Part shown: positions 1 to 64,000 of the stretch, in pieces
How positions within the stretch are numbered: position 1 is the stretch's first letter
Layout: each line of letters starts with the position of its first letter
Source of the DNA: Anoxybacter fermentans
GTDB lineage: Bacteria > Bacillota > Halanaerobiia > DY22613
Direction: 5' to 3'
NCBI RefSeq assembly: GCF_003991135.1
Contig: NZ_CP016379.1
Coordinates: 2,170,001 to 2,234,000, forward strand
Length of the DNA: 64,000 nucleotides
Translations under genes and position numbers: made by a program
The notes under the pieces: generated by a model
Database searches by the model: none
What the model was told of the DNA's origin: nothing
Seen by the model: only the letters and a program-made list of their open reading frames with translations

Positions 1-2628
1 CATTTCAGATTCATAATCAACCATACCAGCAATGATTCCTGCCCTGATTAAAGCTTCCTTATGCGGATTAGCTGCCTGGAGAAATGCCCCTTCAGGAAGT
101 GGTGATGCAAAATATTCATGTTTCATGGCATCACGTAAAGTATCATTGAAGACAGCTATTGCATGTTCCATCTCTAACAAACTGTGATTGACAGGACTTG
201 CCTTGATATATCTCTCAGTCTCCGGCAGAGTACCCATATTCCAACCTTCACCGTGAAGCACAATATCAGGATTAATAGCACGGAGAGTTTCAGCAATCTT
301 ATGCATTGTTGTTTCATCATGTAATCCCATTAAATCAAAGCGGAATCCATCTACATGATATTCTTCTACCCAATACTTAGTAGATTCAATCATAAACTTT
401 CTCCACATCTTTCTCTCAGAAGCAGTATCATTTCCACATCCAGAACCGCTGGTAAAGTTTCCATTTGCATTGCGGCGGTAATAATAGTTTGGAACAATAT
501 CTTCAAAAATGTCAGTTTTAGCTGTATGGTTATAAACTACATCTAAAATTACACCAATACCTGCATCATGTAAAGCTTTAATCAACTGCTTCAATTCTTT
601 AATTCTCAAGTGAGGATCATCAGGATTTAAAGAATACCATCCTTCTGGAGTATTGTAGTTATGCGGGTCATAGCCCCAGTTATAATTGGCTTCCCCAGCA
701 CTTCCTTTGTTTTCAAAAGATCTATCATATTCATTACCATAGTAGAAGTTTTGCACAGGCTGCAACTGAACATGGGTAATACCCAATTCTACTAAATGAG
801 GAATCTTTTCAATAAAGCCAACATAGGTTCCCCGTTTTTCAGGGCTTACACCGGAATTTTCAGCAATGGTAAAATCACGTACAGAAATTTCATAGATGAT
901 TACATCTTCCTGATCCTTTAGCTTAACATAAGTATCATTTTCCCAACCTTCCGGGTCAGTCCGATCCAGATCAACAATGGCACCTTTACCCACTTTATCA
1001 GGCCCATTGGAATCAAATCCAGCCATAGATCTGGCATATGGATCGAGAACTCTCTTAGTCTTTCCACCATTGGTAACAGCATACTGATAGAATTTACCCA
1101 AAAGATCACCTTCAACAGTTACAGTCCAAACACCTTTCTCTCCTCTAACCATATCAATAGTCTGATCAGGTTCTAAAGCTTTGCCATCTTCAAATAAAAG
1201 CAATTTAACATCAGTTGCAACAGGTGCCCATAATTTGAAGGTGGTTGCCTTAGGAGTATAGAAATTACCCAATTCACCATCATAAGCAAAATACTTATCA
1301 ATAACTTCTGGTCCCAGAACGGTCTGGGCAGTCATTTTTCCAATTTCAACATTATAAGTCTTAGTCAGATCCAGATCTTCACGAACAGTAACCAGATAAA
1401 TAGGTTCTCTAGATGTATCCAGTTTCGCCAATGGAACAAACTTCTTCCCATCTTTAATATAGATAGGTTCTTTGATGGCAGCCCTTACGCGGATTTCAAT
1501 CTCTCTTGGCCCAACAATAACAGCACTTTCAATCTTGTTACTCATAGCCTTAAAAGCAGCAAGACGACTGGTATAGGCAGTAATATCACCAGATACGGCC
1601 CAGATTTCTTTATTCTCATCAGGATTTGGGTATTCACGATCCGGTTGTGGATCTTTTATATCTCCTTTATGAATGATGAAATTTAAATCTCCTACACCCT
1701 CATTATATGGAATATCCCAATAAGCTCCATAAGTATCAAACCCAGTAATAGGAACAGCATTAGTCCACTCTACAGGCTCACCGGCATAACCTTTACCCCA
1801 AAGATGTAACCCCCAACCATCATAATTACCATCAAACCGGTGATAATGCAAACGCACATGACCTTCTGGTACAGGAGGAATGTTCAATTTCTCCATCCCC
1901 AGAGCATTTAATGCCTCATCCAGAGTAAGATAAGCTGTAATATCTCCCGTTACACAGAAAATTTCTCTGTTTTTATCCGGGTCTGGATATTGACGATCCG
2001 GTTGAGGATCTTTAAGATTTCCCTTATGTATTATAAAGTTTAAATCTCCAACCCCTTCTTTATAAGGAATATCCCAATATACACCGTAATCATGAATACC
2101 ATTGAAGGGAACAGCATTCATCCAATCAACAGGTGGTCCATCATATCCAGCTCCCCAGAGGTGTAATCCCCAACCTTCATAATCCTGGTCAGTACGAATA
2201 TAATGAAGGCGTACATGTCCCTCTGGAATTGGTGGAACTGCCAGATAAACGGTTTCAGATTTGGTAACATTAGTAACAGCAGTCTCAGTAGTTTTTTCCT
2301 CTTCATTTGCAGTTTTTGCTGTAATAGCTAAACTAATCTCAACCTCTACCTTATCTTTGGCTATTACTGTTACTTGCTGGGTTATAGATACTCCATCTTT
2401 GGTGACAGTTAATTCTTTACTACCTTCTTCAACAATAATTTCAAATTTACCATCTTCATTGGTAATAACCACCTGATCATCAACTGCAACGGTAGCTCCT
2501 ACAACAGGTTCTCCATCTCCATTTACAACCTTTCCGACAATCATTCCTGCTCTGTCCGAATCCTTACAAGCGGCCAATCCGACAATAAGTATCAGACAGA
2601 GCACTGCCGTTAAAATTTTTCTTACCAT
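1..2628 (-). CDS. Secreted pullulanase, type I (GH13), 3' end outside window
   Basis: Debranching enzyme that cleaves alpha-1,6 bonds in pullulan or starch, probably displayed outside the cell. I translated it from the ATG at 2628, behind GGAGGAGG. The first 21 residues are a lipoprotein signal ending in the lipobox LAAC. Next come a carboxypeptidase-regulatory-like beta domain (about 28-100), two nearly identical CBM41/PUD starch-binding modules (about 129-243 and 244-360), a CBM48-like region (about 430-520) and the GH13 barrel from about 580. The catalytic Asp lies in DGFRFDLMGLHD (near 765) and the acid/base Glu in HGEGW (near 794). The frame is open to base 1, so at least the C-terminal part of the barrel and the tail lie outside the window. 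A LacI-type operator sits just upstream. Family assignment is firm; the exact substrate is inferred. Confidence 0.93.
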   Translation of the reverse strand, partial: MVRKILTAVLCLILIVGLAACKDSDRAGMIVGKVVNGDGEPVVGATVAVDDQVVITNEDGKFEIIVEEGSKELTVTKDGVSITQQVTVIAKDKVEVEISLAITAKTANEEEKTTETAVTNVTKSETVYLAVPPIPEGHVRLHYIRTDQDYEGWGLHLWGAGYDGPPVDWMNAVPFNGIHDYGVYWDIPYKEGVGDLNFIIHKGNLKDPQPDRQYPDPDKNREIFCVTGDITAYLTLDEALNALGMEKLNIPPVPEGHVRLHYHRFDGNYDGWGLHLWGKGYAGEPVEWTNAVPITGFDTYGAYWDIPYNEGVGDLNFIIHKGDIKDPQPDREYPNPDENKEIWAVSGDITAYTSRLAAFKAMSNKIESAVIVGPREIEIRVRAAIKEPIYIKDGKKFVPLAKLDTSREPIYLVTVREDLDLTKTYNVEIGKMTAQTVLGPEVIDKYFAYDGELGNFYTPKATTFKLWAPVATDVKLLLFEDGKALEPDQTIDMVRGEKGVWTVTVEGDLLGKFYQYAVTNGGKTKRVLDPYARSMAGFDSNGPDKVGKGAIVDLDRTDPEGWENDTYVKLKDQEDVIIYEISVRDFTIAENSGVSPEKRGTYVGFIEKIPHLVELGITHVQLQPVQNFYYGNEYDRSFENKGSAGEANYNWGYDPHNYNTPEGWYSLNPDDPHLRIKELKQLIKALHDAGIGVILDVVYNHTAKTDIFEDIVPNYYYRRNANGNFTSGSGCGNDTASERKMWRKFMIESTKYWVEEYHVDGFRFDLMGLHDETTMHKIAETLRAINPDIVLHGEGWNMGTLPETERYIKASPVNHSLLEMEHAIAVFNDTLRDAMKHEYFASPLPEGAFLQAANPHKEALIRAGIIAGMVDYESEM

Positions 2629-2664
2629 TTTTTTCTTCCTCCTCCTTAAAATAAGATATTTTTG

Positions 2665-2678
2665 TGCAAACGATTGCA
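2665..2678. promoter_or_regulatory. LacI/GalR-type operator upstream of pullulanase
   Basis: TGCAAACGATTGCA is a near-perfect palindrome (12 of 14 positions) centred on CG, the typical form of LacI/GalR-family operators. It lies 36 bp upstream of the pullulanase start. It departs from the CcpA cre consensus at two positions, so a local MalR-like sugar regulator is more likely. No such regulator gene is visible in the window. Confidence 0.6.
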
Positions 2679-2809
2679 TAATAAAATTATTACCATTGTT
2701 AATATTCATTATTTTTTGAAAAAATCCTGCTATATTTTTAATATCTCTACTAAAATTCATTTTTCCATTCCCAAAAAAACAAAATGCCCTTTGGGCACAA
2801 TTTTATTTT

Positions 2810-3015
2810 ACTGCAAAAAGCTAATTTTTCGCTTTGTGAAGAAATTTTTCGAACTATCTAATGTTCGAACTCAGTCGAAATAAGGCACACTAATCAACGA
2901 GTCCTTATGACCCGTAATCAGCTCATCATATCCTGTAATAAGGCCATTCTTTTCAATCTCACTAAGATGGTTTAACGAAAAATTTCTATATCGCTCAAAA
3001 TTATTTTTTTGCAGT
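2810..3015 (+). repeat. Palindromic cloverleaf repeat, copy A
   Basis: 206-nt member of the dispersed inverted-repeat family, from ACTGCAAAAAGCTAATTTTT to the matching TTTTTTTGCAGT. It lies between the divergent pullulanase and LysM genes. Unlike most copies it has homologous extra sequence outside the termini: AAAATGCCCTTTGGGCAC at 2781-2798 on the left and a ~50-nt block at 3024-3072 on the right, both shared with copies L and M. Confidence 0.85.
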
Positions 3016-3167
3016 TTAAGATATTATCTATACAAAATGTTATCTACAACCTGTAAAAAGTATAATTTCCTGATGTTGTAATGAAAAATTAGAAAATAAT
3101 ACTCTCTCACCAATAATTAAACTTTCGAATAGAATTATAGTACAAAAATTTTAAAGGGGTGAAGATA

Positions 3168-4589
3168 ATGAAGTATATTGTTCGGCCTGGTGATACTTTA
3201 TATCTAATTGCCCGGCGATTTGGACTAACCTTAAACCAACTACTGGGTGCCAATCCCCAGATTACTAATCCCAATATAATCTTCGTTGGTCAACGAATCA
3301 ACATACCTATAGTATTTCTTACTTATATCGTAGAGCCTGGAGATACATTATACCTGATTGCTCAACGATTTGGATTAACTTTAAGACAATTGCTGGCTGC
3401 CAACCCCCAGATTCCCGATCCCAACATAATTTTTGTTGATCAACCAATCAATATTCCCAGATTAGTTGCTACTTCAGCAATCTGGCCATATACCGTGCAG
3501 CCCGGAGATACACTGTTTCACATTGCCCGACGTTTCGGTACCAGCGTTAAGGCCATTTTGCAATTTAATCCTTCCATTACTAATCCTGATTTAATCTTTC
3601 CAGGCCAGAGAATTCTAATTCCGCTAGGAGTGGTAAAACTTCCAGATGGGTGTATCGTCTATATCAAAGATAGAGAAATCTGGCGAAGTGATACTTTGGG
3701 AAGAAATAAAGTTCAACTTACAAAAAAAAATGCACCTGTCACCGCACCCAGATGGTCTTTTGATGGTAAGTTGATTGCCTATCTGGATTCAGCTAAAGGC
3801 TTAATTGTGATCAACTCATGTGGTGAAGAAGTGATGCAGTTGGCAGATGAGATAGATTTTTATGCGTGGTCTAATGATGGTACCCGAATCGCTTATTCCA
3901 ATGAGGACGGTACATTTATCGTTAATCTACAAGGTCATAAACAAAAAGTTACAAGTAACCTCTTCAATCCAGTCTGGTTTCCGGGAGATCAACGTCTGGC
4001 TGGCTACACTCTAGTTGAAGATATTAGATTTCCAATACTGGCTTCCGTCGATATAACTGGCGAAAACTTTAAGACTTACTTTGAACCAATTGTTCCTGCT
4101 TTTGAAATCAAAATTTCACCAGACGGGCGTTATGCATTAACTCAATTACGCCAAGGTTTCCCCTTTGGCATGTTTTCCGGTGTCTGGGTTTATAATTTTG
4201 CTACCAATCAACTGGTTCAATTACCGGGATTTAAAGTAGAAGTAATCCCTTTTTATACTCTAGATCTGAGTTTTATTGGAGGCTGGGCACCCGATTCCTC
4301 CCGGCTGGTATATACTACCCTGGTTGAAGAAAACGGCCTCGGAGAGATTCGAATTGCCACACCTGGGGGAAGAATCCAACAGGCCCTGGTCGTTGGGTTT
4401 GATCCGCAAGTAATTTGGGGACCATTCAATGAGTGGATAATTTATTCCGTTGCTAAAGAACCCTATGTTAACGCTCCTAGAGATATTTATATTCTTAACA
4501 CACAGACCAGGCAGGAGATCAAAGTAACAAAAGAGGGACAGAATTTCTCACCTGATTGGAGTCACATACCATGTCCAGACTGTGGTTAG
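3168..4589 (+). CDS. LysM-repeat protein with TolB-like beta-propeller
   Basis: Probable cell-wall or spore-associated protein. Three LysM modules, each with a PGDTL..IA.RFG core, fill residues 1-50, 50-102 and about 108-155 and should bind peptidoglycan or chitin-like glycans. The rest (about 160-470) has WD40/TolB-type blades with repeated 'SPDG', 'APDSSRLVYTT' and 'NEWIIYSV' patterns, ending in CPDCG. No signal peptide is visible. I chose the ATG at 3168, since AAAGGGGTGA precedes it at good spacing; the GTG at 3159 lies inside that Shine-Dalgarno sequence. It stands alone and is followed by a strong terminator. LysM proteins without signal peptides are common in spore coats, so a spore role is possible but unproven. 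Confidence 0.85.
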   Translation: MKYIVRPGDTLYLIARRFGLTLNQLLGANPQITNPNIIFVGQRINIPIVFLTYIVEPGDTLYLIAQRFGLTLRQLLAANPQIPDPNIIFVDQPINIPRLVATSAIWPYTVQPGDTLFHIARRFGTSVKAILQFNPSITNPDLIFPGQRILIPLGVVKLPDGCIVYIKDREIWRSDTLGRNKVQLTKKNAPVTAPRWSFDGKLIAYLDSAKGLIVINSCGEEVMQLADEIDFYAWSNDGTRIAYSNEDGTFIVNLQGHKQKVTSNLFNPVWFPGDQRLAGYTLVEDIRFPILASVDITGENFKTYFEPIVPAFEIKISPDGRYALTQLRQGFPFGMFSGVWVYNFATNQLVQLPGFKVEVIPFYTLDLSFIGGWAPDSSRLVYTTLVEENGLGEIRIATPGGRIQQALVVGFDPQVIWGPFNEWIIYSVAKEPYVNAPRDIYILNTQTRQEIKVTKEGQNFSPDWSHIPCPDCG

Positions 4590-4612
4590 GGAAAATTGAA
4601 AAAGTAAAAAAA

Positions 4613-4652
4613 TAACTCACCAGGACATCCTGGTGAGTTAGATTTTCTTTTA
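4613..4652 (+). terminator. Rho-independent terminator of LysM gene
   Basis: AACTCACCAGGA and TCCTGGTGAGTT form an uninterrupted stem, followed by a T-rich run, 25 bp after the LysM gene stop codon. Confidence 0.85.
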
Positions 4653-4698
4653 AAGCAGCAAAGCTTTATATTAAAATGATTCGCAATCTACCAATAGA

Positions 4699-5418
4699 TT
4701 ATTCAACAATATTATCCTTCCATACTTCCTCTAAAATTTCCATCATCCGTTCTGCTACCCGCTCAAGAATTCTTTCCCCTTTCTCCCGACTGGCCTTGGT
4801 AGCATCACCGGATAAAGCATGTTCATAACTAATCTTGCCAATATTTTTTCGCTTGATATTGGCAATCAATTTTTTGTTATTTGCTTTAGCAAGACTCATA
4901 TCACAATAAGGTTCAGCTACAGCCAATACTGCAGAAGTTTCATCTTCCCCGGCATGGCCTTGCCCTTCACAAATTTCTAAAATTTCTTCCCTAAAATCAA
5001 TCCACCAATTAAAAGTTATTACCTGTCCTCCATAATCAGCCAACATCTCTCCTGCTGTAGTTATAGCAGGAATATTACCTCCATGACCATTCAAAAGAAC
5101 AATATTGGTAAATCCAGCATCAATCAGGGATTTACCAATTTCATAGATATATTTAGTCAAAATTTCTGTGGAGATATTAACTGAACCAGGATAAGCTGCT
5201 AGTGTCCAGACATGGCCATAATTAACCGTTGGTGCAATCAACACTCTATCTCCCATTTTTACCTCAATTCTTTCAACCAACCCTTCCGGAATCAGTACAT
5301 CTGTACCTAAAGGTAAATGTTCACCATGTGCTTCAATGGTTCCAATGGGAATAATAACAGTATCAATCTTACCCTGAATCTCTTTAAATTTTGCCTGATT
5401 TAAATAGATCATTTTCAT
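4699..5418 (-). CDS. Creatininase-family amidohydrolase
   Basis: Metal-dependent amidohydrolase of the creatininase/MftE family, 239 residues, the usual length. Metal-site motifs are intact: PIGTIEAHGEHLPLGTD (about 22-40), LLNGHGGN (about 108-115) and GHAGEDETS (about 154-162), which supply the Glu, Asp and His ligands. Members act on creatinine or on cyclic amides, or process RiPP peptides with radical SAM partners. No mftE-type neighbours are present here, so the substrate cannot be assigned. Single gene, convergent with the LysM gene. Confidence 0.85.
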   Translation of the reverse strand: MKMIYLNQAKFKEIQGKIDTVIIPIGTIEAHGEHLPLGTDVLIPEGLVERIEVKMGDRVLIAPTVNYGHVWTLAAYPGSVNISTEILTKYIYEIGKSLIDAGFTNIVLLNGHGGNIPAITTAGEMLADYGGQVITFNWWIDFREEILEICEGQGHAGEDETSAVLAVAEPYCDMSLAKANNKKLIANIKRKNIGKISYEHALSGDATKASREKGERILERVAERMMEILEEVWKDNIVE

Positions 5419-5555
5419 CGTTATCCTTCTCCCTTCTAAAATTTTTCAATTTATTATTTCGCCTTATCTTCTTTATTTCCCTTTTTGCAGGAAATATTAC
5501 CTATGAAGTCGAATTACGTTGGGTGTAACTACTTTTTGTCAGGGAGGGTAGTAAA

Positions 5556-7697
5556 TTGAATGGTGAAAAATTGATTTTTGCTCTCGATATAGGTACCAGA
5601 ACCGTTGTCGGCCTTGTTATGGAACCTACCCCTCAAGGTTTAGAGATTATTGCTTCAGAAGTAATTGAACATGAAAATAGGGCCATGTTGGATGGGCAGA
5701 TTCATAATGTAATAGAAGTTGCACGGGTAGTACAGGAGATTAAAGCAAAACTAGAAGAAAAGATTGGACAACCATTAGAAAAAGTAGCAGTCGCTGCAGC
5801 TGGTCGTGCTTTAAAAACTGCAAAACAGACCCATTATATAGAGTTTTCTTCCAAACGGGAAATAACTGCTGAAGATGTTAATACCTTAGAACTTGCAGCT
5901 GTTCAAAAGGCTCAAAAGTCTCTTGCTCATGACGAAACCCATGACCCTACCGACTATCACTTTGTTGGATATAGTGTAATCGCTTATCGTCTGGATGATA
6001 TACATATTGGAAACCTTGTAGGCCAGAAGGGTAAAAAGATTGAAGTAGATTTAATTGCAACCTTTTTACCCAGAATTGTAGTTGATTCTTTAATTTCTGT
6101 AATTCAACATGCCAATTTAACTATCCAGCACATGACCTTAGAGCCAATAGCAGCTTCCAATGTGATAATTCCAAAAGAGATGCACAACTTTAACCTGGCT
6201 TTAGTAGATATCGGAGCAGGTACTTCCGATATTGCCATAACCCGGGGCGGTGCCATTATCGCTTATGCCATGGTTCCTGTCGCAGGGGATGAAATAACCG
6301 AAGCCCTTGCCGAACACTATCTCTTGGATTATGCCACCAGTGAAAAACTGAAGCGTTCTCTTACCAGTGAAAAAACAATCCAGGTTAAAGATATTTTGGG
6401 CACAACTCTGAATATTGAAGCCCGGGAGGCTTTAATGGTACTTAAAAAACCTGTGGAGGAATTAGCCAATCTGATTGGAGATGAAATTCTATCTTTAAAT
6501 CAAAAACCTCCTCAAGCTGTCCTCTGCATTGGTGGTGGCAGTCTCACTCCGCTTTTAATTAAAGCCCTTGCTGAAAAATTAAATCTTCCACCCAATCGGG
6601 TAGGTATTAAAAAGGCAAATGATATTAAAGGAGTTATTGGTGAAATTTCAGATTTAGAAAGCACCCAGGCCATAACTCCTATCGGAATAGCTGTAACCTG
6701 TAAGGAAAATATCAATAAAACTACCTTTATTGATGTTAAACTCAATGGCCAGCGAATCAATATCTTTTCTTTGGGCACTCCTACAGTCTCCGATGCCCTT
6801 CTGGCTTCCAATACTCCGATACAGCGGCTTTATGGCCGTCCGGGTATGGCTTTGACCTTCAAGGTTAATGGCGAACTTAAAACCATCAAGGGTTCCTTGG
6901 GAGAACCAGGTAAACTTCTGGTTAATGCTGAACCAGCCAACTTTGATACACAAATCAAAGACGGTGATGAGATCACATATGAACCCGGTAAAGATGGAAA
7001 ACCGGGATTTGGGTTAATTAAAGATGTAGTTGAATTCACCACTCCCAAAAACATCATTTTAAACGGTACTCCTACCCAGGTTAAAACTCAGGTATTTATG
7101 AACGGTAAATTGGTTGAACCTGATACACCTATTGAAGATCGGGCAGAAATTTACTATACCACTCCTGAAACATATCGGGAGACTTTAATCCAGTTGTTGG
7201 AAGTACCAGCAAGTGAGCTCATTTCCCGGGAAATACATTTTTCCTTGAATAACCGGCAGATGAAAATCAATTTAGGAAAATATGAGATACTTATAAATGG
7301 CCAAGAGGTAGATTTAGATCAACCTATCTCTGATGGTGATGAAATTGAGGTTCGGGAGATAAAGAGTAAAAAAATTACCATTAAAGACATCATGGAGAGA
7401 ACCAAAGTTGATATGGAGATTAAAATAACTTTTAATGGCCGGGAATTATCCATCCCCACCAATCATTGGGAAATTCTAAAAAATGGTGAGAAAGTAACTA
7501 TTGATACCCAGATAGAGGATGGCGATGAGATTATCTGCCGTCCAAAGCCCATCTCTTTTAACCGGATATTGAGCTATATCAATTACCAGGTTCCTAAATC
7601 CCTATCTGGACGTCTGGTGATGACCATTAATGGTAAAGAGGCCAACTTTACTGATGAAGTAAAGAACGGAGATGTGTTGGAATTGAAGATTGTGTGA
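5556..7697 (+). CDS. FtsA/PilM-like actin-fold ATPase with repeated C-terminal modules
   Basis: A 713-residue protein starting at TTG behind AGGGAGGGT. Residues 1-385 are an actin-fold ATPase of the FtsA type: phosphate-1 loop LDIGTRTVVGLV, phosphate-2 loop LVDIGAGTSDIAI (about 217-229) and adenosine loop CIGGGS (about 327). It is much longer than FtsA (~420). The extra ~330 residues contain five or six short beta-rich repeats built around 'NGxxxxxxxxxxDGDEI' (for example FDTQIKDGDEI, LDQPISDGDEI, IDTQIEDGDEI), resembling ubiquitin-like or SLBB-type folds. The ftsZ/ftsQ context is missing, so it is probably a paralogue of cell-division FtsA rather than FtsA itself. Function is not known to me; a cytoskeletal or envelope-assembly role is an inference. 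Confidence 0.8.
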   Translation: MNGEKLIFALDIGTRTVVGLVMEPTPQGLEIIASEVIEHENRAMLDGQIHNVIEVARVVQEIKAKLEEKIGQPLEKVAVAAAGRALKTAKQTHYIEFSSKREITAEDVNTLELAAVQKAQKSLAHDETHDPTDYHFVGYSVIAYRLDDIHIGNLVGQKGKKIEVDLIATFLPRIVVDSLISVIQHANLTIQHMTLEPIAASNVIIPKEMHNFNLALVDIGAGTSDIAITRGGAIIAYAMVPVAGDEITEALAEHYLLDYATSEKLKRSLTSEKTIQVKDILGTTLNIEAREALMVLKKPVEELANLIGDEILSLNQKPPQAVLCIGGGSLTPLLIKALAEKLNLPPNRVGIKKANDIKGVIGEISDLESTQAITPIGIAVTCKENINKTTFIDVKLNGQRINIFSLGTPTVSDALLASNTPIQRLYGRPGMALTFKVNGELKTIKGSLGEPGKLLVNAEPANFDTQIKDGDEITYEPGKDGKPGFGLIKDVVEFTTPKNIILNGTPTQVKTQVFMNGKLVEPDTPIEDRAEIYYTTPETYRETLIQLLEVPASELISREIHFSLNNRQMKINLGKYEILINGQEVDLDQPISDGDEIEVREIKSKKITIKDIMERTKVDMEIKITFNGRELSIPTNHWEILKNGEKVTIDTQIEDGDEIICRPKPISFNRILSYINYQVPKSLSGRLVMTINGKEANFTDEVKNGDVLELKIV

Positions 7698-7704
7698 GAT
7701 TAAA

Positions 7705-7740
7705 AACCTTATGTCTTTAAAAAGGCATAAGGTTTTTTTA
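7705..7740 (+). terminator. Terminator of FtsA-like gene
   Basis: AACCTTATG/CATAAGGTT stem followed by seven T residues, directly after the stop codon at 7697. Confidence 0.85.
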
Positions 7741-7770
7741 AAAATATCCTATTATCAATCTTATGATTTT

Positions 7771-7990
7771 ACTGCAAAAAGCTAATCTTTCGCTTCAAAA
7801 GAAATTTTTCGAAACATCTAAAATTCGATTTCAGTCGAAATATGGCACACTAATCAATGGGCCCTCCTGGCCCTTGATTAGCTGATTAGCTCATCACATC
7901 CTGTGATGAGGCCTTATTTCGACTGAAATCTCACTAAAAATGGTTTATCGAAAAATTTCTATGTCGCTCAAAATTAGCTTTTTACAGTTT
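7771..7990 (+). repeat. Palindromic cloverleaf repeat, copy B
   Basis: 220-nt full copy. Its apex is slightly expanded by an extra GCTGATTA. The first apical hairpin is GGGCC-ctcct-GGCCC flanked by CTAATCAA/TTGATTAG, and the second is CTCATCACA/TGTGATGAG. It lies between the FtsA-like terminator and the HTH operon promoter. Confidence 0.88.
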
Positions 7991-8168
7991 AAAAAATGTT
8001 CACACACATCCCCTTTTTTCATAAATCTATTCAAAAAATTTCTTCTCTACTTATTACCCATATTCCTATAAAAATATATTTTTTTGTAAAATTATTTAAT
8101 TTACCATTACTTTAACTTAGTAAATATTTTTCAAGACTCAAGACTTTCCAGATTTTATTGTTTTTTTG

Positions 8169-8197
8169 TTGACACATTACCCAATTAGTATTATAAT
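8169..8197 (+). promoter_or_regulatory. Consensus sigma-A promoter of HTH/AKR operon
   Basis: TTGACA at 8169-8174 and TATAAT at 8192-8197 with exactly 17 bp between them: a perfect consensus housekeeping promoter. Confidence 0.85.
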
Positions 8198-8199
8198 AT

Positions 8200-8219
8200 C
8201 ATTAAGGAAAAACTTAATG
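8200..8219. promoter_or_regulatory. Inverted-repeat operator at the transcription start
   Basis: CATTAAG-GAAAAA-CTTAATG is a perfect 7-bp inverted repeat that would overlap the start site of the promoter at 8169-8197. Its position suggests repression by the HTH protein encoded just downstream (autoregulation, inferred). Confidence 0.6.
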
Positions 8220-8251
8220 GTTAAATAAAATTAAATGATAAGGAGGTGCAA

Positions 8252-8278
8252 ATGTTATACGTAAGATACATTACATAA
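8252..8278 (+). CDS. Possible 8-residue leader peptide (MLYVRYIT)
   Basis: The best ribosome-binding site in this leader, AAGGAGGTGCAA, precedes this ATG rather than the start of the HTH gene. The ORF reads MLYVRYIT and stops at 8278, five bases before the HTH ATG at 8284, which has no Shine-Dalgarno of its own. It is out of frame with the HTH gene. Translational coupling is a reasonable inference. A non-canonical in-frame start is the alternative, because the HTH frame is open upstream. Confidence 0.45.
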   Translation: MLYVRYIT

Positions 8279-8283
8279 AATCA

Positions 8284-8889
8284 ATGGACCAGTTAAAATC
8301 TTTCTTAAACACCCGAAGAATTGAAATTCTTGAGATACTATCCCAAAGAGAAGCAACAGTCAAACAACTGGCAGATCTTTTTGGCAAATCTCCAGCCAAT
8401 ATCCACCACCACGTAAAAAACTTAGAGAACAGCGGACTTATTACTATTGTCCGGACTGAAGAAAAATCAGGGATTATAGAAAAATACTACCGGGCCATTG
8501 CAGAAAAGTTTGTTGTAGATGAATCCATCGGCCAGCCTGATAAAAGTAATGCCAGTGAAAAAGAATTATGCGAGATCATTCTAAACTCCAGCAAAGAAGA
8601 TTTGCAGGAAGGAATCGAATTCATTTCTGAACTTCAAGATGATGAGATTCACAAGCGGGTAATTAAAACAGGTATCCAGAAAGGTCAGATTTCTAACCAG
8701 AAATTATCTGAGTTTTTGGGAGAATTATATAGTTTAATCAACAGGTATTTTAAGCCAGTAACCAAAACAATAAAGGAAGATGAGATCTACACTTTTAACT
8801 TCCAGATATATCCCGCACCTCCGCCTGTTGAGAGTAATTCAAAATCAATAAATCCTAAAGGAGGGATGGGTAATGATAAAGAAAAATAA
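8284..8889 (+). CDS. ArsR-type winged-helix transcriptional regulator
   Basis: 201 residues. The first ~85 form a winged helix-turn-helix: 'RRIEILEILSQREATVKQ' is followed by LADLFGKSPANIHHHVKNLE (recognition helix) and a wing at 'GLITIVRTEEKSG'. The C-terminal half is mostly helical with no metal-binding cysteines, so a metal sensor is unlikely. It resembles the helix_turn_helix/ArsR-like regulators that carry a variable effector domain. It is the first gene of an operon with a small membrane protein (17-nt overlap) and an aldo/keto reductase, and probably binds the palindrome at 8200-8219. The start is the ATG after the leader peptide. The signal it senses is unknown. Confidence 0.75.
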   Translation: MDQLKSFLNTRRIEILEILSQREATVKQLADLFGKSPANIHHHVKNLENSGLITIVRTEEKSGIIEKYYRAIAEKFVVDESIGQPDKSNASEKELCEIILNSSKEDLQEGIEFISELQDDEIHKRVIKTGIQKGQISNQKLSEFLGELYSLINRYFKPVTKTIKEDEIYTFNFQIYPAPPPVESNSKSINPKGGMGNDKEK

Positions 8890-9175
8890 AATTACTGTAG
8901 CTATTATCCTGGGAATCTTTGTTATAATCGCTATATTCTATGCTCTTATCTGGATCTTACTTGTACTGTGGAACTCTACAATTCCCCTAATTTTTCCAGG
9001 AGTTAAAAAACTGGACTTCTGGCTGTCATTCCGTCTGCTCTTATTAATGCTTATTTTCGGCAGCTTCTTTGGTGGAGGCCATCATGTAACAAAACGTGCT
9101 GTTTCAAAACCCGATCCTCATAGTAAGGGAATACATATTGGTTGGGGTTTTTCAAAGGAAGAAATTAAAAAATAA
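8873..9175 (+). CDS. Small two-helix membrane protein
   Basis: 100 residues starting at 8873 behind AAAGGAGGGATGGGTA and overlapping the end of the regulator. A lysine-rich N-terminus is followed by a transmembrane helix (about 8-33), a short loop with WNSTIPLIFPG, a second hydrophobic stretch (about 50-65, FWLSFRLLLLMLIFGSFF) and a basic tail with a GGGHH segment. The 'LWN..P.IF....L.FW..LRLLLL' layout recalls a widespread family of small uncharacterised membrane proteins. No function can be named. Overlap with the regulator suggests it belongs to the regulated response. Confidence 0.6.
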   Translation: MIKKNKITVAIILGIFVIIAIFYALIWILLVLWNSTIPLIFPGVKKLDFWLSFRLLLLMLIFGSFFGGGHHVTKRAVSKPDPHSKGIHIGWGFSKEEIKK

Positions 9176-9190
9176 TCTGGAGGTTTTTAA

Positions 9191-10348
9191 ATGAATACCA
9201 AAATTTTATCTGATATACCTTTATCCCCTATTGGCTTGGGCTGTTATGCAATAAGCGGTGTCTATGGTCAAAAAGACCCGAATCAGTTTACAAAAATTAT
9301 TAAAGAAGCTTTTGATCTGGGAATCAAATTTTTCGATACTGCAGACCAATACGGAGATGCTGAAGAGGTTTTGGGTAAAGCAGTTAAACCCTTCCGCTAT
9401 CAAATTGCAATCGCTTCAAAAATAGGGCTTACAAATAAAGGAAGTGTCAACTTAACAAAAAAATATATTATTTCTGCCTGTGAAGCCAGTCTAAAGAGAC
9501 TACAGACAGATTATCTGGATCTTTATCAAATTCACTATGATGACCCCAAAACCCCGGTAAGTGAAACAATCGAGGCGCTTGAATTGCTGAAAAAAGAAGG
9601 CAAAATTCGCCACTACGGAGTTGGACATTTGCCAAAGAAACGAATTCTAGAATACCTTGAGCTGGGAAATATATCAACCGTTCTGATGGAACTGAGTGCC
9701 GTTGCCACTAAGCAATATCAACAAATTCACCCACTTCAGACAGAGTATAATTTTGGAATCATCGGATTTAGTACCACAGGACGGGGTTTACTCACCGGAA
9801 AGATTACACCCGGACACCAATTTGCCCCCAATGACATTCGAAATGTCGATCCTCTCTTTCAAAAAGCAAAATTTGCTTCAGGATTACGGGTGGCTGAAAA
9901 ACTAAAGGAGTTGGGTAAAAAATATGGTAAAACTCCTGTTCAAGTAGCCATTGCCTGGGTACTTGCTCAACCCGGAGTGGTTACAGCATTAATTGGCCCT
10001 TCTAAAAGTGAACATTTACGTGAAAATATTGGAGCAATTGGATGGAGATTAGAAGTAGAAGATCTACAGAATTTAAATCAATTCCTTAAAGAAGAAGAGA
10101 AAAAGCTGGTCCGGGAAACTAAACAGGAAATCTATAATATTCTTAAAAACAACTTAAATTCTGATCCTGAACAAGCTATAAAAGATCTTATCTATGTAAT
10201 AGAAAATTCCATTGAAATAGAGTTGGTAAATAGTAAAGATGTAATACCTTTATTTCAGCAGTTATGGAAAATAAAGAAAAGACCAGATGGTTTACAAATT
10301 CAGCCTCTTATGCAAATACAAAAAGAACTATCAAAATTAATAAAATGA
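9191..10348 (+). CDS. Aldo/keto reductase with C-terminal extension
   Basis: NADPH-dependent oxidoreductase, 385 residues. The barrel (about 1-305) has the family signatures: GLGCYAISGVYG at the start, FDTADQYGDAEEVLG with catalytic Asp and Tyr (near 50 and 55), IASKIG with the catalytic Lys (near 80), LYQIHYDDP with the active-site His (near 113) and the cofactor segment ALIGPSKSEHLREN. The last ~75 residues are a charged helical extension not found in standard members. It follows the membrane protein by 15 bp with its own GGAGG. Substrate unknown. A cloverleaf repeat starts four bases after the stop codon. Confidence 0.85.
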   Translation: MNTKILSDIPLSPIGLGCYAISGVYGQKDPNQFTKIIKEAFDLGIKFFDTADQYGDAEEVLGKAVKPFRYQIAIASKIGLTNKGSVNLTKKYIISACEASLKRLQTDYLDLYQIHYDDPKTPVSETIEALELLKKEGKIRHYGVGHLPKKRILEYLELGNISTVLMELSAVATKQYQQIHPLQTEYNFGIIGFSTTGRGLLTGKITPGHQFAPNDIRNVDPLFQKAKFASGLRVAEKLKELGKKYGKTPVQVAIAWVLAQPGVVTALIGPSKSEHLRENIGAIGWRLEVEDLQNLNQFLKEEEKKLVRETKQEIYNILKNNLNSDPEQAIKDLIYVIENSIEIELVNSKDVIPLFQQLWKIKKRPDGLQIQPLMQIQKELSKLIK

Positions 10349-10352
10349 TTTT

Positions 10353-10560
10353 ACTGCAAAAAGCTAATTTTTCACTGCAAAAGAAATTTTTTGAACCATC
10401 TAAAGTTCGATTTCAGTCGAAATAAGGCACACTACTCAATGGGCCCCCCTGGCCCTTGATTAGCTCATCAATCCTCATATGAGGCCTTATTTCGACCGAA
10501 ATCTTACTAAGATGGTTTAACGAAAAATTTCTATCGCGCTCAAAATTAGCTTTTTGCAGT
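10353..10560 (+). repeat. Palindromic cloverleaf repeat, copy C
   Basis: 208-nt full copy whose inverted termini extend outward to ATGATTTTACTGC on the left and GCAGTTTAATCAT on the right. It starts four bases after the aldo/keto reductase stop and ends 24 bp before a terminator, between convergent genes, so it should be in the 3' end of that mRNA. Confidence 0.88.
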
Positions 10561-10583
10561 TTAATCATAAAATAAAATCACAT

Positions 10584-10627
10584 AACCCCGGAATATCCTT
10601 CTAAAAGGATAAAATCCCGGGGTTTTT
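10584..10627 (+). terminator. Terminator between aldo/keto reductase and HAD genes
   Basis: AACCCCGG...CCCGGGGTT stem with an inner ATCC/GGAT extension, followed by five T residues on the plus strand. It touches the stop codon of the converging HAD gene. Confidence 0.8.
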
Positions 10628-11271
10628 CATGCAATCTCCTCAAAACTTTCAATATATTTATCTGCAACTTCTCTGATTTTTTCCATTTGAGGCACAGAAT
10701 AAGCATCATATACTGCCACAACACGCATACCAGCCCGTTTTCCAGCCAATACACCAGCCAGTGTATCCTCAAAGACCAGACATTCAGCAGGTTTAACCCC
10801 CAAATCTTCTGCAACTTTTAAGAAAATATCTGGATGAGGTTTACCCTTCCCAACTTCACATGATGTCCAGATACTTTGAAAATATGACTTTAACCTGTGC
10901 CGTCTTAAAACCACTTCCACCAACTGACGTTGACCACTGGTTGCCAGACCAATCTTATAACCCTTTTTATAGAGATATTCCACTAACCTCCTTACACCGG
11001 GCTTAAGAGGAATCTGATGTTCATAATAATTTTTACTCATTTCAATCCACTCAGCGATTATTTCCTCTACACTTTCAGACAATTGAAATCTTTTTTTAAA
11101 ATAAACTGCTGTTTCAGTAAAACTTTTTCCTTCAATAGCCTGTTGTATATCTTCTGGAACAGGAATTCCACGTTTGGCTAAAAAATTCCGGTCAATCTCT
11201 CTCCACATCCCCATCGAATCAACCAACGTTCCATCCATATCAAAGATCACCGCTTTAACTCTTTCAAACAC
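10627..11271 (-). CDS. HAD-superfamily phosphatase (beta-phosphoglucomutase-like)
   Basis: 214-residue HAD subfamily IA hydrolase starting at GTG behind GGAGGATGGGGT. Motif I is FDMDGTLVDS (nucleophile and acid/base Asp), motif II is LATSGQR, the Lys is in GKGKPHPD and motif III is CLVFEDTLAGV. The helical cap, roughly residues 18-85, fits sugar-phosphate or nucleotide phosphatases. Full-length active site; the physiological substrate cannot be told. Single gene. Confidence 0.88.
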   Translation of the reverse strand: MFERVKAVIFDMDGTLVDSMGMWREIDRNFLAKRGIPVPEDIQQAIEGKSFTETAVYFKKRFQLSESVEEIIAEWIEMSKNYYEHQIPLKPGVRRLVEYLYKKGYKIGLATSGQRQLVEVVLRRHRLKSYFQSIWTSCEVGKGKPHPDIFLKVAEDLGVKPAECLVFEDTLAGVLAGKRAGMRVVAVYDAYSVPQMEKIREVADKYIESFEEIA

Positions 11272-11428
11272 ACCCCATCCTCCTTTTCTCTATCCACAAT
11301 TATAATCTATTTTCGAAGGAGAATATAATTATACCATTTTTGACTACTAATTTCCAGACCTAAAATAAAATTTCTCTAGAAAATTCCTATATTTTTAAAC
11401 ATGAAGATAGTTGTTGGATGATATAATC

Positions 11429-11456
11429 ACCAGAAATCAACCACGAGCATATAATA
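11429..11456 (+). promoter_or_regulatory. Sigma-K-like promoter before the three-paralogue cluster
   Basis: ACC at 11429-11431 and CATATAATA at 11448-11456 are 16 bp apart, matching the published sigma-K pattern (AC, 16-17 bp, CATAnnnTA). The start would fall ~15 bp upstream of the GGGAGGTG ribosome-binding site. Sigma-K drives mother-cell spore-coat genes. This is a pattern match only. Confidence 0.45.
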
Positions 11457-11486
11457 ATTAAAGATTCAATCGGGAGGTGTACAGTG

Positions 11487-12443
11487 ATGGGGTGCTGCAA
11501 CAAACATAATTCCTTTTTCCGTAAAAGTCAAAATAATGAATCTATTGATTATAAAAAATGTCTTGAACTTCTGACTAATCAAAAAGATGCAATGGGTTTT
11601 TTAAAAATTCTTTGTAATGCAGCCAGTATTACCCTATCCGATGATAAAAACAAAAAAAATGCCGAACCAGGATTACAATGTGTAATTGTACCTATTTTGA
11701 GTCTGTGTCAGGAGATCAACATATTTGATTTAAGTGAAAAAATTTTAGCCAAAATGTTGAAATGTACTTTTGCCAGTATCTTTGGGCGTCTAGGTCCCGA
11801 ATTGTATCAACAGGTTTATAATGAATATGAAATTTTTTTTAAAGAGGAAGAAGGTCTGGATTTTTCCACTTTCAGCAGCTTATTTGAAAAACAAATGAGG
11901 CGTCTTTTTCATATCTACTGCTCCTTTGAATGTAATCCTATAGGATTTTATCATTTTCTAAATTCAAAAGAAGAATTAGAAGGTATCAAATTTTATAAAG
12001 GAGATCAAGTAAAAAGTTATTTACCCCTGATCGCTTATATTACTAAAGTTAAATTTTTAGAAGAACTTTCAGAAGAATTTACTAAAGCTGAGTTCGCTCT
12101 CTGTCAGAAATTTTTACGGATGGAGATTGATCTGGTTATTCTTCTCAACAGAATCACAGAACTTGCCACAAACACCAGAGGTGGAATTTCGGGAATAACA
12201 GAAGCATTGCGCAGAGTTGCTATAGGAAATGGAACCCAATTTTTTGAAAAAGGCGACTTTGATGATCTCTTTGAAGCAACAGAAGAAGTAGCAGATATAA
12301 TTGAAAAACTGGCAAAACTCTATCGTCAACGATTCGAAGTCTTTAAAGAAGTAAATAAAACTCTAATCTGCAGCCGTCCACAACCACCGGTCAAAGCTCC
12401 TATACGTGAAATTCCAACCCTAACACCAAGAGTTATCTTTTAA
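11487..12443 (+). CDS. Unknown protein, paralogue 1 of 3
   Basis: 318 residues from ATG 11487 behind GGGAGGTG, starting MGCCNKHNSF. I do not recognise the family. It shares with the two downstream genes an N-terminal block (LCQEINIFDLSEKILAKML, then a Cys), a helical middle, a conserved Cys before a helix (FALCQKFLRMEIDLVIL), and a C-terminal block: a G-x-x-x-I-x-x-A-L/A segment, then an acidic FEKGDFDDLFEATEEVADII, then AKLYRQRFEVF and a terminal Cys in LICSRPQPP. No signal peptide or membrane segment. Mostly alpha-helical, cytoplasmic. The sigma-K-like promoter and repeated cysteines suggest, but do not prove, a late-sporulation or coat protein. Confidence 0.75.
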   Translation: MGCCNKHNSFFRKSQNNESIDYKKCLELLTNQKDAMGFLKILCNAASITLSDDKNKKNAEPGLQCVIVPILSLCQEINIFDLSEKILAKMLKCTFASIFGRLGPELYQQVYNEYEIFFKEEEGLDFSTFSSLFEKQMRRLFHIYCSFECNPIGFYHFLNSKEELEGIKFYKGDQVKSYLPLIAYITKVKFLEELSEEFTKAEFALCQKFLRMEIDLVILLNRITELATNTRGGISGITEALRRVAIGNGTQFFEKGDFDDLFEATEEVADIIEKLAKLYRQRFEVFKEVNKTLICSRPQPPVKAPIREIPTLTPRVIF

Positions 12444-12461
12444 TGAAAGGGGAGGTACATA

Positions 12462-13424
12462 ATGCCCGAAAGGGATAATCAATCACCACCTCGTCCGAAA
12501 ATTTTTTCAGACGAATTTATTGCTCAAATTGGGAAAGATCTGGCAAACCAGATTATAGACCAGATTTGTCAAGGATTAACTCAAATGGTCCCATCTCAAA
12601 AACCCACCTCCCTCTGTTTAGAGCTACTGGTCTTTGAACTGGATGAAGATATTCTTAAAAAATTAGTGAAATGCGTATTTAATCAGTTCAACCCTGTACA
12701 AATCACCCAGAAAATTCTGGAAATAATAAATAGAGTAAACAATGTAATGAATAAAAATGAAAATCTCACCTATAAAAATAAAAAAAAATTCCAGATTGAT
12801 AAGTTTAACCTACTTAGAAAAGTTAACAGAAAAATCAAAGATCTAAAAAACACCCTTTTCCGCACCTGTACTAATCTTCGGGATAATATTTTTAAAGAAA
12901 TTCTTTTACGACCAAAACAAATTCCTTCTGATAAATTGACAGACATTTCTTTTATAATAGAACATGTAATTATTCAACACTTTCGCCAATTTTTAATAGA
13001 TCAATACGATAATTTTGCCCTAAAACTCTGTAATAAAGTTAGCTGCATATTCTCTGATCTGGAATTTCTGGCTGAACAGATTAAACAGATCACAATTAAT
13101 TTCCCCTCGTCAGAAGTTGGAATCATTGAAATTGCTGATGCTGCAGCCACTGTTGCAGAAGCTTTCTTCAGCGAAGAAGATGATTTTAATAAGATATTTG
13201 ACGCTGTAGATGAAGTTGCAGAGTTAATTGAAGATCTGGCTCAATTTTACCAGAAAAAATTAGACCAACTAGAGAAACTTCTCGCTCTCTCCACCTCCGG
13301 CTGTCCTGTTCCTATTGAAGCCGTTGAAACCCTACCAACCATTCCAGAAGTTCCACCTCCTTCACCTATATTTTCAATAGTAGAAATTCCGGGTACAGCC
13401 ACTACACCCTTTTTCTCACCTTAA
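12462..13424 (+). CDS. Unknown protein, paralogue 2 of 3
   Basis: 320 residues, 18 bp after paralogue 1 with its own GGGGAGGT, so probably in the same operon. It begins MPERDNQSPPRPK, a proline/charged lead similar to paralogue 3. Shared blocks: CLELLVFELDEDILKKLVKC (about 47-66), LCNKVSCIFSDLEFLAEQI (about 194-212), FFSEEDDFNKIFDAVDEVAE (about 238-257), LAQFYQKKLDQLEKLLAL, and the Cys-Pro motif SGCPVP. After that comes a ~45-residue proline-rich tail. Lysine/asparagine-rich helices fill the middle. Function unknown. Confidence 0.75.
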   Translation: MPERDNQSPPRPKIFSDEFIAQIGKDLANQIIDQICQGLTQMVPSQKPTSLCLELLVFELDEDILKKLVKCVFNQFNPVQITQKILEIINRVNNVMNKNENLTYKNKKKFQIDKFNLLRKVNRKIKDLKNTLFRTCTNLRDNIFKEILLRPKQIPSDKLTDISFIIEHVIIQHFRQFLIDQYDNFALKLCNKVSCIFSDLEFLAEQIKQITINFPSSEVGIIEIADAAATVAEAFFSEEDDFNKIFDAVDEVAELIEDLAQFYQKKLDQLEKLLALSTSGCPVPIEAVETLPTIPEVPPPSPIFSIVEIPGTATTPFFSP

Positions 13425-13475
13425 AAGCCTTCTCCTAAAGAGGGTCAGGTTGTTGAAAAAGGGGAGGTGCACATA

Positions 13476-13647
13476 ACTTGCCCCCACAGAGGAATAGAAA
13501 AACTAAATATAATTTCTTCCACTACCGTACGCTCCGCCATCCCGGCTGCGCGTCCTTAAAAGTCAAGGCTTCCGCCCTCCTGGCTTCAGCCTTGACTTAT
13601 ACGCTTCAGAAATTATATTTAGTTTTTGTGGCAGTGCCCGGGCAAGT
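13476..13647. repeat. Second type of long palindromic element (172 nt)
   Basis: Outer arms ACTTGCCC (13476-13483) and GGGCAAGT (13640-13647), a perfect 20-bp inverted repeat (AAAAACTAAATATAATTTCT at 13498-13517 with its complement at 13608-13627), and an inner hairpin AAGTCAAGGCT/AGCCTTGACTT (13560-13570 with 13588-13598). Its sequence is unrelated to the cloverleaf family. It directly follows GGGGAGGTGCACATAA, which resembles the ribosome-binding site and start of paralogue 2. It occupies most of the 336-bp gap between paralogues 2 and 3. Seen once in this window. Confidence 0.75.
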
Positions 13648-13678
13648 CTCTAAAGAAAGAAAAGTTTGTCAACAAGCT

Positions 13679-13706
13679 CAACCTTCTCCTTAAAGAAGGT
13701 TTTTTA
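13679..13706 (+). terminator. Terminator between paralogues 2 and 3
   Basis: AACCTTCT/AGAAGGTT stem followed by six T residues. A degenerate look-alike (GCCTTCTCCTAAAGAGGGTC) lies at 13428-13447, just after the paralogue 2 stop. Confidence 0.75.
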
Positions 13707-13759
13707 TGTGATAGAGTTCAAAAAACTTAAATATACATAATATAAGAGGTGATATAAAT

Positions 13760-14845
13760 ATGAAAAATAATGATAACAATAAAGGCCAATCACCACCTCC
13801 TGAACAGCAATATCCCGGCCAGGATAAGAAAGAAAAAAACTTTAAACTCACCTCCAAAAAAGAAATTAATGCTACCCTGGAAATGGTGATTCGCAATTTA
13901 GAACAACTGACAAATAATAATAAAGATGATAGAAAAGATAATAATCAAAATAATAAAACACCTTATAACGGGGATAATGATAAGAATTGTAACTGCTATA
14001 ACAACATTTTATCCAGGCCAGAAGTCGATACCTTTCTAATCTGTGTAGATCTCTTCATTTTTGAATTAGACGAAAAAATAGTGGAAAAGTTACTTCTTTG
14101 TGCTATTTTAAGTCTTAGTCTGGAAAAATTTTTAAAGCATTTTAAATCTAATTTTATTCCTTTCCCATCTTCCTCTATGGAAAAATTAGAGAAACAACTG
14201 GAAAAAAAAGCTGCAAACATCTATAATCAGTTTCTTTTACAAGTGATGAACGGCATTCAAACAGCGGAAAACAAGAAAGATTATTTAAAAAAACTTTTTC
14301 AATCCCTAAACCTCTGCTGTAATAATAACGAAAATCTTTATGATCTTTTAACTGCAAACCTACAACATATCATAGACCAAAAAGATGAATCTACCCAAAA
14401 TTTTCAGGAAATTCAGCAACAATTGGAACAATGTATTAAGAATAATGCTATGGTCTTTCTCTATCAGAATTTTACTTCAAAATTAATAGAATTTCAAAAG
14501 GCGGTAGGTAATAAAGTAGTATGTATTGAAGAAGATTTGAGATTTCTATCAGATGAAATTGTTAAATTGACAGGAGGAAATAAAGATGGCAATACAGGTA
14601 ATGGAGGCTTACCTAAAATTGCAGAAGCCTTGAAAAATATCACCTCCGCCCGTTTTGCAGAAGATGATGATTTTGATGAAATATTTGATGCAGCAGAAGA
14701 AATTGCCGATGCTGTAGAAGCATTAGCAGAAATTTACAAGGATCGTTTGAAAGTACTTAGAGCTCTACTTCCCTTTGCCATATGTCCACGTCTTCCTTTT
14801 CAACCCGAAAAAAAACCTGATAACCAGTACAAAACTGACCCATAA
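13760..14845 (+). CDS. Unknown protein, paralogue 3 of 3
   Basis: 361 residues from the ATG at 13760 behind AAGAGGTGATATAA. The N-terminus is rich in Asn, Lys, Gln and Pro (GQSPPPEQQYPGQDKK), then a low-complexity Asn/Asp/Lys stretch to about residue 75. Shared blocks follow: FLICVDLFIFELDEKIVEKL then Cys (about 90-113), GNKVVCIEEDLRFLSDEIVK, RFAEDDDFDEIFDAAEEIAD (about 297-316), LAEIYKDRLKVLRALLPF and the terminal FAICPRLPF. CATAATATA upstream (13736-13744) fits a sigma-K -10 box but has no clear -35. Function unknown. Confidence 0.75.
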   Translation: MKNNDNNKGQSPPPEQQYPGQDKKEKNFKLTSKKEINATLEMVIRNLEQLTNNNKDDRKDNNQNNKTPYNGDNDKNCNCYNNILSRPEVDTFLICVDLFIFELDEKIVEKLLLCAILSLSLEKFLKHFKSNFIPFPSSSMEKLEKQLEKKAANIYNQFLLQVMNGIQTAENKKDYLKKLFQSLNLCCNNNENLYDLLTANLQHIIDQKDESTQNFQEIQQQLEQCIKNNAMVFLYQNFTSKLIEFQKAVGNKVVCIEEDLRFLSDEIVKLTGGNKDGNTGNGGLPKIAEALKNITSARFAEDDDFDEIFDAAEEIADAVEALAEIYKDRLKVLRALLPFAICPRLPFQPEKKPDNQYKTDP

Positions 14846-15045
14846 GTTTAACTTCTCAACCAAAATATGCCTAATATTTTTCAGCATTATATCCATCTGA
14901 GATATATAAAATTTTAGAAAGTTTTTAAACAACTTATGATATACTGCAACAAGTTAAAAAAAGGAGCAGAATAAAATTTCCAGTATAATTTATCTTTCAT
15001 GAAAGAGACTAAAACTAATGACTCTTAAAAAAAGGAGGCTATCTA

Positions 15046-15243
15046 ATGGTGAAAAATAAATCAAAATCCATCAAGGGAATAAAACGGGCCAGAAAAATCC
15101 ATGATATGGAAACTGCAAGTATTCTTGAACATGAGGACGCTTTTGCCATGAATGAACATCTAACCGACCCAAAGCAATCCATTCCTCGCCCCCGTAGTGA
15201 CCTTCCCAAAAATAAACATCATGGATCAATTCATGAAAGTTAA
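15046..15243 (+). CDS. Small charged protein of unknown function
   Basis: 65 residues behind a strong AAAAAAAGGAGG at good spacing. Highly charged, with a basic N-terminal third (NKSKSIKGIKRARKI) and a hydrophilic C-terminus ending KNKHHGSIHES; no cysteine and no membrane segment. The small size, strong ribosome-binding site and position after the three-paralogue cluster would suit a small spore protein, but I recognise no SASP signature. The 200 bp before it hold no clear housekeeping promoter. Confidence 0.6.
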   Translation: MVKNKSKSIKGIKRARKIHDMETASILEHEDAFAMNEHLTDPKQSIPRPRSDLPKNKHHGSIHES

Positions 15244-15336
15244 GAAAGGGAAATTCTACCTTTTTCCCTATCTAATATGAATTATAGGGATTACTTATTT
15301 AAAAGTAATAAAAAGTAAAGGAAATCAATATAAACC

Positions 15337-15365
15337 TTGACATTTTCAGTTTTCGCATTTATAAT
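15337..15365 (+). promoter_or_regulatory. Consensus sigma-A promoter of diguanylate cyclase gene
   Basis: TTGACA at 15337-15342 and TATAAT at 15360-15365, spacer 17 bp, 60 bp before the start codon. Confidence 0.85.
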
Positions 15366-15425
15366 TAATAAATATAAAATTAATAGATATAAAAATAAAT
15401 ATAAAAGATATAAAGGTGATCGAAA

Positions 15426-16619
15426 TTGATTAAGTTATCAGATATTTGGAATTTACGTAATTATATAATATTTGTTAGTATTATAGGTCTGATTATTATA
15501 TTACTCAATACACCAAATTTATCACAGTTTTTACAGTTTGATGTATTACTTTTTCTAATTCTATGCATTATTGCTTCAAATACCTCAATCCAGTTTAAAA
15601 ACGGTCTTTACATGACCCTTACCCTCCCAGTCTCATTCTTCCTATTATTATCTCTCAATTTAAGTATGGCTATATATATAGGGGGACTTGGAATACTTTC
15701 TTTCCAGATTATCAATAAACGGGGTATAAAACATACATTCTTTAATATTGCTCAATTCGCTATTGCCATTTTTTTAACCAGTACTTTTTTAAACTTATTT
15801 TATGATGGAACTGTTAATCTACCTGAAGATTTGTTTTATCTCATACCATCTGTTCTAATCTTTGAAGCTATTAATTCAATACTGGCTAGTATCCCCATAT
15901 CTTTTGAAACCGGACAGCCATTTAAATATGTATTATTACAAAACATCCGGGAATCACAGATAGGTATGCCTCTTTATCTCACTAATGGACTAATTATGTT
16001 TATCTGCTACCAAGCCTATGGTTTATGGGGATTATCCCTTGTTATTATACCTCTCTTTTCCAATAACTGGCTTTTGAAAGTTTCGAAAAATGCTGACCTT
16101 CACAAAGAAAAATCTTATATCTGCCCAACTACTGGATTAAAAAACAGGCGCTGTCTTGATGAATGGTTGGAAAATGAATTTCCTAAAGTTATCAATTACA
16201 ATTCCACAATCTCCTTCATCCTGATTGATATCGATGATTTTAAGAAAATTAACGACCAATACGGCCATAACATTGGTGATCAGGTTCTAAAGGAATTTGG
16301 AAGACTTATAAAAGAAAATATTCGAGATACTGATTTAATTTATCGTTATGGCGGTGAAGAATTCGTGATTATTTTCCCTGGTTTTCAAGAAGAACAGGCC
16401 AATGTTGTTGTTGAGCGACTTCATAAAATAATCAATAAACATTCTTTTACTAATGAGCGTATCAAAGTCACTTTCAGCGCCGGAATTGCCGGACTGAATT
16501 CGAGACTTCTTAATGATAATAATATGGATACTGCCAGTGAACTTCTTAGACGAGCTGATATGGCAATGTATAGTGCTAAACAATCAGGAAAAGACCAGAC
16601 CCACTTCTATTACCAATAA
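15426..16619 (+). CDS. Membrane-bound diguanylate cyclase (GGDEF)
   Basis: 397 residues starting at TTG behind AAAGGTGATCG. Makes cyclic di-GMP from two GTP. The N-terminal ~220 residues contain about six transmembrane helices, a MASE-like membrane sensor. The GGDEF domain (about 230-397) has TGLKNRR at its start, the metal-binding FILIDIDDFKKIND, and the active-site GGEEF. RDTD exactly five residues before GGEEF is an intact I-site, so product inhibition is expected. No EAL domain. Monocistronic, with its own consensus promoter; a cloverleaf repeat begins 14 bases after its stop. Confidence 0.92.
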   Translation: MIKLSDIWNLRNYIIFVSIIGLIIILLNTPNLSQFLQFDVLLFLILCIIASNTSIQFKNGLYMTLTLPVSFFLLLSLNLSMAIYIGGLGILSFQIINKRGIKHTFFNIAQFAIAIFLTSTFLNLFYDGTVNLPEDLFYLIPSVLIFEAINSILASIPISFETGQPFKYVLLQNIRESQIGMPLYLTNGLIMFICYQAYGLWGLSLVIIPLFSNNWLLKVSKNADLHKEKSYICPTTGLKNRRCLDEWLENEFPKVINYNSTISFILIDIDDFKKINDQYGHNIGDQVLKEFGRLIKENIRDTDLIYRYGGEEFVIIFPGFQEEQANVVVERLHKIINKHSFTNERIKVTFSAGIAGLNSRLLNDNNMDTASELLRRADMAMYSAKQSGKDQTHFYYQ

Positions 16620-16632
16620 AACACAAGATTAA

Positions 16633-16829
16633 ACTGCAAAAAGCTAATTTTGAACGATATAGAAATTTTTCGTTTAACCATCTTAGTGAGATTTCAGTCA
16701 AATATGAGGATTGATGAGCTAATCAAGGGTCAGGATGCCCCATTGATTAGTATGCCTCATTTCGACTGAAATTAAACTTTAGATGACTCAAAAAAATTTC
16801 TATATCGCTCAAAATTAGCTTTTTGCAGT
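16633..16829 (-). repeat. Palindromic cloverleaf repeat, copy D
   Basis: 197-nt copy in reverse orientation between the convergent diguanylate cyclase and yunB genes. Outer flanks AGATTAAACTGC and GCAGTAAAATCA extend the inverted ends. No other terminator is visible between the two genes, so the hairpin may serve as one. Confidence 0.85.
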
Positions 16830-16857
16830 AAAATCAACACAATATTTATTAATGTAA

Positions 16858-17523
16858 TTACTCCCAACGGATAATTCCTCCATCAATCCCAACATAAACT
16901 TCCGGTACTTTCCCCATAATGGTCACTTCGGTTACAGGTACCTGGGTGTTTACCTGTATTTTTTTATGCAAAAAAGGTACTACTATCCGAACCTCAGCTA
17001 TCACATGCATATAAATCTTATGCCTGGTCTGATTAATTCCCGCTGTTTCAAAAGTATCCAGAATCTGTGGTGGCCTAACAATTCCAATAGGAACCATCTG
17101 GACACTCAAGCTGGGTCCTAAAGCTGCTAAAACCTGAATTCCCAGAGCTTGAGCAATGGGTATCCGGATTTCTGTTTCTCTCAGTTTTTTTAGATTTTGC
17201 TGAATGGTCATATTCACTTCTGATATAAATTCATTAACAAGCTGTAAATTCGGCTGCATCAGGATAATATCACCCTGATGATTAGTCTGGTAGTGAATCA
17301 AATCAGTATATTGCAAAGTCCTGGCATGTTGATAGACAGAACGGCTGATAGCATCTGTGACCATCTGAACTGCTTTTTCTTCAGCAATAGCCAAAAAAAT
17401 CGGGCGTAAGAAAGATTCGATCATTAACGTTACTGCAGCACCTAAAAATCCGGAAATCAAAAATATAATAATTATAAATTTAAATAACCTATGGCCCGTT
17501 TTATTCCAGTAAGGTCTATACAT
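16858..17523 (-). CDS. yunB: Sporulation protein YunB
   Basis: Membrane-anchored sporulation protein of the YunB family, in B. subtilis a mother-cell sigma-E gene. One N-terminal transmembrane helix (about 14-36 of the chosen protein), then an extracellular domain with conserved AISRSVY, QGDIILMQPN and RIPIAQALG. I chose the ATG at 17523 (MYRPYWNKTGHR), preceded by TTGGGGTG. The longer frame reaching 17598 would run through the tyrS terminator hairpin. 221 residues, close to the family norm (~250). It lies just downstream of tyrS on the same strand, beyond the terminator. Confidence 0.85.
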   Translation of the reverse strand: MYRPYWNKTGHRLFKFIIIIFLISGFLGAAVTLMIESFLRPIFLAIAEEKAVQMVTDAISRSVYQHARTLQYTDLIHYQTNHQGDIILMQPNLQLVNEFISEVNMTIQQNLKKLRETEIRIPIAQALGIQVLAALGPSLSVQMVPIGIVRPPQILDTFETAGINQTRHKIYMHVIAEVRIVVPFLHKKIQVNTQVPVTEVTIMGKVPEVYVGIDGGIIRWE

Positions 17524-17570
17524 AATAAAACACCCCAATCCTATCTTATGTAATTGGAGTGTTAAATGTG

Positions 17571-17598
17571 AAAAAAGGGAGCCATTTATGACTCCCAT
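17571..17598 (-). terminator. Terminator of tyrS
   Basis: On the minus strand GGGAGTCATAAATGGCTCCC is followed by TTTTTTC. It separates tyrS from yunB and rules out the upstream yunB start. Confidence 0.85.
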
Positions 17599-17621
17599 AA
17601 ATTTACCCGTAAATTATTTAA

Positions 17622-18851
17622 TTATTTAACTTTCACCTGAGCAAAGCGTCGCTTGCCTACTCTAATTACCATACCATCAACAGGCTCAATTTGTGCCTTT
17701 ATATCTGTAATCTTTTCACCATCCACAGAAACAGCACCTTGCTGAATCATTCTCCGTCCTTCACTGTTGCTCTTTACCAGGTTAGCTTTTGTTAGAAGAG
17801 TAATAATCCATATTTTTCCTTCTTCTAAATCTACATCAGTGATTTCCACCTTCGGCATATCCTCTGGAAGACCACCTTTGGAGAAGACCTTTTCAAACTC
17901 AGCCTGAGCTCGTTCCGCAGCTTTTTCATCATGGAAACGGGTAACAATGGCCCGGCCCAGAGCCTTTTTAGCCTCCATAGGATGAACAGAACCGTCTTTC
18001 ATACCCTTTTCCATCTTTTCAATCTCTTCCATTGGAATATCAGTAAGTAAAGTAAAATAACGGATAATCAATTCATCAGGTATAGACATAATTTTGCCAA
18101 ACATATCCTCAGGAGTAAAATTCACTCCGATATAATTTCCTTTACTCTTACTCATCTTCTCTACTCCATCCAAACCTTCCAGGATTGGAGTCATCATAAT
18201 CACCTGAGACTCCTGACCCCAATCTTTTTGCAATGAACGGCCAACTAGCAGATTAAAGAGTTGATCGGTTCCACCCAATTCTATATCTGCTTCGATAGCA
18301 ACAGAATCATATCCCTGCATCAACGGGTAGAAAAACTCATGTATGCTAATTGGTCTTTCTTCTTTCATCCGTTTGGAAAAATCATCTCTTTCCAGCATCC
18401 TGGCAACGGTATATTTAGAGCAGAGATTGATTACATCAGCAAAGTTCATTTTAGCCAACCATTCACTATTATAACGAATAGTAGTCTTCTCCTTATCAAG
18501 GATCTTAAAGACCTGCTCTTGATATGTTTTGGCATTCTCTATAACTTCTTCTCTGGTCAACTGAGGTCTGGTCTCATTCTTACCAGTAGGATCACCAATC
18601 ATCGCAGTAAAATCTCCAATAATCAAAATGACCTCATGACCCAGATCCTGAAACTGACGTAATTTGTTTAAAACAACAGTATGGCCAAGGTGGATATCCG
18701 GTGCAGTTGGATCCATACCCAATTTCACCTTTAATGGTTTACCTGTCTTCTCTGCTTTTTTCAGTTTTTCAACTAATTCTTCTTTAGAAATAATTTGTTC
18801 TACACCGCGCATCAAAAATTCCACTTGTTCTTCAATTGTCATTTTTTTCAT
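17622..18851 (-). CDS. tyrS: Tyrosyl-tRNA synthetase
   Basis: Charges tRNA-Tyr. 409 residues, class I. The HIGH-type motif is in [14 protein letters not shown] (about 47-60) and the KMSKS loop is [11 protein letters not shown] (near 233). The C-terminal ~70 residues are an S4 RNA-binding domain ([20 protein letters not shown]). The KMSKS form and ~410 length mark the second bacterial TyrRS type, unlike the KFGKT/KFGKS form of B. subtilis TyrS. Expression is controlled by the T-box leader directly upstream. Start behind AAGGAGG. Confidence 0.96.
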
Positions 18852-18887
18852 TCCACCATACCTCCTTATTTCTATAAAGTCAAATAA

Positions 18888-19150
18888 AAAAACTCCAATC
18901 CCACATTGGGACGGAGTTCCGCGGTACCACCCAAATTGCCTCCCTAAATTAAATATAGAGAGACCTCTCGATGAATTCTAACGGGTTTCACCCGGGCCAG
19001 GCCTACCACCAGCAGCTGCTGGCTTCAACCGCCACCTCCTGGGGGTAACTTCAGCAAGGTCGGGATACTGGTTCGCAGCAACCACCAGCTCTCTGAAATC
19101 CCTCTACCTGCCTACTTCTCCCATTCATAGGCTTTTTTATCTGAAAGTTT
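18888..19150 (-). promoter_or_regulatory. T-box leader (Tyr) of tyrS
   Basis: On the minus strand: the AGAGAGC motif with the stem I GCTGGTGGTTGC, a putative Tyr specifier TAT (19065-19067) in CCAGTATCCC, the T-box sequence GGGTGGTACCGCGG (about 18919-18932), and a terminator AACTCC...GGAGTTTTTTT. Uncharged tRNA-Tyr should stabilise the antiterminator. Confidence 0.93.
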
Positions 19151-19162
19151 ATCCTTTATTGT

Positions 19163-19191
19163 ATTATACCATAGTACAATTTCAATTACAA
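19163..19191 (-). promoter_or_regulatory. Sigma-A promoter of the tyrS T-box transcript
   Basis: Minus strand TTGTAA (19186-19191), 17-bp spacer, TATAAT (19163-19168), just upstream of the T-box leader. Confidence 0.8.
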
Positions 19192-19212
19192 CCCCATCTG
19201 GCTTCATTCCAC

Positions 19213-19340
19213 ACAATAAGGCCTCATCATAATCAAGGGCCAGGGACAGCCCTTTGATTAGGAAGTCTTATTTCGTCTGAAATCGAACTTTAGATGGTTC
19301 GAAAAATTTCTTCTGGCGCGAAAAATTAGCTTTTTGCAGT
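19213..19340 (-). repeat. Palindromic cloverleaf repeat, truncated copy E
   Basis: 128-nt fragment with only one arm, from AATAAGGCCTCATCAT through AATCAAGGGCC...GCCCTTTGATTA to CGAAAAATTAGCTTTTTGCAGT. The opposite arm is missing. It lies between the tyrS promoter and the penicillin-binding protein gene. Confidence 0.8.
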
Positions 19341-19495
19341 CAAAAACAACTTGCCAAAGTTTATTTTCAGATAGTCGAAGGCCAATTTGTTTAAATACGA
19401 AAAATAACATAATTTACAAAAGTGCCTTTTATGTAGTAAACACTATATACAAATGATTTTTTATGTTATAATAAATGTGAAAGGAGGACAGAACC

Positions 19496-21946
19496 ATGTC
19501 AAAAAAAGCCTCTCAATTAATTTTGATCAGCAGTTTGTTAATCATCGCCTTAACTTTTGGGACAGGCGTAGGAATTTTAGCATGGATTATAAAAACTGCA
19601 CCTGATGTTTCACAGTTATCAAGATATAGACCGAGTGAAGCTTCTATAATCTATTCTGCAGATGGACAGGTTTTGAGTAGATTATCTATAGAAAATCGAA
19701 TTTATGTACCTCTATCAAAGATTCCTATGGATCTACAAAATGCAGTTGTAGCAGTTGAAGACCAGAAATTCTGGGAGCATAATGGAATTAATTTTTGGGG
19801 CATCTTACGGGCATTTTATGTAGATTTAAAGACCAGATCTTTCGCCCAAGGGGCCAGTACTATCACCCAGCAGTTGGCCCGAAATATGGCACTTCACCAG
19901 AAAAAAATCTTGACCCGTAAAATTCAGGAGGCCTATTTAGCCATCCAATTGGAACGGATATATACCAAAGAAGAAATTCTTGAGATGTATTTAAACCAGA
20001 TTTATCTAGGACATTCAGCCTGGGGAGTTCAAACCGCAGCTCAGCAGTATTTTGGCAAAGATGTAAAAGATTTAACTTTAGCAGAATGTGCTCTGATAGC
20101 AGGAATTATTCAATCTCCCAATAACCTCTCACCTTATAACAACATGGATAAAGCTCTTAAGCGTCGCGCTGTTGTCTTAAATTTAATGGTAGAAGAAGGA
20201 TATATCTCTAAAGAACGGGCCGAACGGGCCAAAAAAGAGCCAATCCGATTAGCAGGTTTGAAACGTAATAATGAAGAAGAAATTGCACCATATTTTACCC
20301 GATATGTCAGGGATAAAGTCATTAAAATGTTTGGTCCAGATATGGTCTATCGGGGTGGTTTAAAAATTTACACCACTTTAGATACAAAAATGCAAAAAGC
20401 AGCTAAAAATGCACTCGCTACTGCTCTGGACCCAGAAAAAGGTTATCTGCCTACTATAAAACGGGCAAAAGGCGAAGACCCGATTCAGCCGCAGGTAGCC
20501 CTGATTTCCATTGATCCACGAACAGGTCATATTAAAGCCATGATCGGCGGCCGTGGAAATGATAAATTCAACCGAACAACTCAGGCTCTCCGTCAACCGG
20601 GTTCGGCTTTCAAGCCCATCGTTTATACAGCAGCTCTTGAAATGGGATATTCACCCGGTGATGTAATTGATGATATTCCAGGCTATTTTGATCCCAAAAA
20701 TCCAAATCCGTGGCCTACCAATTACAATGATAAATATCTCGGACCGATATCTTTACGCGAAGCTTTAACCCATTCTATCAACGTGGCTTCTGTGCGGTTG
20801 TTAAATGAAATTGGAATTGACCCGGCACTTAAAATGGCAGAACGTTTAGGGATCAGTACAATCGTCAAAGAAGGTAAAGTTAATGACCGTAACTTAGGTT
20901 TTGCACTGGGCGGCCTTACTAAAGGGGTTTCTCCCATCGAAATGGCATCAGCTTACGGAGTTTTTGCCAATAAAGGAATCTATGTCGAACCTGTAGCTAT
21001 TCTCAAAATTGAAGACTCCGATGGACATGTACTCTATGAAGCTAATCCAACCAAAAGGATTGTTTTACAGGAAGATGTAGCTTATCTGATAACTGACATG
21101 CTCCGTTCTGTAGTGAATAAAGGAACGGGTTGGAGAGCGGCCATCAAAGGTCGACAGGTTGCCGGTAAAACCGGTACAACCTCAGATTTAAAAGATGCCT
21201 GGTTTGTCGGTTATACTCCAGATATTGTAACCAGTGTCTGGATTGGAGAAGATACTCCACGACCAATGATTTATGATGAAACTGACGAAGAAGGTAATTT
21301 GCTCTTCAGTGAAAATGGCCAACCGGCCAAAATCTCCAGCGCTGAAGCTGCCCGTTTATGGGGTGAATATATGAGGGCTGCTATGAAGGATAGACCAGTA
21401 CTGGAGTTTGAAAAACCTGATAATATAATAACTGTTTCCATTGACCCAATTACCGGAAAACTGCCCAATGAATATACTCCTGAAGTAGTTACAGAAATAT
21501 ATCGCGAAGGAAATGAACCAACAGAAGTAGAACAGCTGCACCAACCTACAGTTAAAGTGGCTATAGATACAGTAACAGGGCAATTAGCAACACCACTCTG
21601 CCCAAAAGAACAGGTTGAGGAATACACTTATCAAAGGGCAACCGGAATTCGGGTTGGCCCTGCTACTCTCACTTTCACCATTAAAAATAAAACTGAGGAA
21701 GCAGAGAATACAAAACCGAAAAAATTCATCTATGTTTTCAAACCCGGTGTACCGGTAATACAAATTAACCCTGAAACAGGTACTCCAATCACCGACAAAA
21801 ACGGTAACTATATCTATCAATATATGCCAACTATACAATGTCAGGAGCATTTACCTTCCACTCCGGTTGAAAAAATAGAAGCCGGAGCGAAAAAAATCAT
21901 CGATACTATCTGGAACTTTTTTAAAGCAGAAGGAAATGGAGAATAA
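19496..21946 (+). CDS. Class A penicillin-binding protein (PBP1A type)
   Basis: Bifunctional peptidoglycan synthase, 816 residues, start ATG behind GAAAGGAGG. One N-terminal transmembrane helix (about 8-32). The glycosyltransferase domain has EDQKFWEHNG (catalytic Glu, near 84) and GASTITQQLARN. The transpeptidase domain has SAFK (in RQPGSAFKPIVY, near 370), SIN (in HSINVASVR) and KTGTT (near 561). The last ~180 residues are a poorly conserved tail with TGKLPNEYTPE-like repeats. Acts at the outer face of the membrane in wall synthesis. Single gene. Confidence 0.93.
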   Translation: MSKKASQLILISSLLIIALTFGTGVGILAWIIKTAPDVSQLSRYRPSEASIIYSADGQVLSRLSIENRIYVPLSKIPMDLQNAVVAVEDQKFWEHNGINFWGILRAFYVDLKTRSFAQGASTITQQLARNMALHQKKILTRKIQEAYLAIQLERIYTKEEILEMYLNQIYLGHSAWGVQTAAQQYFGKDVKDLTLAECALIAGIIQSPNNLSPYNNMDKALKRRAVVLNLMVEEGYISKERAERAKKEPIRLAGLKRNNEEEIAPYFTRYVRDKVIKMFGPDMVYRGGLKIYTTLDTKMQKAAKNALATALDPEKGYLPTIKRAKGEDPIQPQVALISIDPRTGHIKAMIGGRGNDKFNRTTQALRQPGSAFKPIVYTAALEMGYSPGDVIDDIPGYFDPKNPNPWPTNYNDKYLGPISLREALTHSINVASVRLLNEIGIDPALKMAERLGISTIVKEGKVNDRNLGFALGGLTKGVSPIEMASAYGVFANKGIYVEPVAILKIEDSDGHVLYEANPTKRIVLQEDVAYLITDMLRSVVNKGTGWRAAIKGRQVAGKTGTTSDLKDAWFVGYTPDIVTSVWIGEDTPRPMIYDETDEEGNLLFSENGQPAKISSAEAARLWGEYMRAAMKDRPVLEFEKPDNIITVSIDPITGKLPNEYTPEVVTEIYREGNEPTEVEQLHQPTVKVAIDTVTGQLATPLCPKEQVEEYTYQRATGIRVGPATLTFTIKNKTEEAENTKPKKFIYVFKPGVPVIQINPETGTPITDKNGNYIYQYMPTIQCQEHLPSTPVEKIEAGAKKIIDTIWNFFKAEGNGE

Positions 21947-22042
21947 TTTCTGTAACATTTTCTTTATGAAATAAAAAAATACCCTTAAGACCTTTAATCT
22001 TATTAACCGTAAAGAAATGTAATTTCATGTGTATTTAAAAAG

Positions 22043-23823
22043 GGGGCTGTCCCAAAAGTCCCTTTATAACCCCCAAAAGTAAATATTAAAAGAAAGGTGT
22101 TGTCAGAAATTTTTATAAAGACAACACCTTTTTTTTATGGTAAAATATAAATATGAAGAGGAAAAACCATAATAAAAAGACATTTATTGAATATAATATG
22201 AATCAGACAATGTTGCCTTTGAGTTTTGATGTGTTTATTCCTGAAAATCATTTAGTAAGGGTGGTAAATTCAGCTATAGAAAGGATGAATATTGAACCCC
22301 TGCTTGAAAAATATAAAGGTGGGGGTAGAAGCAGCTACCATCCGAAAATGATGCTTAAGGTTATAGTATATGCCTATACTCAGAGAATATATTCATCAAG
22401 ACGAATTGCCAAGGCACTTCGGGAAAATATTTATTTTATGTGGCTTAGTGGTAACAATAAACCTGATTTTCGGACGATAAACCGATTCAGATCAGAGATC
22501 ATGAAAGATGTTATTGATGAGGTATTTGCATCAGTATTGGAACTTCTTATAGAAGAAGGATATGTAAAGTTAGAGAATTACTTTTTAGATGGTACAAGAA
22601 TAGAAGCTAATGCAAACAAATATAGCTTTGTCTGGAGAAAAGCGACAAAGAAGTACAAAGCAAGGCTTAGGGCAAAAATTAATGAACTTTTAAAAGAGAT
22701 TGAGAAAACCAACGAAGAAGAGAATAGATTGTATGGGGATAATGACCTGGAGGAGATGGGTGAAGGAAAAGAAATAGATTCAAAGAAACTCGAAGAAAAA
22801 ATTAAGGAACTTGAAGAACGTCTAGAAAAGAACTCCAAAAACAAGAAGTTAAAGAAAACAATTAAAGAGCTCAAGACTAAATGTCTTCCCAGAATGAAAA
22901 AATATGAGCAACAGGAAGAGATTTTAAATGGACGAAACAGTTATTCTAAAACAGATACTGATGCAACTTTTATGAGAATGAAAGAAGACCACATGAAAAA
23001 TGGGCAATTGAAGCCCGCATATAATGTTCAGATAGGTACAGAGAATCAGTTTGTAGTTGGTTATAGTATTCATCAAAGGCCGGCAGATTCAAGATGCTTA
23101 ATACCTCATTTAGAAAAAGTAAAAGAAGTTACAGGTAAGATTCCGGAAAATGTGATAGCTGATTCAGGTTATGGTAGTGAGGAAAATTATGATTACTTAG
23201 AGAAAGCCAATACTAATATTTATGTTAAGTATAATACTTTTCATAAAGAACAAAAGAAGAAGTTTAAAAATGATATATTTAAAGTAGAAAACTGGCCGTA
23301 TGATAAAGAAAACGACGAGTTTATTTGTCCTGCTCAAAGAAGACTCATTTACTGTAAGACAAAGGAAATTAAGACCGAAAATGGATATACTAAACAAATT
23401 AGATATTACAAATGCGAAAATTGTGATGGGTGTGAGTTAAAAGAAAATTGTACCAAGGCCAAAGGTGATCGAGTAATAAGAATAAATTTTAAATTACGTG
23501 AATATAAGCAAAAGGTAAAGGAAAACCTTTGTTCCGATAAAGGTATGAAACTCCGTTCTCAAAGAGCAATTGAAGCGGAATCTGTCTTTGGAAGGATCAA
23601 AGGTAATTGGTCATTCCGGAGATTTCTGCTTCGTGGCCTTGAGAAAGTAAAAATTGAATGGGGTTTACTGTGTATAGCCCATAACCTGGCTAAACTGGCA
23701 ACAGTATAGAATGTCAGGTATGGGTTTTTATTTTCTTAACAGAAAAATTTTCAATGAATTTGAAATGAACAATGAAAAAAGGGGCCATGCCCAAAAGTAA
23801 TTAATTACTTTTGAGACAGCCCC
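22043..23823 (+). mobile_element. IS1182-type insertion sequence, copy 1
   Basis: 1781 bp bounded by GGGGCTGTCCCAAAAGT on the left and its near-complement ACTTTTGAGACAGCCCC on the right. It holds one transposase gene. A leader hairpin AAAGGTGTTGTC/GACAACACCTTTTTTTT (22093-22138) lies 15 bp before the ORF and looks like a terminator against read-through. The right end is a 43-bp palindrome. No convincing target duplication is visible. The right end is 8 bp past the mutS2 stop. Confidence 0.9.
22153..23709 (+). CDS. IS1182-family DDE transposase, copy 1
   Basis: 518 residues, intact. N-terminal DUF772-type helical domain (about 1-130, PLSFDVFIPENHLVRVVN, SSRRIAKALREN), then an RNase H-like core. 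Candidate catalytic residues are Asp in LDGTRIEANANKYSF, Asp in VIADSGYGSEENY and Glu in AIEAESVFGRIKGNW. A charged coiled-coil insert spans about 175-255 and a Cys cluster (CENCDGCELKENC) sits near 425. It differs from the second copy at about 12 residues. No good ribosome-binding site precedes the start, suggesting low translation. Confidence 0.93.
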   Translation: MKRKNHNKKTFIEYNMNQTMLPLSFDVFIPENHLVRVVNSAIERMNIEPLLEKYKGGGRSSYHPKMMLKVIVYAYTQRIYSSRRIAKALRENIYFMWLSGNNKPDFRTINRFRSEIMKDVIDEVFASVLELLIEEGYVKLENYFLDGTRIEANANKYSFVWRKATKKYKARLRAKINELLKEIEKTNEEENRLYGDNDLEEMGEGKEIDSKKLEEKIKELEERLEKNSKNKKLKKTIKELKTKCLPRMKKYEQQEEILNGRNSYSKTDTDATFMRMKEDHMKNGQLKPAYNVQIGTENQFVVGYSIHQRPADSRCLIPHLEKVKEVTGKIPENVIADSGYGSEENYDYLEKANTNIYVKYNTFHKEQKKKFKNDIFKVENWPYDKENDEFICPAQRRLIYCKTKEIKTENGYTKQIRYYKCENCDGCELKENCTKAKGDRVIRINFKLREYKQKVKENLCSDKGMKLRSQRAIEAESVFGRIKGNWSFRRFLLRGLEKVKIEWGLLCIAHNLAKLATV

Positions 23824-23831
23824 TTATTTTT

Positions 23832-26216
23832 TTAATCGCGCAGTTTAACAATCGTAACTCCAAGACCACCTTCATTTTCTTTACCCAACCGGAACTCTTC
23901 TACATGGGGATGGCCCTTTAATAAATCGTGAATTCCTTCTCTCAATGCACCTGTTCCTTTACCGTGGATTATCTGTACTGATTTTAATCCAGCCAGATAA
24001 GCATCATCCAGATATTTATCAGCTCGTTCCCTGGCTTCTTCATACCGATTTCCTCTTAAATCCAGAGTAGGCTGAATAGTACTAGCCTTAGAACGGACCA
24101 TTTTAGTAAGTCTAATTTTAATCTTCTGCTCTTTCTCTGTAGGTACCTCTACCTTCTCTAAGTCTTTTTTATTCACAGTAATTTTCATAATTCCCGCCTG
24201 AACTATAATCTCATTTTCACTTAAAACTTCCAATACCTCTCCTTTCTGATTTAAGGAGACTATACGAACCCGGTCACCCGGTTCTAATTTTTCTGGAATC
24301 TTATGCTTAACCCGGGCAGAACCTTTAATTTTATTCAAAATCCGGGTGAGTTCATCATCAACATCTTTTAATTCTTTTCTGATCTCCATATTTACCCGTT
24401 CTAAGTTGTTCAAACTCACTTTGCGAGCTTTTTTGATCAACTCATCTGATTTAACCTTAGTTTCAGCCACAATCCTCTTTGCCTCATCAAGAGCCTGAGA
24501 AAGAATCTTTTCACGCTTTTTCTCCAACTTTTTCAACCGATCTTCATATTCTGCTTTAAGTTTCTCCATCTCCTGTCTCAGTTTCTTAGACTCCATTCGA
24601 TCCTTCTGGCTTTGTCGATTCTTCTCCTCTATATCTTTAATCATTTTATCCACTAAAGCTTCATCACTAGAAAGCCCAGATCTGGCTTTTTCAACAATAC
24701 TTTTCGGCAAACCCAGTCTCAAAGCAATCTCCAGGGCATTGGATCTTCCCGGAAGTCCCATGATTAAACGATATGTGGGGGATAATGTCTCTAAATCAAA
24801 TTCCATTGAAGCATTTTCTACACCCTCTTTAGAGTAAGCATAGCTTTTTAGTTCACTATAGTGGGTAGTAGCAATGGTCCGAATATTTCTTTCATGCAAA
24901 TAATCAAGGATAGCCATAGCTAAAGATGCACCTTCTAAAGGATCAGTACCTGCCCCTAATTCATCTAAAAGAACCAGATCTTTACTATCTGCTTGATTAA
25001 GAATATTGATAATCTGGGTCATATGTGATGAAAAAGTACTCAAGGATTGCTCAATACTTTGCTCATCACCGATATCTGCATAAATCCCCTTAAATACAGA
25101 CATCTGAGATTCTGGACTGGCCGGTACATGGAGCCCAGACTGCATCATCAATGTTAATAATCCCACTGTTTTTAAAGTAACCGTCTTACCCCCTGTGTTG
25201 GGTCCGGTAATAATCAGAGTATTAAAACCATTCCCCAAACTTATATCAATGGGTACAGCTTTATTTTTTAACAGCGGATGTCTAGCCTTTTTTAAATCGA
25301 TTAACCCTTTATCATTTAAGGTTGGTTCAGCAGCATCTAAAGCCTGACTGTAATGAGCTCGTGCAAAAATAAAATCCAGCTCAGCTAGTACTTTCAAAGT
25401 ATTAGTAATCCTTTCACTCTCTAAAGCAACTTGACGAGTCAGTTCCTTTAAAATCCGTTGAACCTCCTCTTCCTCTTCTACCAAAAGCTGACGTAATTGA
25501 TTATTAAGCTGTACTACAACCATAGGTTCAATAAAGAGTGTTTGACCACTGGATGACCGATCATGGATAATCCCATTAAAGCTATCTTTATATTCACTTT
25601 TGATAGGAATTACATATCGGTCGTTACGAATAGTAACTATGGCATCCTGAATCATCTTTTGATAAGCACTTCCATTAATAATGCTGTTCAGTTTTTCTTT
25701 AATCCGTCCACCTAATGTCCGAATCCTGCTTCGGATGGAGCGGAGTTTAGGACTGGCATTATCCATTACTTCTCCACTATTATCAATAGCCTGATTAATG
25801 GCATCTTCAATAGATTTAAAGGTCTCAATCCGACTACCAATCTTTAAAACTCTGGAATAAGGATTATGGCCCTGGCGTAAATTATCTTCCTGTTCTTTAA
25901 AGAAATTTTTCAACCGGCGGGCAGCAAATAGAGTAATGCTCACATCCAACAATTCATTTCCATTCAAAACAATTCCTTTAGCAGCACGCTGTAAGATCTG
26001 GCGAAGATCCCGAATTCCTCCAAAAGGTACATTGGGATGTTCATCTAACATTTTTCTTGCTTCAGTAACTTCTTTAAGTCGTTCTTTAATATATTCTAGA
26101 TCATAAACAGGCTCTAACCTTTCTACCAACTCTTTCCCCATCTTTGATGATGCATAAGACTTTAATTCATCGATAATTTTGGAATACTCCAAAACTTTGA
26201 GAGTGTGCTGTTCCAT
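23832..26216 (-). CDS. mutS2: MutS2 endonuclease
   Basis: 794 residues. A MutS core and clamp region (1-300) is followed by the ATPase with Walker A GPNTGGKTVTLKT (near 336), Walker B LVLLDELGAGTDP and TTHYSELK; then a long coiled coil (about 515-630), a KOW-like beta segment and a C-terminal Smr nuclease domain (LDLRGNRYEEA, IIHGKGTGALREG). MutS2 restrains homologous recombination and rescues collided ribosomes in Firmicutes. It is the last gene of the conserved zapA-cvpA-polX-mutS2 order. The IS copy sits 8 bp past its stop. Confidence 0.95.
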   Translation of the reverse strand: MEQHTLKVLEYSKIIDELKSYASSKMGKELVERLEPVYDLEYIKERLKEVTEARKMLDEHPNVPFGGIRDLRQILQRAAKGIVLNGNELLDVSITLFAARRLKNFFKEQEDNLRQGHNPYSRVLKIGSRIETFKSIEDAINQAIDNSGEVMDNASPKLRSIRSRIRTLGGRIKEKLNSIINGSAYQKMIQDAIVTIRNDRYVIPIKSEYKDSFNGIIHDRSSSGQTLFIEPMVVVQLNNQLRQLLVEEEEEVQRILKELTRQVALESERITNTLKVLAELDFIFARAHYSQALDAAEPTLNDKGLIDLKKARHPLLKNKAVPIDISLGNGFNTLIITGPNTGGKTVTLKTVGLLTLMMQSGLHVPASPESQMSVFKGIYADIGDEQSIEQSLSTFSSHMTQIINILNQADSKDLVLLDELGAGTDPLEGASLAMAILDYLHERNIRTIATTHYSELKSYAYSKEGVENASMEFDLETLSPTYRLIMGLPGRSNALEIALRLGLPKSIVEKARSGLSSDEALVDKMIKDIEEKNRQSQKDRMESKKLRQEMEKLKAEYEDRLKKLEKKREKILSQALDEAKRIVAETKVKSDELIKKARKVSLNNLERVNMEIRKELKDVDDELTRILNKIKGSARVKHKIPEKLEPGDRVRIVSLNQKGEVLEVLSENEIIVQAGIMKITVNKKDLEKVEVPTEKEQKIKIRLTKMVRSKASTIQPTLDLRGNRYEEARERADKYLDDAYLAGLKSVQIIHGKGTGALREGIHDLLKGHPHVEEFRLGKENEGGLGVTIVKLRD

Positions 26217-26297
26217 ATCTCATCCTCTCCTTTGATTTCTAATTCCACATTAACACATTATATAACAAATATCAAGCAGAATATAAAATCACTTTTT

Positions 26298-28010
26298 TTA
26301 CCTTTTCAAAAAAGCCAACAATTGATCCCGTGAATAGGTATTAATCACATCTATATCTTCAAGCCAACCACGGCGTACCATGCCTACACCATACTCCATA
26401 TAACCCAATTGTTTTATACTATGGGCATCAGTATTAATTGCCACTTTTACTCCTAATGTTTTACAGATTTTTAAATATTTATCATAAAAATCCAACCGAT
26501 CAAGGGAAGCGTTAACTTCCATCACTGTACCTGTCTCCTTTGCTGCTCTAAGAACACGTTCCATATCAATCATATAGGGGTTTTGCTGATTAATCAATCG
26601 TCCGGTGGGATAAGCAATAATATCCACATGCGGATTCTCCATAGCAGCAATTAACCGATTGGTCAGCTCTTCTTTACTACCCCTAAATTCCGAGTGAATA
26701 GATGCCACTACCAGATCCAGTTGAGCCAATAGTTCATCTGGAAAATCCAGTTGCCCATCTTTTAAAATATCTACTTCGATCCCTTTCAGTAGATAAAAAT
26801 CGGTAAACTGGGCATTTAACTCATCTATAGCCTTCATTTGCTCCATAAGCATACTAATACTCAGCCCATTGGCAACTTTTAAGGATCTGAAATGATCACA
26901 AATGGCCATATATTTATATCCCAGAGCCTGGCCCTCTTTGGCCATCTCTTCAATAGTATTTACTCCATCACTCCAGCGGGTATGAATATGCAAATCTCCT
27001 TTAATTTGATCCAATCTTACCGATCGTGGAAGCCGGCCTTCCATGGCAGCCTCAATTTCCCCTTCTCCCTCTCTCAATTCGGGAATAATATACTTTAAAC
27101 CCAGACTCTCATAAACTTCCTCTTCTGATTCAAAAATGAGACGCTTTCCAGTCTCATCAAACCAATAGTTATACTCAGTCCGCCAACCCCGCCTTTCAGC
27201 TAATCTCTCCAATTGCTTTAGATGAGCTTTTGAACCCGTCGTCATAACCAACCTGAGGGGGTAATCTTCAGGTTCAACCACAAACAATTCCACAAATACC
27301 CCATCTTGTGTTAATATTAAAGCACTATTCTCCTTTCTTTTTATTACCTTTTGACAATTAGTAAGATTTGTAAAAACTCTTAATAATTCTTCACCATCCT
27401 CTGCCGCAGCTAATAAATTTAAATTAGAAATACTTTCCTTATATCTTCTGGCACTACCGACAATCTCTAATTGTTTAACACCTTTAACCCGCTCTAATCT
27501 CGCTATAATATCACGACCAATAAAAAAAGCAAATCTCAAAAAGATTTTACCGGATCCTGTCCTCAGCAGTCTCAGGCTCCGAATTAAATTAGCTTCTGTT
27601 TTATTATTCATCCCCGGCAGTTCCCTAATTTTATGTGCCTGTAATGCTGCTTCTAGTTCTGTAACAGTGGATATCCCCAACATATCATGTAATTTGCTGG
27701 CCATCTTTGGCCCAACCCCGGGAATTTCCAATAACTCAGCCAATTCTTCCGGTACTCTGGATTTTAATTCTTTTAAATATGGGGAATCACCATAGATCAA
27801 AATCTCTTCTATCCGTTGAGCGATGGATTTTCCAATTCCCACAATTTCAGTCAATCGTCCTTCCTTATAGATTTGCTCTAAATCCTCTGTCAGATGCTCC
27901 AACCGTCTCGCCACCTTACGATATGCCCTAACTTTAAAGGGGTTCTCATTAAGAAATTCCAATAAATCTGCAATTTCTCTTAACTTCCAGGCTATAGTTA
28001 GATGTTTCAT
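26298..28010 (-). CDS. polX: PolX-family protein with degenerate polymerase site
   Basis: 570 residues from the ATG at 28010 (MKHLTIAWKLREIADLL) behind AAGGTGGGGAGG. The longer frame to 28094 starts inside a terminator hairpin and is rejected. Order: helix-hairpin-helix region (1-150), Pol beta-like domain, PHP domain (about 330-570). The polymerase aspartates are missing: the usual DID is NLN in GSARRYKESISNLNLL, and the third Asp is Glu (VELFVV). In the PHP domain GDLHIHTRWSDG, CDHF, ASIHSEF and NTDAHS remain, but the usual HPTGR is YPTGR. Probably a DNA-end processing enzyme without polymerase activity; this is inferred. Confidence 0.88.
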   Translation of the reverse strand: MKHLTIAWKLREIADLLEFLNENPFKVRAYRKVARRLEHLTEDLEQIYKEGRLTEIVGIGKSIAQRIEEILIYGDSPYLKELKSRVPEELAELLEIPGVGPKMASKLHDMLGISTVTELEAALQAHKIRELPGMNNKTEANLIRSLRLLRTGSGKIFLRFAFFIGRDIIARLERVKGVKQLEIVGSARRYKESISNLNLLAAAEDGEELLRVFTNLTNCQKVIKRKENSALILTQDGVFVELFVVEPEDYPLRLVMTTGSKAHLKQLERLAERRGWRTEYNYWFDETGKRLIFESEEEVYESLGLKYIIPELREGEGEIEAAMEGRLPRSVRLDQIKGDLHIHTRWSDGVNTIEEMAKEGQALGYKYMAICDHFRSLKVANGLSISMLMEQMKAIDELNAQFTDFYLLKGIEVDILKDGQLDFPDELLAQLDLVVASIHSEFRGSKEELTNRLIAAMENPHVDIIAYPTGRLINQQNPYMIDMERVLRAAKETGTVMEVNASLDRLDFYDKYLKICKTLGVKVAINTDAHSIKQLGYMEYGVGMVRRGWLEDIDVINTYSRDQLLAFLKR

Positions 28011-28075
28011 CCTCCCCACCTTCTCCGGTTTTTTTCTTTCGCTTAAAAGAATTTTTTTCCTTCCCAGTGTCTTAA

Positions 28076-28107
28076 TAAAAAAAACACCCTTCATGATTAT
28101 GAAGGGG
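28076..28107 (-). terminator. Terminator after cvpA
   Basis: Minus strand CCCTTCATAATCATGAAGGG followed by TGTTTTTTTT. It ends the zapA-cvpA transcript after repeat copy F and fixes the polX start downstream. Confidence 0.85.
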
Positions 28108-28128
28108 AATATTCTTATTTATGATTAT

Positions 28129-28324
28129 ACTGCAAAAATCTAATTTTGAGCGACATAGAAATTTTTCGCCAAATCATCTTAGTGAGACTTCCAACAAAAT
28201 AAGGCCTCATCACAGGAAGTGATGAGCTAATCAAGGTCCAGAAGGGCCCTTTGATTAGGGCGGAAATCGAGCTTTAGATGATTCGAAAAATTTCTCAAGA
28301 AGCGAAAAATTAGCTTTTTGCAGT
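28129..28324 (-). repeat. Palindromic cloverleaf repeat, copy F
   Basis: 196-nt full copy in reverse orientation between cvpA and polX, upstream of a terminator, so probably transcribed in the cvpA mRNA tail. The apical hairpin reads GGTCC-agaa-GGGCC (one G-U pair) and the second hairpin CTCATCAC-aggaa-GTGATGAG. Confidence 0.87.
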
Positions 28325-28406
28325 TTAACCCTTTATTTGATTTCAATATTTTCCCTTAATTAAACCTAACTATTTATCCAGTCTATTAAGGAATAAAAAC
28401 TTTATT

Positions 28407-28898
28407 TCAAGGTTGAATAATTTTATTCAAATTCTCCTCAATATATGGGGTTAAGGCCAGCAAATCTTTAGCCAATACCGACTTTTCCAACTGGTCAGAT
28501 ACCTGTTTATAAGGTACTTTGGAAATTAACAAAAGAATAAGATATACTATAATCCCTCCCTTTATAAGACCTATCACTGCTCCTATACTTCGGTCAATAA
28601 ATGAAAGAAATAAAAGCTTTGTTAATCCGCTCAATATCCACCCAACTAGATTTATAACTATAATGACCAAAAAGAAAATCAGGCCAAAACTTATTATATT
28701 GGCCAGATATTTATCAAGATAAAAATGTGTCTGTAATAATGTGGAGAGAAACAAATAATGATCGCTGGCAATCTTTAAACCCAAAAGCAATCCAATCAAA
28801 GCCATAGCCTGGCGAATTAAACCTTGTTGATACCCCCGTACCAAAAAAAATAGTAAAAAAAGTATGATTCCAAGATCAATTAGTGTAATATCTCTCAT
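28407..28898 (-). CDS. CvpA-family membrane protein
   Basis: 163 residues with four predicted transmembrane helices (about 5-22, 28-45, 62-85 and 99-122). The family motif region is TLIDLGIILFLLFFLVRGYQ and SFIDRSIGAVIGLIKG. CvpA proteins are linked to colicin V export and envelope integrity; the molecular role is unclear. The start overlaps the zapA stop by 4 nt, so the two are translationally coupled. Confidence 0.85.
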   Translation of the reverse strand: MRDITLIDLGIILFLLFFLVRGYQQGLIRQAMALIGLLLGLKIASDHYLFLSTLLQTHFYLDKYLANIISFGLIFFLVIIVINLVGWILSGLTKLLFLSFIDRSIGAVIGLIKGGIIVYLILLLISKVPYKQVSDQLEKSVLAKDLLALTPYIEENLNKIIQP

Positions 28899-29287
28899 TC
28901 TTCCACCTCTTCCAGCAATAATACCAATTCTTCATATTCATTCTGGTAATGCTGTGCTAACTTTTTGGCCTGCTGCAATTCTTCTTCCATTTGTTTTTTC
29001 TCTTCTTCTATCTGTTTAATCTTTTTCTTTAGCAATTCCACTTCCTGCAAAGCTTTAATCAGTTCATCAGCCAGATTCATGGCCCCAAGAGCAATAATTT
29101 TATTTCTGGACATCCTGGGATAATTTCGATTCAATTCCATCATCTTTTTATTGACAAAATCTGCTACGGATTTAATATATTCAACACTAGAGTTGCCAAC
29201 AACAACTAAATTTTCACCTAAAATAGTCACTTCTGCGCTGGCCCGGCCATCATTTTTACCATTATTATTTTTCTTTTCTGTACTCAT
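28895..29287 (-). CDS. zapA: Cell division protein ZapA
   Basis: 130 residues. The N-terminal ZapA domain (about 20-75) has VTILGENLVVVGNSSVEYIK and 'NRNYPRMSRNKIIALGAMNLADEL'; a long coiled coil follows (about 75-125). ZapA binds FtsZ and bundles protofilaments at the division site. First gene of the zapA-cvpA pair, next to polX and mutS2 as in many Firmicutes. Confidence 0.88.
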   Translation of the reverse strand: MSTEKKNNNGKNDGRASAEVTILGENLVVVGNSSVEYIKSVADFVNKKMMELNRNYPRMSRNKIIALGAMNLADELIKALQEVELLKKKIKQIEEEKKQMEEELQQAKKLAQHYQNEYEELVLLLEEVEE

Positions 29288-29362
29288 TATTCCATCACAC
29301 CCCAGATTTTAATTACCACTCTGTATAATTTCTCCAAAATAATAAAATGTCCTTCAGAACAT

Positions 29363-29392
29363 AAAAAGAAAACCCGTGATAAATCACAGGTT
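29363..29392 (-). terminator. Terminator after the radical SAM gene
   Basis: Minus strand AACCTGTGAT-TT-ATCACGGGTT then TTCTTTTT. Confidence 0.75.
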
Positions 29393-29485
29393 CAGGGCTA
29401 CAATTATCAAAGATTGATACAACTTTGATTCGAATTAAAAATCAATTTATCTGAAGAATTTTCTTTAATTTCTTTTTCTTTAACG

Positions 29486-30907
29486 TTAACTAATTCTATA
29501 TATTTCACGCCCCTTTTTCCTCCTTTCCGGGGTCAAATTTAATTTTTTTTCTTCTGTAAGTGAGGAACAATAAACCTGAATTGCTTTTTTTAAAATATGC
29601 TTTGTTAACTGACAACGGGGCGGATAAGGCTTAACCAGACTTTTTAAGCTCAGGTAATTTTCACCTACACAACCACCTCCGCAAAAATATCTTGCCCAAC
29701 AGTTCTTACAACTTTCCCTATTTAATACATGTAGTGGTTGATAAAATCTCTTCCTTAACTCCTGATCTAATGTACCTTCAAGAATATTTCCTAAAAGAAA
29801 TTTTTCTTCCCCCACCAACAGATGACAGGGATATATATCTCCTTTAGGAGTAATACAAAGATGATTTTTTCCAGCCCCACAGGTATAACCCAAATTCTTT
29901 TTACAGGCAATACAATCAAGAGCAGCAGTGAGATTGATAAATCGCTTAAGAAATTCATCCTTTTGATATCTATCAAATAATTGATCATAGTATTTTTTCA
30001 ATTGTTCAATATCTGATTGAGTTAGAGCATACTCCTCATTGGCTTTGGCTATAACCGGCTCTAGCTGGAAAGCTGGAACCTGAGCTTTTTCATACATCTC
30101 CAAAATCTGATCGAAATAAGGTAAATTTAGATGGTGAATAATTCCCTTAATCCGATATTTAATCCCACTCTCTTTTACCCACTTTAGTCGATCATAGATA
30201 AAATTATAGGATGGCCGATGATTAGCCATAAGCCGCATCTGGTTATGCTCTTCCGACCGACCATCAAGGGTAATAATTAACTCAACTCTTTTTTTCACCA
30301 ACTCATTTAAAAGTTCTTTTTCAAAAAGAGTACCATTGGTAATTAGAGTAATCTTTAATTCTTTTTCATATTTGTCTTCATATTCTCGAGCTGTTTGAAC
30401 AACGTATTTTACAAGTTCTTCATTTAATAAAGGTTCTCCACCAGAAATATTTAAGAAAACCTTGCTATCAGGACTTTCTTTAAATAAGAATTCAATCCCC
30501 TTGTTAACCACTTCTTTTGACATATATTCAGACTCTTTGGTAAATGTCCCATAATTCTGATAACAGTAAACACAGCACATGTTGCAATCATGACAAACAT
30601 TCAATGTAAGACTGTTAATCTTCTGCTCCTTCAACTCATAAGGAATAATTTGTGAGGAGTAAATGGTAAGATACTGATGTTCAATCAGGTACTGCAATTC
30701 CCCAATCAATTCCATCCAATCCAGAAAATCATACTCCCGTTTTAAGACATTTAAATAATCCGTTGAAAGGTTATGAACTGACTGTATTAAAATCTTTTCC
30801 AACTTTGGATGTATCTCAAAAAGGGTAGAAGAAGGGATATCCAATACATAATAACGTTTATTAATTTTAAAAAATTTTAAATCGGTATCAATTAAAGGTA
30901 ATTCCAT
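29486..30907 (-). CDS. Radical SAM/SPASM peptide maturase, orphan
   Basis: 473 residues from the ATG at 30907 (MELPLIDTDLKFF) behind GGAAGGTG; the GTG at 30916 lies in that ribosome-binding site. An N-terminal ~95-residue segment may bind a substrate peptide. The radical SAM cluster motif is CNMCCVYC (CxxxCxxC, near 110), with ISGGEPLL downstream. The SPASM region has CIACKKNLGYTC, CGAG, a Cys in DIYPCHLL, and CKNCWARYFCGGGC, enough for two auxiliary [4Fe-4S] clusters. Such enzymes install thioether or other links in ribosomal peptides. No cysteine-rich precursor ORF is visible on either side, so the substrate is unknown. Confidence 0.87.
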   Translation of the reverse strand: MELPLIDTDLKFFKINKRYYVLDIPSSTLFEIHPKLEKILIQSVHNLSTDYLNVLKREYDFLDWMELIGELQYLIEHQYLTIYSSQIIPYELKEQKINSLTLNVCHDCNMCCVYCYQNYGTFTKESEYMSKEVVNKGIEFLFKESPDSKVFLNISGGEPLLNEELVKYVVQTAREYEDKYEKELKITLITNGTLFEKELLNELVKKRVELIITLDGRSEEHNQMRLMANHRPSYNFIYDRLKWVKESGIKYRIKGIIHHLNLPYFDQILEMYEKAQVPAFQLEPVIAKANEEYALTQSDIEQLKKYYDQLFDRYQKDEFLKRFINLTAALDCIACKKNLGYTCGAGKNHLCITPKGDIYPCHLLVGEEKFLLGNILEGTLDQELRKRFYQPLHVLNRESCKNCWARYFCGGGCVGENYLSLKSLVKPYPPRCQLTKHILKKAIQVYCSSLTEEKKLNLTPERRKKGREIYRIS

Positions 30908-31002
30908 TTTATGCACCTTCCATTTTTTTGTCTAATTTTTAACATTTTTTCTTATTCCTATATCATATTATATTCGACGAGCCTTTTATTTTTCCTGCTC
31001 AA

Positions 31003-31032
31003 CAAAAAAAATTCTCCCTAAAATGGGAGAAT
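31003..31032 (-). terminator. Terminator after the DUF2935-like gene
   Basis: Minus strand ATTCTCCC-ATTTTA-GGGAGAAT followed by a run of T residues. Confidence 0.8.
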
Positions 31033-31049
31033 AATTCTTTCTAGTAAAA

Positions 31050-31457
31050 TTAGTAAAGTAAATTTTTAAAAAGCTTTTCCATATATCTATGCTCACCTTC
31101 AATATGTCCTACTAACATCTGCCATACAGGTTCATCTTTTCCATAACTCTTCAACTTCTCTAATACTGGTATAAATTTTTTATTAATGATTAAAAATCTT
31201 TTAAGAAGTCCGGACAATTTCCTATAAACAGGATAATAATATTGAAGTTTCTCTTTGAGACGAATAGTTTCATTTTCTATCTTTTCAAAAAGATTATGAA
31301 ATTGCATCAAATCTTTTTCTATTTCTGAACTTAAATCTTTATCTGTTAAATCTGCCACTGTTAAAAGAAATGTCTGGTGTTCTTTAGAAATACTTGACCA
31401 AAGCATAAGTTCCCATAATACATAATTTAGACTATGGGATATGGTAAAATAACACAT
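31050..31457 (-). CDS. DUF2935-like helical protein
   Basis: 135 residues behind GGGAGGGTATAGG. All-helical, with an N-terminal ELMLWSSISKEHQTFLLTV and a C-terminal GHIEGEHRYMEKLF, resembling one half of DUF2935 proteins, which are usually two repeats with His/Glu metal-binding residues. The ExxxH pattern could bind a metal. It is separated from the radical SAM gene by a terminator and probably has its own transcript. Function unknown. Confidence 0.6.
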   Translation of the reverse strand: MCYFTISHSLNYVLWELMLWSSISKEHQTFLLTVADLTDKDLSSEIEKDLMQFHNLFEKIENETIRLKEKLQYYYPVYRKLSGLLKRFLIINKKFIPVLEKLKSYGKDEPVWQMLVGHIEGEHRYMEKLFKNLLY

Positions 31458-31491
31458 CCTATACCCTCCCTTTTCATTATATTTTGACTTT

Positions 31492-31564
31492 GTTGCAAAA
31501 AGTTAATTTTTCGCTTCAAAAGAAATTTTCGAACCTATATCGCTCAAAATTAGCTTTTTGTAGT
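31492..31564 (+). repeat. Collapsed copy G of the palindromic repeat
   Basis: 73-nt derivative with both ends (GTTGCAAAAAGTTAATTTTTCGCTTC... and ...TATCGCTCAAAATTAGCTTTTTGTAGT) but the whole apex deleted, leaving a single hairpin between divergent genes. Confidence 0.8.
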
Positions 31565-31683
31565 TCAATCATATTTTATTTTTTTCCACATGTTTTGTTT
31601 CTTTACTTTTCTTTTTATTTATATTAAAATATGATTTAAGGTATAGTAGGTATTGATTTGAACAATTTCAGGAGGCATATAGG

Positions 31684-32283
31684 ATGATAAAAACTCTGGC
31701 TCTCATCGGCAGTCCAAGAAAAAATGGGAACTCTAAAAAAATAGTTAATCAGATCTTAAAAGGGATTAAATCAATCAAAAGAGATATTGAAATTCATGAA
31801 ATTTTTCTTGCTAAGCAGAATATTCAACCCTGCATTGCCTGTGAAGGATGTCATCAAAGACCAGGTTGTATAATCAGAGATGATATGCAGAAATTATATC
31901 CCAAATTTAATCAGGCTGATCTAATCATTGTCGCTTCTCCAGTCTATTTTAATTCAGTTAGTGCCCAGTTAAAGGGAATGATTGACCGCTGCCAGGCTAT
32001 CTGGGCCAGCAAATACATACTGCAAAATTCCATTATTGACAGAAAAAAATATCGTCTGGGTATCTTTGTGGCAACCGCTGGAAATCCGGAAGGTATTATT
32101 GAATTTGAACCCTCTATACGCGTTATAGACATTTTCTTCAAATCCATCAATACCCGGTACTACAAAAATTTCTTTGTAGCCAATACCGACAAAAAACCGG
32201 TAGCCTTCCGACCTGAAATTTTAAAACAGGCATATCAACTGGGGATTGAAATGGTTACCGAATTTTTAAAGGAGGATATTTAA
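31684..32283 (+). CDS. NADPH-dependent FMN reductase/iron-sulfur flavoprotein family
   Basis: 199 residues, flavodoxin fold. FMN phosphate loop: GSPRKNGNSKKI (about 8-19). A Cys cluster C-x2-C-x2-C-x5-C (CIACEGCHQRPGC, about 49-61) resembles iron-sulfur flavoproteins of anaerobes. SPVYFNSVSAQLKG forms the second flavin loop. It probably transfers electrons with FMN and a 4Fe-4S cluster; partners unknown. Four bp upstream of a DUF2007-like gene. Confidence 0.85.
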   Translation: MIKTLALIGSPRKNGNSKKIVNQILKGIKSIKRDIEIHEIFLAKQNIQPCIACEGCHQRPGCIIRDDMQKLYPKFNQADLIIVASPVYFNSVSAQLKGMIDRCQAIWASKYILQNSIIDRKKYRLGIFVATAGNPEGIIEFEPSIRVIDIFFKSINTRYYKNFFVANTDKKPVAFRPEILKQAYQLGIEMVTEFLKEDI

Positions 32284-32286
32284 AAG

Positions 32287-32514
32287 ATGCCAGAAATGAA
32301 GTGGGCTCAACTTACCATCACAGATCCTATCACTGCTGATATTTATAAAAGTTTACTTGAATCCAATGACATTCCCGTATTTTTACATTCTGATACAGCC
32401 CGTACTGTACATCCCTTTACTGTAGGGATGTTAGGTAATGTAGAAGTGCTGGTTTTAGAGGAGCATCTTGAAGCAGCAAAAAAATTAATAAAAGCTGAAC
32501 CACCCATTGGATGA
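32287..32514 (+). CDS. DUF2007-like small protein
   Basis: 75 residues behind AAGGAGGATATT. A ferredoxin-like fold of the DUF2007 type is suggested by an N-terminal strand 'WAQLTITDPITADIYKSLLE', the turn 'NDIPVFLH' and a C-terminal strand-helix 'VEVLVLEEHLEAAKKLI'. Family members act as putative signal-transducing or GlnB-like proteins. Co-transcribed with the flavoprotein. Confidence 0.65.
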   Translation: MPEMKWAQLTITDPITADIYKSLLESNDIPVFLHSDTARTVHPFTVGMLGNVEVLVLEEHLEAAKKLIKAEPPIG

Positions 32515-32534
32515 TTCAGCCTGAAAGTAATTCC

Positions 32535-33380
32535 TTATTCACCTTCACCAACTTCAACTGTAAATACTTTAATTGTAATTTTCACAGGTACAAGAAACTC
32601 ACCATTCTCGTCCCTACTTATATCCCTTACACTTCCCCAGGTTACAGCTTTAATACCGCCTTTATATAAACCTGGTTCAGCATTCTCTCTAATCTCTACC
32701 CAGCCAGAATAAATACCATCATTAGCAGCATTATCATACCTAAAAGGATTACCATTATCTACCAGACGGGTTCTAACACTTCCAGCCCGGTTCCTTGCAA
32801 CTACTCTAAATCTATCACCCTTTTCTCCAGAAATCTCTGCAAAAATTTTCAACTGTTGTCCTGGAAGAACAGGTTGTGGATCTAAAGTCACATTACTGAT
32901 AATCGGAGCACTTTCATTTGTTGTCAAATTCATTTCTATATCAGCTATTTTCCATTTATCTCCTACTTTCTCAGCAGTAAAAATTGCCTTACCAGATAAT
33001 GTAGCATCTTTTGTTCCTATATATTCTCCACTTGCATAAAAAAGTTTAACTTCTCCTGGAATGGTTACCAATACTTCTGCAGTTGCTACTCCAGCATCTT
33101 TATCAACTGTCACTTTAGTAACTTCCCTGGTCATTTGACCTCTAGTGTATTCAACTTTAGCAGCAAATTTGTCAGGCAGAGTAGTTGTACTATCTTTATC
33201 ATCATCAAAAAATAGATAAGAAGAATCATCACTTTCCAACACAAGATCATTTAAAACATAATTCTTAATTGCATCTTTAATTAATTCTTCATTTGACATC
33301 ACCAATTGTTTAAGAGCACAACCACTTAAAACCAATCCAACAACCAAAATGAAACAAAAAACTGTTATTCTCTTTTTCAT
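32535..33380 (-). CDS. Lipoprotein with C-terminal beta-sandwich domain
   Basis: 281 residues. Lipoprotein signal with lipobox LSGC (Cys near 21). The middle (30-150) is an alpha/beta domain reminiscent of DUF4878-like accessory domains ('ATAEVLVTIPGEV', 'AEKVGDKWKIADIEM'). The C-terminal part (about 155-275) is an Ig-like sandwich with 'NAANDGIYSGWVEI', seen in choice-of-anchor and neuraminidase-type linker domains. Probably anchored in a membrane and facing outward. Function unknown. Confidence 0.75.
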   Translation of the reverse strand: MKKRITVFCFILVVGLVLSGCALKQLVMSNEELIKDAIKNYVLNDLVLESDDSSYLFFDDDKDSTTTLPDKFAAKVEYTRGQMTREVTKVTVDKDAGVATAEVLVTIPGEVKLFYASGEYIGTKDATLSGKAIFTAEKVGDKWKIADIEMNLTTNESAPIISNVTLDPQPVLPGQQLKIFAEISGEKGDRFRVVARNRAGSVRTRLVDNGNPFRYDNAANDGIYSGWVEIRENAEPGLYKGGIKAVTWGSVRDISRDENGEFLVPVKITIKVFTVEVGEGE

Positions 33381-33472
33381 AAATACCCGCCTCCTTTTTT
33401 CAATTCTTCTGTTAAGTTATAAGCCTTCTCCTCAGATCTATACATTCAAAAGAAGTAAAGTTATGTGATTAT

Positions 33473-33683
33473 ACTGCAAAAAGCTAATTCTGAGCGACAT
33501 AGAAATTCTTCGCTAAACCATCTTAGCTCGATTTCCGCCGAAATAAGGCCTCATCACAGGAAGTGATGAGCTAGTTCTAAGGGTCAGGAGAACCCTTTGA
33601 TTAAGAAGCCTTATTTCGGCGGAAATCGAGCTTTTAGATGATTCGAAAAATTTCTCTTAAGCGAAAAATTAGCTTTTTGCAGT
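33473..33683 (-). repeat. Palindromic cloverleaf repeat, copy H
   Basis: 211-nt full copy in reverse orientation between the lipoprotein gene start and the pheT terminator. The first apical stem is GGGT/ACCC, and the inner arm AATTCTTCGC...CGAAAAATTTC stays paired. Confidence 0.87.
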
Positions 33684-33785
33684 TTAATTATATGTATGTA
33701 AAAAATATTCTATTTTATAGGCTTATTTACCTGCTAAAAGCAATGTGAAAATTTTTCAATGAAAAAAATAGTTCCAAAGTCCTTA

Positions 33786-33820
33786 ATAAAAAACCCACAG
33801 GGCTAAAAACCCGTGGGCTT
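33786..33820 (-). terminator. Terminator of pheST operon
   Basis: Minus strand GCCCACGGGTTTTTAGCCC and TGTGGGT form a stem, followed by TTTTTTATT, just after the pheT stop. Confidence 0.85.
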
Positions 33821-33828
33821 ATTAAAAC

Positions 33829-36225
33829 CTATCCCCTAATTTCTGCTCCCAACTCATCTTTCAGTCTAGTAAGAAGCTGATCAATTATAGCATTCACTTC
33901 TTCATCAGTCAAGGTTCGATCTTTGGCCCGATAAACCATGGCAAAGGCCACGCTCTTCTTACCTTGAGGAACCTGTTCACCATGATAGAGATCAAAGAGT
34001 TCCACACTTTCCAGATACTCAGCTCCAGTGGTTCTAATAACCTCTTTAATAGATTGAACAGAAACACCCTCATCAACCAACAGAGCAATATCTCTGGTCA
34101 AAGCCGGATACTTGGGCAGTTCGGTAAAACGCCGCTCTGCTGATGAAAGTTCTACTATCTTTTCGAAGTTCAGTTCAAAAACGGTAACCCGATCTTTTAG
34201 ATCATAATTTGCCAATACATCAGGATGAATTTCACCAAGATAACCTATCTCCTCTCCTTTTGCTTTTATAAGAGCAGTCCGGCCGGGATGGAAACTATCA
34301 TGTTGAGCTTTTTCATATATCAGTTCACCTAGCCCAAATTTATTAGCATAAGCATCCAGAATACCTTTTAAGTAGAAGAATCCTCCAGCATTTTGATTCC
34401 ACTGATCATTCTCTAAAACTCCCATCACCGCGCCAGCCAACATACGCGGTTCATAAGGAAGTAGATCATCAGTTGGTATATACACCCTTGCTAGTTCAAA
34501 AATCTGTATCTTATCCATCCGGCGCTTTACATTAAAGGAGACTACCTTTAAAAGATCTGAAATCAAAGTTCGACGCATCACAGCATATTCTTCACTTATC
34601 GGATTTTTTAGCTTAATAGAGTTTCTCCACTCATGATCCGGGTTTAAATTGATCATGTCATAAACTTTTGGATTGATAAAACTGAAGTTCTGGGTTTCAT
34701 TAAATCCAACAGCATTCATAAACTCTCTAGTCTGATCCTCTAACAATTGGGAACGGGTCAATTTGCCTACTCTACTTTCACCTACCGGAAGTTGCCCAGG
34801 AATATTGTCATAACCATATAGACGGGCCACTTCTTCTATAAGATCAACTTCCCTTACCACATCTCCGCGGTAGGTAGGTATTGTTACATCCAGATCATCA
34901 TCTACAACTTTGGTAGTAAATCCAAGACGGTTCAACATCTCTGCAATCTCATCCCGCGTTAACTGAGTACCCAAAATTTCATTAACCCGATGGGTACGAA
35001 GGCGGATCTCCAGTAATTTAACAGGTTTAGGATAGATGTCAATAATACCTGTTGCAATTTCCCCACCAGCCAGCTCCTGAATTAACTGAGCAGCCCTATT
35101 GCTTGCATCAATTACAGCCTCAATGTCTACACCACGCTCAAAACGATATGATGCTTCACTTGAAATACCATAACGTCTTGCAGTCTTACGAATACTTATC
35201 GGATTGAAATAAGCAGACTCGAGCAGGACAGTGGTAGTCTCTTCTGTTACCTCACTATTAGCTCCACCCATCACACCGGCAATACAGATAGGCTCTTTAG
35301 AATCACAGATAACCAATACATTGGAATCTAACTGCCTTTCTTTTTCATCCAGTGTCACAATCTTTTCTTCATCCTCTGCTCGCCGAACTATAATCTTATG
35401 ATCCTTAACCTTATCATAATCAAATGCGTGCAGAGGCTGGCCCATTTCCATTAACACATAGTTGGTTACATCAACAATATTATTAATAGGCCGCATACCA
35501 GCAGCTAAAAGGCGCTGCTTCAACCATTCTGGAGATTCACCAACCTTTACCCCGCGAATAACTCTGGCAGTATAACGAGGGCAAAGATCAGGATCTTTAA
35601 TCTCCACTGCTGCCAACTCTGTAACAAGAGGGCCAGTCTCATTTATTTTGATCTCAGGCTTTTTAAGAGGTTTTCCTATTCTTGCAGCTACTTCCCGGGC
35701 CACCCCGATCATACTCAGACAGTGGGCATAGTTAGGAGTAAGATCTAAAACCAAAATAGCATCATCCAGTCCCATTATTTTTACAAATGAATCCCCGGGC
35801 TTACAATCCTTATCAATGATCATTACTCCCGCTTGACGTTCTTCTTTAAGCCCCAACTCATCCTCAGAACAAATCATCCCGTTAGAAGCAACCCCTCTCA
35901 ATTTCACTTTTCCAATTTTCATCCCATTAGGGAGGGTAACTCCAATCTTTGCAACAGGAACTTTTGCACCCTCAAAGATATTTTTCGCACCACAGACAAT
36001 CTCCAACTCCTCATTACCTACATCAACTCTGGTTACACTTAACTTATCTGCATTTGGATGCTTAGTAATCTCTTTAATTTCACCAATAACTATATCTTCT
36101 AAACCTTTTCCCGGATATTCAATCACATCTACCTCTAATCCGGCCTGAGTCAAAAGCTCAGCTAACTCTTCAGGAGTAAGATTAAAATCAATATACTCTT
36201 TTAACCAATTATAGGATACCCGCAT
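33829..36225 (-). CDS. pheT: Phenylalanyl-tRNA synthetase beta subunit
   Basis: 798 residues from the ATG at 36225 (MRVSYNWLKEYIDF) behind GGAAGG; the GTG at 36234 lies in the ribosome-binding site. It forms the alpha2-beta2 enzyme with PheS. Domains: EMAP-like tRNA-binding domain (about 40-150), B3/B4 editing region (about 210-390), B5 (about 400-470), catalytic-like core and a C-terminal FDX/anticodon domain (LPKYPALTRDIALLVDEGV, near 705). In most Firmicutes it abuts pheS; here 282 bp with repeat copy I separate them. Confidence 0.96.
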   Translation of the reverse strand: MRVSYNWLKEYIDFNLTPEELAELLTQAGLEVDVIEYPGKGLEDIVIGEIKEITKHPNADKLSVTRVDVGNEELEIVCGAKNIFEGAKVPVAKIGVTLPNGMKIGKVKLRGVASNGMICSEDELGLKEERQAGVMIIDKDCKPGDSFVKIMGLDDAILVLDLTPNYAHCLSMIGVAREVAARIGKPLKKPEIKINETGPLVTELAAVEIKDPDLCPRYTARVIRGVKVGESPEWLKQRLLAAGMRPINNIVDVTNYVLMEMGQPLHAFDYDKVKDHKIIVRRAEDEEKIVTLDEKERQLDSNVLVICDSKEPICIAGVMGGANSEVTEETTTVLLESAYFNPISIRKTARRYGISSEASYRFERGVDIEAVIDASNRAAQLIQELAGGEIATGIIDIYPKPVKLLEIRLRTHRVNEILGTQLTRDEIAEMLNRLGFTTKVVDDDLDVTIPTYRGDVVREVDLIEEVARLYGYDNIPGQLPVGESRVGKLTRSQLLEDQTREFMNAVGFNETQNFSFINPKVYDMINLNPDHEWRNSIKLKNPISEEYAVMRRTLISDLLKVVSFNVKRRMDKIQIFELARVYIPTDDLLPYEPRMLAGAVMGVLENDQWNQNAGGFFYLKGILDAYANKFGLGELIYEKAQHDSFHPGRTALIKAKGEEIGYLGEIHPDVLANYDLKDRVTVFELNFEKIVELSSAERRFTELPKYPALTRDIALLVDEGVSVQSIKEVIRTTGAEYLESVELFDLYHGEQVPQGKKSVAFAMVYRAKDRTLTDEEVNAIIDQLLTRLKDELGAEIRG

Positions 36226-36275
36226 TTTATACACCTTCCTTTCTTAGAAATAAAACTCAATGGATATATGATCTT

Positions 36276-36485
36276 ACTGCAAAAAGCTAATTTTTCACTT
36301 CATAAAGAAATTTTTCGAACCATCTAAAGTTCGATTTCAGTCGAAATAAGGCACACTAATCAATGGGTCCTCCTGACCCTTGATTAGCTCATCACATCCT
36401 GTGATGAGGCCTTATTTCGACTGAAATCTCACTAAGATGGTTAAACGAAAAATTTCTATATCGTTCAAAATTAGCTTTTTGTAGC
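36276..36485 (+). repeat. Palindromic cloverleaf repeat, copy I, inside the pheST operon
   Basis: 210-nt full copy filling the gap between pheS and pheT. With no other promoter visible for pheT, it must be transcribed into the pheST mRNA. The apical hairpin is GGGTC-ctcct-GACCC, a compensated version of the GGGCC/GGCCC stem of copies B, C and M. Confidence 0.9.
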
Positions 36486-36507
36486 TTAATCATTCATATT
36501 TATTCTA

Positions 36508-37527
36508 CTAAAACTGACTCAAAAATCTGAGATCATTTTCGTAGAATAAGCGAATATCGGTAATCCCATATTTTAACATAGCAATCCGTTCTAACCCCAT
36601 GCCGAAAGCAAATCCACTATATTGCTCTGGATCAATACCGGACATCTCCAAAACCCGCGGATGAACCATACCACATCCCATAATCTCCAGCCACCCGGAG
36701 CCTTTACAAATCCGGCAGCCCTTTCCATCACAGAGAATACAGGAGACATCTACCTCAGCACTTGGCTCAGTAAATGGGAAATAACTGGGTCTAAACCTTG
36801 TCTTCCGGTCTTTACCAAAAATTTCTTTAACCATAACATTGATGGTTTCCTTTAAATGACCAAAGGTAATGCCTTTATCAACCACCAGACCTTCTAGTTG
36901 CTGGAAGTTGGGACTGTGAGTTGCATCCAATTCATCTACACGGTAAACCCGACCGGGAGCGATAATCCTGATGGGCAGTTCCCCTTTTTCCATTGTCCGC
37001 ACCTGAACCGGGGAAGTATGGGTTCTTAAAAGGACCTCTTCTGTTATAAAGAAGGTATCCTGCATATCTCTCGCCGGATGCCAGCGGGGAATATTTAAAG
37101 CTTCAAAGTTATAATATTCTTTTTCAATCTCCGGGCCTTCAGCAATATCAAAGCCCATACCCAAAAAAACCCGTTTCAGCTCAGTTAAGATAGCAGTAAG
37201 GGGATGAACATGACCATAATTGATAGGTTGGCCCGGAAGAGTTACATCAATCTCTTCCTCCTGAATCTGTTTTAATTTTGCTTCCTCTTCAAGTTTTAAC
37301 TTTCGCTCTTCAATCAATGATTCAATTTCATTTTTGATCTTATTGGCCAGGGCCCCAATTATAGGACGTTCTTCTGGTAAAAGCTGACCCATCCCCTTTA
37401 ATACTCCTGTAATTTCACCCTTCTTCCCCAGAAATCTGACTCTAAGCTTATTTAAGAGTTCTAAATCATTTACTTCTTTGATAAGTCTAAATGCTTCTTC
37501 CCGAATACCCTGAAGCTTCTCTTTCAT
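36508..37527 (-). CDS. pheS: Phenylalanyl-tRNA synthetase alpha subunit
   Basis: 339 residues from the ATG at 37527 ([16 protein letters not shown]) behind AAGGAGGTTG. N-terminal coiled coil (1-85), then the class II catalytic core with motif 2 region [17 protein letters not shown] and motif 3 [19 protein letters not shown] four-Cys cluster ([16 protein letters not shown]) is present, as in many bacterial PheS. Transcription is governed by the Phe T-box upstream. Confidence 0.96.
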
Positions 37528-37569
37528 TTGCAACAACCTCCTTTAAAACTTTAGTAAAGTCTATAAACC

Positions 37570-37855
37570 AAAAAACCTCCCGTCCAGACTAGGGACGGGA
37601 GGTTAATCTTCCGCGGTACCACCCTAATTAGCCATAATACCCCTTTCTAAGCCTAAAGTAGGGTAATATGACTCACTCATATATCCGATAACGGGGACAT
37701 CCGATCCAGCCTACTATCATTTCAGCCGACAGCTCCAGAGTGAACTTCATTCAGCTTAAGTTTAGAGATGCTCTCAGTCCGCTGACATCTCCTCCCTGTA
37801 AACCGCTGCTGAACTACTCTCTCTTTCCTCGCTTTTAACTTTATTGTTTTTACAT
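37570..37855 (-). promoter_or_regulatory. T-box leader (Phe) of pheST
   Basis: Minus strand: AAGAGAGAG motif, putative Phe specifier TTC (37742-37744) in GAAGTTCACTC, T-box AGGGTGGTACCGCGG (about 37611-37625), and a terminator AACCTCCCGTCCC...GGGACGGGAGGTT style stem followed by TTTTTT. Confidence 0.93.
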
Positions 37856-37866
37856 TTTATATTATG

Positions 37867-37968
37867 CTACTGAATATTCAATGACATAAATTCTTTATAA
37901 GCCAAATACACTACAACAGAACCTGTCTTTTCAAATAACTTCCATAAAATCTTTGCGGTCAATTTCAT
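37867..37968 (-). CDS. YqzL-like 33-residue protein
   Basis: A small gene I found between the SpoU-type methyltransferase and the Phe T-box. It starts MKLTAKILWKLFEKTGSVVV and ends EFMSLNIQ, behind GAAAGGATGTGG. The 'W.LFEKTGS...YL.YKE' pattern matches the short YqzL family of spore-forming Firmicutes, whose function is unknown. It has a strong sigma-A promoter upstream (38011-38039) and could share a transcript with the pheST T-box. In B. subtilis another small gene (sspI) occupies the equivalent place. Confidence 0.65.
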   Translation of the reverse strand: MKLTAKILWKLFEKTGSVVVYLAYKEFMSLNIQ

Positions 37969-38010
37969 TAGACCACATCCTTTCATATGGCTGGCTTTTC
38001 TTTATGCTAA

Positions 38011-38039
38011 ATTATATCATACTATCTTTCGTTTGACAA
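38011..38039 (-). promoter_or_regulatory. Sigma-A promoter before yqzL-like gene and pheST leader
   Basis: Minus strand TTGTCA (38034-38039), 17-bp spacer, TATAAT (38011-38016). No other equally good promoter is seen before the Phe T-box. Confidence 0.78.
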
Positions 38040-38053
38040 GTTTATATTTAATT

Positions 38054-38857
38054 TCATCCAATTAAATTCTGCCGTACTCCTTCAAAAATTATAATCCCCG
38101 CAGCAATTGCTACATTTAGTGATTCAGCATCAGGCGCCATGGGGATTTTAACTAACTGATCTGCAGATTTTAAAACCTCTGGTTCTACGCCATTTCCTTC
38201 ATTTCCCACCACAAGAAGAGTCGGTCGGCTAAAATCAACTTCAAAATGCCATGTTTTTCCTTCAAGAGCAGCAACTATAATCTGATATCCATGAGTCCGC
38301 AATTTTTTCCAGACAAAATTCAAATCTTCCACCTTACAGATAGGCATTTTGTAAATAGCTCCCATAGTGGCCCGCAAACTCTTGGGGTTATAAAGATCTA
38401 CCGTACCTTTGGTTAAAATTACCCCTGACCAACCAGCACCCGCTGCTGTCCTGATAATCGTACCAAGATTACCGGGATCTTGAATACCGTTTAACATTAA
38501 AATATGGGGATAGAGTCTTTTTTTTGCAATCAAATCTTCCAATTCAAACTCAGGCTGTTTAAGAATAGCTAATATTCCCTGGGGAGTTTCAGTATCGGCT
38601 ACTTCCTTAAATAATCTGTCATCTAACAAAATCTCGTCAACTCCGGCCTCCCGTAATTTAAATAATAATTCCATTCCACGGGAATTGGTTTCTAACATCG
38701 GTGAGTAAAAAACGCGGACAAATTCTGCACCATCCGCCAGAGCATCCTCAATAATCCGAACCCCTTCTATAAAAAACATCTTCTCACGCTCTCTATATTT
38801 CTTTTTCTTAAGAGAACGTAAAAATTTAACTTCAGAATTTTTAATGCTGGTAATCAT
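38054..38857 (-). CDS. TrmH/SpoU-family RNA 2'-O-methyltransferase
   Basis: 267 residues from the ATG at 38857. SPOUT-fold SAM-dependent methyltransferase. An N-terminal L30e-like substrate-binding domain (1-100: 'KNSEVKFLRSLKKKKYR', 'FIEGVRIIEDAL') precedes the knot with motif 1 NGIQDPGNLGTIIRTA (near 124), motif 2 LVVGNEGNGV and motif 3 IPMAPDAESLNVAIAAGI. The target (rRNA or tRNA guanosine) cannot be fixed; the B. subtilis relative YsgA sits in the same place next to pheS. Confidence 0.88.
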   Translation of the reverse strand: MITSIKNSEVKFLRSLKKKKYREREKMFFIEGVRIIEDALADGAEFVRVFYSPMLETNSRGMELLFKLREAGVDEILLDDRLFKEVADTETPQGILAILKQPEFELEDLIAKKRLYPHILMLNGIQDPGNLGTIIRTAAGAGWSGVILTKGTVDLYNPKSLRATMGAIYKMPICKVEDLNFVWKKLRTHGYQIIVAALEGKTWHFEVDFSRPTLLVVGNEGNGVEPEVLKSADQLVKIPMAPDAESLNVAIAAGIIIFEGVRQNLIG

Positions 38858-38872
38858 CAATTAAATCCTCCC

Positions 38873-39520
38873 CTAAAGCCGTCTCAACCGTTCTACTGAC
38901 TGGTTTTCACCTATTACCACTAAAATATCTCCTTCTCTTATCTCATCACTGGCAGATGGAGAAATATTGATCCGGTCTTTAGCTTTGACTGCAATTACAT
39001 TTACTCCGAATCTGGTACGTAGCTGTAATTCCGCCAGAGTTTTACCTACCATCCCCTTTGTAGCTTTAATTTCTACAATACTGTAATTTGGTGCAAACTC
39101 TATAAAATCCAGAACATTAGAAGAGATCAAATTAAGGGCAAGCCGTTTCCCCATATCTCGCTCAGGAAAGATTACCCTATCTGCTCCCACTTTAGCTAAA
39201 ACCTTTCCATGCAGGGGGTCAAGAGCCTTTGCCACTACATATCGAACTCCCATCTCTTTTAAGATCATTGTTGCCAGAATATTGGAATGAACATCTGCAC
39301 CTATGGCTACAACAGCAACATCAAAGTTTCTCAATCCAAGAGCATTCATAGCATTCTCATCTGTCGCATCCGCCTGAACCGCATGGGTTACCACATTTGC
39401 CATCTCCTGAACCAATGATTCATCCTGGTCAATTGCCAATACATCAAATCCCCGTTCAGCCAGGGTACGGGCCACACTGGAACCAAACCGCCCCAGGCCA
39501 ATAACAACAAATTGTTTCAT
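38873..39520 (-). CDS. ktrA: KtrA-type potassium channel gating subunit, first pair
   Basis: 215 residues. RCK_N Rossmann domain with nucleotide-binding VIGLGRFGSSVARTLAERG, acidic DQDE after strand 2, and a C-terminal RCK_C domain (about 135-215). It forms a cytosolic ring that gates KtrB by ATP/ADP; RCK_C domains of this type can bind c-di-AMP. Thirteen bp downstream of its ktrB partner. Closely similar to the second KtrA in this window. Confidence 0.9.
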   Translation of the reverse strand: MKQFVVIGLGRFGSSVARTLAERGFDVLAIDQDESLVQEMANVVTHAVQADATDENAMNALGLRNFDVAVVAIGADVHSNILATMILKEMGVRYVVAKALDPLHGKVLAKVGADRVIFPERDMGKRLALNLISSNVLDFIEFAPNYSIVEIKATKGMVGKTLAELQLRTRFGVNVIAVKAKDRINISPSASDEIREGDILVVIGENQSVERLRRL

Positions 39521-39533
39521 TTAATAAACCTCC

Positions 39534-40865
39534 CTACCCAATCATCAATTTTTCTTCCGGGAACCGGATAAAAGTTTTTTGCCGCTGTTCACCAATAGCT
39601 ATTGCCAGTGTCATGGGACCAACCCTACCAATAAACATAGTAACAATGATAAAAAGCTGACCAATAGAGGAAAGTTTTCCAGTAATTCCAGTAGATAAAC
39701 CTACTGTTCCAAAAGCAGAAACAGTTTCAAAGAATATATCCAGAAAAGCAAATTTCTCTGTCACAGCCAAAACCATTGTTACAGTAAAGATAATTAAAAT
39801 AGAAATCATCACAACTGAAAGAGCTTTAAAAATGGTCATATAAGATAATCTTCGCTGAAAAACCACCACATCATCCCGTTTCTTAATCAGTGCCCAGACT
39901 ACTAAAAGAAGAGTTCCAACAGTGGTAGTTTTAACACCACCTCCTGTAGAACCGGAAGAAGCACCAATAAACATCAAGATGATAATAAAAAACTGGGACG
40001 CTTTTGTCATTTTTCCGATAGGAATTGTATTAAAACCGGCAGTTCGGGGAGTAACCCCTTGAAAATAAGCTGCAGCAATTTTTCCAGATAAATTGAGATC
40101 TCCTAATGTCTCAGGATTATTATATTCCAATCCAAAGATTACCAATGTTCCTAAAACAATTAGTAGCAAAGAGATAGTCAATACCACTTTAGTATGTAGA
40201 GAAAAATGCTTAAATCTACGGCAGCTATATATTTCAGCAATAACAGTAAAGCCAATTCCACCAATTATAAAAAGTCCTGTAATTACAAGAACAATATACC
40301 AATCTGTAGTAAATCCCTCAAGACTATTTCCAAATAAATCAAAACCGGCATTATTAAATGCTGAAACAGCATGAAAAATACTAAAAAAAACAGCCTGTCC
40401 AGGGGGCATTATCGGCAAAAATCTTAAAAAAAGTAAGATTGCTCCTAATGCTTCTAACCCTAATGTGAGAAAAACCACATAACGTACCAGACGGATGATA
40501 CCCGTTAAATTTTCGGTATTTAACTCTTCCTGGATAATAAGTCGTTCTTTAAGGCTAATTTTTTTCCTCAAAACCAACATTACTAGTGTTGAGGTCGTCA
40601 TAAAACCAAAACCACCAATTTGAATCAAAAGCATAATCACTATCTTACCAAAAAATGTCCAGTGACTGGCAGTATTGACTACAATTAATCCTGTCACCGC
40701 AGTTGCAGAAGTAGCAGTAAAAAGAGCATCCATTAGAGTAGTATCCGCTCCCTTTACAGTTGCAAAAGGTAAACTCAAAAGCAAGGTACCAATAGTTATA
40801 ACAACCAGATAACCTATAACGAGAACCTGAGTTGGTGACAAAATAATTTTTTTTCTAATAACCAT
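39534..40865 (-). CDS. ktrB: KtrB/TrkH-type potassium transporter, first pair
   Basis: 443 residues, four membrane-pore-membrane repeats with selectivity-filter loops TSATAVTGLIVV, SAFNNAGFDLFGNS, TPRTAGFNTIP and SAFGTVGLSTG. Potassium (or Na+/K+) uptake. I list the ATG at 40865, but its distance to GGAGG is only 2 nt; the ATT at 40859 has 8 nt and aligns with the proposed ATT start of the second ktrB. A weak terminator-like hairpin lies between this gene and the upstream ktrA. Confidence 0.9.
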   Translation of the reverse strand: MVIRKKIILSPTQVLVIGYLVVITIGTLLLSLPFATVKGADTTLMDALFTATSATAVTGLIVVNTASHWTFFGKIVIMLLIQIGGFGFMTTSTLVMLVLRKKISLKERLIIQEELNTENLTGIIRLVRYVVFLTLGLEALGAILLFLRFLPIMPPGQAVFFSIFHAVSAFNNAGFDLFGNSLEGFTTDWYIVLVITGLFIIGGIGFTVIAEIYSCRRFKHFSLHTKVVLTISLLLIVLGTLVIFGLEYNNPETLGDLNLSGKIAAAYFQGVTPRTAGFNTIPIGKMTKASQFFIIILMFIGASSGSTGGGVKTTTVGTLLLVVWALIKKRDDVVVFQRRLSYMTIFKALSVVMISILIIFTVTMVLAVTEKFAFLDIFFETVSAFGTVGLSTGITGKLSSIGQLFIIVTMFIGRVGPMTLAIAIGEQRQKTFIRFPEEKLMIG

Positions 40866-40937
40866 CACCTCCAGACTCTTCTTTCTAATATACCCAGGAG
40901 GGATGGTTTTTAGACACAGAACAACACCATATAAATA

Positions 40938-40972
40938 AAGGATACTCCCATTAAATAGGAATATCCTCTTTT
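40938..40972 (-). terminator. Possible terminator between the two ktr pairs
   Basis: Minus strand AGGATATTCC ... GGAGTATCCT followed by TTATTTATA; imperfect T run, so read-through into the first pair is possible. Confidence 0.5.
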
Positions 40973-40978
40973 ACAAAA

Positions 40979-41626
40979 TTAATATTTTCTAAGTCGCTCT
41001 AGATTCTCATTTTCACCAATGACTATTAAAATATCACCTTTTTTAATCTCATCTGTGGCTCTTGGGGTTACATTGATCTTATCCCCATTTTTTATAGCAA
41101 TTACATTCACTCCAAATCTTGTTCTAAATTGAAGATCACTTAAGGTATGACCATAAAGTTTTGGTGAGGCTGTTACTTCTGCTATTGTATACTCCGGTGA
41201 AACTTCAATTAAATCCAGTACATTAGAGGAAATCAAACTATTGGCCACCCTGACACCCATATCTCTTTCTGGATAAACAACTTTATCTGCCCCTATTTTG
41301 GTCAATACCTTTCCATGTAACTCTGTCTGGGCTTTAACAACTACATATTTAACCCCCAGTTCTTTTACCAGTAGGGTTGTAAGAATATTGGAGTGAATAT
41401 CAGTCCCGATGCTAATAATGGCAATATCAAAATTACGTATACCAAGAGATTTCATTGCTTCTTCATCAGTAGCATCTGCCTGAACAGCATGAGTTACTTC
41501 ATCTGCTAAAGCCTGAACCCTTTCTTCATCAATATCAATTGCTAATACATCAAAACCTTTTTGGCAAAGGGTTCTAGCCACACTAGAACCGAATCTTCCC
41601 AACCCAATTACAACAAATTGTTTCAT
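40979..41626 (-). CDS. ktrA: KtrA-type potassium channel gating subunit, second pair
   Basis: 215 residues with the same layout as the other KtrA: VIGLGRFGSSVARTLCQKG and AIDIDEE in the RCK_N domain, RCK_C at the C-terminus. The two proteins share most residues, pointing to tandem duplication of a ktrAB unit. Cytosolic gating ring for the adjoining KtrB, 18 bp downstream of that gene. Confidence 0.9.
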   Translation of the reverse strand: MKQFVVIGLGRFGSSVARTLCQKGFDVLAIDIDEERVQALADEVTHAVQADATDEEAMKSLGIRNFDIAIISIGTDIHSNILTTLLVKELGVKYVVVKAQTELHGKVLTKIGADKVVYPERDMGVRVANSLISSNVLDLIEVSPEYTIAEVTASPKLYGHTLSDLQFRTRFGVNVIAIKNGDKINVTPRATDEIKKGDILIVIGENENLERLRKY

Positions 41627-41644
41627 ATTAAAAAAACCTCCTCA

Positions 41645-42988
41645 TTAACCAACCATAATTTTTTCTTTAGGATAATGGAACTGAGGTTTTTTCTTACTTT
41701 CACTCATAGCCACTGCCAGGGTTAATGGTCCAACCCTACCGGTAAACATGGTAATTATTATTAGCATCCGTCCAATCTTACTCAAAGTGGGAGTAATCCC
41801 GGTAGATAGTCCTACAGTCCCAAAAGCAGAAACCGTCTCAAAAAGTATTTCCACTAATGAACTTTCTTCTGTAACGCTCAAAATCAGAGTTACCACTAAC
41901 ACTAATAAAAGTGATAACATCAGGATAGTAAGAGACTTAAAAATAATACCTTCATCCAATCTCCGTTTAAAGATTTCCACATCTTTTTTACCTCTAACCG
42001 TCGTCCAGAGAGTAAAAACGATAGTACCTATTGTAGTAGTCTTAATTCCTCCACCTGTTGAACCGGGAGAAGCCCCAATAAACATTAAAATCATAATAAA
42101 AAAGAGAGTAGACTCACGTAAAGCCCCAGTGGGAACAGTATTAAATCCTGCTGTCCGCGGAGTTACAGATAAAAAGAATGAGGCCATAATTTTTTCGCCC
42201 AAACTGAGGTTAGCCATCGTATTACTATTTGAATATTCCAAAGCAAAGATTACAATAAAACCAACTAAAAGTAAAATCACAGTGGTCACTATTACCATCT
42301 TGGCATGTAATGAGTGTAATTTCCGTTTATCAAACAGTTCTACCAATACAGTAAATCCTAATCCTCCCAGTACGATGAGAATAATTGCTGTCAAAATAAT
42401 CAAAGGATCCCCCACAAAACTTTCCAGACTGTTTCCAAAAAGATCAAAACCAGCATTGTTAAAAGCAGACACCGAGTGAAAGATGGAGTAAAAAATAGCT
42501 TTTTTTAAGGGATATTTCCGGGCCAACCGAATAAAAAATAATAAGGCCCCTAATCCTTCAATGGTAAAAGTAAATGCCAGAATATACTGGATTAATCGCA
42601 AAAGTCCAGAAATCCCCAGTTGATTTAAATCTTCTTGAATAATTAATCTCTGCCGTAAAGTAATCTTCCGTCCCATAATCAGAGCAAAGGCAGTGGACAT
42701 GGTCATAATCCCAAGACCACCTATTTGAATCAAGAGCATGATAACCAATTGACCGAAGACTGTAAAAGTAGTTCCTGTAGTGACAACAACCAATCCCGTT
42801 ACACAGGTAGCTGATGTAGCAGTAAAAAGGGCATCAATCAGGTCCAAACCCTGTCCATCCACAGTTGCAAAGGGAAGCATTAAAAGTACTGTTCCAAAGA
42901 AAATTACAATCAGATAACCAGCCGAAAGAATCTGAGCTGGAGATAGACCACCAAGATCAATCTTTGGTAATTGTATTTGCGGTTTAAT
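41645..42988 (-). CDS. ktrB: KtrB/TrkH-type potassium transporter, second pair, likely ATT start
   Basis: Potassium uptake pore with filter loops TSATCVTGLVVV, SAFNNAGFDLFGNS, TPRTAGFNTVP and SAFGTVGLSTG. The only upstream ATG in frame (43042) lies within the terminator hairpin of the c-di-AMP riboswitch, so it would be an unlikely start. An ATT at 42988 has GGGGGG 6 nt upstream and gives a natural N-terminus (M)KPQIQLPKIDLGGLSP, 448 residues. Riboswitch control means high c-di-AMP should shut off K+ uptake. Confidence 0.85.
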   Translation of the reverse strand: MKPQIQLPKIDLGGLSPAQILSAGYLIVIFFGTVLLMLPFATVDGQGLDLIDALFTATSATCVTGLVVVTTGTTFTVFGQLVIMLLIQIGGLGIMTMSTAFALIMGRKITLRQRLIIQEDLNQLGISGLLRLIQYILAFTFTIEGLGALLFFIRLARKYPLKKAIFYSIFHSVSAFNNAGFDLFGNSLESFVGDPLIILTAIILIVLGGLGFTVLVELFDKRKLHSLHAKMVIVTTVILLLVGFIVIFALEYSNSNTMANLSLGEKIMASFFLSVTPRTAGFNTVPTGALRESTLFFIMILMFIGASPGSTGGGIKTTTIGTIVFTLWTTVRGKKDVEIFKRRLDEGIIFKSLTILMLSLLLVLVVTLILSVTEESSLVEILFETVSAFGTVGLSTGITPTLSKIGRMLIIITMFTGRVGPLTLAVAMSESKKKPQFHYPKEKIMVG

Positions 42989-43023
42989 AGTAATCCCCCC
43001 TTTTAAAAAGGCAAAGAAAAAAG

Positions 43024-43077
43024 AACTACAGAGGTTACCCATAGTTCCATAGTAAAGCTATTTTGAACTGTAACCTC
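43024..43077 (-). terminator. Riboswitch-controlled terminator before ktrB
   Basis: Minus strand AGAGGTTACAGTTC pairs with GAACTATGGGTAACCTCT, followed by TTCTTTTTTC. This is the expression platform of the c-di-AMP riboswitch. Confidence 0.75.
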
Positions 43078-43081
43078 TTGT

Positions 43082-43203
43082 TTTACGCTTACGGGGTTAG
43101 CTGTCGGGTTAGGGCCCAAGAGCAGCCCCTCCTTAAATATCAAATTTAAGGATTCACCCCAAAAAAAGTGGGTCCCCCGCTTCCAATACCTGGAATTCAG
43201 CGT
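43082..43203 (-). promoter_or_regulatory. c-di-AMP (ydaO/yuaA) riboswitch
   Basis: On the minus strand the conserved ydaO elements occur in order: CGCTGAATT, GGGGGACCCA, GGGGTGAATCC, AGGGGCTGCTCTTGG, GCCCTAACCCGACAGC and TAACCCCGTAAGCG. The class binds c-di-AMP and turns off K+ transporter and osmolyte genes, matching the ktr genes downstream. Confidence 0.95.
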
Positions 43204-43225
43204 ACCTTTGTTTACTATGTTGACT

Positions 43226-43254
43226 ATTATACACTATTTCCTGCGGCTTGTAAA
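43226..43254 (-). promoter_or_regulatory. Sigma-A promoter of the ktr riboswitch transcript
   Basis: Minus strand TTTACA (43249-43254), 17-bp spacer, TATAAT (43226-43231), about 25 bp before the aptamer. Confidence 0.82.
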
Positions 43255-43268
43255 GGACAAATAAAACA

Positions 43269-43304
43269 AATGATCCTGATTAAAAACAATCAGGATCATT
43301 TGTT
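43269..43304. terminator. Strong symmetrical hairpin between ktr promoter and repeat J
   Basis: AAATGATCCTGATT with AATCAGGATCATTTGTTT forms a perfect 14-bp stem, with T-rich sequence on both sides. It may insulate the ktr promoter from rplT transcription. Confidence 0.6.
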
Positions 43305-43327
43305 TAAAAATTAATATTAAAGATTAA

Positions 43328-43503
43328 ACTGCAAAAAGCTAATTTTGAGTTGTTTAACCATCTTAATGAGATTGAAAAGAATGGCCCCATACGAGGATAT
43401 AATGAACTAATCAAGGACCAGGAGGGTCCATTAATTAGTGTGCCTTATTTCGTTAGATGGTTCGAAAAATTTCTTTTAAAGCGAAAAATTAGCTTTTTGT
43501 AGT
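43328..43503 (-). repeat. Palindromic cloverleaf repeat, copy J
   Basis: 176-nt copy in reverse orientation with shortened arms, between the ktr promoter and the rplT terminator. The apical hairpin is GGACC-agga-GGGTCC, another compensated variant. Flanks AGATTAAACTGC and GTAGTAAAATCAT extend the inverted ends. Confidence 0.85.
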
Positions 43504-43512
43504 AAAATCATT

Positions 43513-43542
43513 AAAAAATAAGCCATCAAGATTGATGGCCTT
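43513..43542 (-). terminator. Terminator of infC-rpmI-rplT
   Basis: Minus strand GCCATCAATCTTGATGGC followed by TTATTTTTT, 8 bp after the rplT stop. Confidence 0.85.
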
Positions 43543-43549
43543 AGTTTCA

Positions 43550-43906
43550 TTATGAAAGATGAGCTTTAGCCATTTCACACAGTTTGCCAAAAGCTTCTGG
43601 ATCTTTGATAGCCATTTCAGATAACATTTTCCGATTAACCTCAACATTAGCCCGCTTTAAACCATTGATAAAACGGCTGTAGGAAAGACCATGCATCCGG
43701 GCTGCCGCATTAATCCGGGTAATCCAAAGCTTTCTAAAATCTCTCTTACGAACACGGCGGTCACGGTAAGCATAAGCTAAAGATTTCATAACAGCCTGAT
43801 TGGCTGGGCGGAATAACTTACTCTTTGCTCCAAAATATCCTTTAGCTAACTTTAAGATCTTCTTTCTTCTACGTCTAGTTTTAAAACCACCTTTTGCACG
43901 TGGCAT
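43550..43906 (-). CDS. rplT: Ribosomal protein L20
   Basis: 118 residues, canonical length. Basic N-terminal helix '[19 protein letters not shown]' followed by '[19 protein letters not shown]' and '[20 protein letters not shown]'. Binds 23S rRNA early in 50S assembly and represses its own operon in Bacillus by binding the infC leader. Last gene of infC-rpmI-rplT. Confidence 0.97.
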
Positions 43907-43941
43907 AACAAACCCTCCTTAAATAATTGCTTAATTTAAAC

Positions 43942-44139
43942 TTAAGAATATGGCAACAATTTTGCAACAGTTCTCTTATCTGCATCAGAAATAAATCCAC
44001 CTTGACGCAGACTTCTTCTACGCTTAGCAGATTTTTTAGTTAATTTATGACTTTTAAAAGCTCTGCCTCGCATAATTTTTCCAGTCCCTGTTATTTTAGT
44101 TCTTTTTTTGGCACCTTTATGAGTCTTCATCTTAGGCAT
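43942..44139 (-). CDS. rpmI: Ribosomal protein L35
   Basis: 65 residues, [20 protein letters not shown] start and a basic body; canonical L35. I prefer the ATG at 44139 behind GAGGGGGAAAC over the GTG three bases upstream. 25 bp after infC, 35 bp before rplT. Confidence 0.96.
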
Positions 44140-44164
44140 CACATGTTTCCCCCTCTCACTAGCA

Positions 44165-44680
44165 TTACTTTTCTGCTTTAGGACCCAAAATCAAAATCAT
44201 ATTACGGCCTTCCATCTTAGGTTGATTTTCTACCTTACCCACATCTTCTAATTCTTTGACAAAACGATCCAAAAGTTCTATGGCCAGGTCTTTATGCGTG
44301 ATCTCGCGACCGCGGAACTTTACACGAACTTTAACTTTGTCTCTGTTTTCAAGAAACTTTCGAGCTCTTTTTATCTTGACAAACAAATCATGGTCTTCAA
44401 TTTTTAAACTCAATTGAATCTCTTTAACGTTAATAATGTTCTGGTTTTTCTTTGCTTCTTTTGCTTTTTTCGCTTGTTCGTATTTATACTTACCATAGTC
44501 CATAATCCGGCAGACCGGTGGCTTAGCCTGTGGAGCTACCTCTACCAGATCAAGCCCCTTCTCATAAGCCAGATCCTGAGCCTTTGAAAGTGGCATAATA
44601 CCGATCTGGTTACCATCAGGACTAATAACTCTTACCTCCCTGGCACAAATTTGCTCATTAACTCTTAAATCCTTGCTAAT
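44165..44680 (-). CDS. infC: Translation initiation factor IF-3, ATT start
   Basis: 171 residues from the ATT at 44680, which follows AGGAGGTGAAGACT at ideal spacing and gives (M)[18 protein letters not shown]. Longer upstream frames run through the leader attenuator and are rejected. Contains the N-domain (about 1-75) and C-domain with '[20 protein letters not shown]' and '[10 protein letters not shown]'. The rare AUU start is a known autoregulatory feature of infC because IF-3 itself rejects such codons. Confidence 0.95.
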
Positions 44681-44704
44681 AGTCTTCACCTCCTGAAAAA
44701 TTAA

Positions 44705-44845
44705 AAAGCAGATGGCACAATTCGGCCATCCGCTATAAATAAAAAATAAAATAATTAATAGTGCTTTCTTTAATAAACCAGCCAACAGTCCCAAAAATGG
44801 CGTCGGTCTGGTGAGAAGCGGATGGCTTCTACTTGATTTTCCTCA
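44705..44845 (-). promoter_or_regulatory. L20-type leader/attenuator of infC operon
   Basis: Minus strand AAGTAGAAGCCATCCGCTTC near the 5' end can pair with GCGGATGGC further down, which otherwise forms the terminator GCGGATGGCCGAATTG/TGCCATCTGC plus TTTTT (44702-44733). Mutually exclusive pairing fits the Rfam L20_leader, through which L20 prematurely terminates the operon. Confidence 0.82.
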
Positions 44846-44848
44846 TTA

Positions 44849-44877
44849 AGTATAACACAACCCTATAACCGAGTCAA
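44849..44877 (-). promoter_or_regulatory. Sigma-A promoter of infC operon
   Basis: Minus strand TTGACT (44872-44877), 17-bp spacer, TATACT (44849-44854), right at the end of the upstream gene. Confidence 0.8.
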
Positions 44878-44879
44878 TA

Positions 44880-45893
44880 CTATCTTGTAAAAATGAAGAA
44901 AATTAATAGCATTAAAATCATCCCCAATAAAAGATATAAAATTGGACTTAAGCTACTTGATTGAAGATCTTCATCTTTCTCTCCAGATTTAAACTCTTTT
45001 TGTATCTCAGTGTAAGTAGCCAGACGTACAGACGGTTCAATGATAAAACGTCCATTAATTTTGGGTCCAAACTCAACCTCTACCTGATAGCGGTCTGTTT
45101 TTTCATTGTAATAACAACCCTTTATGCTTCCCACAGCAATTCCAAATTCATTAGAAATAACTTTTCCTAAATATTTACCCAGTTCACGTTCATCTACTAT
45201 TTTTAAAGGAATTGGTTCATTAAGAGCAAATTTATCAATGGTCTTACCTTTTATTGGTGAAATTATTGGCTGTGCATCTAAATAGATCGTCAGATTAGAA
45301 CTTAAAGAGTCTTTTTCAGTTTTACTAACTAATTCTTCATCAACTAACCCCTTTTTTTCACATTGAATTTTGGTCCAAAGAAAAGTTTCCAGCTCAACTT
45401 CTACCTTTTCAGAACTTCCCCATATTTTACCAATAATATTTCTAAAGAGGTTTTTTAATTCAATATCTTTATTTTCTTTGATAAATTGATAAATTTGATT
45501 TACCTGAGCAGGGCCAATCTGATCATAAAACCCAGCTAAAAAAGTATGCACCTGAGTATTCTCTGTTTGTTCAAAGAGCTGATCAATTACCTTTTTGAAT
45601 ACTTCCGGACTAGCAGAGATCGGACTTTCAACCTCATCTTTGTTATAACTCATAGCCAATCCAAAATCTAAAAGTGAACCTTCCCGTCCCTCACCCAGCA
45701 ATCGAAAGATTCCGTAAACTTTAGTATTACGACCAAGGGTAAACTTTCCATGAATAATCACTATAGATTTTTCCACATATGGAACCAATTCTAAAGCTCG
45801 CTCTACATTACCATCTGCCAACTCCAAAGCAAGTTTTGCTTCTTCCATCGATATATCAGCAGTTTCGGTAATAATCTTTAATTTCGCTTCCAT
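44880..45893 (-). CDS. UBA-like N-terminus, tail-anchored protein of unknown function
   Basis: 337 residues. Residues 1-40 match a UBA/TS-N-type helical bundle (AKLKIITETADISMEEAKLA, ADGNVERALELV), as in EF-Ts and NAC. The middle (45-300) is an uncharacterised region with beta strands near 45-80 and 'NGRFIIEPSVRLATYTEI' near 283. The last ~22 residues (LYLLLGMILMLLIFFIFTR) form a single C-terminal membrane anchor, so the bulk should face the cytosol. Between the ABC exporter and the infC operon; no known family recognised. Start ATG 45893 behind GGGTGACATGCT. Confidence 0.75.
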   Translation of the reverse strand: MEAKLKIITETADISMEEAKLALELADGNVERALELVPYVEKSIVIIHGKFTLGRNTKVYGIFRLLGEGREGSLLDFGLAMSYNKDEVESPISASPEVFKKVIDQLFEQTENTQVHTFLAGFYDQIGPAQVNQIYQFIKENKDIELKNLFRNIIGKIWGSSEKVEVELETFLWTKIQCEKKGLVDEELVSKTEKDSLSSNLTIYLDAQPIISPIKGKTIDKFALNEPIPLKIVDERELGKYLGKVISNEFGIAVGSIKGCYYNEKTDRYQVEVEFGPKINGRFIIEPSVRLATYTEIQKEFKSGEKDEDLQSSSLSPILYLLLGMILMLLIFFIFTR

Positions 45894-46154
45894 AGCATGT
45901 CACCCGTTTTCATCAAACTATAATAGTTGATTATAAAGATTGAGGTTTTACCCCCTTTTTATAAAAAATTCTTCATAGTCCTTCTAATTCCTCTTTTTAA
46001 AAAGCATTCTCTATTAAATTTTTCCATTGGTACTGTCCAGACTAACCAGATTATCTTTTCCTTTTACTATTTTAATTTTCTACCTATTTTCAAAAATTCC
46101 TGCAAGATTATTTTTGCCTATTATATCAGGAACGCTTTATCCCTAATCTAAAAT

Positions 46155-47912
46155 CTAAGAAACTTTTACATCCCGTAAAACTTTATATTGCTGCTTATAA
46201 AGGGTACGGTATATCCCCTGTTCGATAGCCATTAATTCTTCATGGGTACCCCGTTCTTTCACATAACCCCCATCAATCACCAGAATCTCATCTACATTTT
46301 TAATGGTAGATAGTCTATGAGCAATAATTAGAGTAGTACGGCCCTCAGCCAACCGATCTAAAGCCTCCTGAACAAGATATTCGGACTCAGCATCTAAAGC
46401 TGAGGTCGCTTCATCTAATAACAAAATAGGTGCATCTTTAAGAACAGCTCTTGCAATAGCTATGCGCTGTCTCTGACCTCCGGAAAGTTGAGCTCCTCTT
46501 TCACCTACTAGTGTATGATAGCCATTTTCAAAAGACGTGATAAAATCATGAGCATTGGCAATTTTTGCTGCTCTAATAATCTCCTCTTCTGTTGCATCCA
46601 CCTTACCATATCTGATATTTTCCATAATGGTTCCGTTAAAGAGATAAGCATTTTGCGGTACATAAGCTATCTTTTTTCTAATTTCTGATAATTCAGTGCT
46701 AGCTAAAGATAATCCATCAACAATAATCGTCCCTTTATCCGGAGGGTAAAAACCCATAAGAAGTTTAAAAATTGTACTCTTTCCTTCACCACTGGCCCCT
46801 ACCAAAGCAACCTTTTTACCTTTTTTAACTTCAAAAGAAAGATTTTTAAGCACCCACTGATTAGGCAAATATCCAAAGTCAACATTTTCGAATATAATAG
46901 CTTTATCTAAATTTGGTATAATTTTAACTTCAAGATGTTGATATTTTTTAGGTTCTTCCGATTCATCCATTACTTCAAAAATCCTTTCTGCTCCCGCTAG
47001 AGCAATCTGAATCTCAGCAATAAGATTGCTTAATCGATTAAAAAAATTTAAAATTGGATTTTTCAATTGCCAGATAGCTATTATAGTCCCGATAGAAACT
47101 TTCCCTTTAAAAACAAAATAAGACCCTACTCCCACAACTCCAATAGTATCCAACATTTTTCCAAGAACATTTAACGAATCCAGAATAGCAGTAGTCTTGA
47201 CTTTTTTTAATGAATCATGGTAAACCTGTCGATTAATATTGGCAAATTTACTAGCCATATTTTTATACAGATTAAAAACCTTAATAACAGTAATTCCGGC
47301 CAATAAATCTGAAAGTATGCCGGTAAGGTCACCTAAACGCTCTTGAATTTTTTTACTTATAACCCTTAAAGGCTTAGCCAGGATTGCATTAAAGATGATG
47401 GCAATAACACCTGTAACCAGGGCAATAACTGCCAACCAGAAATCCAAAAAGAACATAAAGACTGTTACAGCAACCGCACAAATGCTAAGATAAACTAGAT
47501 AAAATATAGTATTGGAAAGTGCCCTTTCAACTACTTTAATATCATTGGTCATTCTGGAAATTAGATTTCCGCTATGTCTATTTTTAAAATATTTAATGGG
47601 TAAATTTTCTATTTTTAAAAATATATCTTTTCGTAAATCCCCAATAATATGTACCACCATTCTCCTCATAAGATACATAAGGGAAGATTGAATAAAACTT
47701 AACAGGGCTATAATTCCTAAGCTCTTTAAAACACATACTATCAATTTTTCAATACTTCCTATTACAACAGTATCAAATACGTTCTTCAAAACCAAAGCCA
47801 GAAACACCTGTCGATAGGTACCCACAATAATAAATCCAAAAAAACCTAAAATATATAATATCCCAGAACGTTTTTTGAGCAACTTAAGCAATCTAAAAAA
47901 AGTATTAATCAC
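46155..47912 (-). CDS. ABC exporter half-transporter, subunit 2
   Basis: 585 residues starting at GTG (GGAGG 7 nt upstream), overlapping the stop of the partner gene. Six transmembrane helices (1-310), then an ATPase: Walker A GASGEGKSTIF, Q-loop YVPQNAYLF, signature LSGGQRQRIAIARA, Walker B PILLLDEATSALD, switch His in IIAHRLST. With the adjoining gene it should form a heterodimeric multidrug or lipid exporter. Both subunits keep the catalytic Glu, so neither site looks obviously degenerate. Substrate unknown. Confidence 0.93.
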   Translation of the reverse strand: MINTFFRLLKLLKKRSGILYILGFFGFIIVGTYRQVFLALVLKNVFDTVVIGSIEKLIVCVLKSLGIIALLSFIQSSLMYLMRRMVVHIIGDLRKDIFLKIENLPIKYFKNRHSGNLISRMTNDIKVVERALSNTIFYLVYLSICAVAVTVFMFFLDFWLAVIALVTGVIAIIFNAILAKPLRVISKKIQERLGDLTGILSDLLAGITVIKVFNLYKNMASKFANINRQVYHDSLKKVKTTAILDSLNVLGKMLDTIGVVGVGSYFVFKGKVSIGTIIAIWQLKNPILNFFNRLSNLIAEIQIALAGAERIFEVMDESEEPKKYQHLEVKIIPNLDKAIIFENVDFGYLPNQWVLKNLSFEVKKGKKVALVGASGEGKSTIFKLLMGFYPPDKGTIIVDGLSLASTELSEIRKKIAYVPQNAYLFNGTIMENIRYGKVDATEEEIIRAAKIANAHDFITSFENGYHTLVGERGAQLSGGQRQRIAIARAVLKDAPILLLDEATSALDAESEYLVQEALDRLAEGRTTLIIAHRLSTIKNVDEILVIDGGYVKERGTHEELMAIEQGIYRTLYKQQYKVLRDVKVS

Positions 47913-49681
47913 ATAACCACCTCCTTTTCTTCTAGCTCCAGTCCCCGAATAATTTGATGCAAATATAGAGTTTTGTATATTCCATTTTTTTCTAATAACT
48001 CCGAATGACTACCTGTTTCTACAATTCGACCCCTATGCAAAACCAGGATTCGGTCCGATTTCTGAATTGTAGAGAGACGATGACTAATTATAAAAGAGGT
48101 AATTCCAGCATTCATAATATTATTTAAAGCCTCTCGAACTTTATACTCAGACTGACTATCTAAAAATGACGTGGCCTCATCAAGTAGAAGTAAGGGAGCT
48201 CTTTTGAGGAGGGCCCGAGCAATGGAAATCCTCTGTTTCTGGCCTCCTGAAAGCTTATCACCAAACTCACCCACATCTGTCATGTATCCGTCTTTTAATT
48301 CAGTTATAAAATCATGAGCATTGGCAGCTTTAGCAGCAGCAACAATTGCCTCATAATCTGCCTTTTCATTGCCAAAGGAGATATTATCCTCGATAGTTCC
48401 CGGAAATAGATATGTTTCTTGAGAAACCAGACTTATATTTTCCCGTAATGCCTTTAAATTCCAATCCTTAATCGAATGACCAAACAACTCAATTTCTCCA
48501 ATAAAATCTTCATAAAAGCCCAGAATCAGTTTAAAAATTGTACTCTTTCCACTACCACTAAAACCTACCAAAGCAACCTTTTCTCCAGGCCAGATCTCAA
48601 AACTTACCCCATCAAGAACCTTTTTACCATCTGGATAAGAAAATTTTACATCTTTAAAAACTATAACAGGCTTCTCTTTTTGAATAGTATAAATCTTTCC
48701 TACTTCTCTTTCTTTTTCAATATCCAAAATCTCAAACACCCTTCCTGCTGCAGCCATTTGGCCTTTTAACTCTCCCAATAAAGTAGGTAATTGACTGATA
48801 GGAAATGTAAGAGGGTTTAACAGAGTGATAAATGCAATTAGACCTCCAGCGGTCATCTGGCCTTTGATAACCCAATATCCACCAAAACCAAAGCAGATAA
48901 GAAAAGGTGAAAAGTTTGTAAATAAAGAGATTGCCAAAAGTATCGCTCTCCATTTAACCACCTTAATTCCAGAACGAATAGATAAATCCACCGCTTGATT
49001 ATACTTCTTAATTAAAACTTGCTTAAGCCCATATGCACGAACAATCTCCATTCCATTAATTGCATCCTGCGCTTCTTTATTCACTAAAGCCAGTTTTTCC
49101 TGTAACTCTTTCGTATATCTGGCAATAGGATTACTAAGTTTAGAAGAAGTTTTAAAAATAATCGGTACTCCAAAACTGGTAATCAATGTTAATTTCCAGT
49201 TCAAAGTTAATAAAAAAGCAAATGCTCCTAATGCTATCAGCGGTTGATATATAATTGATATCATTGTTTGGGTACTAAATTCCCGAATCTGGTTTAAATC
49301 ATTTGTCATCCGCGAAATCAAATCCCCAGAATGCCGCTTTTCCAGCTCTCCTATAGGTAAATGAATTAAATATTCTACAAGAATATTACGTAAACGTGCA
49401 ATTCCACTTTCTGCATAATCTCCAGCCAGTCGGGTTCTAAAAAATCTACCCACCATCTGTAAAATTGTGATTCCAATTAATAGTAAAATTAGACCACGAT
49501 AGGTAATATAATCCAGATGAAGTACCGAATCCAATAATTTCTTTAAAGAATAGGAGATAATTATTTCCATTCCTGCTAGTATAGCTGTAAGCACTATTAT
49601 TAGAACCAATTTATATGAAGAGCCAAATATTCTGATTAAACGCCAAAATGTTATAAAAGTACTGAATTTTTTTCTTTCCAT
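47909..49681 (-). CDS. ABC exporter half-transporter, subunit 1
   Basis: 590 residues from the ATG at 49681 behind GGTGAG; the upstream TTG is less likely. Six-helix membrane domain (about 15-320) and ATPase: Walker A GFSGSGKSTIF, Q-loop LVSQETYLF, signature LSGGQKQRISIARA, Walker B PLLLLDEATSFLD, switch His in IISHRLST. Four-nt overlap with subunit 2 suggests translational coupling and a heterodimer. Confidence 0.93.
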   Translation of the reverse strand: MERKKFSTFITFWRLIRIFGSSYKLVLIIVLTAILAGMEIIISYSLKKLLDSVLHLDYITYRGLILLLIGITILQMVGRFFRTRLAGDYAESGIARLRNILVEYLIHLPIGELEKRHSGDLISRMTNDLNQIREFSTQTMISIIYQPLIALGAFAFLLTLNWKLTLITSFGVPIIFKTSSKLSNPIARYTKELQEKLALVNKEAQDAINGMEIVRAYGLKQVLIKKYNQAVDLSIRSGIKVVKWRAILLAISLFTNFSPFLICFGFGGYWVIKGQMTAGGLIAFITLLNPLTFPISQLPTLLGELKGQMAAAGRVFEILDIEKEREVGKIYTIQKEKPVIVFKDVKFSYPDGKKVLDGVSFEIWPGEKVALVGFSGSGKSTIFKLILGFYEDFIGEIELFGHSIKDWNLKALRENISLVSQETYLFPGTIEDNISFGNEKADYEAIVAAAKAANAHDFITELKDGYMTDVGEFGDKLSGGQKQRISIARALLKRAPLLLLDEATSFLDSQSEYKVREALNNIMNAGITSFIISHRLSTIQKSDRILVLHRGRIVETGSHSELLEKNGIYKTLYLHQIIRGLELEEKEVVM

Positions 49682-49899
49682 ACTCACCAGCTCCAATCAA
49701 AATCCCCTTACTCTCCTTTTTCCAATGACTTTAATATATTTCAATTATTTTTTACTTTCTCCTTCCTTATATTTTAAACTTTTTTAAATTCTAAATACTA
49801 TAAATTAATCTAAGATACACACGAAATTTTACCATATTTAATGAAGAATAAAGAAAAAATTTTCTCTCTTTTCCAAAAAAATTTTCTGCCATCAAATAA

Positions 49900-49931
49900 A
49901 AAAATCCCGCCCAACTATAAGGCAGGAATTA
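49900..49931 (-). terminator. Terminator of thrS
   Basis: Minus strand TCCTGCC-ttatagtt-GGGCGGGA followed by seven T residues, beyond repeat K. Confidence 0.8.
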
Positions 49932-49942
49932 AAATATTTATA

Positions 49943-50150
49943 ACTGCAAAAAGCTAATTTTTCGCTTCAAAAGAAATTTTTCGAACCATCTAAAGTTCGA
50001 TTTCAGTCGAAATAATACACACTAATCAATAAGTCATCCTGACCCTTGATTAGTTCATCACATCCTGTGATGAGGCCTTATTTCGACGAAATCTCACTAA
50101 GATGGTTAAACGAAAAATTTCTATTTCGCTCAAAATTAGCTTTTTGCAGT
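49943..50150 (+). repeat. Palindromic cloverleaf repeat, copy K
   Basis: 208-nt full copy between thrS stop (9 bp away) and the thrS terminator, hence in the thrS mRNA tail. The second hairpin is CTCATCACA-like (one change) with TGTGATGAG, as in copies B and I. Confidence 0.88.
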
Positions 50151-50159
50151 TTAATCATC

Positions 50160-52070
50160 TTATTTTTTCTCTTTAATTTCATTTAAAATTTGTTCAATAA
50201 ATTCTTCTACCTTAAAGGAACCTAAATCTCCTTTACGACGTTCACGTACGGACACAGTACCATCTTCAATCTCCCGATCACCAACAATCAGCATATAAGG
50301 AACCTGATTTAACTGAGCAGAACGAATTTTATAACCTACTTTCTCAGAACGGCTATCAACTTCAACACGAATACCCGCTTCAGATAATTTCTTCTCTACC
50401 TGATAAGCATATTCCAAATGGTTATCCATTACAGGAATTACTTCCACCTGAATTGGTGCTAACCATACGGGGAAGGCACCAGCATAATGTTCAATTAAAA
50501 CTCCAAGGAATCGTTCAAGACTACCATATACAACCCGATGTATCATAACAGGACGGTGTTCTTCTCCATCAGGACCTACATAAGTCAAATCAAACCGTTC
50601 TGGCATGAGGAAATCCAACTGAATTGTACCGCACTGCCAGGTACGGCCTAAACAATCTTCCAGGTGGAAGTCAATCTTTGGTCCATAGAAAGCCCCGTCT
50701 CCTTCATTAATCTTGTAGTCCAGATTCAACGCTTCAAGAGCTCCTTTTAAAGCAGAAATAGCCTTTTCCCAGATTTCATCAGAACCCATAGCCTTTTCAG
50801 GTTTGGTACTTAATTCTACATGGTATTTAAATCCAAAAACACTGTAAATCCTATCAATCAAATTGATAACATTAATAAGCTCGTCTTTAATCTGGTCTGG
50901 AGTCATAAAAATATGAGCATCATCCTGAGTAAAAGCCCTTACCCGCATTAGACCGTGAAGAGTACCGGACAACTCATGGCGGTGAACTAGACCCAATTCA
51001 GCAGTCCGGATTGGAAATTCCCTATAACTATGCTTTTTAAACTTATAAACCAACACACCTCCCGGACAGTTCATCGGTTTTACAGCATAACCCTGATCAT
51101 CAATTTCAGTAAAATACATATTTTCTTTATAGTGCTCATAATGGCCTGATTGCTTCCAGAGTTCTTCATTCATAATTAAAGGAGTCCGGATTTCTTGATA
51201 ACCTGCCTTCTGATGTTCTTCTCTCCAGAAATTGATAAGTTCATTTATAATCACCATACCCTTTGGAAGAATAAATGGAAATCCAGGTGCATACTCGCTT
51301 AAACTAAATAATTCCAATTCTCGACCAATCTTACGGTGATCCCGTTTCTTTGCCTCTTCCAGCCGATGTAGGTATTGCTCCAGTTCTTTTACTTTTGGAA
51401 AAGCAGTTCCATAAATCCGCTGAAGCATTGGATTTTTCTCATCACCACGCCAGTAAGCACCGGCTACACTCATCAACTTAAAAGCTTTTAAATAACCTGT
51501 AGAAGGCAAATGGGGACCGCGGCAGAGATCAACAAATTCACCCTGTTCATAAAAACTAACAGTCTCATCCTTCAATTCTTCCACCAGTTCAACTTTATAA
51601 TCTTCTCCCATCTCTTTTAATTTAGCCAATGCTTCATTCCGGGGCAGTTCAAAACGCTTAAACTTAAGATCCTCTTTGATAATCTTTTTCATCTCTGCTT
51701 CAATCTTTTCCAGATCCTCGGGACTAATCCGCTCCTCTAAATCGAAATCATAATAAAATCCATCTTCAATAGCAGGACCAATAGCCAATTTAACATCTTT
51801 ACCATAAACTCGCTTAACTGCCTGTGCCATAATATGTGCTGCACTATGACGATAAATTTCCAAACCTTCTTCTGAATCCAGGGTAATAATCTCTAAATTC
51901 ACATCACTTTCGATAGGAAAATCAAGATCAACCAATTGGCCATTAACTTTACCAGCTACAGCAGCCTTTCCCAACCGGGGCCCGATATCAAAGGCTACAT
52001 CTTTAACGGTTATACCGGACTTAAACCTCCGTTCTGAACCATCTGGTAAAATTACTTTAACCTCTTTCAT
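50160..52070 (-). CDS. thrS: Threonyl-tRNA synthetase
   Basis: 636 residues, full length. TGS domain (1-62), editing domain with HSAAHIMAQ (near 75) and 'VDLCRGPHLPSTG', class II core with NCPGGVLVYK, RTAELGLVHRHELSG and a C-terminal anticodon-binding domain (about 540-636). The zinc-site Cys is in MNCPGG with His ligands downstream. Controlled by the Thr T-box leader; located beside ytxC as in B. subtilis. Confidence 0.97.
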   Translation of the reverse strand: MKEVKVILPDGSERRFKSGITVKDVAFDIGPRLGKAAVAGKVNGQLVDLDFPIESDVNLEIITLDSEEGLEIYRHSAAHIMAQAVKRVYGKDVKLAIGPAIEDGFYYDFDLEERISPEDLEKIEAEMKKIIKEDLKFKRFELPRNEALAKLKEMGEDYKVELVEELKDETVSFYEQGEFVDLCRGPHLPSTGYLKAFKLMSVAGAYWRGDEKNPMLQRIYGTAFPKVKELEQYLHRLEEAKKRDHRKIGRELELFSLSEYAPGFPFILPKGMVIINELINFWREEHQKAGYQEIRTPLIMNEELWKQSGHYEHYKENMYFTEIDDQGYAVKPMNCPGGVLVYKFKKHSYREFPIRTAELGLVHRHELSGTLHGLMRVRAFTQDDAHIFMTPDQIKDELINVINLIDRIYSVFGFKYHVELSTKPEKAMGSDEIWEKAISALKGALEALNLDYKINEGDGAFYGPKIDFHLEDCLGRTWQCGTIQLDFLMPERFDLTYVGPDGEEHRPVMIHRVVYGSLERFLGVLIEHYAGAFPVWLAPIQVEVIPVMDNHLEYAYQVEKKLSEAGIRVEVDSRSEKVGYKIRSAQLNQVPYMLIVGDREIEDGTVSVRERRKGDLGSFKVEEFIEQILNEIKEKK

Positions 52071-52127
52071 CCCCCAATACCTCCCTTATTAAATTTTTTG
52101 ATTAAAGAGATAAAATAAAAAACCTTT

Positions 52128-52405
52128 CACCTCTAAAATTTAGAGACGAAAGGTTACTTTCGCGGTTCCACTCTAATTAGCCCCAAACCTCTCCATCAGA
52201 AGTTTGTGACTCCCTCATTAAAGTTAACGGCCATTTCTGACCGGATCTGCTTACTGAGTGCTTAAAAAAGCACTGTTCGGCAGTCAGCTCCCAGGTGGTC
52301 TTCAGGATTACATTCTAAAGGAGGCTTCCAGCCGCTGACCTCCATTCTCTGGTTTAGAATTTATAATCCCTACTCTCCTGTTCATAGCCTTTGAGATATT
52401 TAGTT
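52128..52405 (-). promoter_or_regulatory. T-box leader (Thr) of thrS
   Basis: Minus strand: AGGAGAGTAG start, putative Thr specifier ACC in GAAGACCACCTGG, T-box AGAGTGGAACCGCG (about 52159-52172), and terminator AACCTTTCGTCTC...GAGGTGAAAGGTT then TTTTTT. Confidence 0.93.
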
Positions 52406-52413
52406 TTTATTAA

Positions 52414-52442
52414 ATTTTAATAAATATTTCCCCTTCTGTCAA
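52414..52442 (-). promoter_or_regulatory. Sigma-A promoter of thrS leader
   Basis: Minus strand TTGACA (52437-52442), 17-bp spacer, TAAAAT (52414-52419). Confidence 0.82.
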
Positions 52443-52478
52443 GGGGAAATTTAGTTTTCTCCTTAAAAATTTTGCCAA

Positions 52479-53075
52479 CTAAAAGTAAATTAATATTAGA
52501 GCCTGTACAATTCCAATTAAAAATCCTAACACTCCCCCCAGAATTTCTATATGTTTTAACTCTTTGGAGACAATCTTTAAAACCAGATCTTCCAACCTCT
52601 CAATTTCAAATCTTTTTATTCGTTCTTCAACAATCTGCCCCAAATTGCTTTCCTTAACAACCTGTTCCTGGATATTCAAAAGAAAAGTATTCAGATACCT
52701 GTCTAACTCTTTTTTTATCAAATCAAAGATAAAACCTATAACTCCCTGTTTTAACCCCATTGGTAAAAATCTTAATTTTTCTACTAACCTTTTCTCCGTT
52801 ATCTCCATTAATGTCTTTTCTATCTTTTCCTGAAGCTGCATCTTTTCTATTCGTTGCAATAATTCTTCTGTCGGTAGTAATTCATTTTCTATTACTGCCC
52901 CTATACTCCTGGCCAATTCCAACTTTCGTTTCGGTAAAAGTCCTTGAATTTTGATCTTAAGCAAAGGGATATGGTAAGGATTATAGGGTTTAAAGATTAA
53001 CTTGATTGCAATCCAGTTAGTTAGCCATCCAATTAATGATCCTATAATTGGAAGAAACGCCAGCCTATAATCCAT
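52479..53075 (-). CDS. DUF445 membrane protein
   Basis: 198 residues. N-terminal hydrophobic helix with the DUF445 signature 'PIIGSLIGWLTNWIAIKLIF' followed by 'QGLLPKRKLELARSIGAVI', an amphipathic helical middle and a C-terminal membrane helix (GFLIGIVQALILIYF). The relatives of B. subtilis YheB type are longer; this is a short form. Function unknown. Forty-six bp downstream of ytxC. Confidence 0.82.
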   Translation of the reverse strand: MDYRLAFLPIIGSLIGWLTNWIAIKLIFKPYNPYHIPLLKIKIQGLLPKRKLELARSIGAVIENELLPTEELLQRIEKMQLQEKIEKTLMEITEKRLVEKLRFLPMGLKQGVIGFIFDLIKKELDRYLNTFLLNIQEQVVKESNLGQIVEERIKRFEIERLEDLVLKIVSKELKHIEILGGVLGFLIGIVQALILIYF

Positions 53076-53121
53076 CCCTATCTACTCCCTCAGCTGTAAT
53101 AACTTTCTGATTCATATTAAT

Positions 53122-54045
53122 TTATTTCTTGATTTTTGCATCCTCTTTTCTTTTTTCACAAAATCTACATCCTTTACATACCGATACTCTGGATTCAAAA
53201 ATACCCCTCAATGTCTCTATCACTGGATGATCTTCTCGAAAGTGAGCAATAATTCTGGCAGGTGCAATGGTAATCAATGCACTGATCAAAAGATCTTCAT
53301 AATCAATATCACTTTCTATCATTTGTAAAATTATACCCTCCAAATATTCATTGTCTATGATATGGCCATTTTCATCCAGAATCTGAAATATTCCCTGATC
53401 TGTAAGAATAATATTTACTTCATCTACTTTGGGACCCTGTATCTCTACAAAGTATTTAAGCAAGCGAATAAATTCCTTATATTCTTTTTCCATTAAAAAA
53501 TCTTCCACTGCCTGTTCTACTGCTAACTCTAATTCCTGAAAATAATCTTTCAATCGAAAACGAATAAATCCTTCGATAATTAACTCATTATTATTTTGAA
53601 GATAATTTAAAATCCGGTTCAAAACCCTGTCTTTCCGTTCAATCTGTGGTAAATAGTGAATCCCTCCATTAGGAGAGTAATTATTCAGACAAATCATTGC
53701 CTTTTCAAGCAGAATCTCCCGTTCTGCTATATCAAAATGTTCAAAATTATTTTCAATAATTTTAGCCACAAAGAATCGTTCCAGGTTACCGATAATAATA
53801 TCTGCCAGGGCATTAGCTATATAATGAATGACAACTTCTCTGGTACTTTGTTGAATCCAGGGAGAATTAATTTGAAAAATAGCATCTCCTTCGGGTATAT
53901 CACAATCAAAAAAGGTAATATTACCTTTTATATCTTCATTAATTCTAACTTTAATTCCTTCTTCTTCTAAAAAACGTAGTTCAAAATTAAGACGTTCACG
54001 GAGCTCATTGGTACAATTCTGTGTACCGATGTGTATTGATCCCAC
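53122..54045 (-). CDS. ytxC: Sporulation protein YtxC-like
   Basis: 307 residues from the GTG at 54045, 8 nt after AAGGAG; the GTG at 54054 overlaps that site. The helical body and the C-terminal Cys cluster VCKGCRFCEKRK match the YtxC family of spore formers. In B. subtilis ytxC neighbours thrS, as here, which strengthens the call. Molecular role not known. Confidence 0.8.
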   Translation of the reverse strand: MGSIHIGTQNCTNELRERLNFELRFLEEEGIKVRINEDIKGNITFFDCDIPEGDAIFQINSPWIQQSTREVVIHYIANALADIIIGNLERFFVAKIIENNFEHFDIAEREILLEKAMICLNNYSPNGGIHYLPQIERKDRVLNRILNYLQNNNELIIEGFIRFRLKDYFQELELAVEQAVEDFLMEKEYKEFIRLLKYFVEIQGPKVDEVNIILTDQGIFQILDENGHIIDNEYLEGIILQMIESDIDYEDLLISALITIAPARIIAHFREDHPVIETLRGIFESRVSVCKGCRFCEKRKEDAKIKK

Positions 54046-54192
54046 ATCTTTCACTCCTTTCTCTAGATATTTTATAATATTATATGTTAAGTCGGTCTGA
54101 TGTATACAATGCCAACTCTACTATAACAATTAATATCTTAACCTGCTATTAAACTAATTTAGCCTATTTATAAGACAAAATGTCCTTCGGGC

Positions 54193-54242
54193 ATTGCACA
54201 AAGCTAATTTTTCGCTTCACAGCAAAATTAGCTTTGTGCAGT
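54193..54242 (+). repeat. Minimal copy L of the palindromic repeat
   Basis: 50-nt hairpin: ATTGCACAAAGCTAATTTT and AAAATTAGCTTTGTGCAGT with a short loop. Both arms carry the same change from AAAAAGC to ACAAAGC, a compensated change. It has the outer flanks of the extended unit: AAAATGTCCTTCGGGCA at 54177-54193 and a right block at 54251-54293. Confidence 0.8.
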
Positions 54243-54293
54243 TTAATCATATTGTTATCCATAACTTGCAAAAAGTATAATTCCCTAGACATT

Positions 54294-54333
54294 AAAAAAG
54301 CTGATGGATAAAGTTTTAACTCTGTCCATCAGC
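54294..54333 (-). terminator. Terminator after DUF3006 gene
   Basis: Minus strand AGCTGATGGACAGAGTT ... TCCATCAGCT followed by TTTTTT. Confidence 0.85.
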
Positions 54334-54344
54334 TAATAAGACTA

Positions 54345-54572
54345 TTATTTACTTTCCAGATATTTACCCTCTTTTAATTCTTTAAGTAAGTTTTTTACAT
54401 TGTTACGAACTTGAGCTTCTTTCTCTAAGTTCTCCTCAATTATCAGATCAACCCATCCTCCAGCTTTTACACCTCTAGGTAAAAACTTACGCGGCAGCTC
54501 AATCTTCAGATCATCCACCATTAAAATTGCCCAATCCTCTTCAAAATGATCTACACTAGCAGTAATTTTCAT
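54345..54572 (-). CDS. DUF3006 protein
   Basis: 75 residues: 'ASVDHFEEDWAILMVDD' at the start, then PRKFLPRGVKAGGWVDL, the DUF3006 pattern. This small family is regularly encoded next to ComEC-like metallo-beta-lactamase proteins, as here (17 bp downstream). Function unknown. Confidence 0.82.
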   Translation of the reverse strand: MKITASVDHFEEDWAILMVDDLKIELPRKFLPRGVKAGGWVDLIIEENLEKEAQVRNNVKNLLKELKEGKYLESK

Positions 54573-54589
54573 CTATACTCACCATCCTT

Positions 54590-55672
54590 TTAATTAGAAA
54601 ATTTAATATAAGGCAAAATTTGTTCCAGCAGTTCCGGAGTAATGGAATCTAATTTAAGTAATTCATTTTTGTTGAGAAATATCCCAAAGTTTTCACGATA
54701 ATCTACAATCTCCCTGGCCAGCTCATAACTCATTCCAGGAATATCCAAAAGATCTCCTAACGGTGCCTTATTAATATTTACCCGTATATCCTGTTCAGCC
54801 TCTAATTGCTTTTCTGTTTCCACCTTATAAGTCTCACCATCAGTAGTTACTACTATCGTACCATGGAGGTCATTTCTATAAATTTTAATATCTTTCCAAT
54901 TGAGTCTTTCCAGGACTTCATCTGTCGGATGTCCATAATTATTATTAGCACCAACCTGTATTACTGCCACCTCTGGACTCACACAAGTTAAAAACATATC
55001 ACCAGTAGAACTCTTACTTCCGTGATGTCCTACCTTTAAAATAGTGCTTTGTAAATCTACCTTATTCCATATCATACGGTCTTCAGTATCAAAACCTGCA
55101 TCACCTGTTAACAAAAAACTTACATTCCCAAAAACAGCCTTTATTACTATAGAAACGTCATTGACATCATCGCCATAATCCAATTGATCTTCATATGGAG
55201 CAAGTACTTTCAATTTAAGAAAAGGATCCTCTTTCATCTCAATTATATCACCGGCCAAAACAGTGGTAAAAAGAATTTTTTTATTTTTAATTGTGGTCAG
55301 ATAACTTTCATAAATTCCTGATGGATATACAACACCTGGATCAATAACCCTTTTCACTTTAATTCCATTTAATACATCAATTAATCCACCAATATGATCA
55401 GCATGGGGATGCGTACCAATTACTAAATCCAGTTCTTTTATACCTAACCGACGAATATAAATCAAAATTTTTCTTCCATTATCTGGATATCCCCCATCAA
55501 TCAATATATCTACCCCATTAGAACTATGTAACAAGATACAATCACCCTGACCAACATCGATAAAATGTACCTCTAGTGTAGGTTTATCCTCCGCCAAAAC
55601 AGGAAAAACCAGTTGAGCCACTAATATAATAGTGACAATAAGTAACATAATACGTTTAGACCATTTAAACAT
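54590..55672 (-). CDS. ComEC/Rec2-like metallo-beta-lactamase protein with HhH domain
   Basis: 360 residues. Signal peptide (1-27, ending VLA), metallo-hydrolase domain (about 32-285) with GTHPHADHIGGL, LTGDAGFDTE and GHHGSKSSTG, then a ComEA-like helix-hairpin-helix (about 298-360, VNINKAPLGDLLDIPGM). It matches the soluble C-terminal domain of ComEC fused to a DNA-binding module. Being exported, it probably acts on extracellular or periplasmic DNA as a nuclease; this is inferred. No comEC channel is in the window. Confidence 0.88.
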   Translation of the reverse strand: MFKWSKRIMLLIVTIILVAQLVFPVLAEDKPTLEVHFIDVGQGDCILLHSSNGVDILIDGGYPDNGRKILIYIRRLGIKELDLVIGTHPHADHIGGLIDVLNGIKVKRVIDPGVVYPSGIYESYLTTIKNKKILFTTVLAGDIIEMKEDPFLKLKVLAPYEDQLDYGDDVNDVSIVIKAVFGNVSFLLTGDAGFDTEDRMIWNKVDLQSTILKVGHHGSKSSTGDMFLTCVSPEVAVIQVGANNNYGHPTDEVLERLNWKDIKIYRNDLHGTIVVTTDGETYKVETEKQLEAEQDIRVNINKAPLGDLLDIPGMSYELAREIVDYRENFGIFLNKNELLKLDSITPELLEQILPYIKFSN

Positions 55673-55712
55673 TATTATTTACCTCCTTAAAAGTATATAA
55701 GCATTTTCCCTT

Positions 55713-56363
55713 CTAACATTTACTCTTAGCTTCGACGGAATAAAAACGTTCCACTAAACCTGATACCAGGTTAAATACTAGAGTTGCAAGCAAAATACCC
55801 GAAACCAGATCCAAAAAAACATGCTGTTTTACAAACAATGTAGATAAATTAATCAACCAACCGATTATTATAAAAAATATTTTTAAATTTTTCTTTATTT
55901 CCTCAACCTTTTTAATAACCTTCATACATAAATAAGTTGTCAAAACATGAATACTGGGAAAACAATTATACGGTAAATCATTTTTATAGATAATTCTTAC
56001 TAATTGAGAAAAAATATCAGTCCCTATAACATCAGGTCTTGGAACAGTTGTTTGAAAAATTGAATAGATAACAAAGCAAATCAAAACTCCTATATTAAAA
56101 GATAAAATTAATTTTAAATAAAATTTCCTATTGTTCAAAAAAATTATAAACCCTACTAAGGGAATATAAGCATACCAGATAATATAGGGTATAATCCAAT
56201 AGGGAGTAAATGGAACAAAGTTATCCAGAAATATTCCAAAATAAAATGTAAATTTTTTTGGATGATTAAATAAAGGATACAAGCTACTTATTAATAAATA
56301 TAATCCACTTAAAAAAAGTAAAATAATTTTCTCATTTTGTCTATAAAATAATCTGCTAAACAT
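55713..56363 (-). CDS. PAP2-type membrane phosphatase
   Basis: 216 residues from the ATG at 56363; the GTG at 56375 is weaker. About five to six transmembrane helices. The two recognisable PAP2 motifs are CFPSIHVLTTYL (near 130) and KQHVFLDLVSG (near 182), giving the catalytic His residues. The form resembles the inositolphosphotransferase/Aur1-like PAP2_3 group; likely acts on lipid phosphates such as undecaprenyl pyrophosphate or phosphatidate. Substrate inferred only. Confidence 0.82.
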   Translation of the reverse strand: MFSRLFYRQNEKIILLFLSGLYLLISSLYPLFNHPKKFTFYFGIFLDNFVPFTPYWIIPYIIWYAYIPLVGFIIFLNNRKFYLKLILSFNIGVLICFVIYSIFQTTVPRPDVIGTDIFSQLVRIIYKNDLPYNCFPSIHVLTTYLCMKVIKKVEEIKKNLKIFFIIIGWLINLSTLFVKQHVFLDLVSGILLATLVFNLVSGLVERFYSVEAKSKC

Positions 56364-56439
56364 TTGAGATATCACCGCCTGTATTTCATATTACCCGTTA
56401 ACTAATAATAAGTCAAGCCAAAAATTCCAATAAATAAAA

Positions 56440-56466
56440 AAAACAACCTCTTACAGGTTGTTTCTT
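56440..56466 (-). terminator. Terminator of tRNA operon
   Basis: Minus strand AACAACCT-gtaag-AGGTTGTT followed by T residues, 10 bp after tRNA-Val. Confidence 0.8.
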
Positions 56467-56475
56467 TCAAAAATA

Positions 56476-56552
56476 TGGTGCGATCGGACGGAGTCGAACC
56501 GCCGACCTCCACGATGTCAACGTGGCGCTCTAACCAACTGAGCTACGATCGC
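56476..56552 (-). tRNA. tRNA-Val (GAC)
   Basis: GCGATCG acceptor stem, D-arm GCTCAGTTGGTTAGAGC, anticodon loop TTGACAT, T-loop TTCGACT and encoded CCA. Last gene of a five-tRNA operon. Confidence 0.95.
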
Positions 56553-56563
56553 ATAAATAAAAA

Positions 56564-56654
56564 TGGTACCGGGAGCCGGACTCGAACCGGCACGGGTATT
56601 ATAATACCCATCGGATTTTAAGTCCGATGCGTCTGCCTATTCCGCCATCCCGGC
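56564..56654 (-). tRNA. tRNA-Leu (TAA)
   Basis: Class II tRNA with a long variable arm (GGGTATTATAATACCC), anticodon loop TTAAAAT, TTCGAGT T-loop, encoded CCA; G-T pair closes the acceptor stem. Confidence 0.95.
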
Positions 56655-56664
56655 ACAATAAAAT

Positions 56665-56738
56665 TGGAGGCGGCACCCAGATTCGAACTGGGGATCAAGG
56701 ATTTGCAGTCCTCTGCCTTACCACTTGGCTATGCCGCC
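56665..56738 (-). tRNA. tRNA-Cys (GCA)
   Basis: GGCGGCA acceptor, anticodon loop CTGCAAA, discriminator T and encoded CCA, the classical Cys identity set. Confidence 0.95.
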
Positions 56739-56745
56739 TCACCAG

Positions 56746-56820
56746 TGGAGCGAAAGACGGGACTCGAACCCGCGACCCTCACGTTGGCAACGTGATGCTC
56801 TACCACTGAGCTACTTTCGC
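56746..56820 (-). tRNA. tRNA-Gly (GCC)
   Basis: GCGAAAG acceptor, anticodon loop TTGCCAA, T-loop TTCGAGT, discriminator T and CCA. Confidence 0.95.
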
Positions 56821-56824
56821 ATAA

Positions 56825-56900
<76 letters not shown>

Positions 56901-56989
56901 ACGATGGAGTCAACGGGAAATGAGTCCGTATTTTTTATTTTACCATGACAGGTTGTAATATCAATTACTCCCCGTCACTCACATCTTTT

Positions 56990-57018
56990 ATTATACCTGA
57001 TTTTCAAGGAAACTGCAA
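56990..57018 (-). promoter_or_regulatory. Sigma-A promoter of the tRNA operon
   Basis: Minus strand TTGCAG (57013-57018), 17-bp spacer, TATAAT (56990-56995), 90 bp before tRNA-Phe. The rest of the 324-bp gap up to the LCP gene shows nothing else I can name. Confidence 0.82.
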
Positions 57019-57223
57019 GAGTTTTTTATGAAATTTTTAATCATTTAACTTAATTTATTTTTAATTCTTTTTTGCCTTACCGTTGACAGCATTAAGTATA
57101 TCTTATTTTTATTTAATAGTCAAAAGTTAAAAAAGACTATATATATCGATTATATCTACATAATAGGGTTATATCTCATCTTTTCTCTTAATAGCTAAGA
57201 TATTCCCGCCCATTTTTAAAATT

Positions 57224-58066
57224 TCATTCTGCTGGAATCCATAAGCCATTTATAAGTTCACCAGGTAATATTTCCACATTAACTTTTTCAATACCCTGAC
57301 TAAAAAACTTAAATCCCTTTAGAATCTGAGCACTTTCTATATCTGTCTCTAATTTCTCCCGAACTTGCAATACAGCATCACCAACTTTTTGAATTTGTGA
57401 AAAGTTCTTGATTTCAATAAGTCGTTCATAAATGGCCATTATAACTTTTTTCTGCCGTTCAATCCTTTCCAATACATTAGTTTTTGACCGTTTCAATCTT
57501 AACAATTTCAAAGTTTCTTCACCATTGAGTTTATTAATCCCTGGGTGAATAAAAAGACCATATTTAGGAAGATCAATAGACTCATCCATTCTAACCTGAA
57601 TCCCTCCTAAAATATCTATTAACTGAACAAAAGGTTGATAATCAATACCAATATAACCATTAATCTTTTTACCAGTAAGTTTTTCAATACCTGCTTTTAA
57701 TCCAGCAATTCCTTCCTTATCATAAATAATTTTTACTTCCTGATTATCTTCCAATACAGTATTAGGAGGGATGAATAGAATATCAATAGTTTTGGATACC
57801 GGATCTAAAGTTGCTGTAATAATGAGGTCTGTTTCTACTTTTACCTCTTTAGTTTTACCCTCTTCACTTGACATATCACGCCCATAAATCAAATAAATAG
57901 ATTTATCTACAACTTTTTCTTCATCTTTATGTTCAACTTTTTCTTCATCCTTCGAACCTATATCTGCCAACATTGGTGTTGTATTGGAATGGAAGAAATA
58001 AATATAAACAAAAATACCTATAATTAAAATTAAAACTGCCACTATGGCCGGCCACCATTTTTTCAT
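57224..58066 (-). CDS. Atypical LytR-CpsA-Psr (LCP) family protein
   Basis: 280 residues with an N-terminal membrane anchor (about 5-25), a short Lys/Glu-rich linker with a repeated KDEEKV, then an LCP fold (50-235). LCP proteins attach wall polymers to peptidoglycan from undecaprenyl carriers. Here several usual catalytic residues are changed: the expected IPRD reads IPPN, and the AL.YVR.R...D region reads TLKLLRLKRSKTN. 'LIDILGGIQVRMDE' and RIERQKKVI remain. Activity may be altered or lost. Single gene. Confidence 0.8.
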   Translation of the reverse strand: MKKWWPAIVAVLILIIGIFVYIYFFHSNTTPMLADIGSKDEEKVEHKDEEKVVDKSIYLIYGRDMSSEEGKTKEVKVETDLIITATLDPVSKTIDILFIPPNTVLEDNQEVKIIYDKEGIAGLKAGIEKLTGKKINGYIGIDYQPFVQLIDILGGIQVRMDESIDLPKYGLFIHPGINKLNGEETLKLLRLKRSKTNVLERIERQKKVIMAIYERLIEIKNFSQIQKVGDAVLQVREKLETDIESAQILKGFKFFSQGIEKVNVEILPGELINGLWIPAE

Positions 58067-58197
58067 AACATTTTTCTCCTCCTATCTCTTTTTTGCTTAA
58101 ATTAATAATTATACATACTGCCTAATTTTTCCTGCACAATTAAAAAATAATTTGCCTATTTTTCGTTAATTCAGAATATCACGAATTTTATGTAAAA

Positions 58198-58226
58198 GAC
58201 CTTAAGGAAAACTTCCTTAAGGCCCT
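58198..58226 (-). terminator. Terminator after the 80-residue membrane protein gene
   Basis: Minus strand CCTTAAGGAAG and TTTTCCTTAAGG form a stem followed by TCTTTTA. Confidence 0.78.
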
Positions 58227-58235
58227 TTCATCTTT

Positions 58236-58478
58236 CTAACTACCAAAGAGAAGTTTAAATAATAAAAATAAAGCAACCATTGTTAATGCAATAATAGCAA
58301 ACGGCACAAAGATAATTTGATAAGCCGCAATAGTCATTGCTAGAATATCTTTAAATCCAAAGTTAACCTTTCCTTTTTTTTCTTTTTCCTTTTTATCAGG
58401 ATCTGGATAGGTGTAAACTTTATCATACACGGCTAAACCCCCCTTTACTGTTTTTATTGTATCATCACTTACTGACAT
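58236..58478 (-). CDS. Small membrane protein of unknown function
   Basis: 80 residues from the ATG at 58478 (MSVSDDTIKTVKGGLAVYDK). A soluble lysine-rich half (about 25-38, DPDKKEKEKKGK) precedes two hydrophobic segments (about 42-60 and 62-78). The ribosome-binding site is weak, so the exact start is uncertain. A terminator follows. It neighbours the group II intron remnant. No family recognised. Confidence 0.55.
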   Translation of the reverse strand: MSVSDDTIKTVKGGLAVYDKVYTYPDPDKKEKEKKGKVNFGFKDILAMTIAAYQIIFVPFAIIALTMVALFLLFKLLFGS

Positions 58479-58509
58479 CTGCAATCATTTTTTATCTGAT
58501 CTAATGCAT

Positions 58510-59430
58510 AAATCGAGTAGGGTAACGCCAAGGTGATCAGCCTCGGCGTTATCCCTCTCACAGAATCGTACATACGGGCCTCGTATACGGCTCCTGATAA
58601 ACCTCAGTCGCTATTCATAATAACGATGCAAAACACCGACCTCATATCTCTGTAAATTTACCAGTCCAATCTCGTCAAACCATTTATTAGGCAATACCAT
58701 ATTGATTAATGGGCTGGCAGAATTCCTTCATCTCCTCATCGAAATCTTTTTGAACTCCCCTCGATAGCCCCAACTCTTCCACTCTTTCATCTTCTTCATC
58801 CTCAGTCTTCGCCTTATCCATTCCATTAACCTGGCAAAGACTGTCTTACAATTTGCTATCCTGAAATAATTCGCCCATCCCCTGATAATTGGATTTACTC
58901 CAGGTTCTTTCCATGATTCCTGAGAGTAAGTCGCTTGATTTTCTCTTTAAACTTTTTAATCTTATTCGGATGTACTGTGACAAATTTGGAGTATATGACA
59001 AAACCCAGATACGAAACCCCTTTATTTACATTAGTTAAATGTGTTTTCTCCCTGTTCACTACCAACTTAAGCTTATTTTCCAGTATCTCATAGGCTATGT
59101 CCAGCCAATCAAAGCATTTCGATAAGTCCATATCCATCACATATTTTAATCTGTATCTGTTCATGAACCTTTCTGCATTTGCTACTGCCTGCTGGCAGGA
59201 ACGACCTGACCTATAGCCATAACTTGATAGGTGAAAATCAGAATTAAAAAAGGTTACCCATCTGAAAACCCCGGTTCACTTCCGCTATGTTCCAAATTCT
59301 CCCTTCAGCTTCCTTCAGAACCTACCGTTACCAGTGACACCCTTGTTTACAGATTGTCTTCCCGCTGGTTAGACGACAGGGCTTCTTTCAGCCCATCAGC
59401 TCAGCAAACATGCCGGGCGAACAAAAATTA
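58510..59430 (-). pseudogene. Decayed group II intron with reverse-transcriptase fragments
   Basis: On the minus strand, domain I-like sequence is seen at 59230-59430 (CTGAAAGAAGCCCTGTCGTC, GTAACGGTAGGTTCTGAAGG). Reverse transcriptase/maturase fragments follow: YGYRSGRSCQQAV, VMDMDLSKCFD joined directly to LDIAYEILENKL (catalytic YADD region deleted), then VNREKTHLTNVNKGVSYLGF. A frameshift leads to NPIIRGWANYFRIANCKTVF in another frame. Near the 3' end are a domain V-like hairpin (58563-58593, GAGCCGTATACG/CGTATGTACGATTC) and a domain VI hairpin (58520-58555). Non-functional; the only content of this gene-free 1 kb. Confidence 0.85.
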
Positions 59431-59463
59431 AGGTCTGGTCAATGCCAGACCTTAAGATATTTT
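59431..59463 (-). terminator. Terminator of the HTH gene
   Basis: Minus strand TTAAGGTCTGG-cattga-CCAGACCTTAA followed by TTTTTG; also T-rich in the other direction. Confidence 0.8.
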
Positions 59464-59466
59464 TTA

Positions 59467-60147
59467 TTACATAACCAATTCCCCTGGAAAGCTCATTTCT
59501 ATACTATCTGACCGGAGATAATAATTTTCCAAACCAATTGGGATCCTGTTTAAAAGTATATAACGGGTTATAATAATTGCCTTCTCATATTTTTTAAGTC
59601 CAAGTCTTATACGAATATTCTCCTCAGGAGACTCAAATCTAACTATATTTTCCATAAACTGAATTCGATTGGTACCTTTACGGTCAAATAATTTGTAGAC
59701 CGAATCTAGAGTTTTAAACTCTTTATCGGTAAGGTCTTCTGAAAAATATGTTATCAGTTCTTTAATACAGAATGGATGGCCACCACTATAGCAGACTTGA
59801 CTGATTCGCCATAGTTTTTCTTCTTTGTTAATTTTCTGTAGTTCTTCAAACTCTTCTTCTAACAATTGATCAATACCTAAATCGCCTATCTCTATTTCAC
59901 TATTTTTTGGCTTCAATTTTAAGGCCATCTTCAAATCCGATTTAGTTTGAGTTTGCAGACGCTTTTCCATACTCCGCGCATATCTCTCACGTAATTCCAT
60001 TAGCGAAATATTTGCTTCTGATAAAATTGTTCTAACATAACGCGGGGTAGTTTGCACATACTCTGCTATGTCACTTATCTTTAAAAAAGGATCACTCTGC
60101 GCAAAGTTAATAATCTGCTCTTTTTTAGTTAATTCTCCAACTGCCAT
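59467..60147 (-). CDS. HTH-containing regulator with UTRA-like C-terminus
   Basis: 226 residues. Residues 8-60 form a helix-turn-helix (KISDIAEYVQTTPRYVRTIL as the HTH core). A charged linker follows (60-105), then a domain ending in 'YEKAIIITRYILLNRIPIGL' and YYLRSDSIEMSF, reminiscent of the UTRA ligand-binding fold of GntR-type regulators. The fusion is not one I recognise. Single gene between the intron remnant and a cloverleaf repeat; target and ligand unknown. Confidence 0.6.
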   Translation of the reverse strand: MAVGELTKKEQIINFAQSDPFLKISDIAEYVQTTPRYVRTILSEANISLMELRERYARSMEKRLQTQTKSDLKMALKLKPKNSEIEIGDLGIDQLLEEEFEELQKINKEEKLWRISQVCYSGGHPFCIKELITYFSEDLTDKEFKTLDSVYKLFDRKGTNRIQFMENIVRFESPEENIRIRLGLKKYEKAIIITRYILLNRIPIGLENYYLRSDSIEMSFPGELVM

Positions 60148-60269
60148 TTCTATTTCCCCCTTTTATGTAATTCCATATGATTTATGTTATTAGTATTACA
60201 CCATAATTCCGCTTCTATACATTATCTCTGCTAGATATCCTATAAAAGTTATTTAAAACTTCGGGCACT

Positions 60270-60470
60270 TAATCTTATCTTCGCTTCAAAAGAAATTTTT
60301 CGAACCATCTAAAGTTCGATCTCAGTCGAAATAAGGCACACTAATCAACGGGCCCTCCTGGCCCTTGATTAGCTTATCACATCCTATGATGAGGCCTTAT
60401 TTCAACTGAAATCTCACTAAGATAGTTAAACGAAAAATTTCTATATCGTTCAAAATTAGCTTTTTGCAAT
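60270..60470 (+). repeat. Palindromic cloverleaf repeat, copy M
   Basis: ~200-nt copy with a decayed left terminus; the rest is intact (GGGCC-ctcct-GGCCC apical stem, right end AAAATTAGCTTTTTGCAAT). It has the flanks of the extended unit: ACTTCGGGCAC at 60258-60268 on the left and a ~50-nt block at 60481-60535 on the right, ending where IS copy 2 begins. Confidence 0.85.
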
Positions 60471-60543
60471 TTTTTATAAATTATCTATACCAAATGTTAT
60501 CCTTAACCTACGAAAACTATAATTTTCTAAACATTAAAAAAAA

Positions 60544-62325
60544 GGGCTGTCCCAAAAGTAATTGATTACTTTTGGGCATAGCCCCCTTTTTTCATTGTTC
60601 ATTTCAAATTCATTGAAAATTTTTCTGTTAAGAAAATAAAAAAACCATAACCAATGTTCTATACTGTTGCCAGTTTAGCCAGGTTATGGGCTATACATAG
60701 TAAACCCCATTCAATTTTCACTTTCTCAAGACCACGTAGCATAAATCTCCTGAATGACCAATTGCCTTTGATCCTTCCAAAGACAGATTCTGCTTCAATT
60801 GCTCTTTGGGAATATAGCTTCTTGCCTTTTTCGGAACAAAGGTTTTCCTTTACTTTTTGCTTATATTCGCGTAATTTAAAATTTATTCCTATTATTCGAT
60901 CACCTTTGGCCCTGGTACAATTTTCTTTTAACTCACATCCATCACAATTTTCGCATTTGTAATATCTAATTTGTTTAGTATATCCATTTTCAGTCTTAAT
61001 TTCTTTTGTCTTACAGTAAATGAGTCTTTTTTGAGCAGGACAAATAAACTCGTCGTTTTCTTTATCATACGGCCAGTTTTCTACTTTAAATATATCATTT
61101 TTAAACTTCTTTTTTTGTTCTTTATGAAAAGTATTATACTTAACATAAATATTAGTATTGGCTTTCTCTAAGTAATCATAATTTTCTTCACTACCATAAC
61201 CTGAATCAGCTATCACATTTTCCGGAATCTTACCTGTAACTTCTTTTACTTTTTCTAAATGAGGTATTAAGCATCTTGAATCTGCCGGCCTTTGATGAAT
61301 ACTATAACCAACTACAAACTGATTCTCTGTACCTATCTGAACATTATATGCGGGCTTCAATTGCCCATTTTTCATGTGGCCTTCCTTCATTCTCATAAAA
61401 GTTGCATCAGTATCTGTTTTAGAATAACTGTTTCGTCCATTTAAAATCTCTTCCTGTTGCTCATATTTTTTCATTCTGGGAAGACATTTAGTCTTGAGCT
61501 CTTTAATTGTTTTTTTTAACTTCTTATCTTTGGAGTTCTTTTCTAGACGTTCTTCAAGTTCCTTAATTTTTTCTTCGAGTTTCTTTGAATCTATTTCTTT
61601 TCCTTCACCCATCTCCTCCAGGTCATTATCCCCATACAATCTATTCTCTTCTTCGTTGGTTTTCTCAATCTCTTTTAAAAGTTCATTAATTTTTGCCCTA
61701 AGCCTTGCTTTGTACTTCTTTGTCGCTTTTCTCCAGACAAAGCTATATTTGTTTGCATTAGCTTCTATTTTTGTACCATCTAAAAAGTAATTCTCTAACT
61801 TTACATATCCTTCTTCTATAAGAAGTTCCAATACTGATGCAAATACCTCATCAATAACATCTTTCATGATCTCTGATCTGAATCGGTTTATCGTCCGAAA
61901 ATCAGGTTTATTGTTACCACTAAGCCACATAAAATAAATATTTTCCCGAAGTGCCTTGGCAATTCGTCTTGATGAATATATTCTCTGAGTATAGGCATAT
62001 ACTATAACCTTAAGCATCATTTTCGGATGGTAGCTGCTTCTACCCCCACCTTTATATTTTTCAAGCAGGGGTTCAATATTCATCCTTTCTATAGCTGAAT
62101 TTACCACCCTTACTAAATGATTTTCAGGAATAAACACATCAAAACTCAAAAGCAACATTGTCTGATTCATATTATATTCAATAAATGTCTTTTTATTATG
62201 GTTTTTCCTCTTCATATTTATATTTTACCATAAAAAAAAGGTGTTGTCTTTATAAAAATTTCTGACAACACCTTTCTTTTAATATTTACTTTTGGGGGTT
62301 ATAAAGGGACTTTTGGGACAGCCCC
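60544..62325 (-). mobile_element. IS1182-type insertion sequence, copy 2
   Basis: 1782 bp, inverted relative to copy 1. Ends are GGGCTGTCCCAAAAGTAATT (60544 onward) and GGGACTTTTGGGACAGCCCC (ending 62325). The 3' terminal palindrome reads ...AAAGTAATTGATTACTTT... and the leader hairpin with TTTTTTTT lies upstream of the transposase. It lies immediately after the extended flank of repeat M. No clear target duplication seen. Confidence 0.9.
60659..62215 (-). CDS. IS1182-family DDE transposase, copy 2
   Basis: 518 residues, intact, about 98% identical to copy 1 (about 12 differences, for example TMLLLSF for TMLPLSF and FRRFMLRG for FRRFLLRG). Candidate catalytic residues LDGTKIEAN, IADSGYGS and AIEAESVFG are kept, so both copies look active or recently active. 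Confidence 0.93.
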   Translation of the reverse strand: MKRKNHNKKTFIEYNMNQTMLLLSFDVFIPENHLVRVVNSAIERMNIEPLLEKYKGGGRSSYHPKMMLKVIVYAYTQRIYSSRRIAKALRENIYFMWLSGNNKPDFRTINRFRSEIMKDVIDEVFASVLELLIEEGYVKLENYFLDGTKIEANANKYSFVWRKATKKYKARLRAKINELLKEIEKTNEEENRLYGDNDLEEMGEGKEIDSKKLEEKIKELEERLEKNSKDKKLKKTIKELKTKCLPRMKKYEQQEEILNGRNSYSKTDTDATFMRMKEGHMKNGQLKPAYNVQIGTENQFVVGYSIHQRPADSRCLIPHLEKVKEVTGKIPENVIADSGYGSEENYDYLEKANTNIYVKYNTFHKEQKKKFKNDIFKVENWPYDKENDEFICPAQKRLIYCKTKEIKTENGYTKQIRYYKCENCDGCELKENCTRAKGDRIIGINFKLREYKQKVKENLCSEKGKKLYSQRAIEAESVFGRIKGNWSFRRFMLRGLEKVKIEWGLLCIAHNLAKLATV

Positions 62326-62407
62326 TCCTAATCTATTTAAAGTCTTTACATCCAATCCAATTTTCTCTATCTGTAGAAATTATATACCACATCGAGGATA
62401 TTTTTGA

Positions 62408-63991
62408 TTAATCAGCTAACCAGATATCTTTCCAGTCATGAATAAATCCGAGCGGACTTGGTCTCAAACCGCGAACCTTTTCATTGTAGACTGCATTAGC
62501 TTTGGAGTACATTAAGAAGATATATGGATAGTCATCATGAATCAGTTCCTGAATTCTATAGTAAATCTTCTTCCGCTTCTCAATATCCATTGTAGTTCTA
62601 CCTTCTTCTAACAGTTTGTCAACTTCCGGGTTGCGGTAAGATACAAAGTTGAAACCGTCTTCAATCTGGCTGGAGTGGAAGAGTGAATAATCATCTGGGT
62701 CAGGACCCATACCGGTCCAACCAAGTACACATGCATCAAAATCTCTCTTCAAAATTCTCTCAGTGATGAAAGTAGTCCAGGTCAATGCATCTACTTCAAG
62801 TTTCACGCCAATCTTTTTCCAGAAATTCTGCACCAACTGCAGAACCTTTTCACGCGCAGCATTACCCTTGTTGGTAATCAGAGTAAAGGTAAGCTCCTTA
62901 CCATCTTTTTCACGAATTCCATCACCATCAGTATCAACCCAACCCGCTTCTTCTAACAGCCTCTTAGCTTCATCAACATTATACTCATACTCAGGAATAT
63001 TTGGATTGTAAGCCCACTTAATTCCGGGAACTACATTAGAAGTAGCTGGTCTACCCTGACCAAAGTAAGCAACCTTAATAATTGCTGGCTTATAAATAGA
63101 GATAGCCAGAGCTTTTCTTACACGAACATCTTTAAAGGGGTCTCTTGCCATGTTAAAACCAATATAAGTATAACCAAAATCCCAGCGGCTCCACAGTTTC
63201 AAGCCCTTAGCAGGAGCTTCTCTCTCTAGACGTGCAACTTCTGCAGGTGGTACAGAAGCACTATCAATATCACCAGCTTCAGCAGCAGCTAACAGAGCAT
63301 TCTGGTCAGCTACTACCTTATAGATAACCTTGTCTAAATAAACACGTCCACGATGATAATCTTCTCTTGCAACAAAGGTTGCATGATCATCATGTACCCA
63401 CTCTTCTAATACGAATGGACCAGTACCAACCGGATTCTGGTTAGCAGGATTGGTATTAATATCAGTACCAGCAAAGATATGAGCTGGTATAATTCCCCTA
63501 GTCATAGTACCATATAAGAAATCGGGGAATGGATACTTTAAAGTAAACTGAATTGTATAGTCATCAATAATTTTAATACTTTCAATAGGTTCTACAAGAT
63601 AACCACGAACGGTATTTGTATTAGGATCACCAATGATTTCAAAGGTATATTTAACATCTTCTGCTGTAAACTCATGACCATCACTGAATTTTACGCCTTT
63701 CTTTAAGTGGAAGGTCCATACAAGATTATCTTCAGAACTTTCAAAACTTTCACATAATGGACCTGGAATCGGTTCCATGGTATCTGGGTCTATATCCAAA
63801 ACAGCCTCATATACCATACTTGCATATGAACTTGCAGAGTTAGTTGTTCCAAGAACAGGGTTAATAACTTCCGCATCACCAATAGTACCTAAAATCAAAG
63901 TACCACCGTACTTTGGCTCTTCAGCTAAAACACCAAAACTCAAACCTAAAACTACTAAAGTTGCTAAAAGAACTACTAACTTCTTCTTCAT
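62408..63991 (-). CDS. Oligopeptide ABC transporter substrate-binding protein
   Basis: 527 residues, full length. SBP_bac_5 family: 'KYGGTLILGTIGDAEVINPV' at the mature N-terminus, LVWTFHLKKGVKFSDGHEFT (about 90-109) and 'VLGWTGMGPDPDDYSLFHSS'. The signal peptide (1-23) ends VLAEEP without a lipobox cysteine, so the protein should be periplasmic rather than lipid-anchored. It binds peptides or a related solute for an Opp/Dpp permease encoded outside the window (upstream or downstream unknown). The start is 9 bases from the window edge, so its regulatory region is not visible. Confidence 0.92.
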   Translation of the reverse strand: MKKKLVVLLATLVVLGLSFGVLAEEPKYGGTLILGTIGDAEVINPVLGTTNSASSYASMVYEAVLDIDPDTMEPIPGPLCESFESSEDNLVWTFHLKKGVKFSDGHEFTAEDVKYTFEIIGDPNTNTVRGYLVEPIESIKIIDDYTIQFTLKYPFPDFLYGTMTRGIIPAHIFAGTDINTNPANQNPVGTGPFVLEEWVHDDHATFVAREDYHRGRVYLDKVIYKVVADQNALLAAAEAGDIDSASVPPAEVARLEREAPAKGLKLWSRWDFGYTYIGFNMARDPFKDVRVRKALAISIYKPAIIKVAYFGQGRPATSNVVPGIKWAYNPNIPEYEYNVDEAKRLLEEAGWVDTDGDGIREKDGKELTFTLITNKGNAAREKVLQLVQNFWKKIGVKLEVDALTWTTFITERILKRDFDACVLGWTGMGPDPDDYSLFHSSQIEDGFNFVSYRNPEVDKLLEEGRTTMDIEKRKKIYYRIQELIHDDYPYIFLMYSKANAVYNEKVRGLRPSPLGFIHDWKDIWLAD

Positions 63992-64000
63992 TAAACAAAT

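Follow-up and report, generated by a model that had tools for sequence, protein, structure and literature searches.

Three consecutive plus-strand genes (A, B and C) in the 64,000-nucleotide stretch of DNA analysed here (the window, to whose positions coordinates refer unless a contig is named) probably encode lineage-specific spore-envelope proteins, coat or exosporium-like, that are made in the mother cell late in sporulation. The paralogy of the three, their orphan status and the sigma-K class of the promoter before the first gene were computed; that the proteins lie in the spore envelope and are cross-linked through Cys is what we infer. The coat or crust role is proposed on the combination of sigma-K class, Cys content, low-complexity ends, tandem paralogy and narrow distribution.

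Gene A (11484..12443; 319 aa, 11 Cys) begins at GTG 11484 or ATG 11487, behind the Shine-Dalgarno (SD) sequence GGGAGGTG (11472..11479). Gene B (12462..13424; 320 aa, 7 Cys) follows after a gap of 18 nt and ends in a Pro-rich tail, and gene C (13760..14845; 361 aa, 9 Cys) has an Asn-rich N-terminal region; B has its own SD, and a good SD precedes each of the three. Both the open reading frames and their relationship are as originally predicted: a search of the genome with C recovers B (E=3e-17), A (1e-11) and no other convincing match, and judged by these searches and the alignment, A, B and C are diverged tandem paralogues. Invariant in the alignment is a pair of Cys 19 positions apart (Cys-x18-Cys) around FxLxExIxxK, in a block C-x5-FxLxExIxxKxxxC that places the two residues at C75/C94 in A, C52/C71 in B and C95/C114 in C. 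The original prediction had described this block as FELDE ending in Cys, which is present in all three proteins, although A reads FDLSE rather than FELDE, and it had overlooked the first Cys, which all three also carry. The acidic C-terminal block that it reported is common to the three (EKGDFDDLFEATEEVAD, EEDDFNKIFDAVDEVAE and EDDDFDEIFDAAEEIAD; consensus E-x-x-D-F-x-x-x-F-x-A-x-x-E-x-A). The terminal Cys-Pro motif is retained as an invariant Cys near the C-terminus, but in A the Pro does not directly follow (CSRP), and the mid-protein Cys said to be shared corresponds to no invariant alignment column. Shorter matches link pairs of the proteins, LC[QN]K in A and B and NKV[SV]C in B and C. By composition the three contain 2.2-3.4% Cys and no Trp, and they are all-helical by prediction. 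AlphaFold2 models built from the three paralogues as an alignment are likewise helical, at poor pLDDT values (38 for full-length C, 56 for B's C-terminal domain) that put them at low confidence, below the quality needed for a fold search.

All library and genome searches run agree with the view that this is an unrecognised family. Nothing in Pfam or NCBIfam comes near a curated cut-off for A, B or C, and no known coat family in these two libraries matches the trio above its cut-off; since coat proteins are a functional class made up of many unrelated families, a failed family match does not exclude a coat role. PHROGs gave a single weak match, to a family of unknown function (E=0.014), and PDB sequences gave weak matches to coiled segments only, neither of which was taken as homology. 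Two weak partial matches of C in PADLOC (Cas10 and Cas2; 16 bits; E about 0.001-0.002) were taken as chance. Among 40 related genomes, a profile built from the trio detected no relative. With the C-terminal profile, no convincing match turned up in the class (59 genomes, the genome itself and 58 others), and the full profile found weak local matches only in a 398-genome sample of the phylum (397 others), the class and phylum matches (E 0.0002-0.1) lying mostly within long ORFs of other kinds and covering part of the profile. No relative of the trio was found in two scans of a contig set of 84,980 species, in viral contigs, in phages or in plasmids, nor any match to it by tblastn against phages.

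The genomic slot was compared with that of a sister genus, the sole other member of the family compared. Gene order is kept there on both sides (creatininase-like, FtsA-like, HAD, GGDEF, YunB and penicillin-binding protein genes), and between the HAD and GGDEF genes an amino-acid ABC transporter replaces the trio. This replacement, together with the lack of detected homologues, marks the trio as lineage-restricted and the slot as variable. The GC content of the three genes (0.32-0.35) is like that of the neighbouring GGDEF gene (0.33), and so gives no compositional sign of recent import.

The assignment to sporulation comes from the promoter of A. The sequence CACCAGAAATCAACCACGAGCATATAATA at 11428..11456 (+) has AC at -35, a spacing of 17 nt and CATANNNTA at -10, so that the sigma-K-like promoter of the original prediction, here read as CAC-N17-CATATAATA, is an exact consensus match with 17 nt after AC, and is backed by genome-wide evidence. 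Counts of the motif within the window alone are near chance, and the test was therefore made across the genome by position. The pattern MAC-N17-CATANNNTA has 76 genomic copies and its reversed form, used as a control, has 67. A copy was scored as proximal when an ORF of 60 aa or longer, with an SD in front of it, starts 5-100 nt downstream, which is true of 15/76 copies of the motif, that of A among them, and 0/67 of the reversed form (Fisher p=4e-5); among copies not inside an ORF of 100 aa or longer, the corresponding figures are 14/28 and 0/13. As the reversed pattern equals the motif in base content without reproducing the context of a promoter region, and SDs were recognised by a simple string rule, it is the identity of the downstream genes and not the p-value alone that carries the argument. 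Family searches place sigK, dpaA, spoVK, gin, yunB, ylmC/ymxH and a SipL/SPOCS gene among the other 14 motif-led genes; the remaining ones encode a PRK06851-like ATPase, a DUF6385 protein, proteins that fall in no family and a single ABC substrate-binding protein. The last of these looks vegetative and may be a chance match, so the motif is imperfectly specific. The yabG gene carries an N16 form of the motif, 37 nt before its start.

The genome encodes both SigE and an intact SigK ORF (341 bits, cut-off 298.65). SigK reads GISRSY and SigE reads GISQSY; at this residue sigma-E has Gln and sigma-K has Arg, which go with ATA and AC, respectively, at -35 (PMC3789822). The score above cut-off and the Arg together indicate that the genome's SigK is of the AC-reading kind. 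Sigma-K controls dpaA, yabG and sigK P2 in C. difficile, the last with AC at -35 and CATATAAT at -10 (PMC3789822), and in B. subtilis spoVK is transcribed from a sigma-K promoter (PMC517825). The promoter of A thus belongs to a class that is active here as a sporulation promoter, most likely that of sigma-K, and that may overlap in part with sigma-E. No strong sigma-A promoter precedes A or C, regional matches being only modestly above shuffles.

Late-sporulation control is therefore well supported for A, and reaches B through the 18-nt gap: B has no promoter of its own, and its closeness to A means that the two are probably co-transcribed. The promoter proposed for C does not hold up. The regulon pattern (AC and CATANNNTA at 16-17 nt before an SD-led gene) is found at A and not at C, and no recognisable sporulation promoter was found upstream of C. 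The CATAATATA box (13736..13744, +), originally put forward as its promoter, is not credible as a sigma-K promoter; no spacing from 14 to 19 places an AC upstream of it, and it abuts the SD AGAGGTG (13745-13751), inside which transcription, starting about 7 nt downstream, would have to begin.

Two features separate B from C. One is a palindromic repeat some 236 bp long (13445..13681), which the original prediction did not mention; it is interspersed through the genome in about 40 substantial copies, mostly 75-93% identical. It is followed by an intrinsic-terminator-like hairpin (13680-13701) and a T run (together 13680..13705, +). That the repeat is a relic derived from the two transposase elements in the window was considered and rejected, as the ends of those elements (GGGGCTGTCCCAAAAGT) do not match those of the repeat. 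Among the repeat copies examined (L010-L020), five (L012, L014, L017, L018 and L019) have a terminator-like hairpin on both sides, nearly duplicated, which suggests an element that inserts at terminators and duplicates them.

Under the spore-envelope reading, sigma-K would transcribe A and B as one unit in the mother cell late in sporulation, with C as a third paralogue that may be read through the repeat or separately. The products, helical, Cys-bearing, low-complexity-tailed and confined to this lineage, would assemble into the outer spore envelope, where the Cys-x18-Cys pair and the terminal Cys would be available for disulphide cross-links and the Asn- or Pro-rich ends might form exposed or linker segments. 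Many sigma-K genes encode coat-associated proteins (PMC517825), and coat proteins have a narrow and complex distribution, with unidentified ones expected in other Firmicutes (PMC3533761). As a functional class, the sigma-K-dependent coat and exosporium proteins of Bacillus and Clostridioides resemble the trio in promoter class (AC at -35, CATANNNTA at -10), in bearing Cys and low-complexity ends, and in occurring as paralogous sets of narrow range; they differ in that no sequence homology to any of them is detectable. A more specific proposal, which we put forward tentatively, is that A, B and C form a previously undescribed, genus-restricted helical family that would build a lineage-specific coat or exosporium layer, cross-linked by Cys-x18-Cys disulphides, in a spore-former of the Halanaerobiia type.

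Control by sigma-K is also compatible with proteins that act in the mother-cell cytoplasm as non-structural assembly, cortex or lysis factors, an alternative that we consider unlikely, though it is the one to be taken most seriously. The promoter class drives enzymes and regulators in this genome (dpaA, spoVK, gin and yabG), and dpaA, spoVK and yabG, as non-coat genes, also count against the envelope reading, as do the terminator-like hairpin and repeat that part C from B, the failure to find a sporulation promoter at C, the poor structure models and the imperfect specificity of the motif. The trio is helical and its Cys content is moderate rather than extreme, as such factors might be, whereas their arrangement as tandem paralogues, their low-complexity tails and their extreme restriction to one lineage fit structural envelope proteins better than conserved assembly factors (PMC3533761).

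An accessory cassette, mobile or defence-like and unrelated to sporulation, would make the sigma-K-like match coincidental. The ABC transporter in the HAD-GGDEF slot of the sister genus, the repeat inside the cluster and the near-chance count of the motif in the window are all in keeping with this, but the strong enrichment of the SD-proximal motif class for sporulation genes, with none in the control, makes coincidence improbable; searches of phages and plasmids gave no relative of the trio, those of PHROGs and PADLOC gave no convincing match, and no recombinase gene adjoins it. Least probable of all, and very unlikely in our view, is that the three are relatives of a known helical family, for example FlgN-like chaperones, that have diverged beyond profile detection. 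A helical segment of A resembles FlgN (PF05130; E=0.043), but at 14.7 bits the match is far under the curated cut-off of 30.5, it spans 44 residues of coiled segment, and it is absent in B and C; other weak family matches are equally scattered, and no flagellar gene is seen in the neighbourhood of the trio.

The spore-envelope reading bears on a wider difficulty. Very little is known of what the coat is made of beyond Bacillus and Clostridioides, where fast-changing coat proteins defeat homology. A promoter checked against sporulation genes of the same genome links this orphan family with both a cell type and a stage, and the approach can be used to list more candidate spore-envelope genes in such genomes.

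Several further observations were made, most of them at other motif-led genes. At L121 (G000:C1:3269203-3273231, from position 1501 onwards) a 568-aa protein has four SipL/SPOCS stretches (PF12673), with a 124-aa orphan downstream, each gene having a separate sigma-K-type promoter; this locus is likely a spore-envelope cluster. Like A, the SipL/SPOCS gene has a promoter of sigma-K type, which lies 31 nt before its start, but its SPOCS domains belong to a curated family of spore-formers and bear no sequence relation to A, B or C. Another candidate spore-envelope protein (L107, G000:C1:2353155-2357183), also behind a sigma-K-type promoter, is an orphan of 570 aa that has helical repeats and a tail rich in aromatic residues. 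The DUF6385 protein (PF19912; L089, G000:C1:1818545-1822573) stands behind a promoter of the same type, which suggests a sporulation role. For YunB, in the window at 16858-17598 (-), the motif (17542-17570) overlaps the longest ORF, and the true start is probably an internal ATG (MYRPYWNK...) 18 nt after it, giving 221 aa. Downstream of C, a basic 65-aa ORF with a strong SD (15046-15243, +) has no family match in Pfam, NCBIfam or PHROGs and no relative in the sister-genus stretches examined. The GGDEF gene beyond it is preceded by a perfect TTGACA-17-TATAAT promoter (15337-15365, +).
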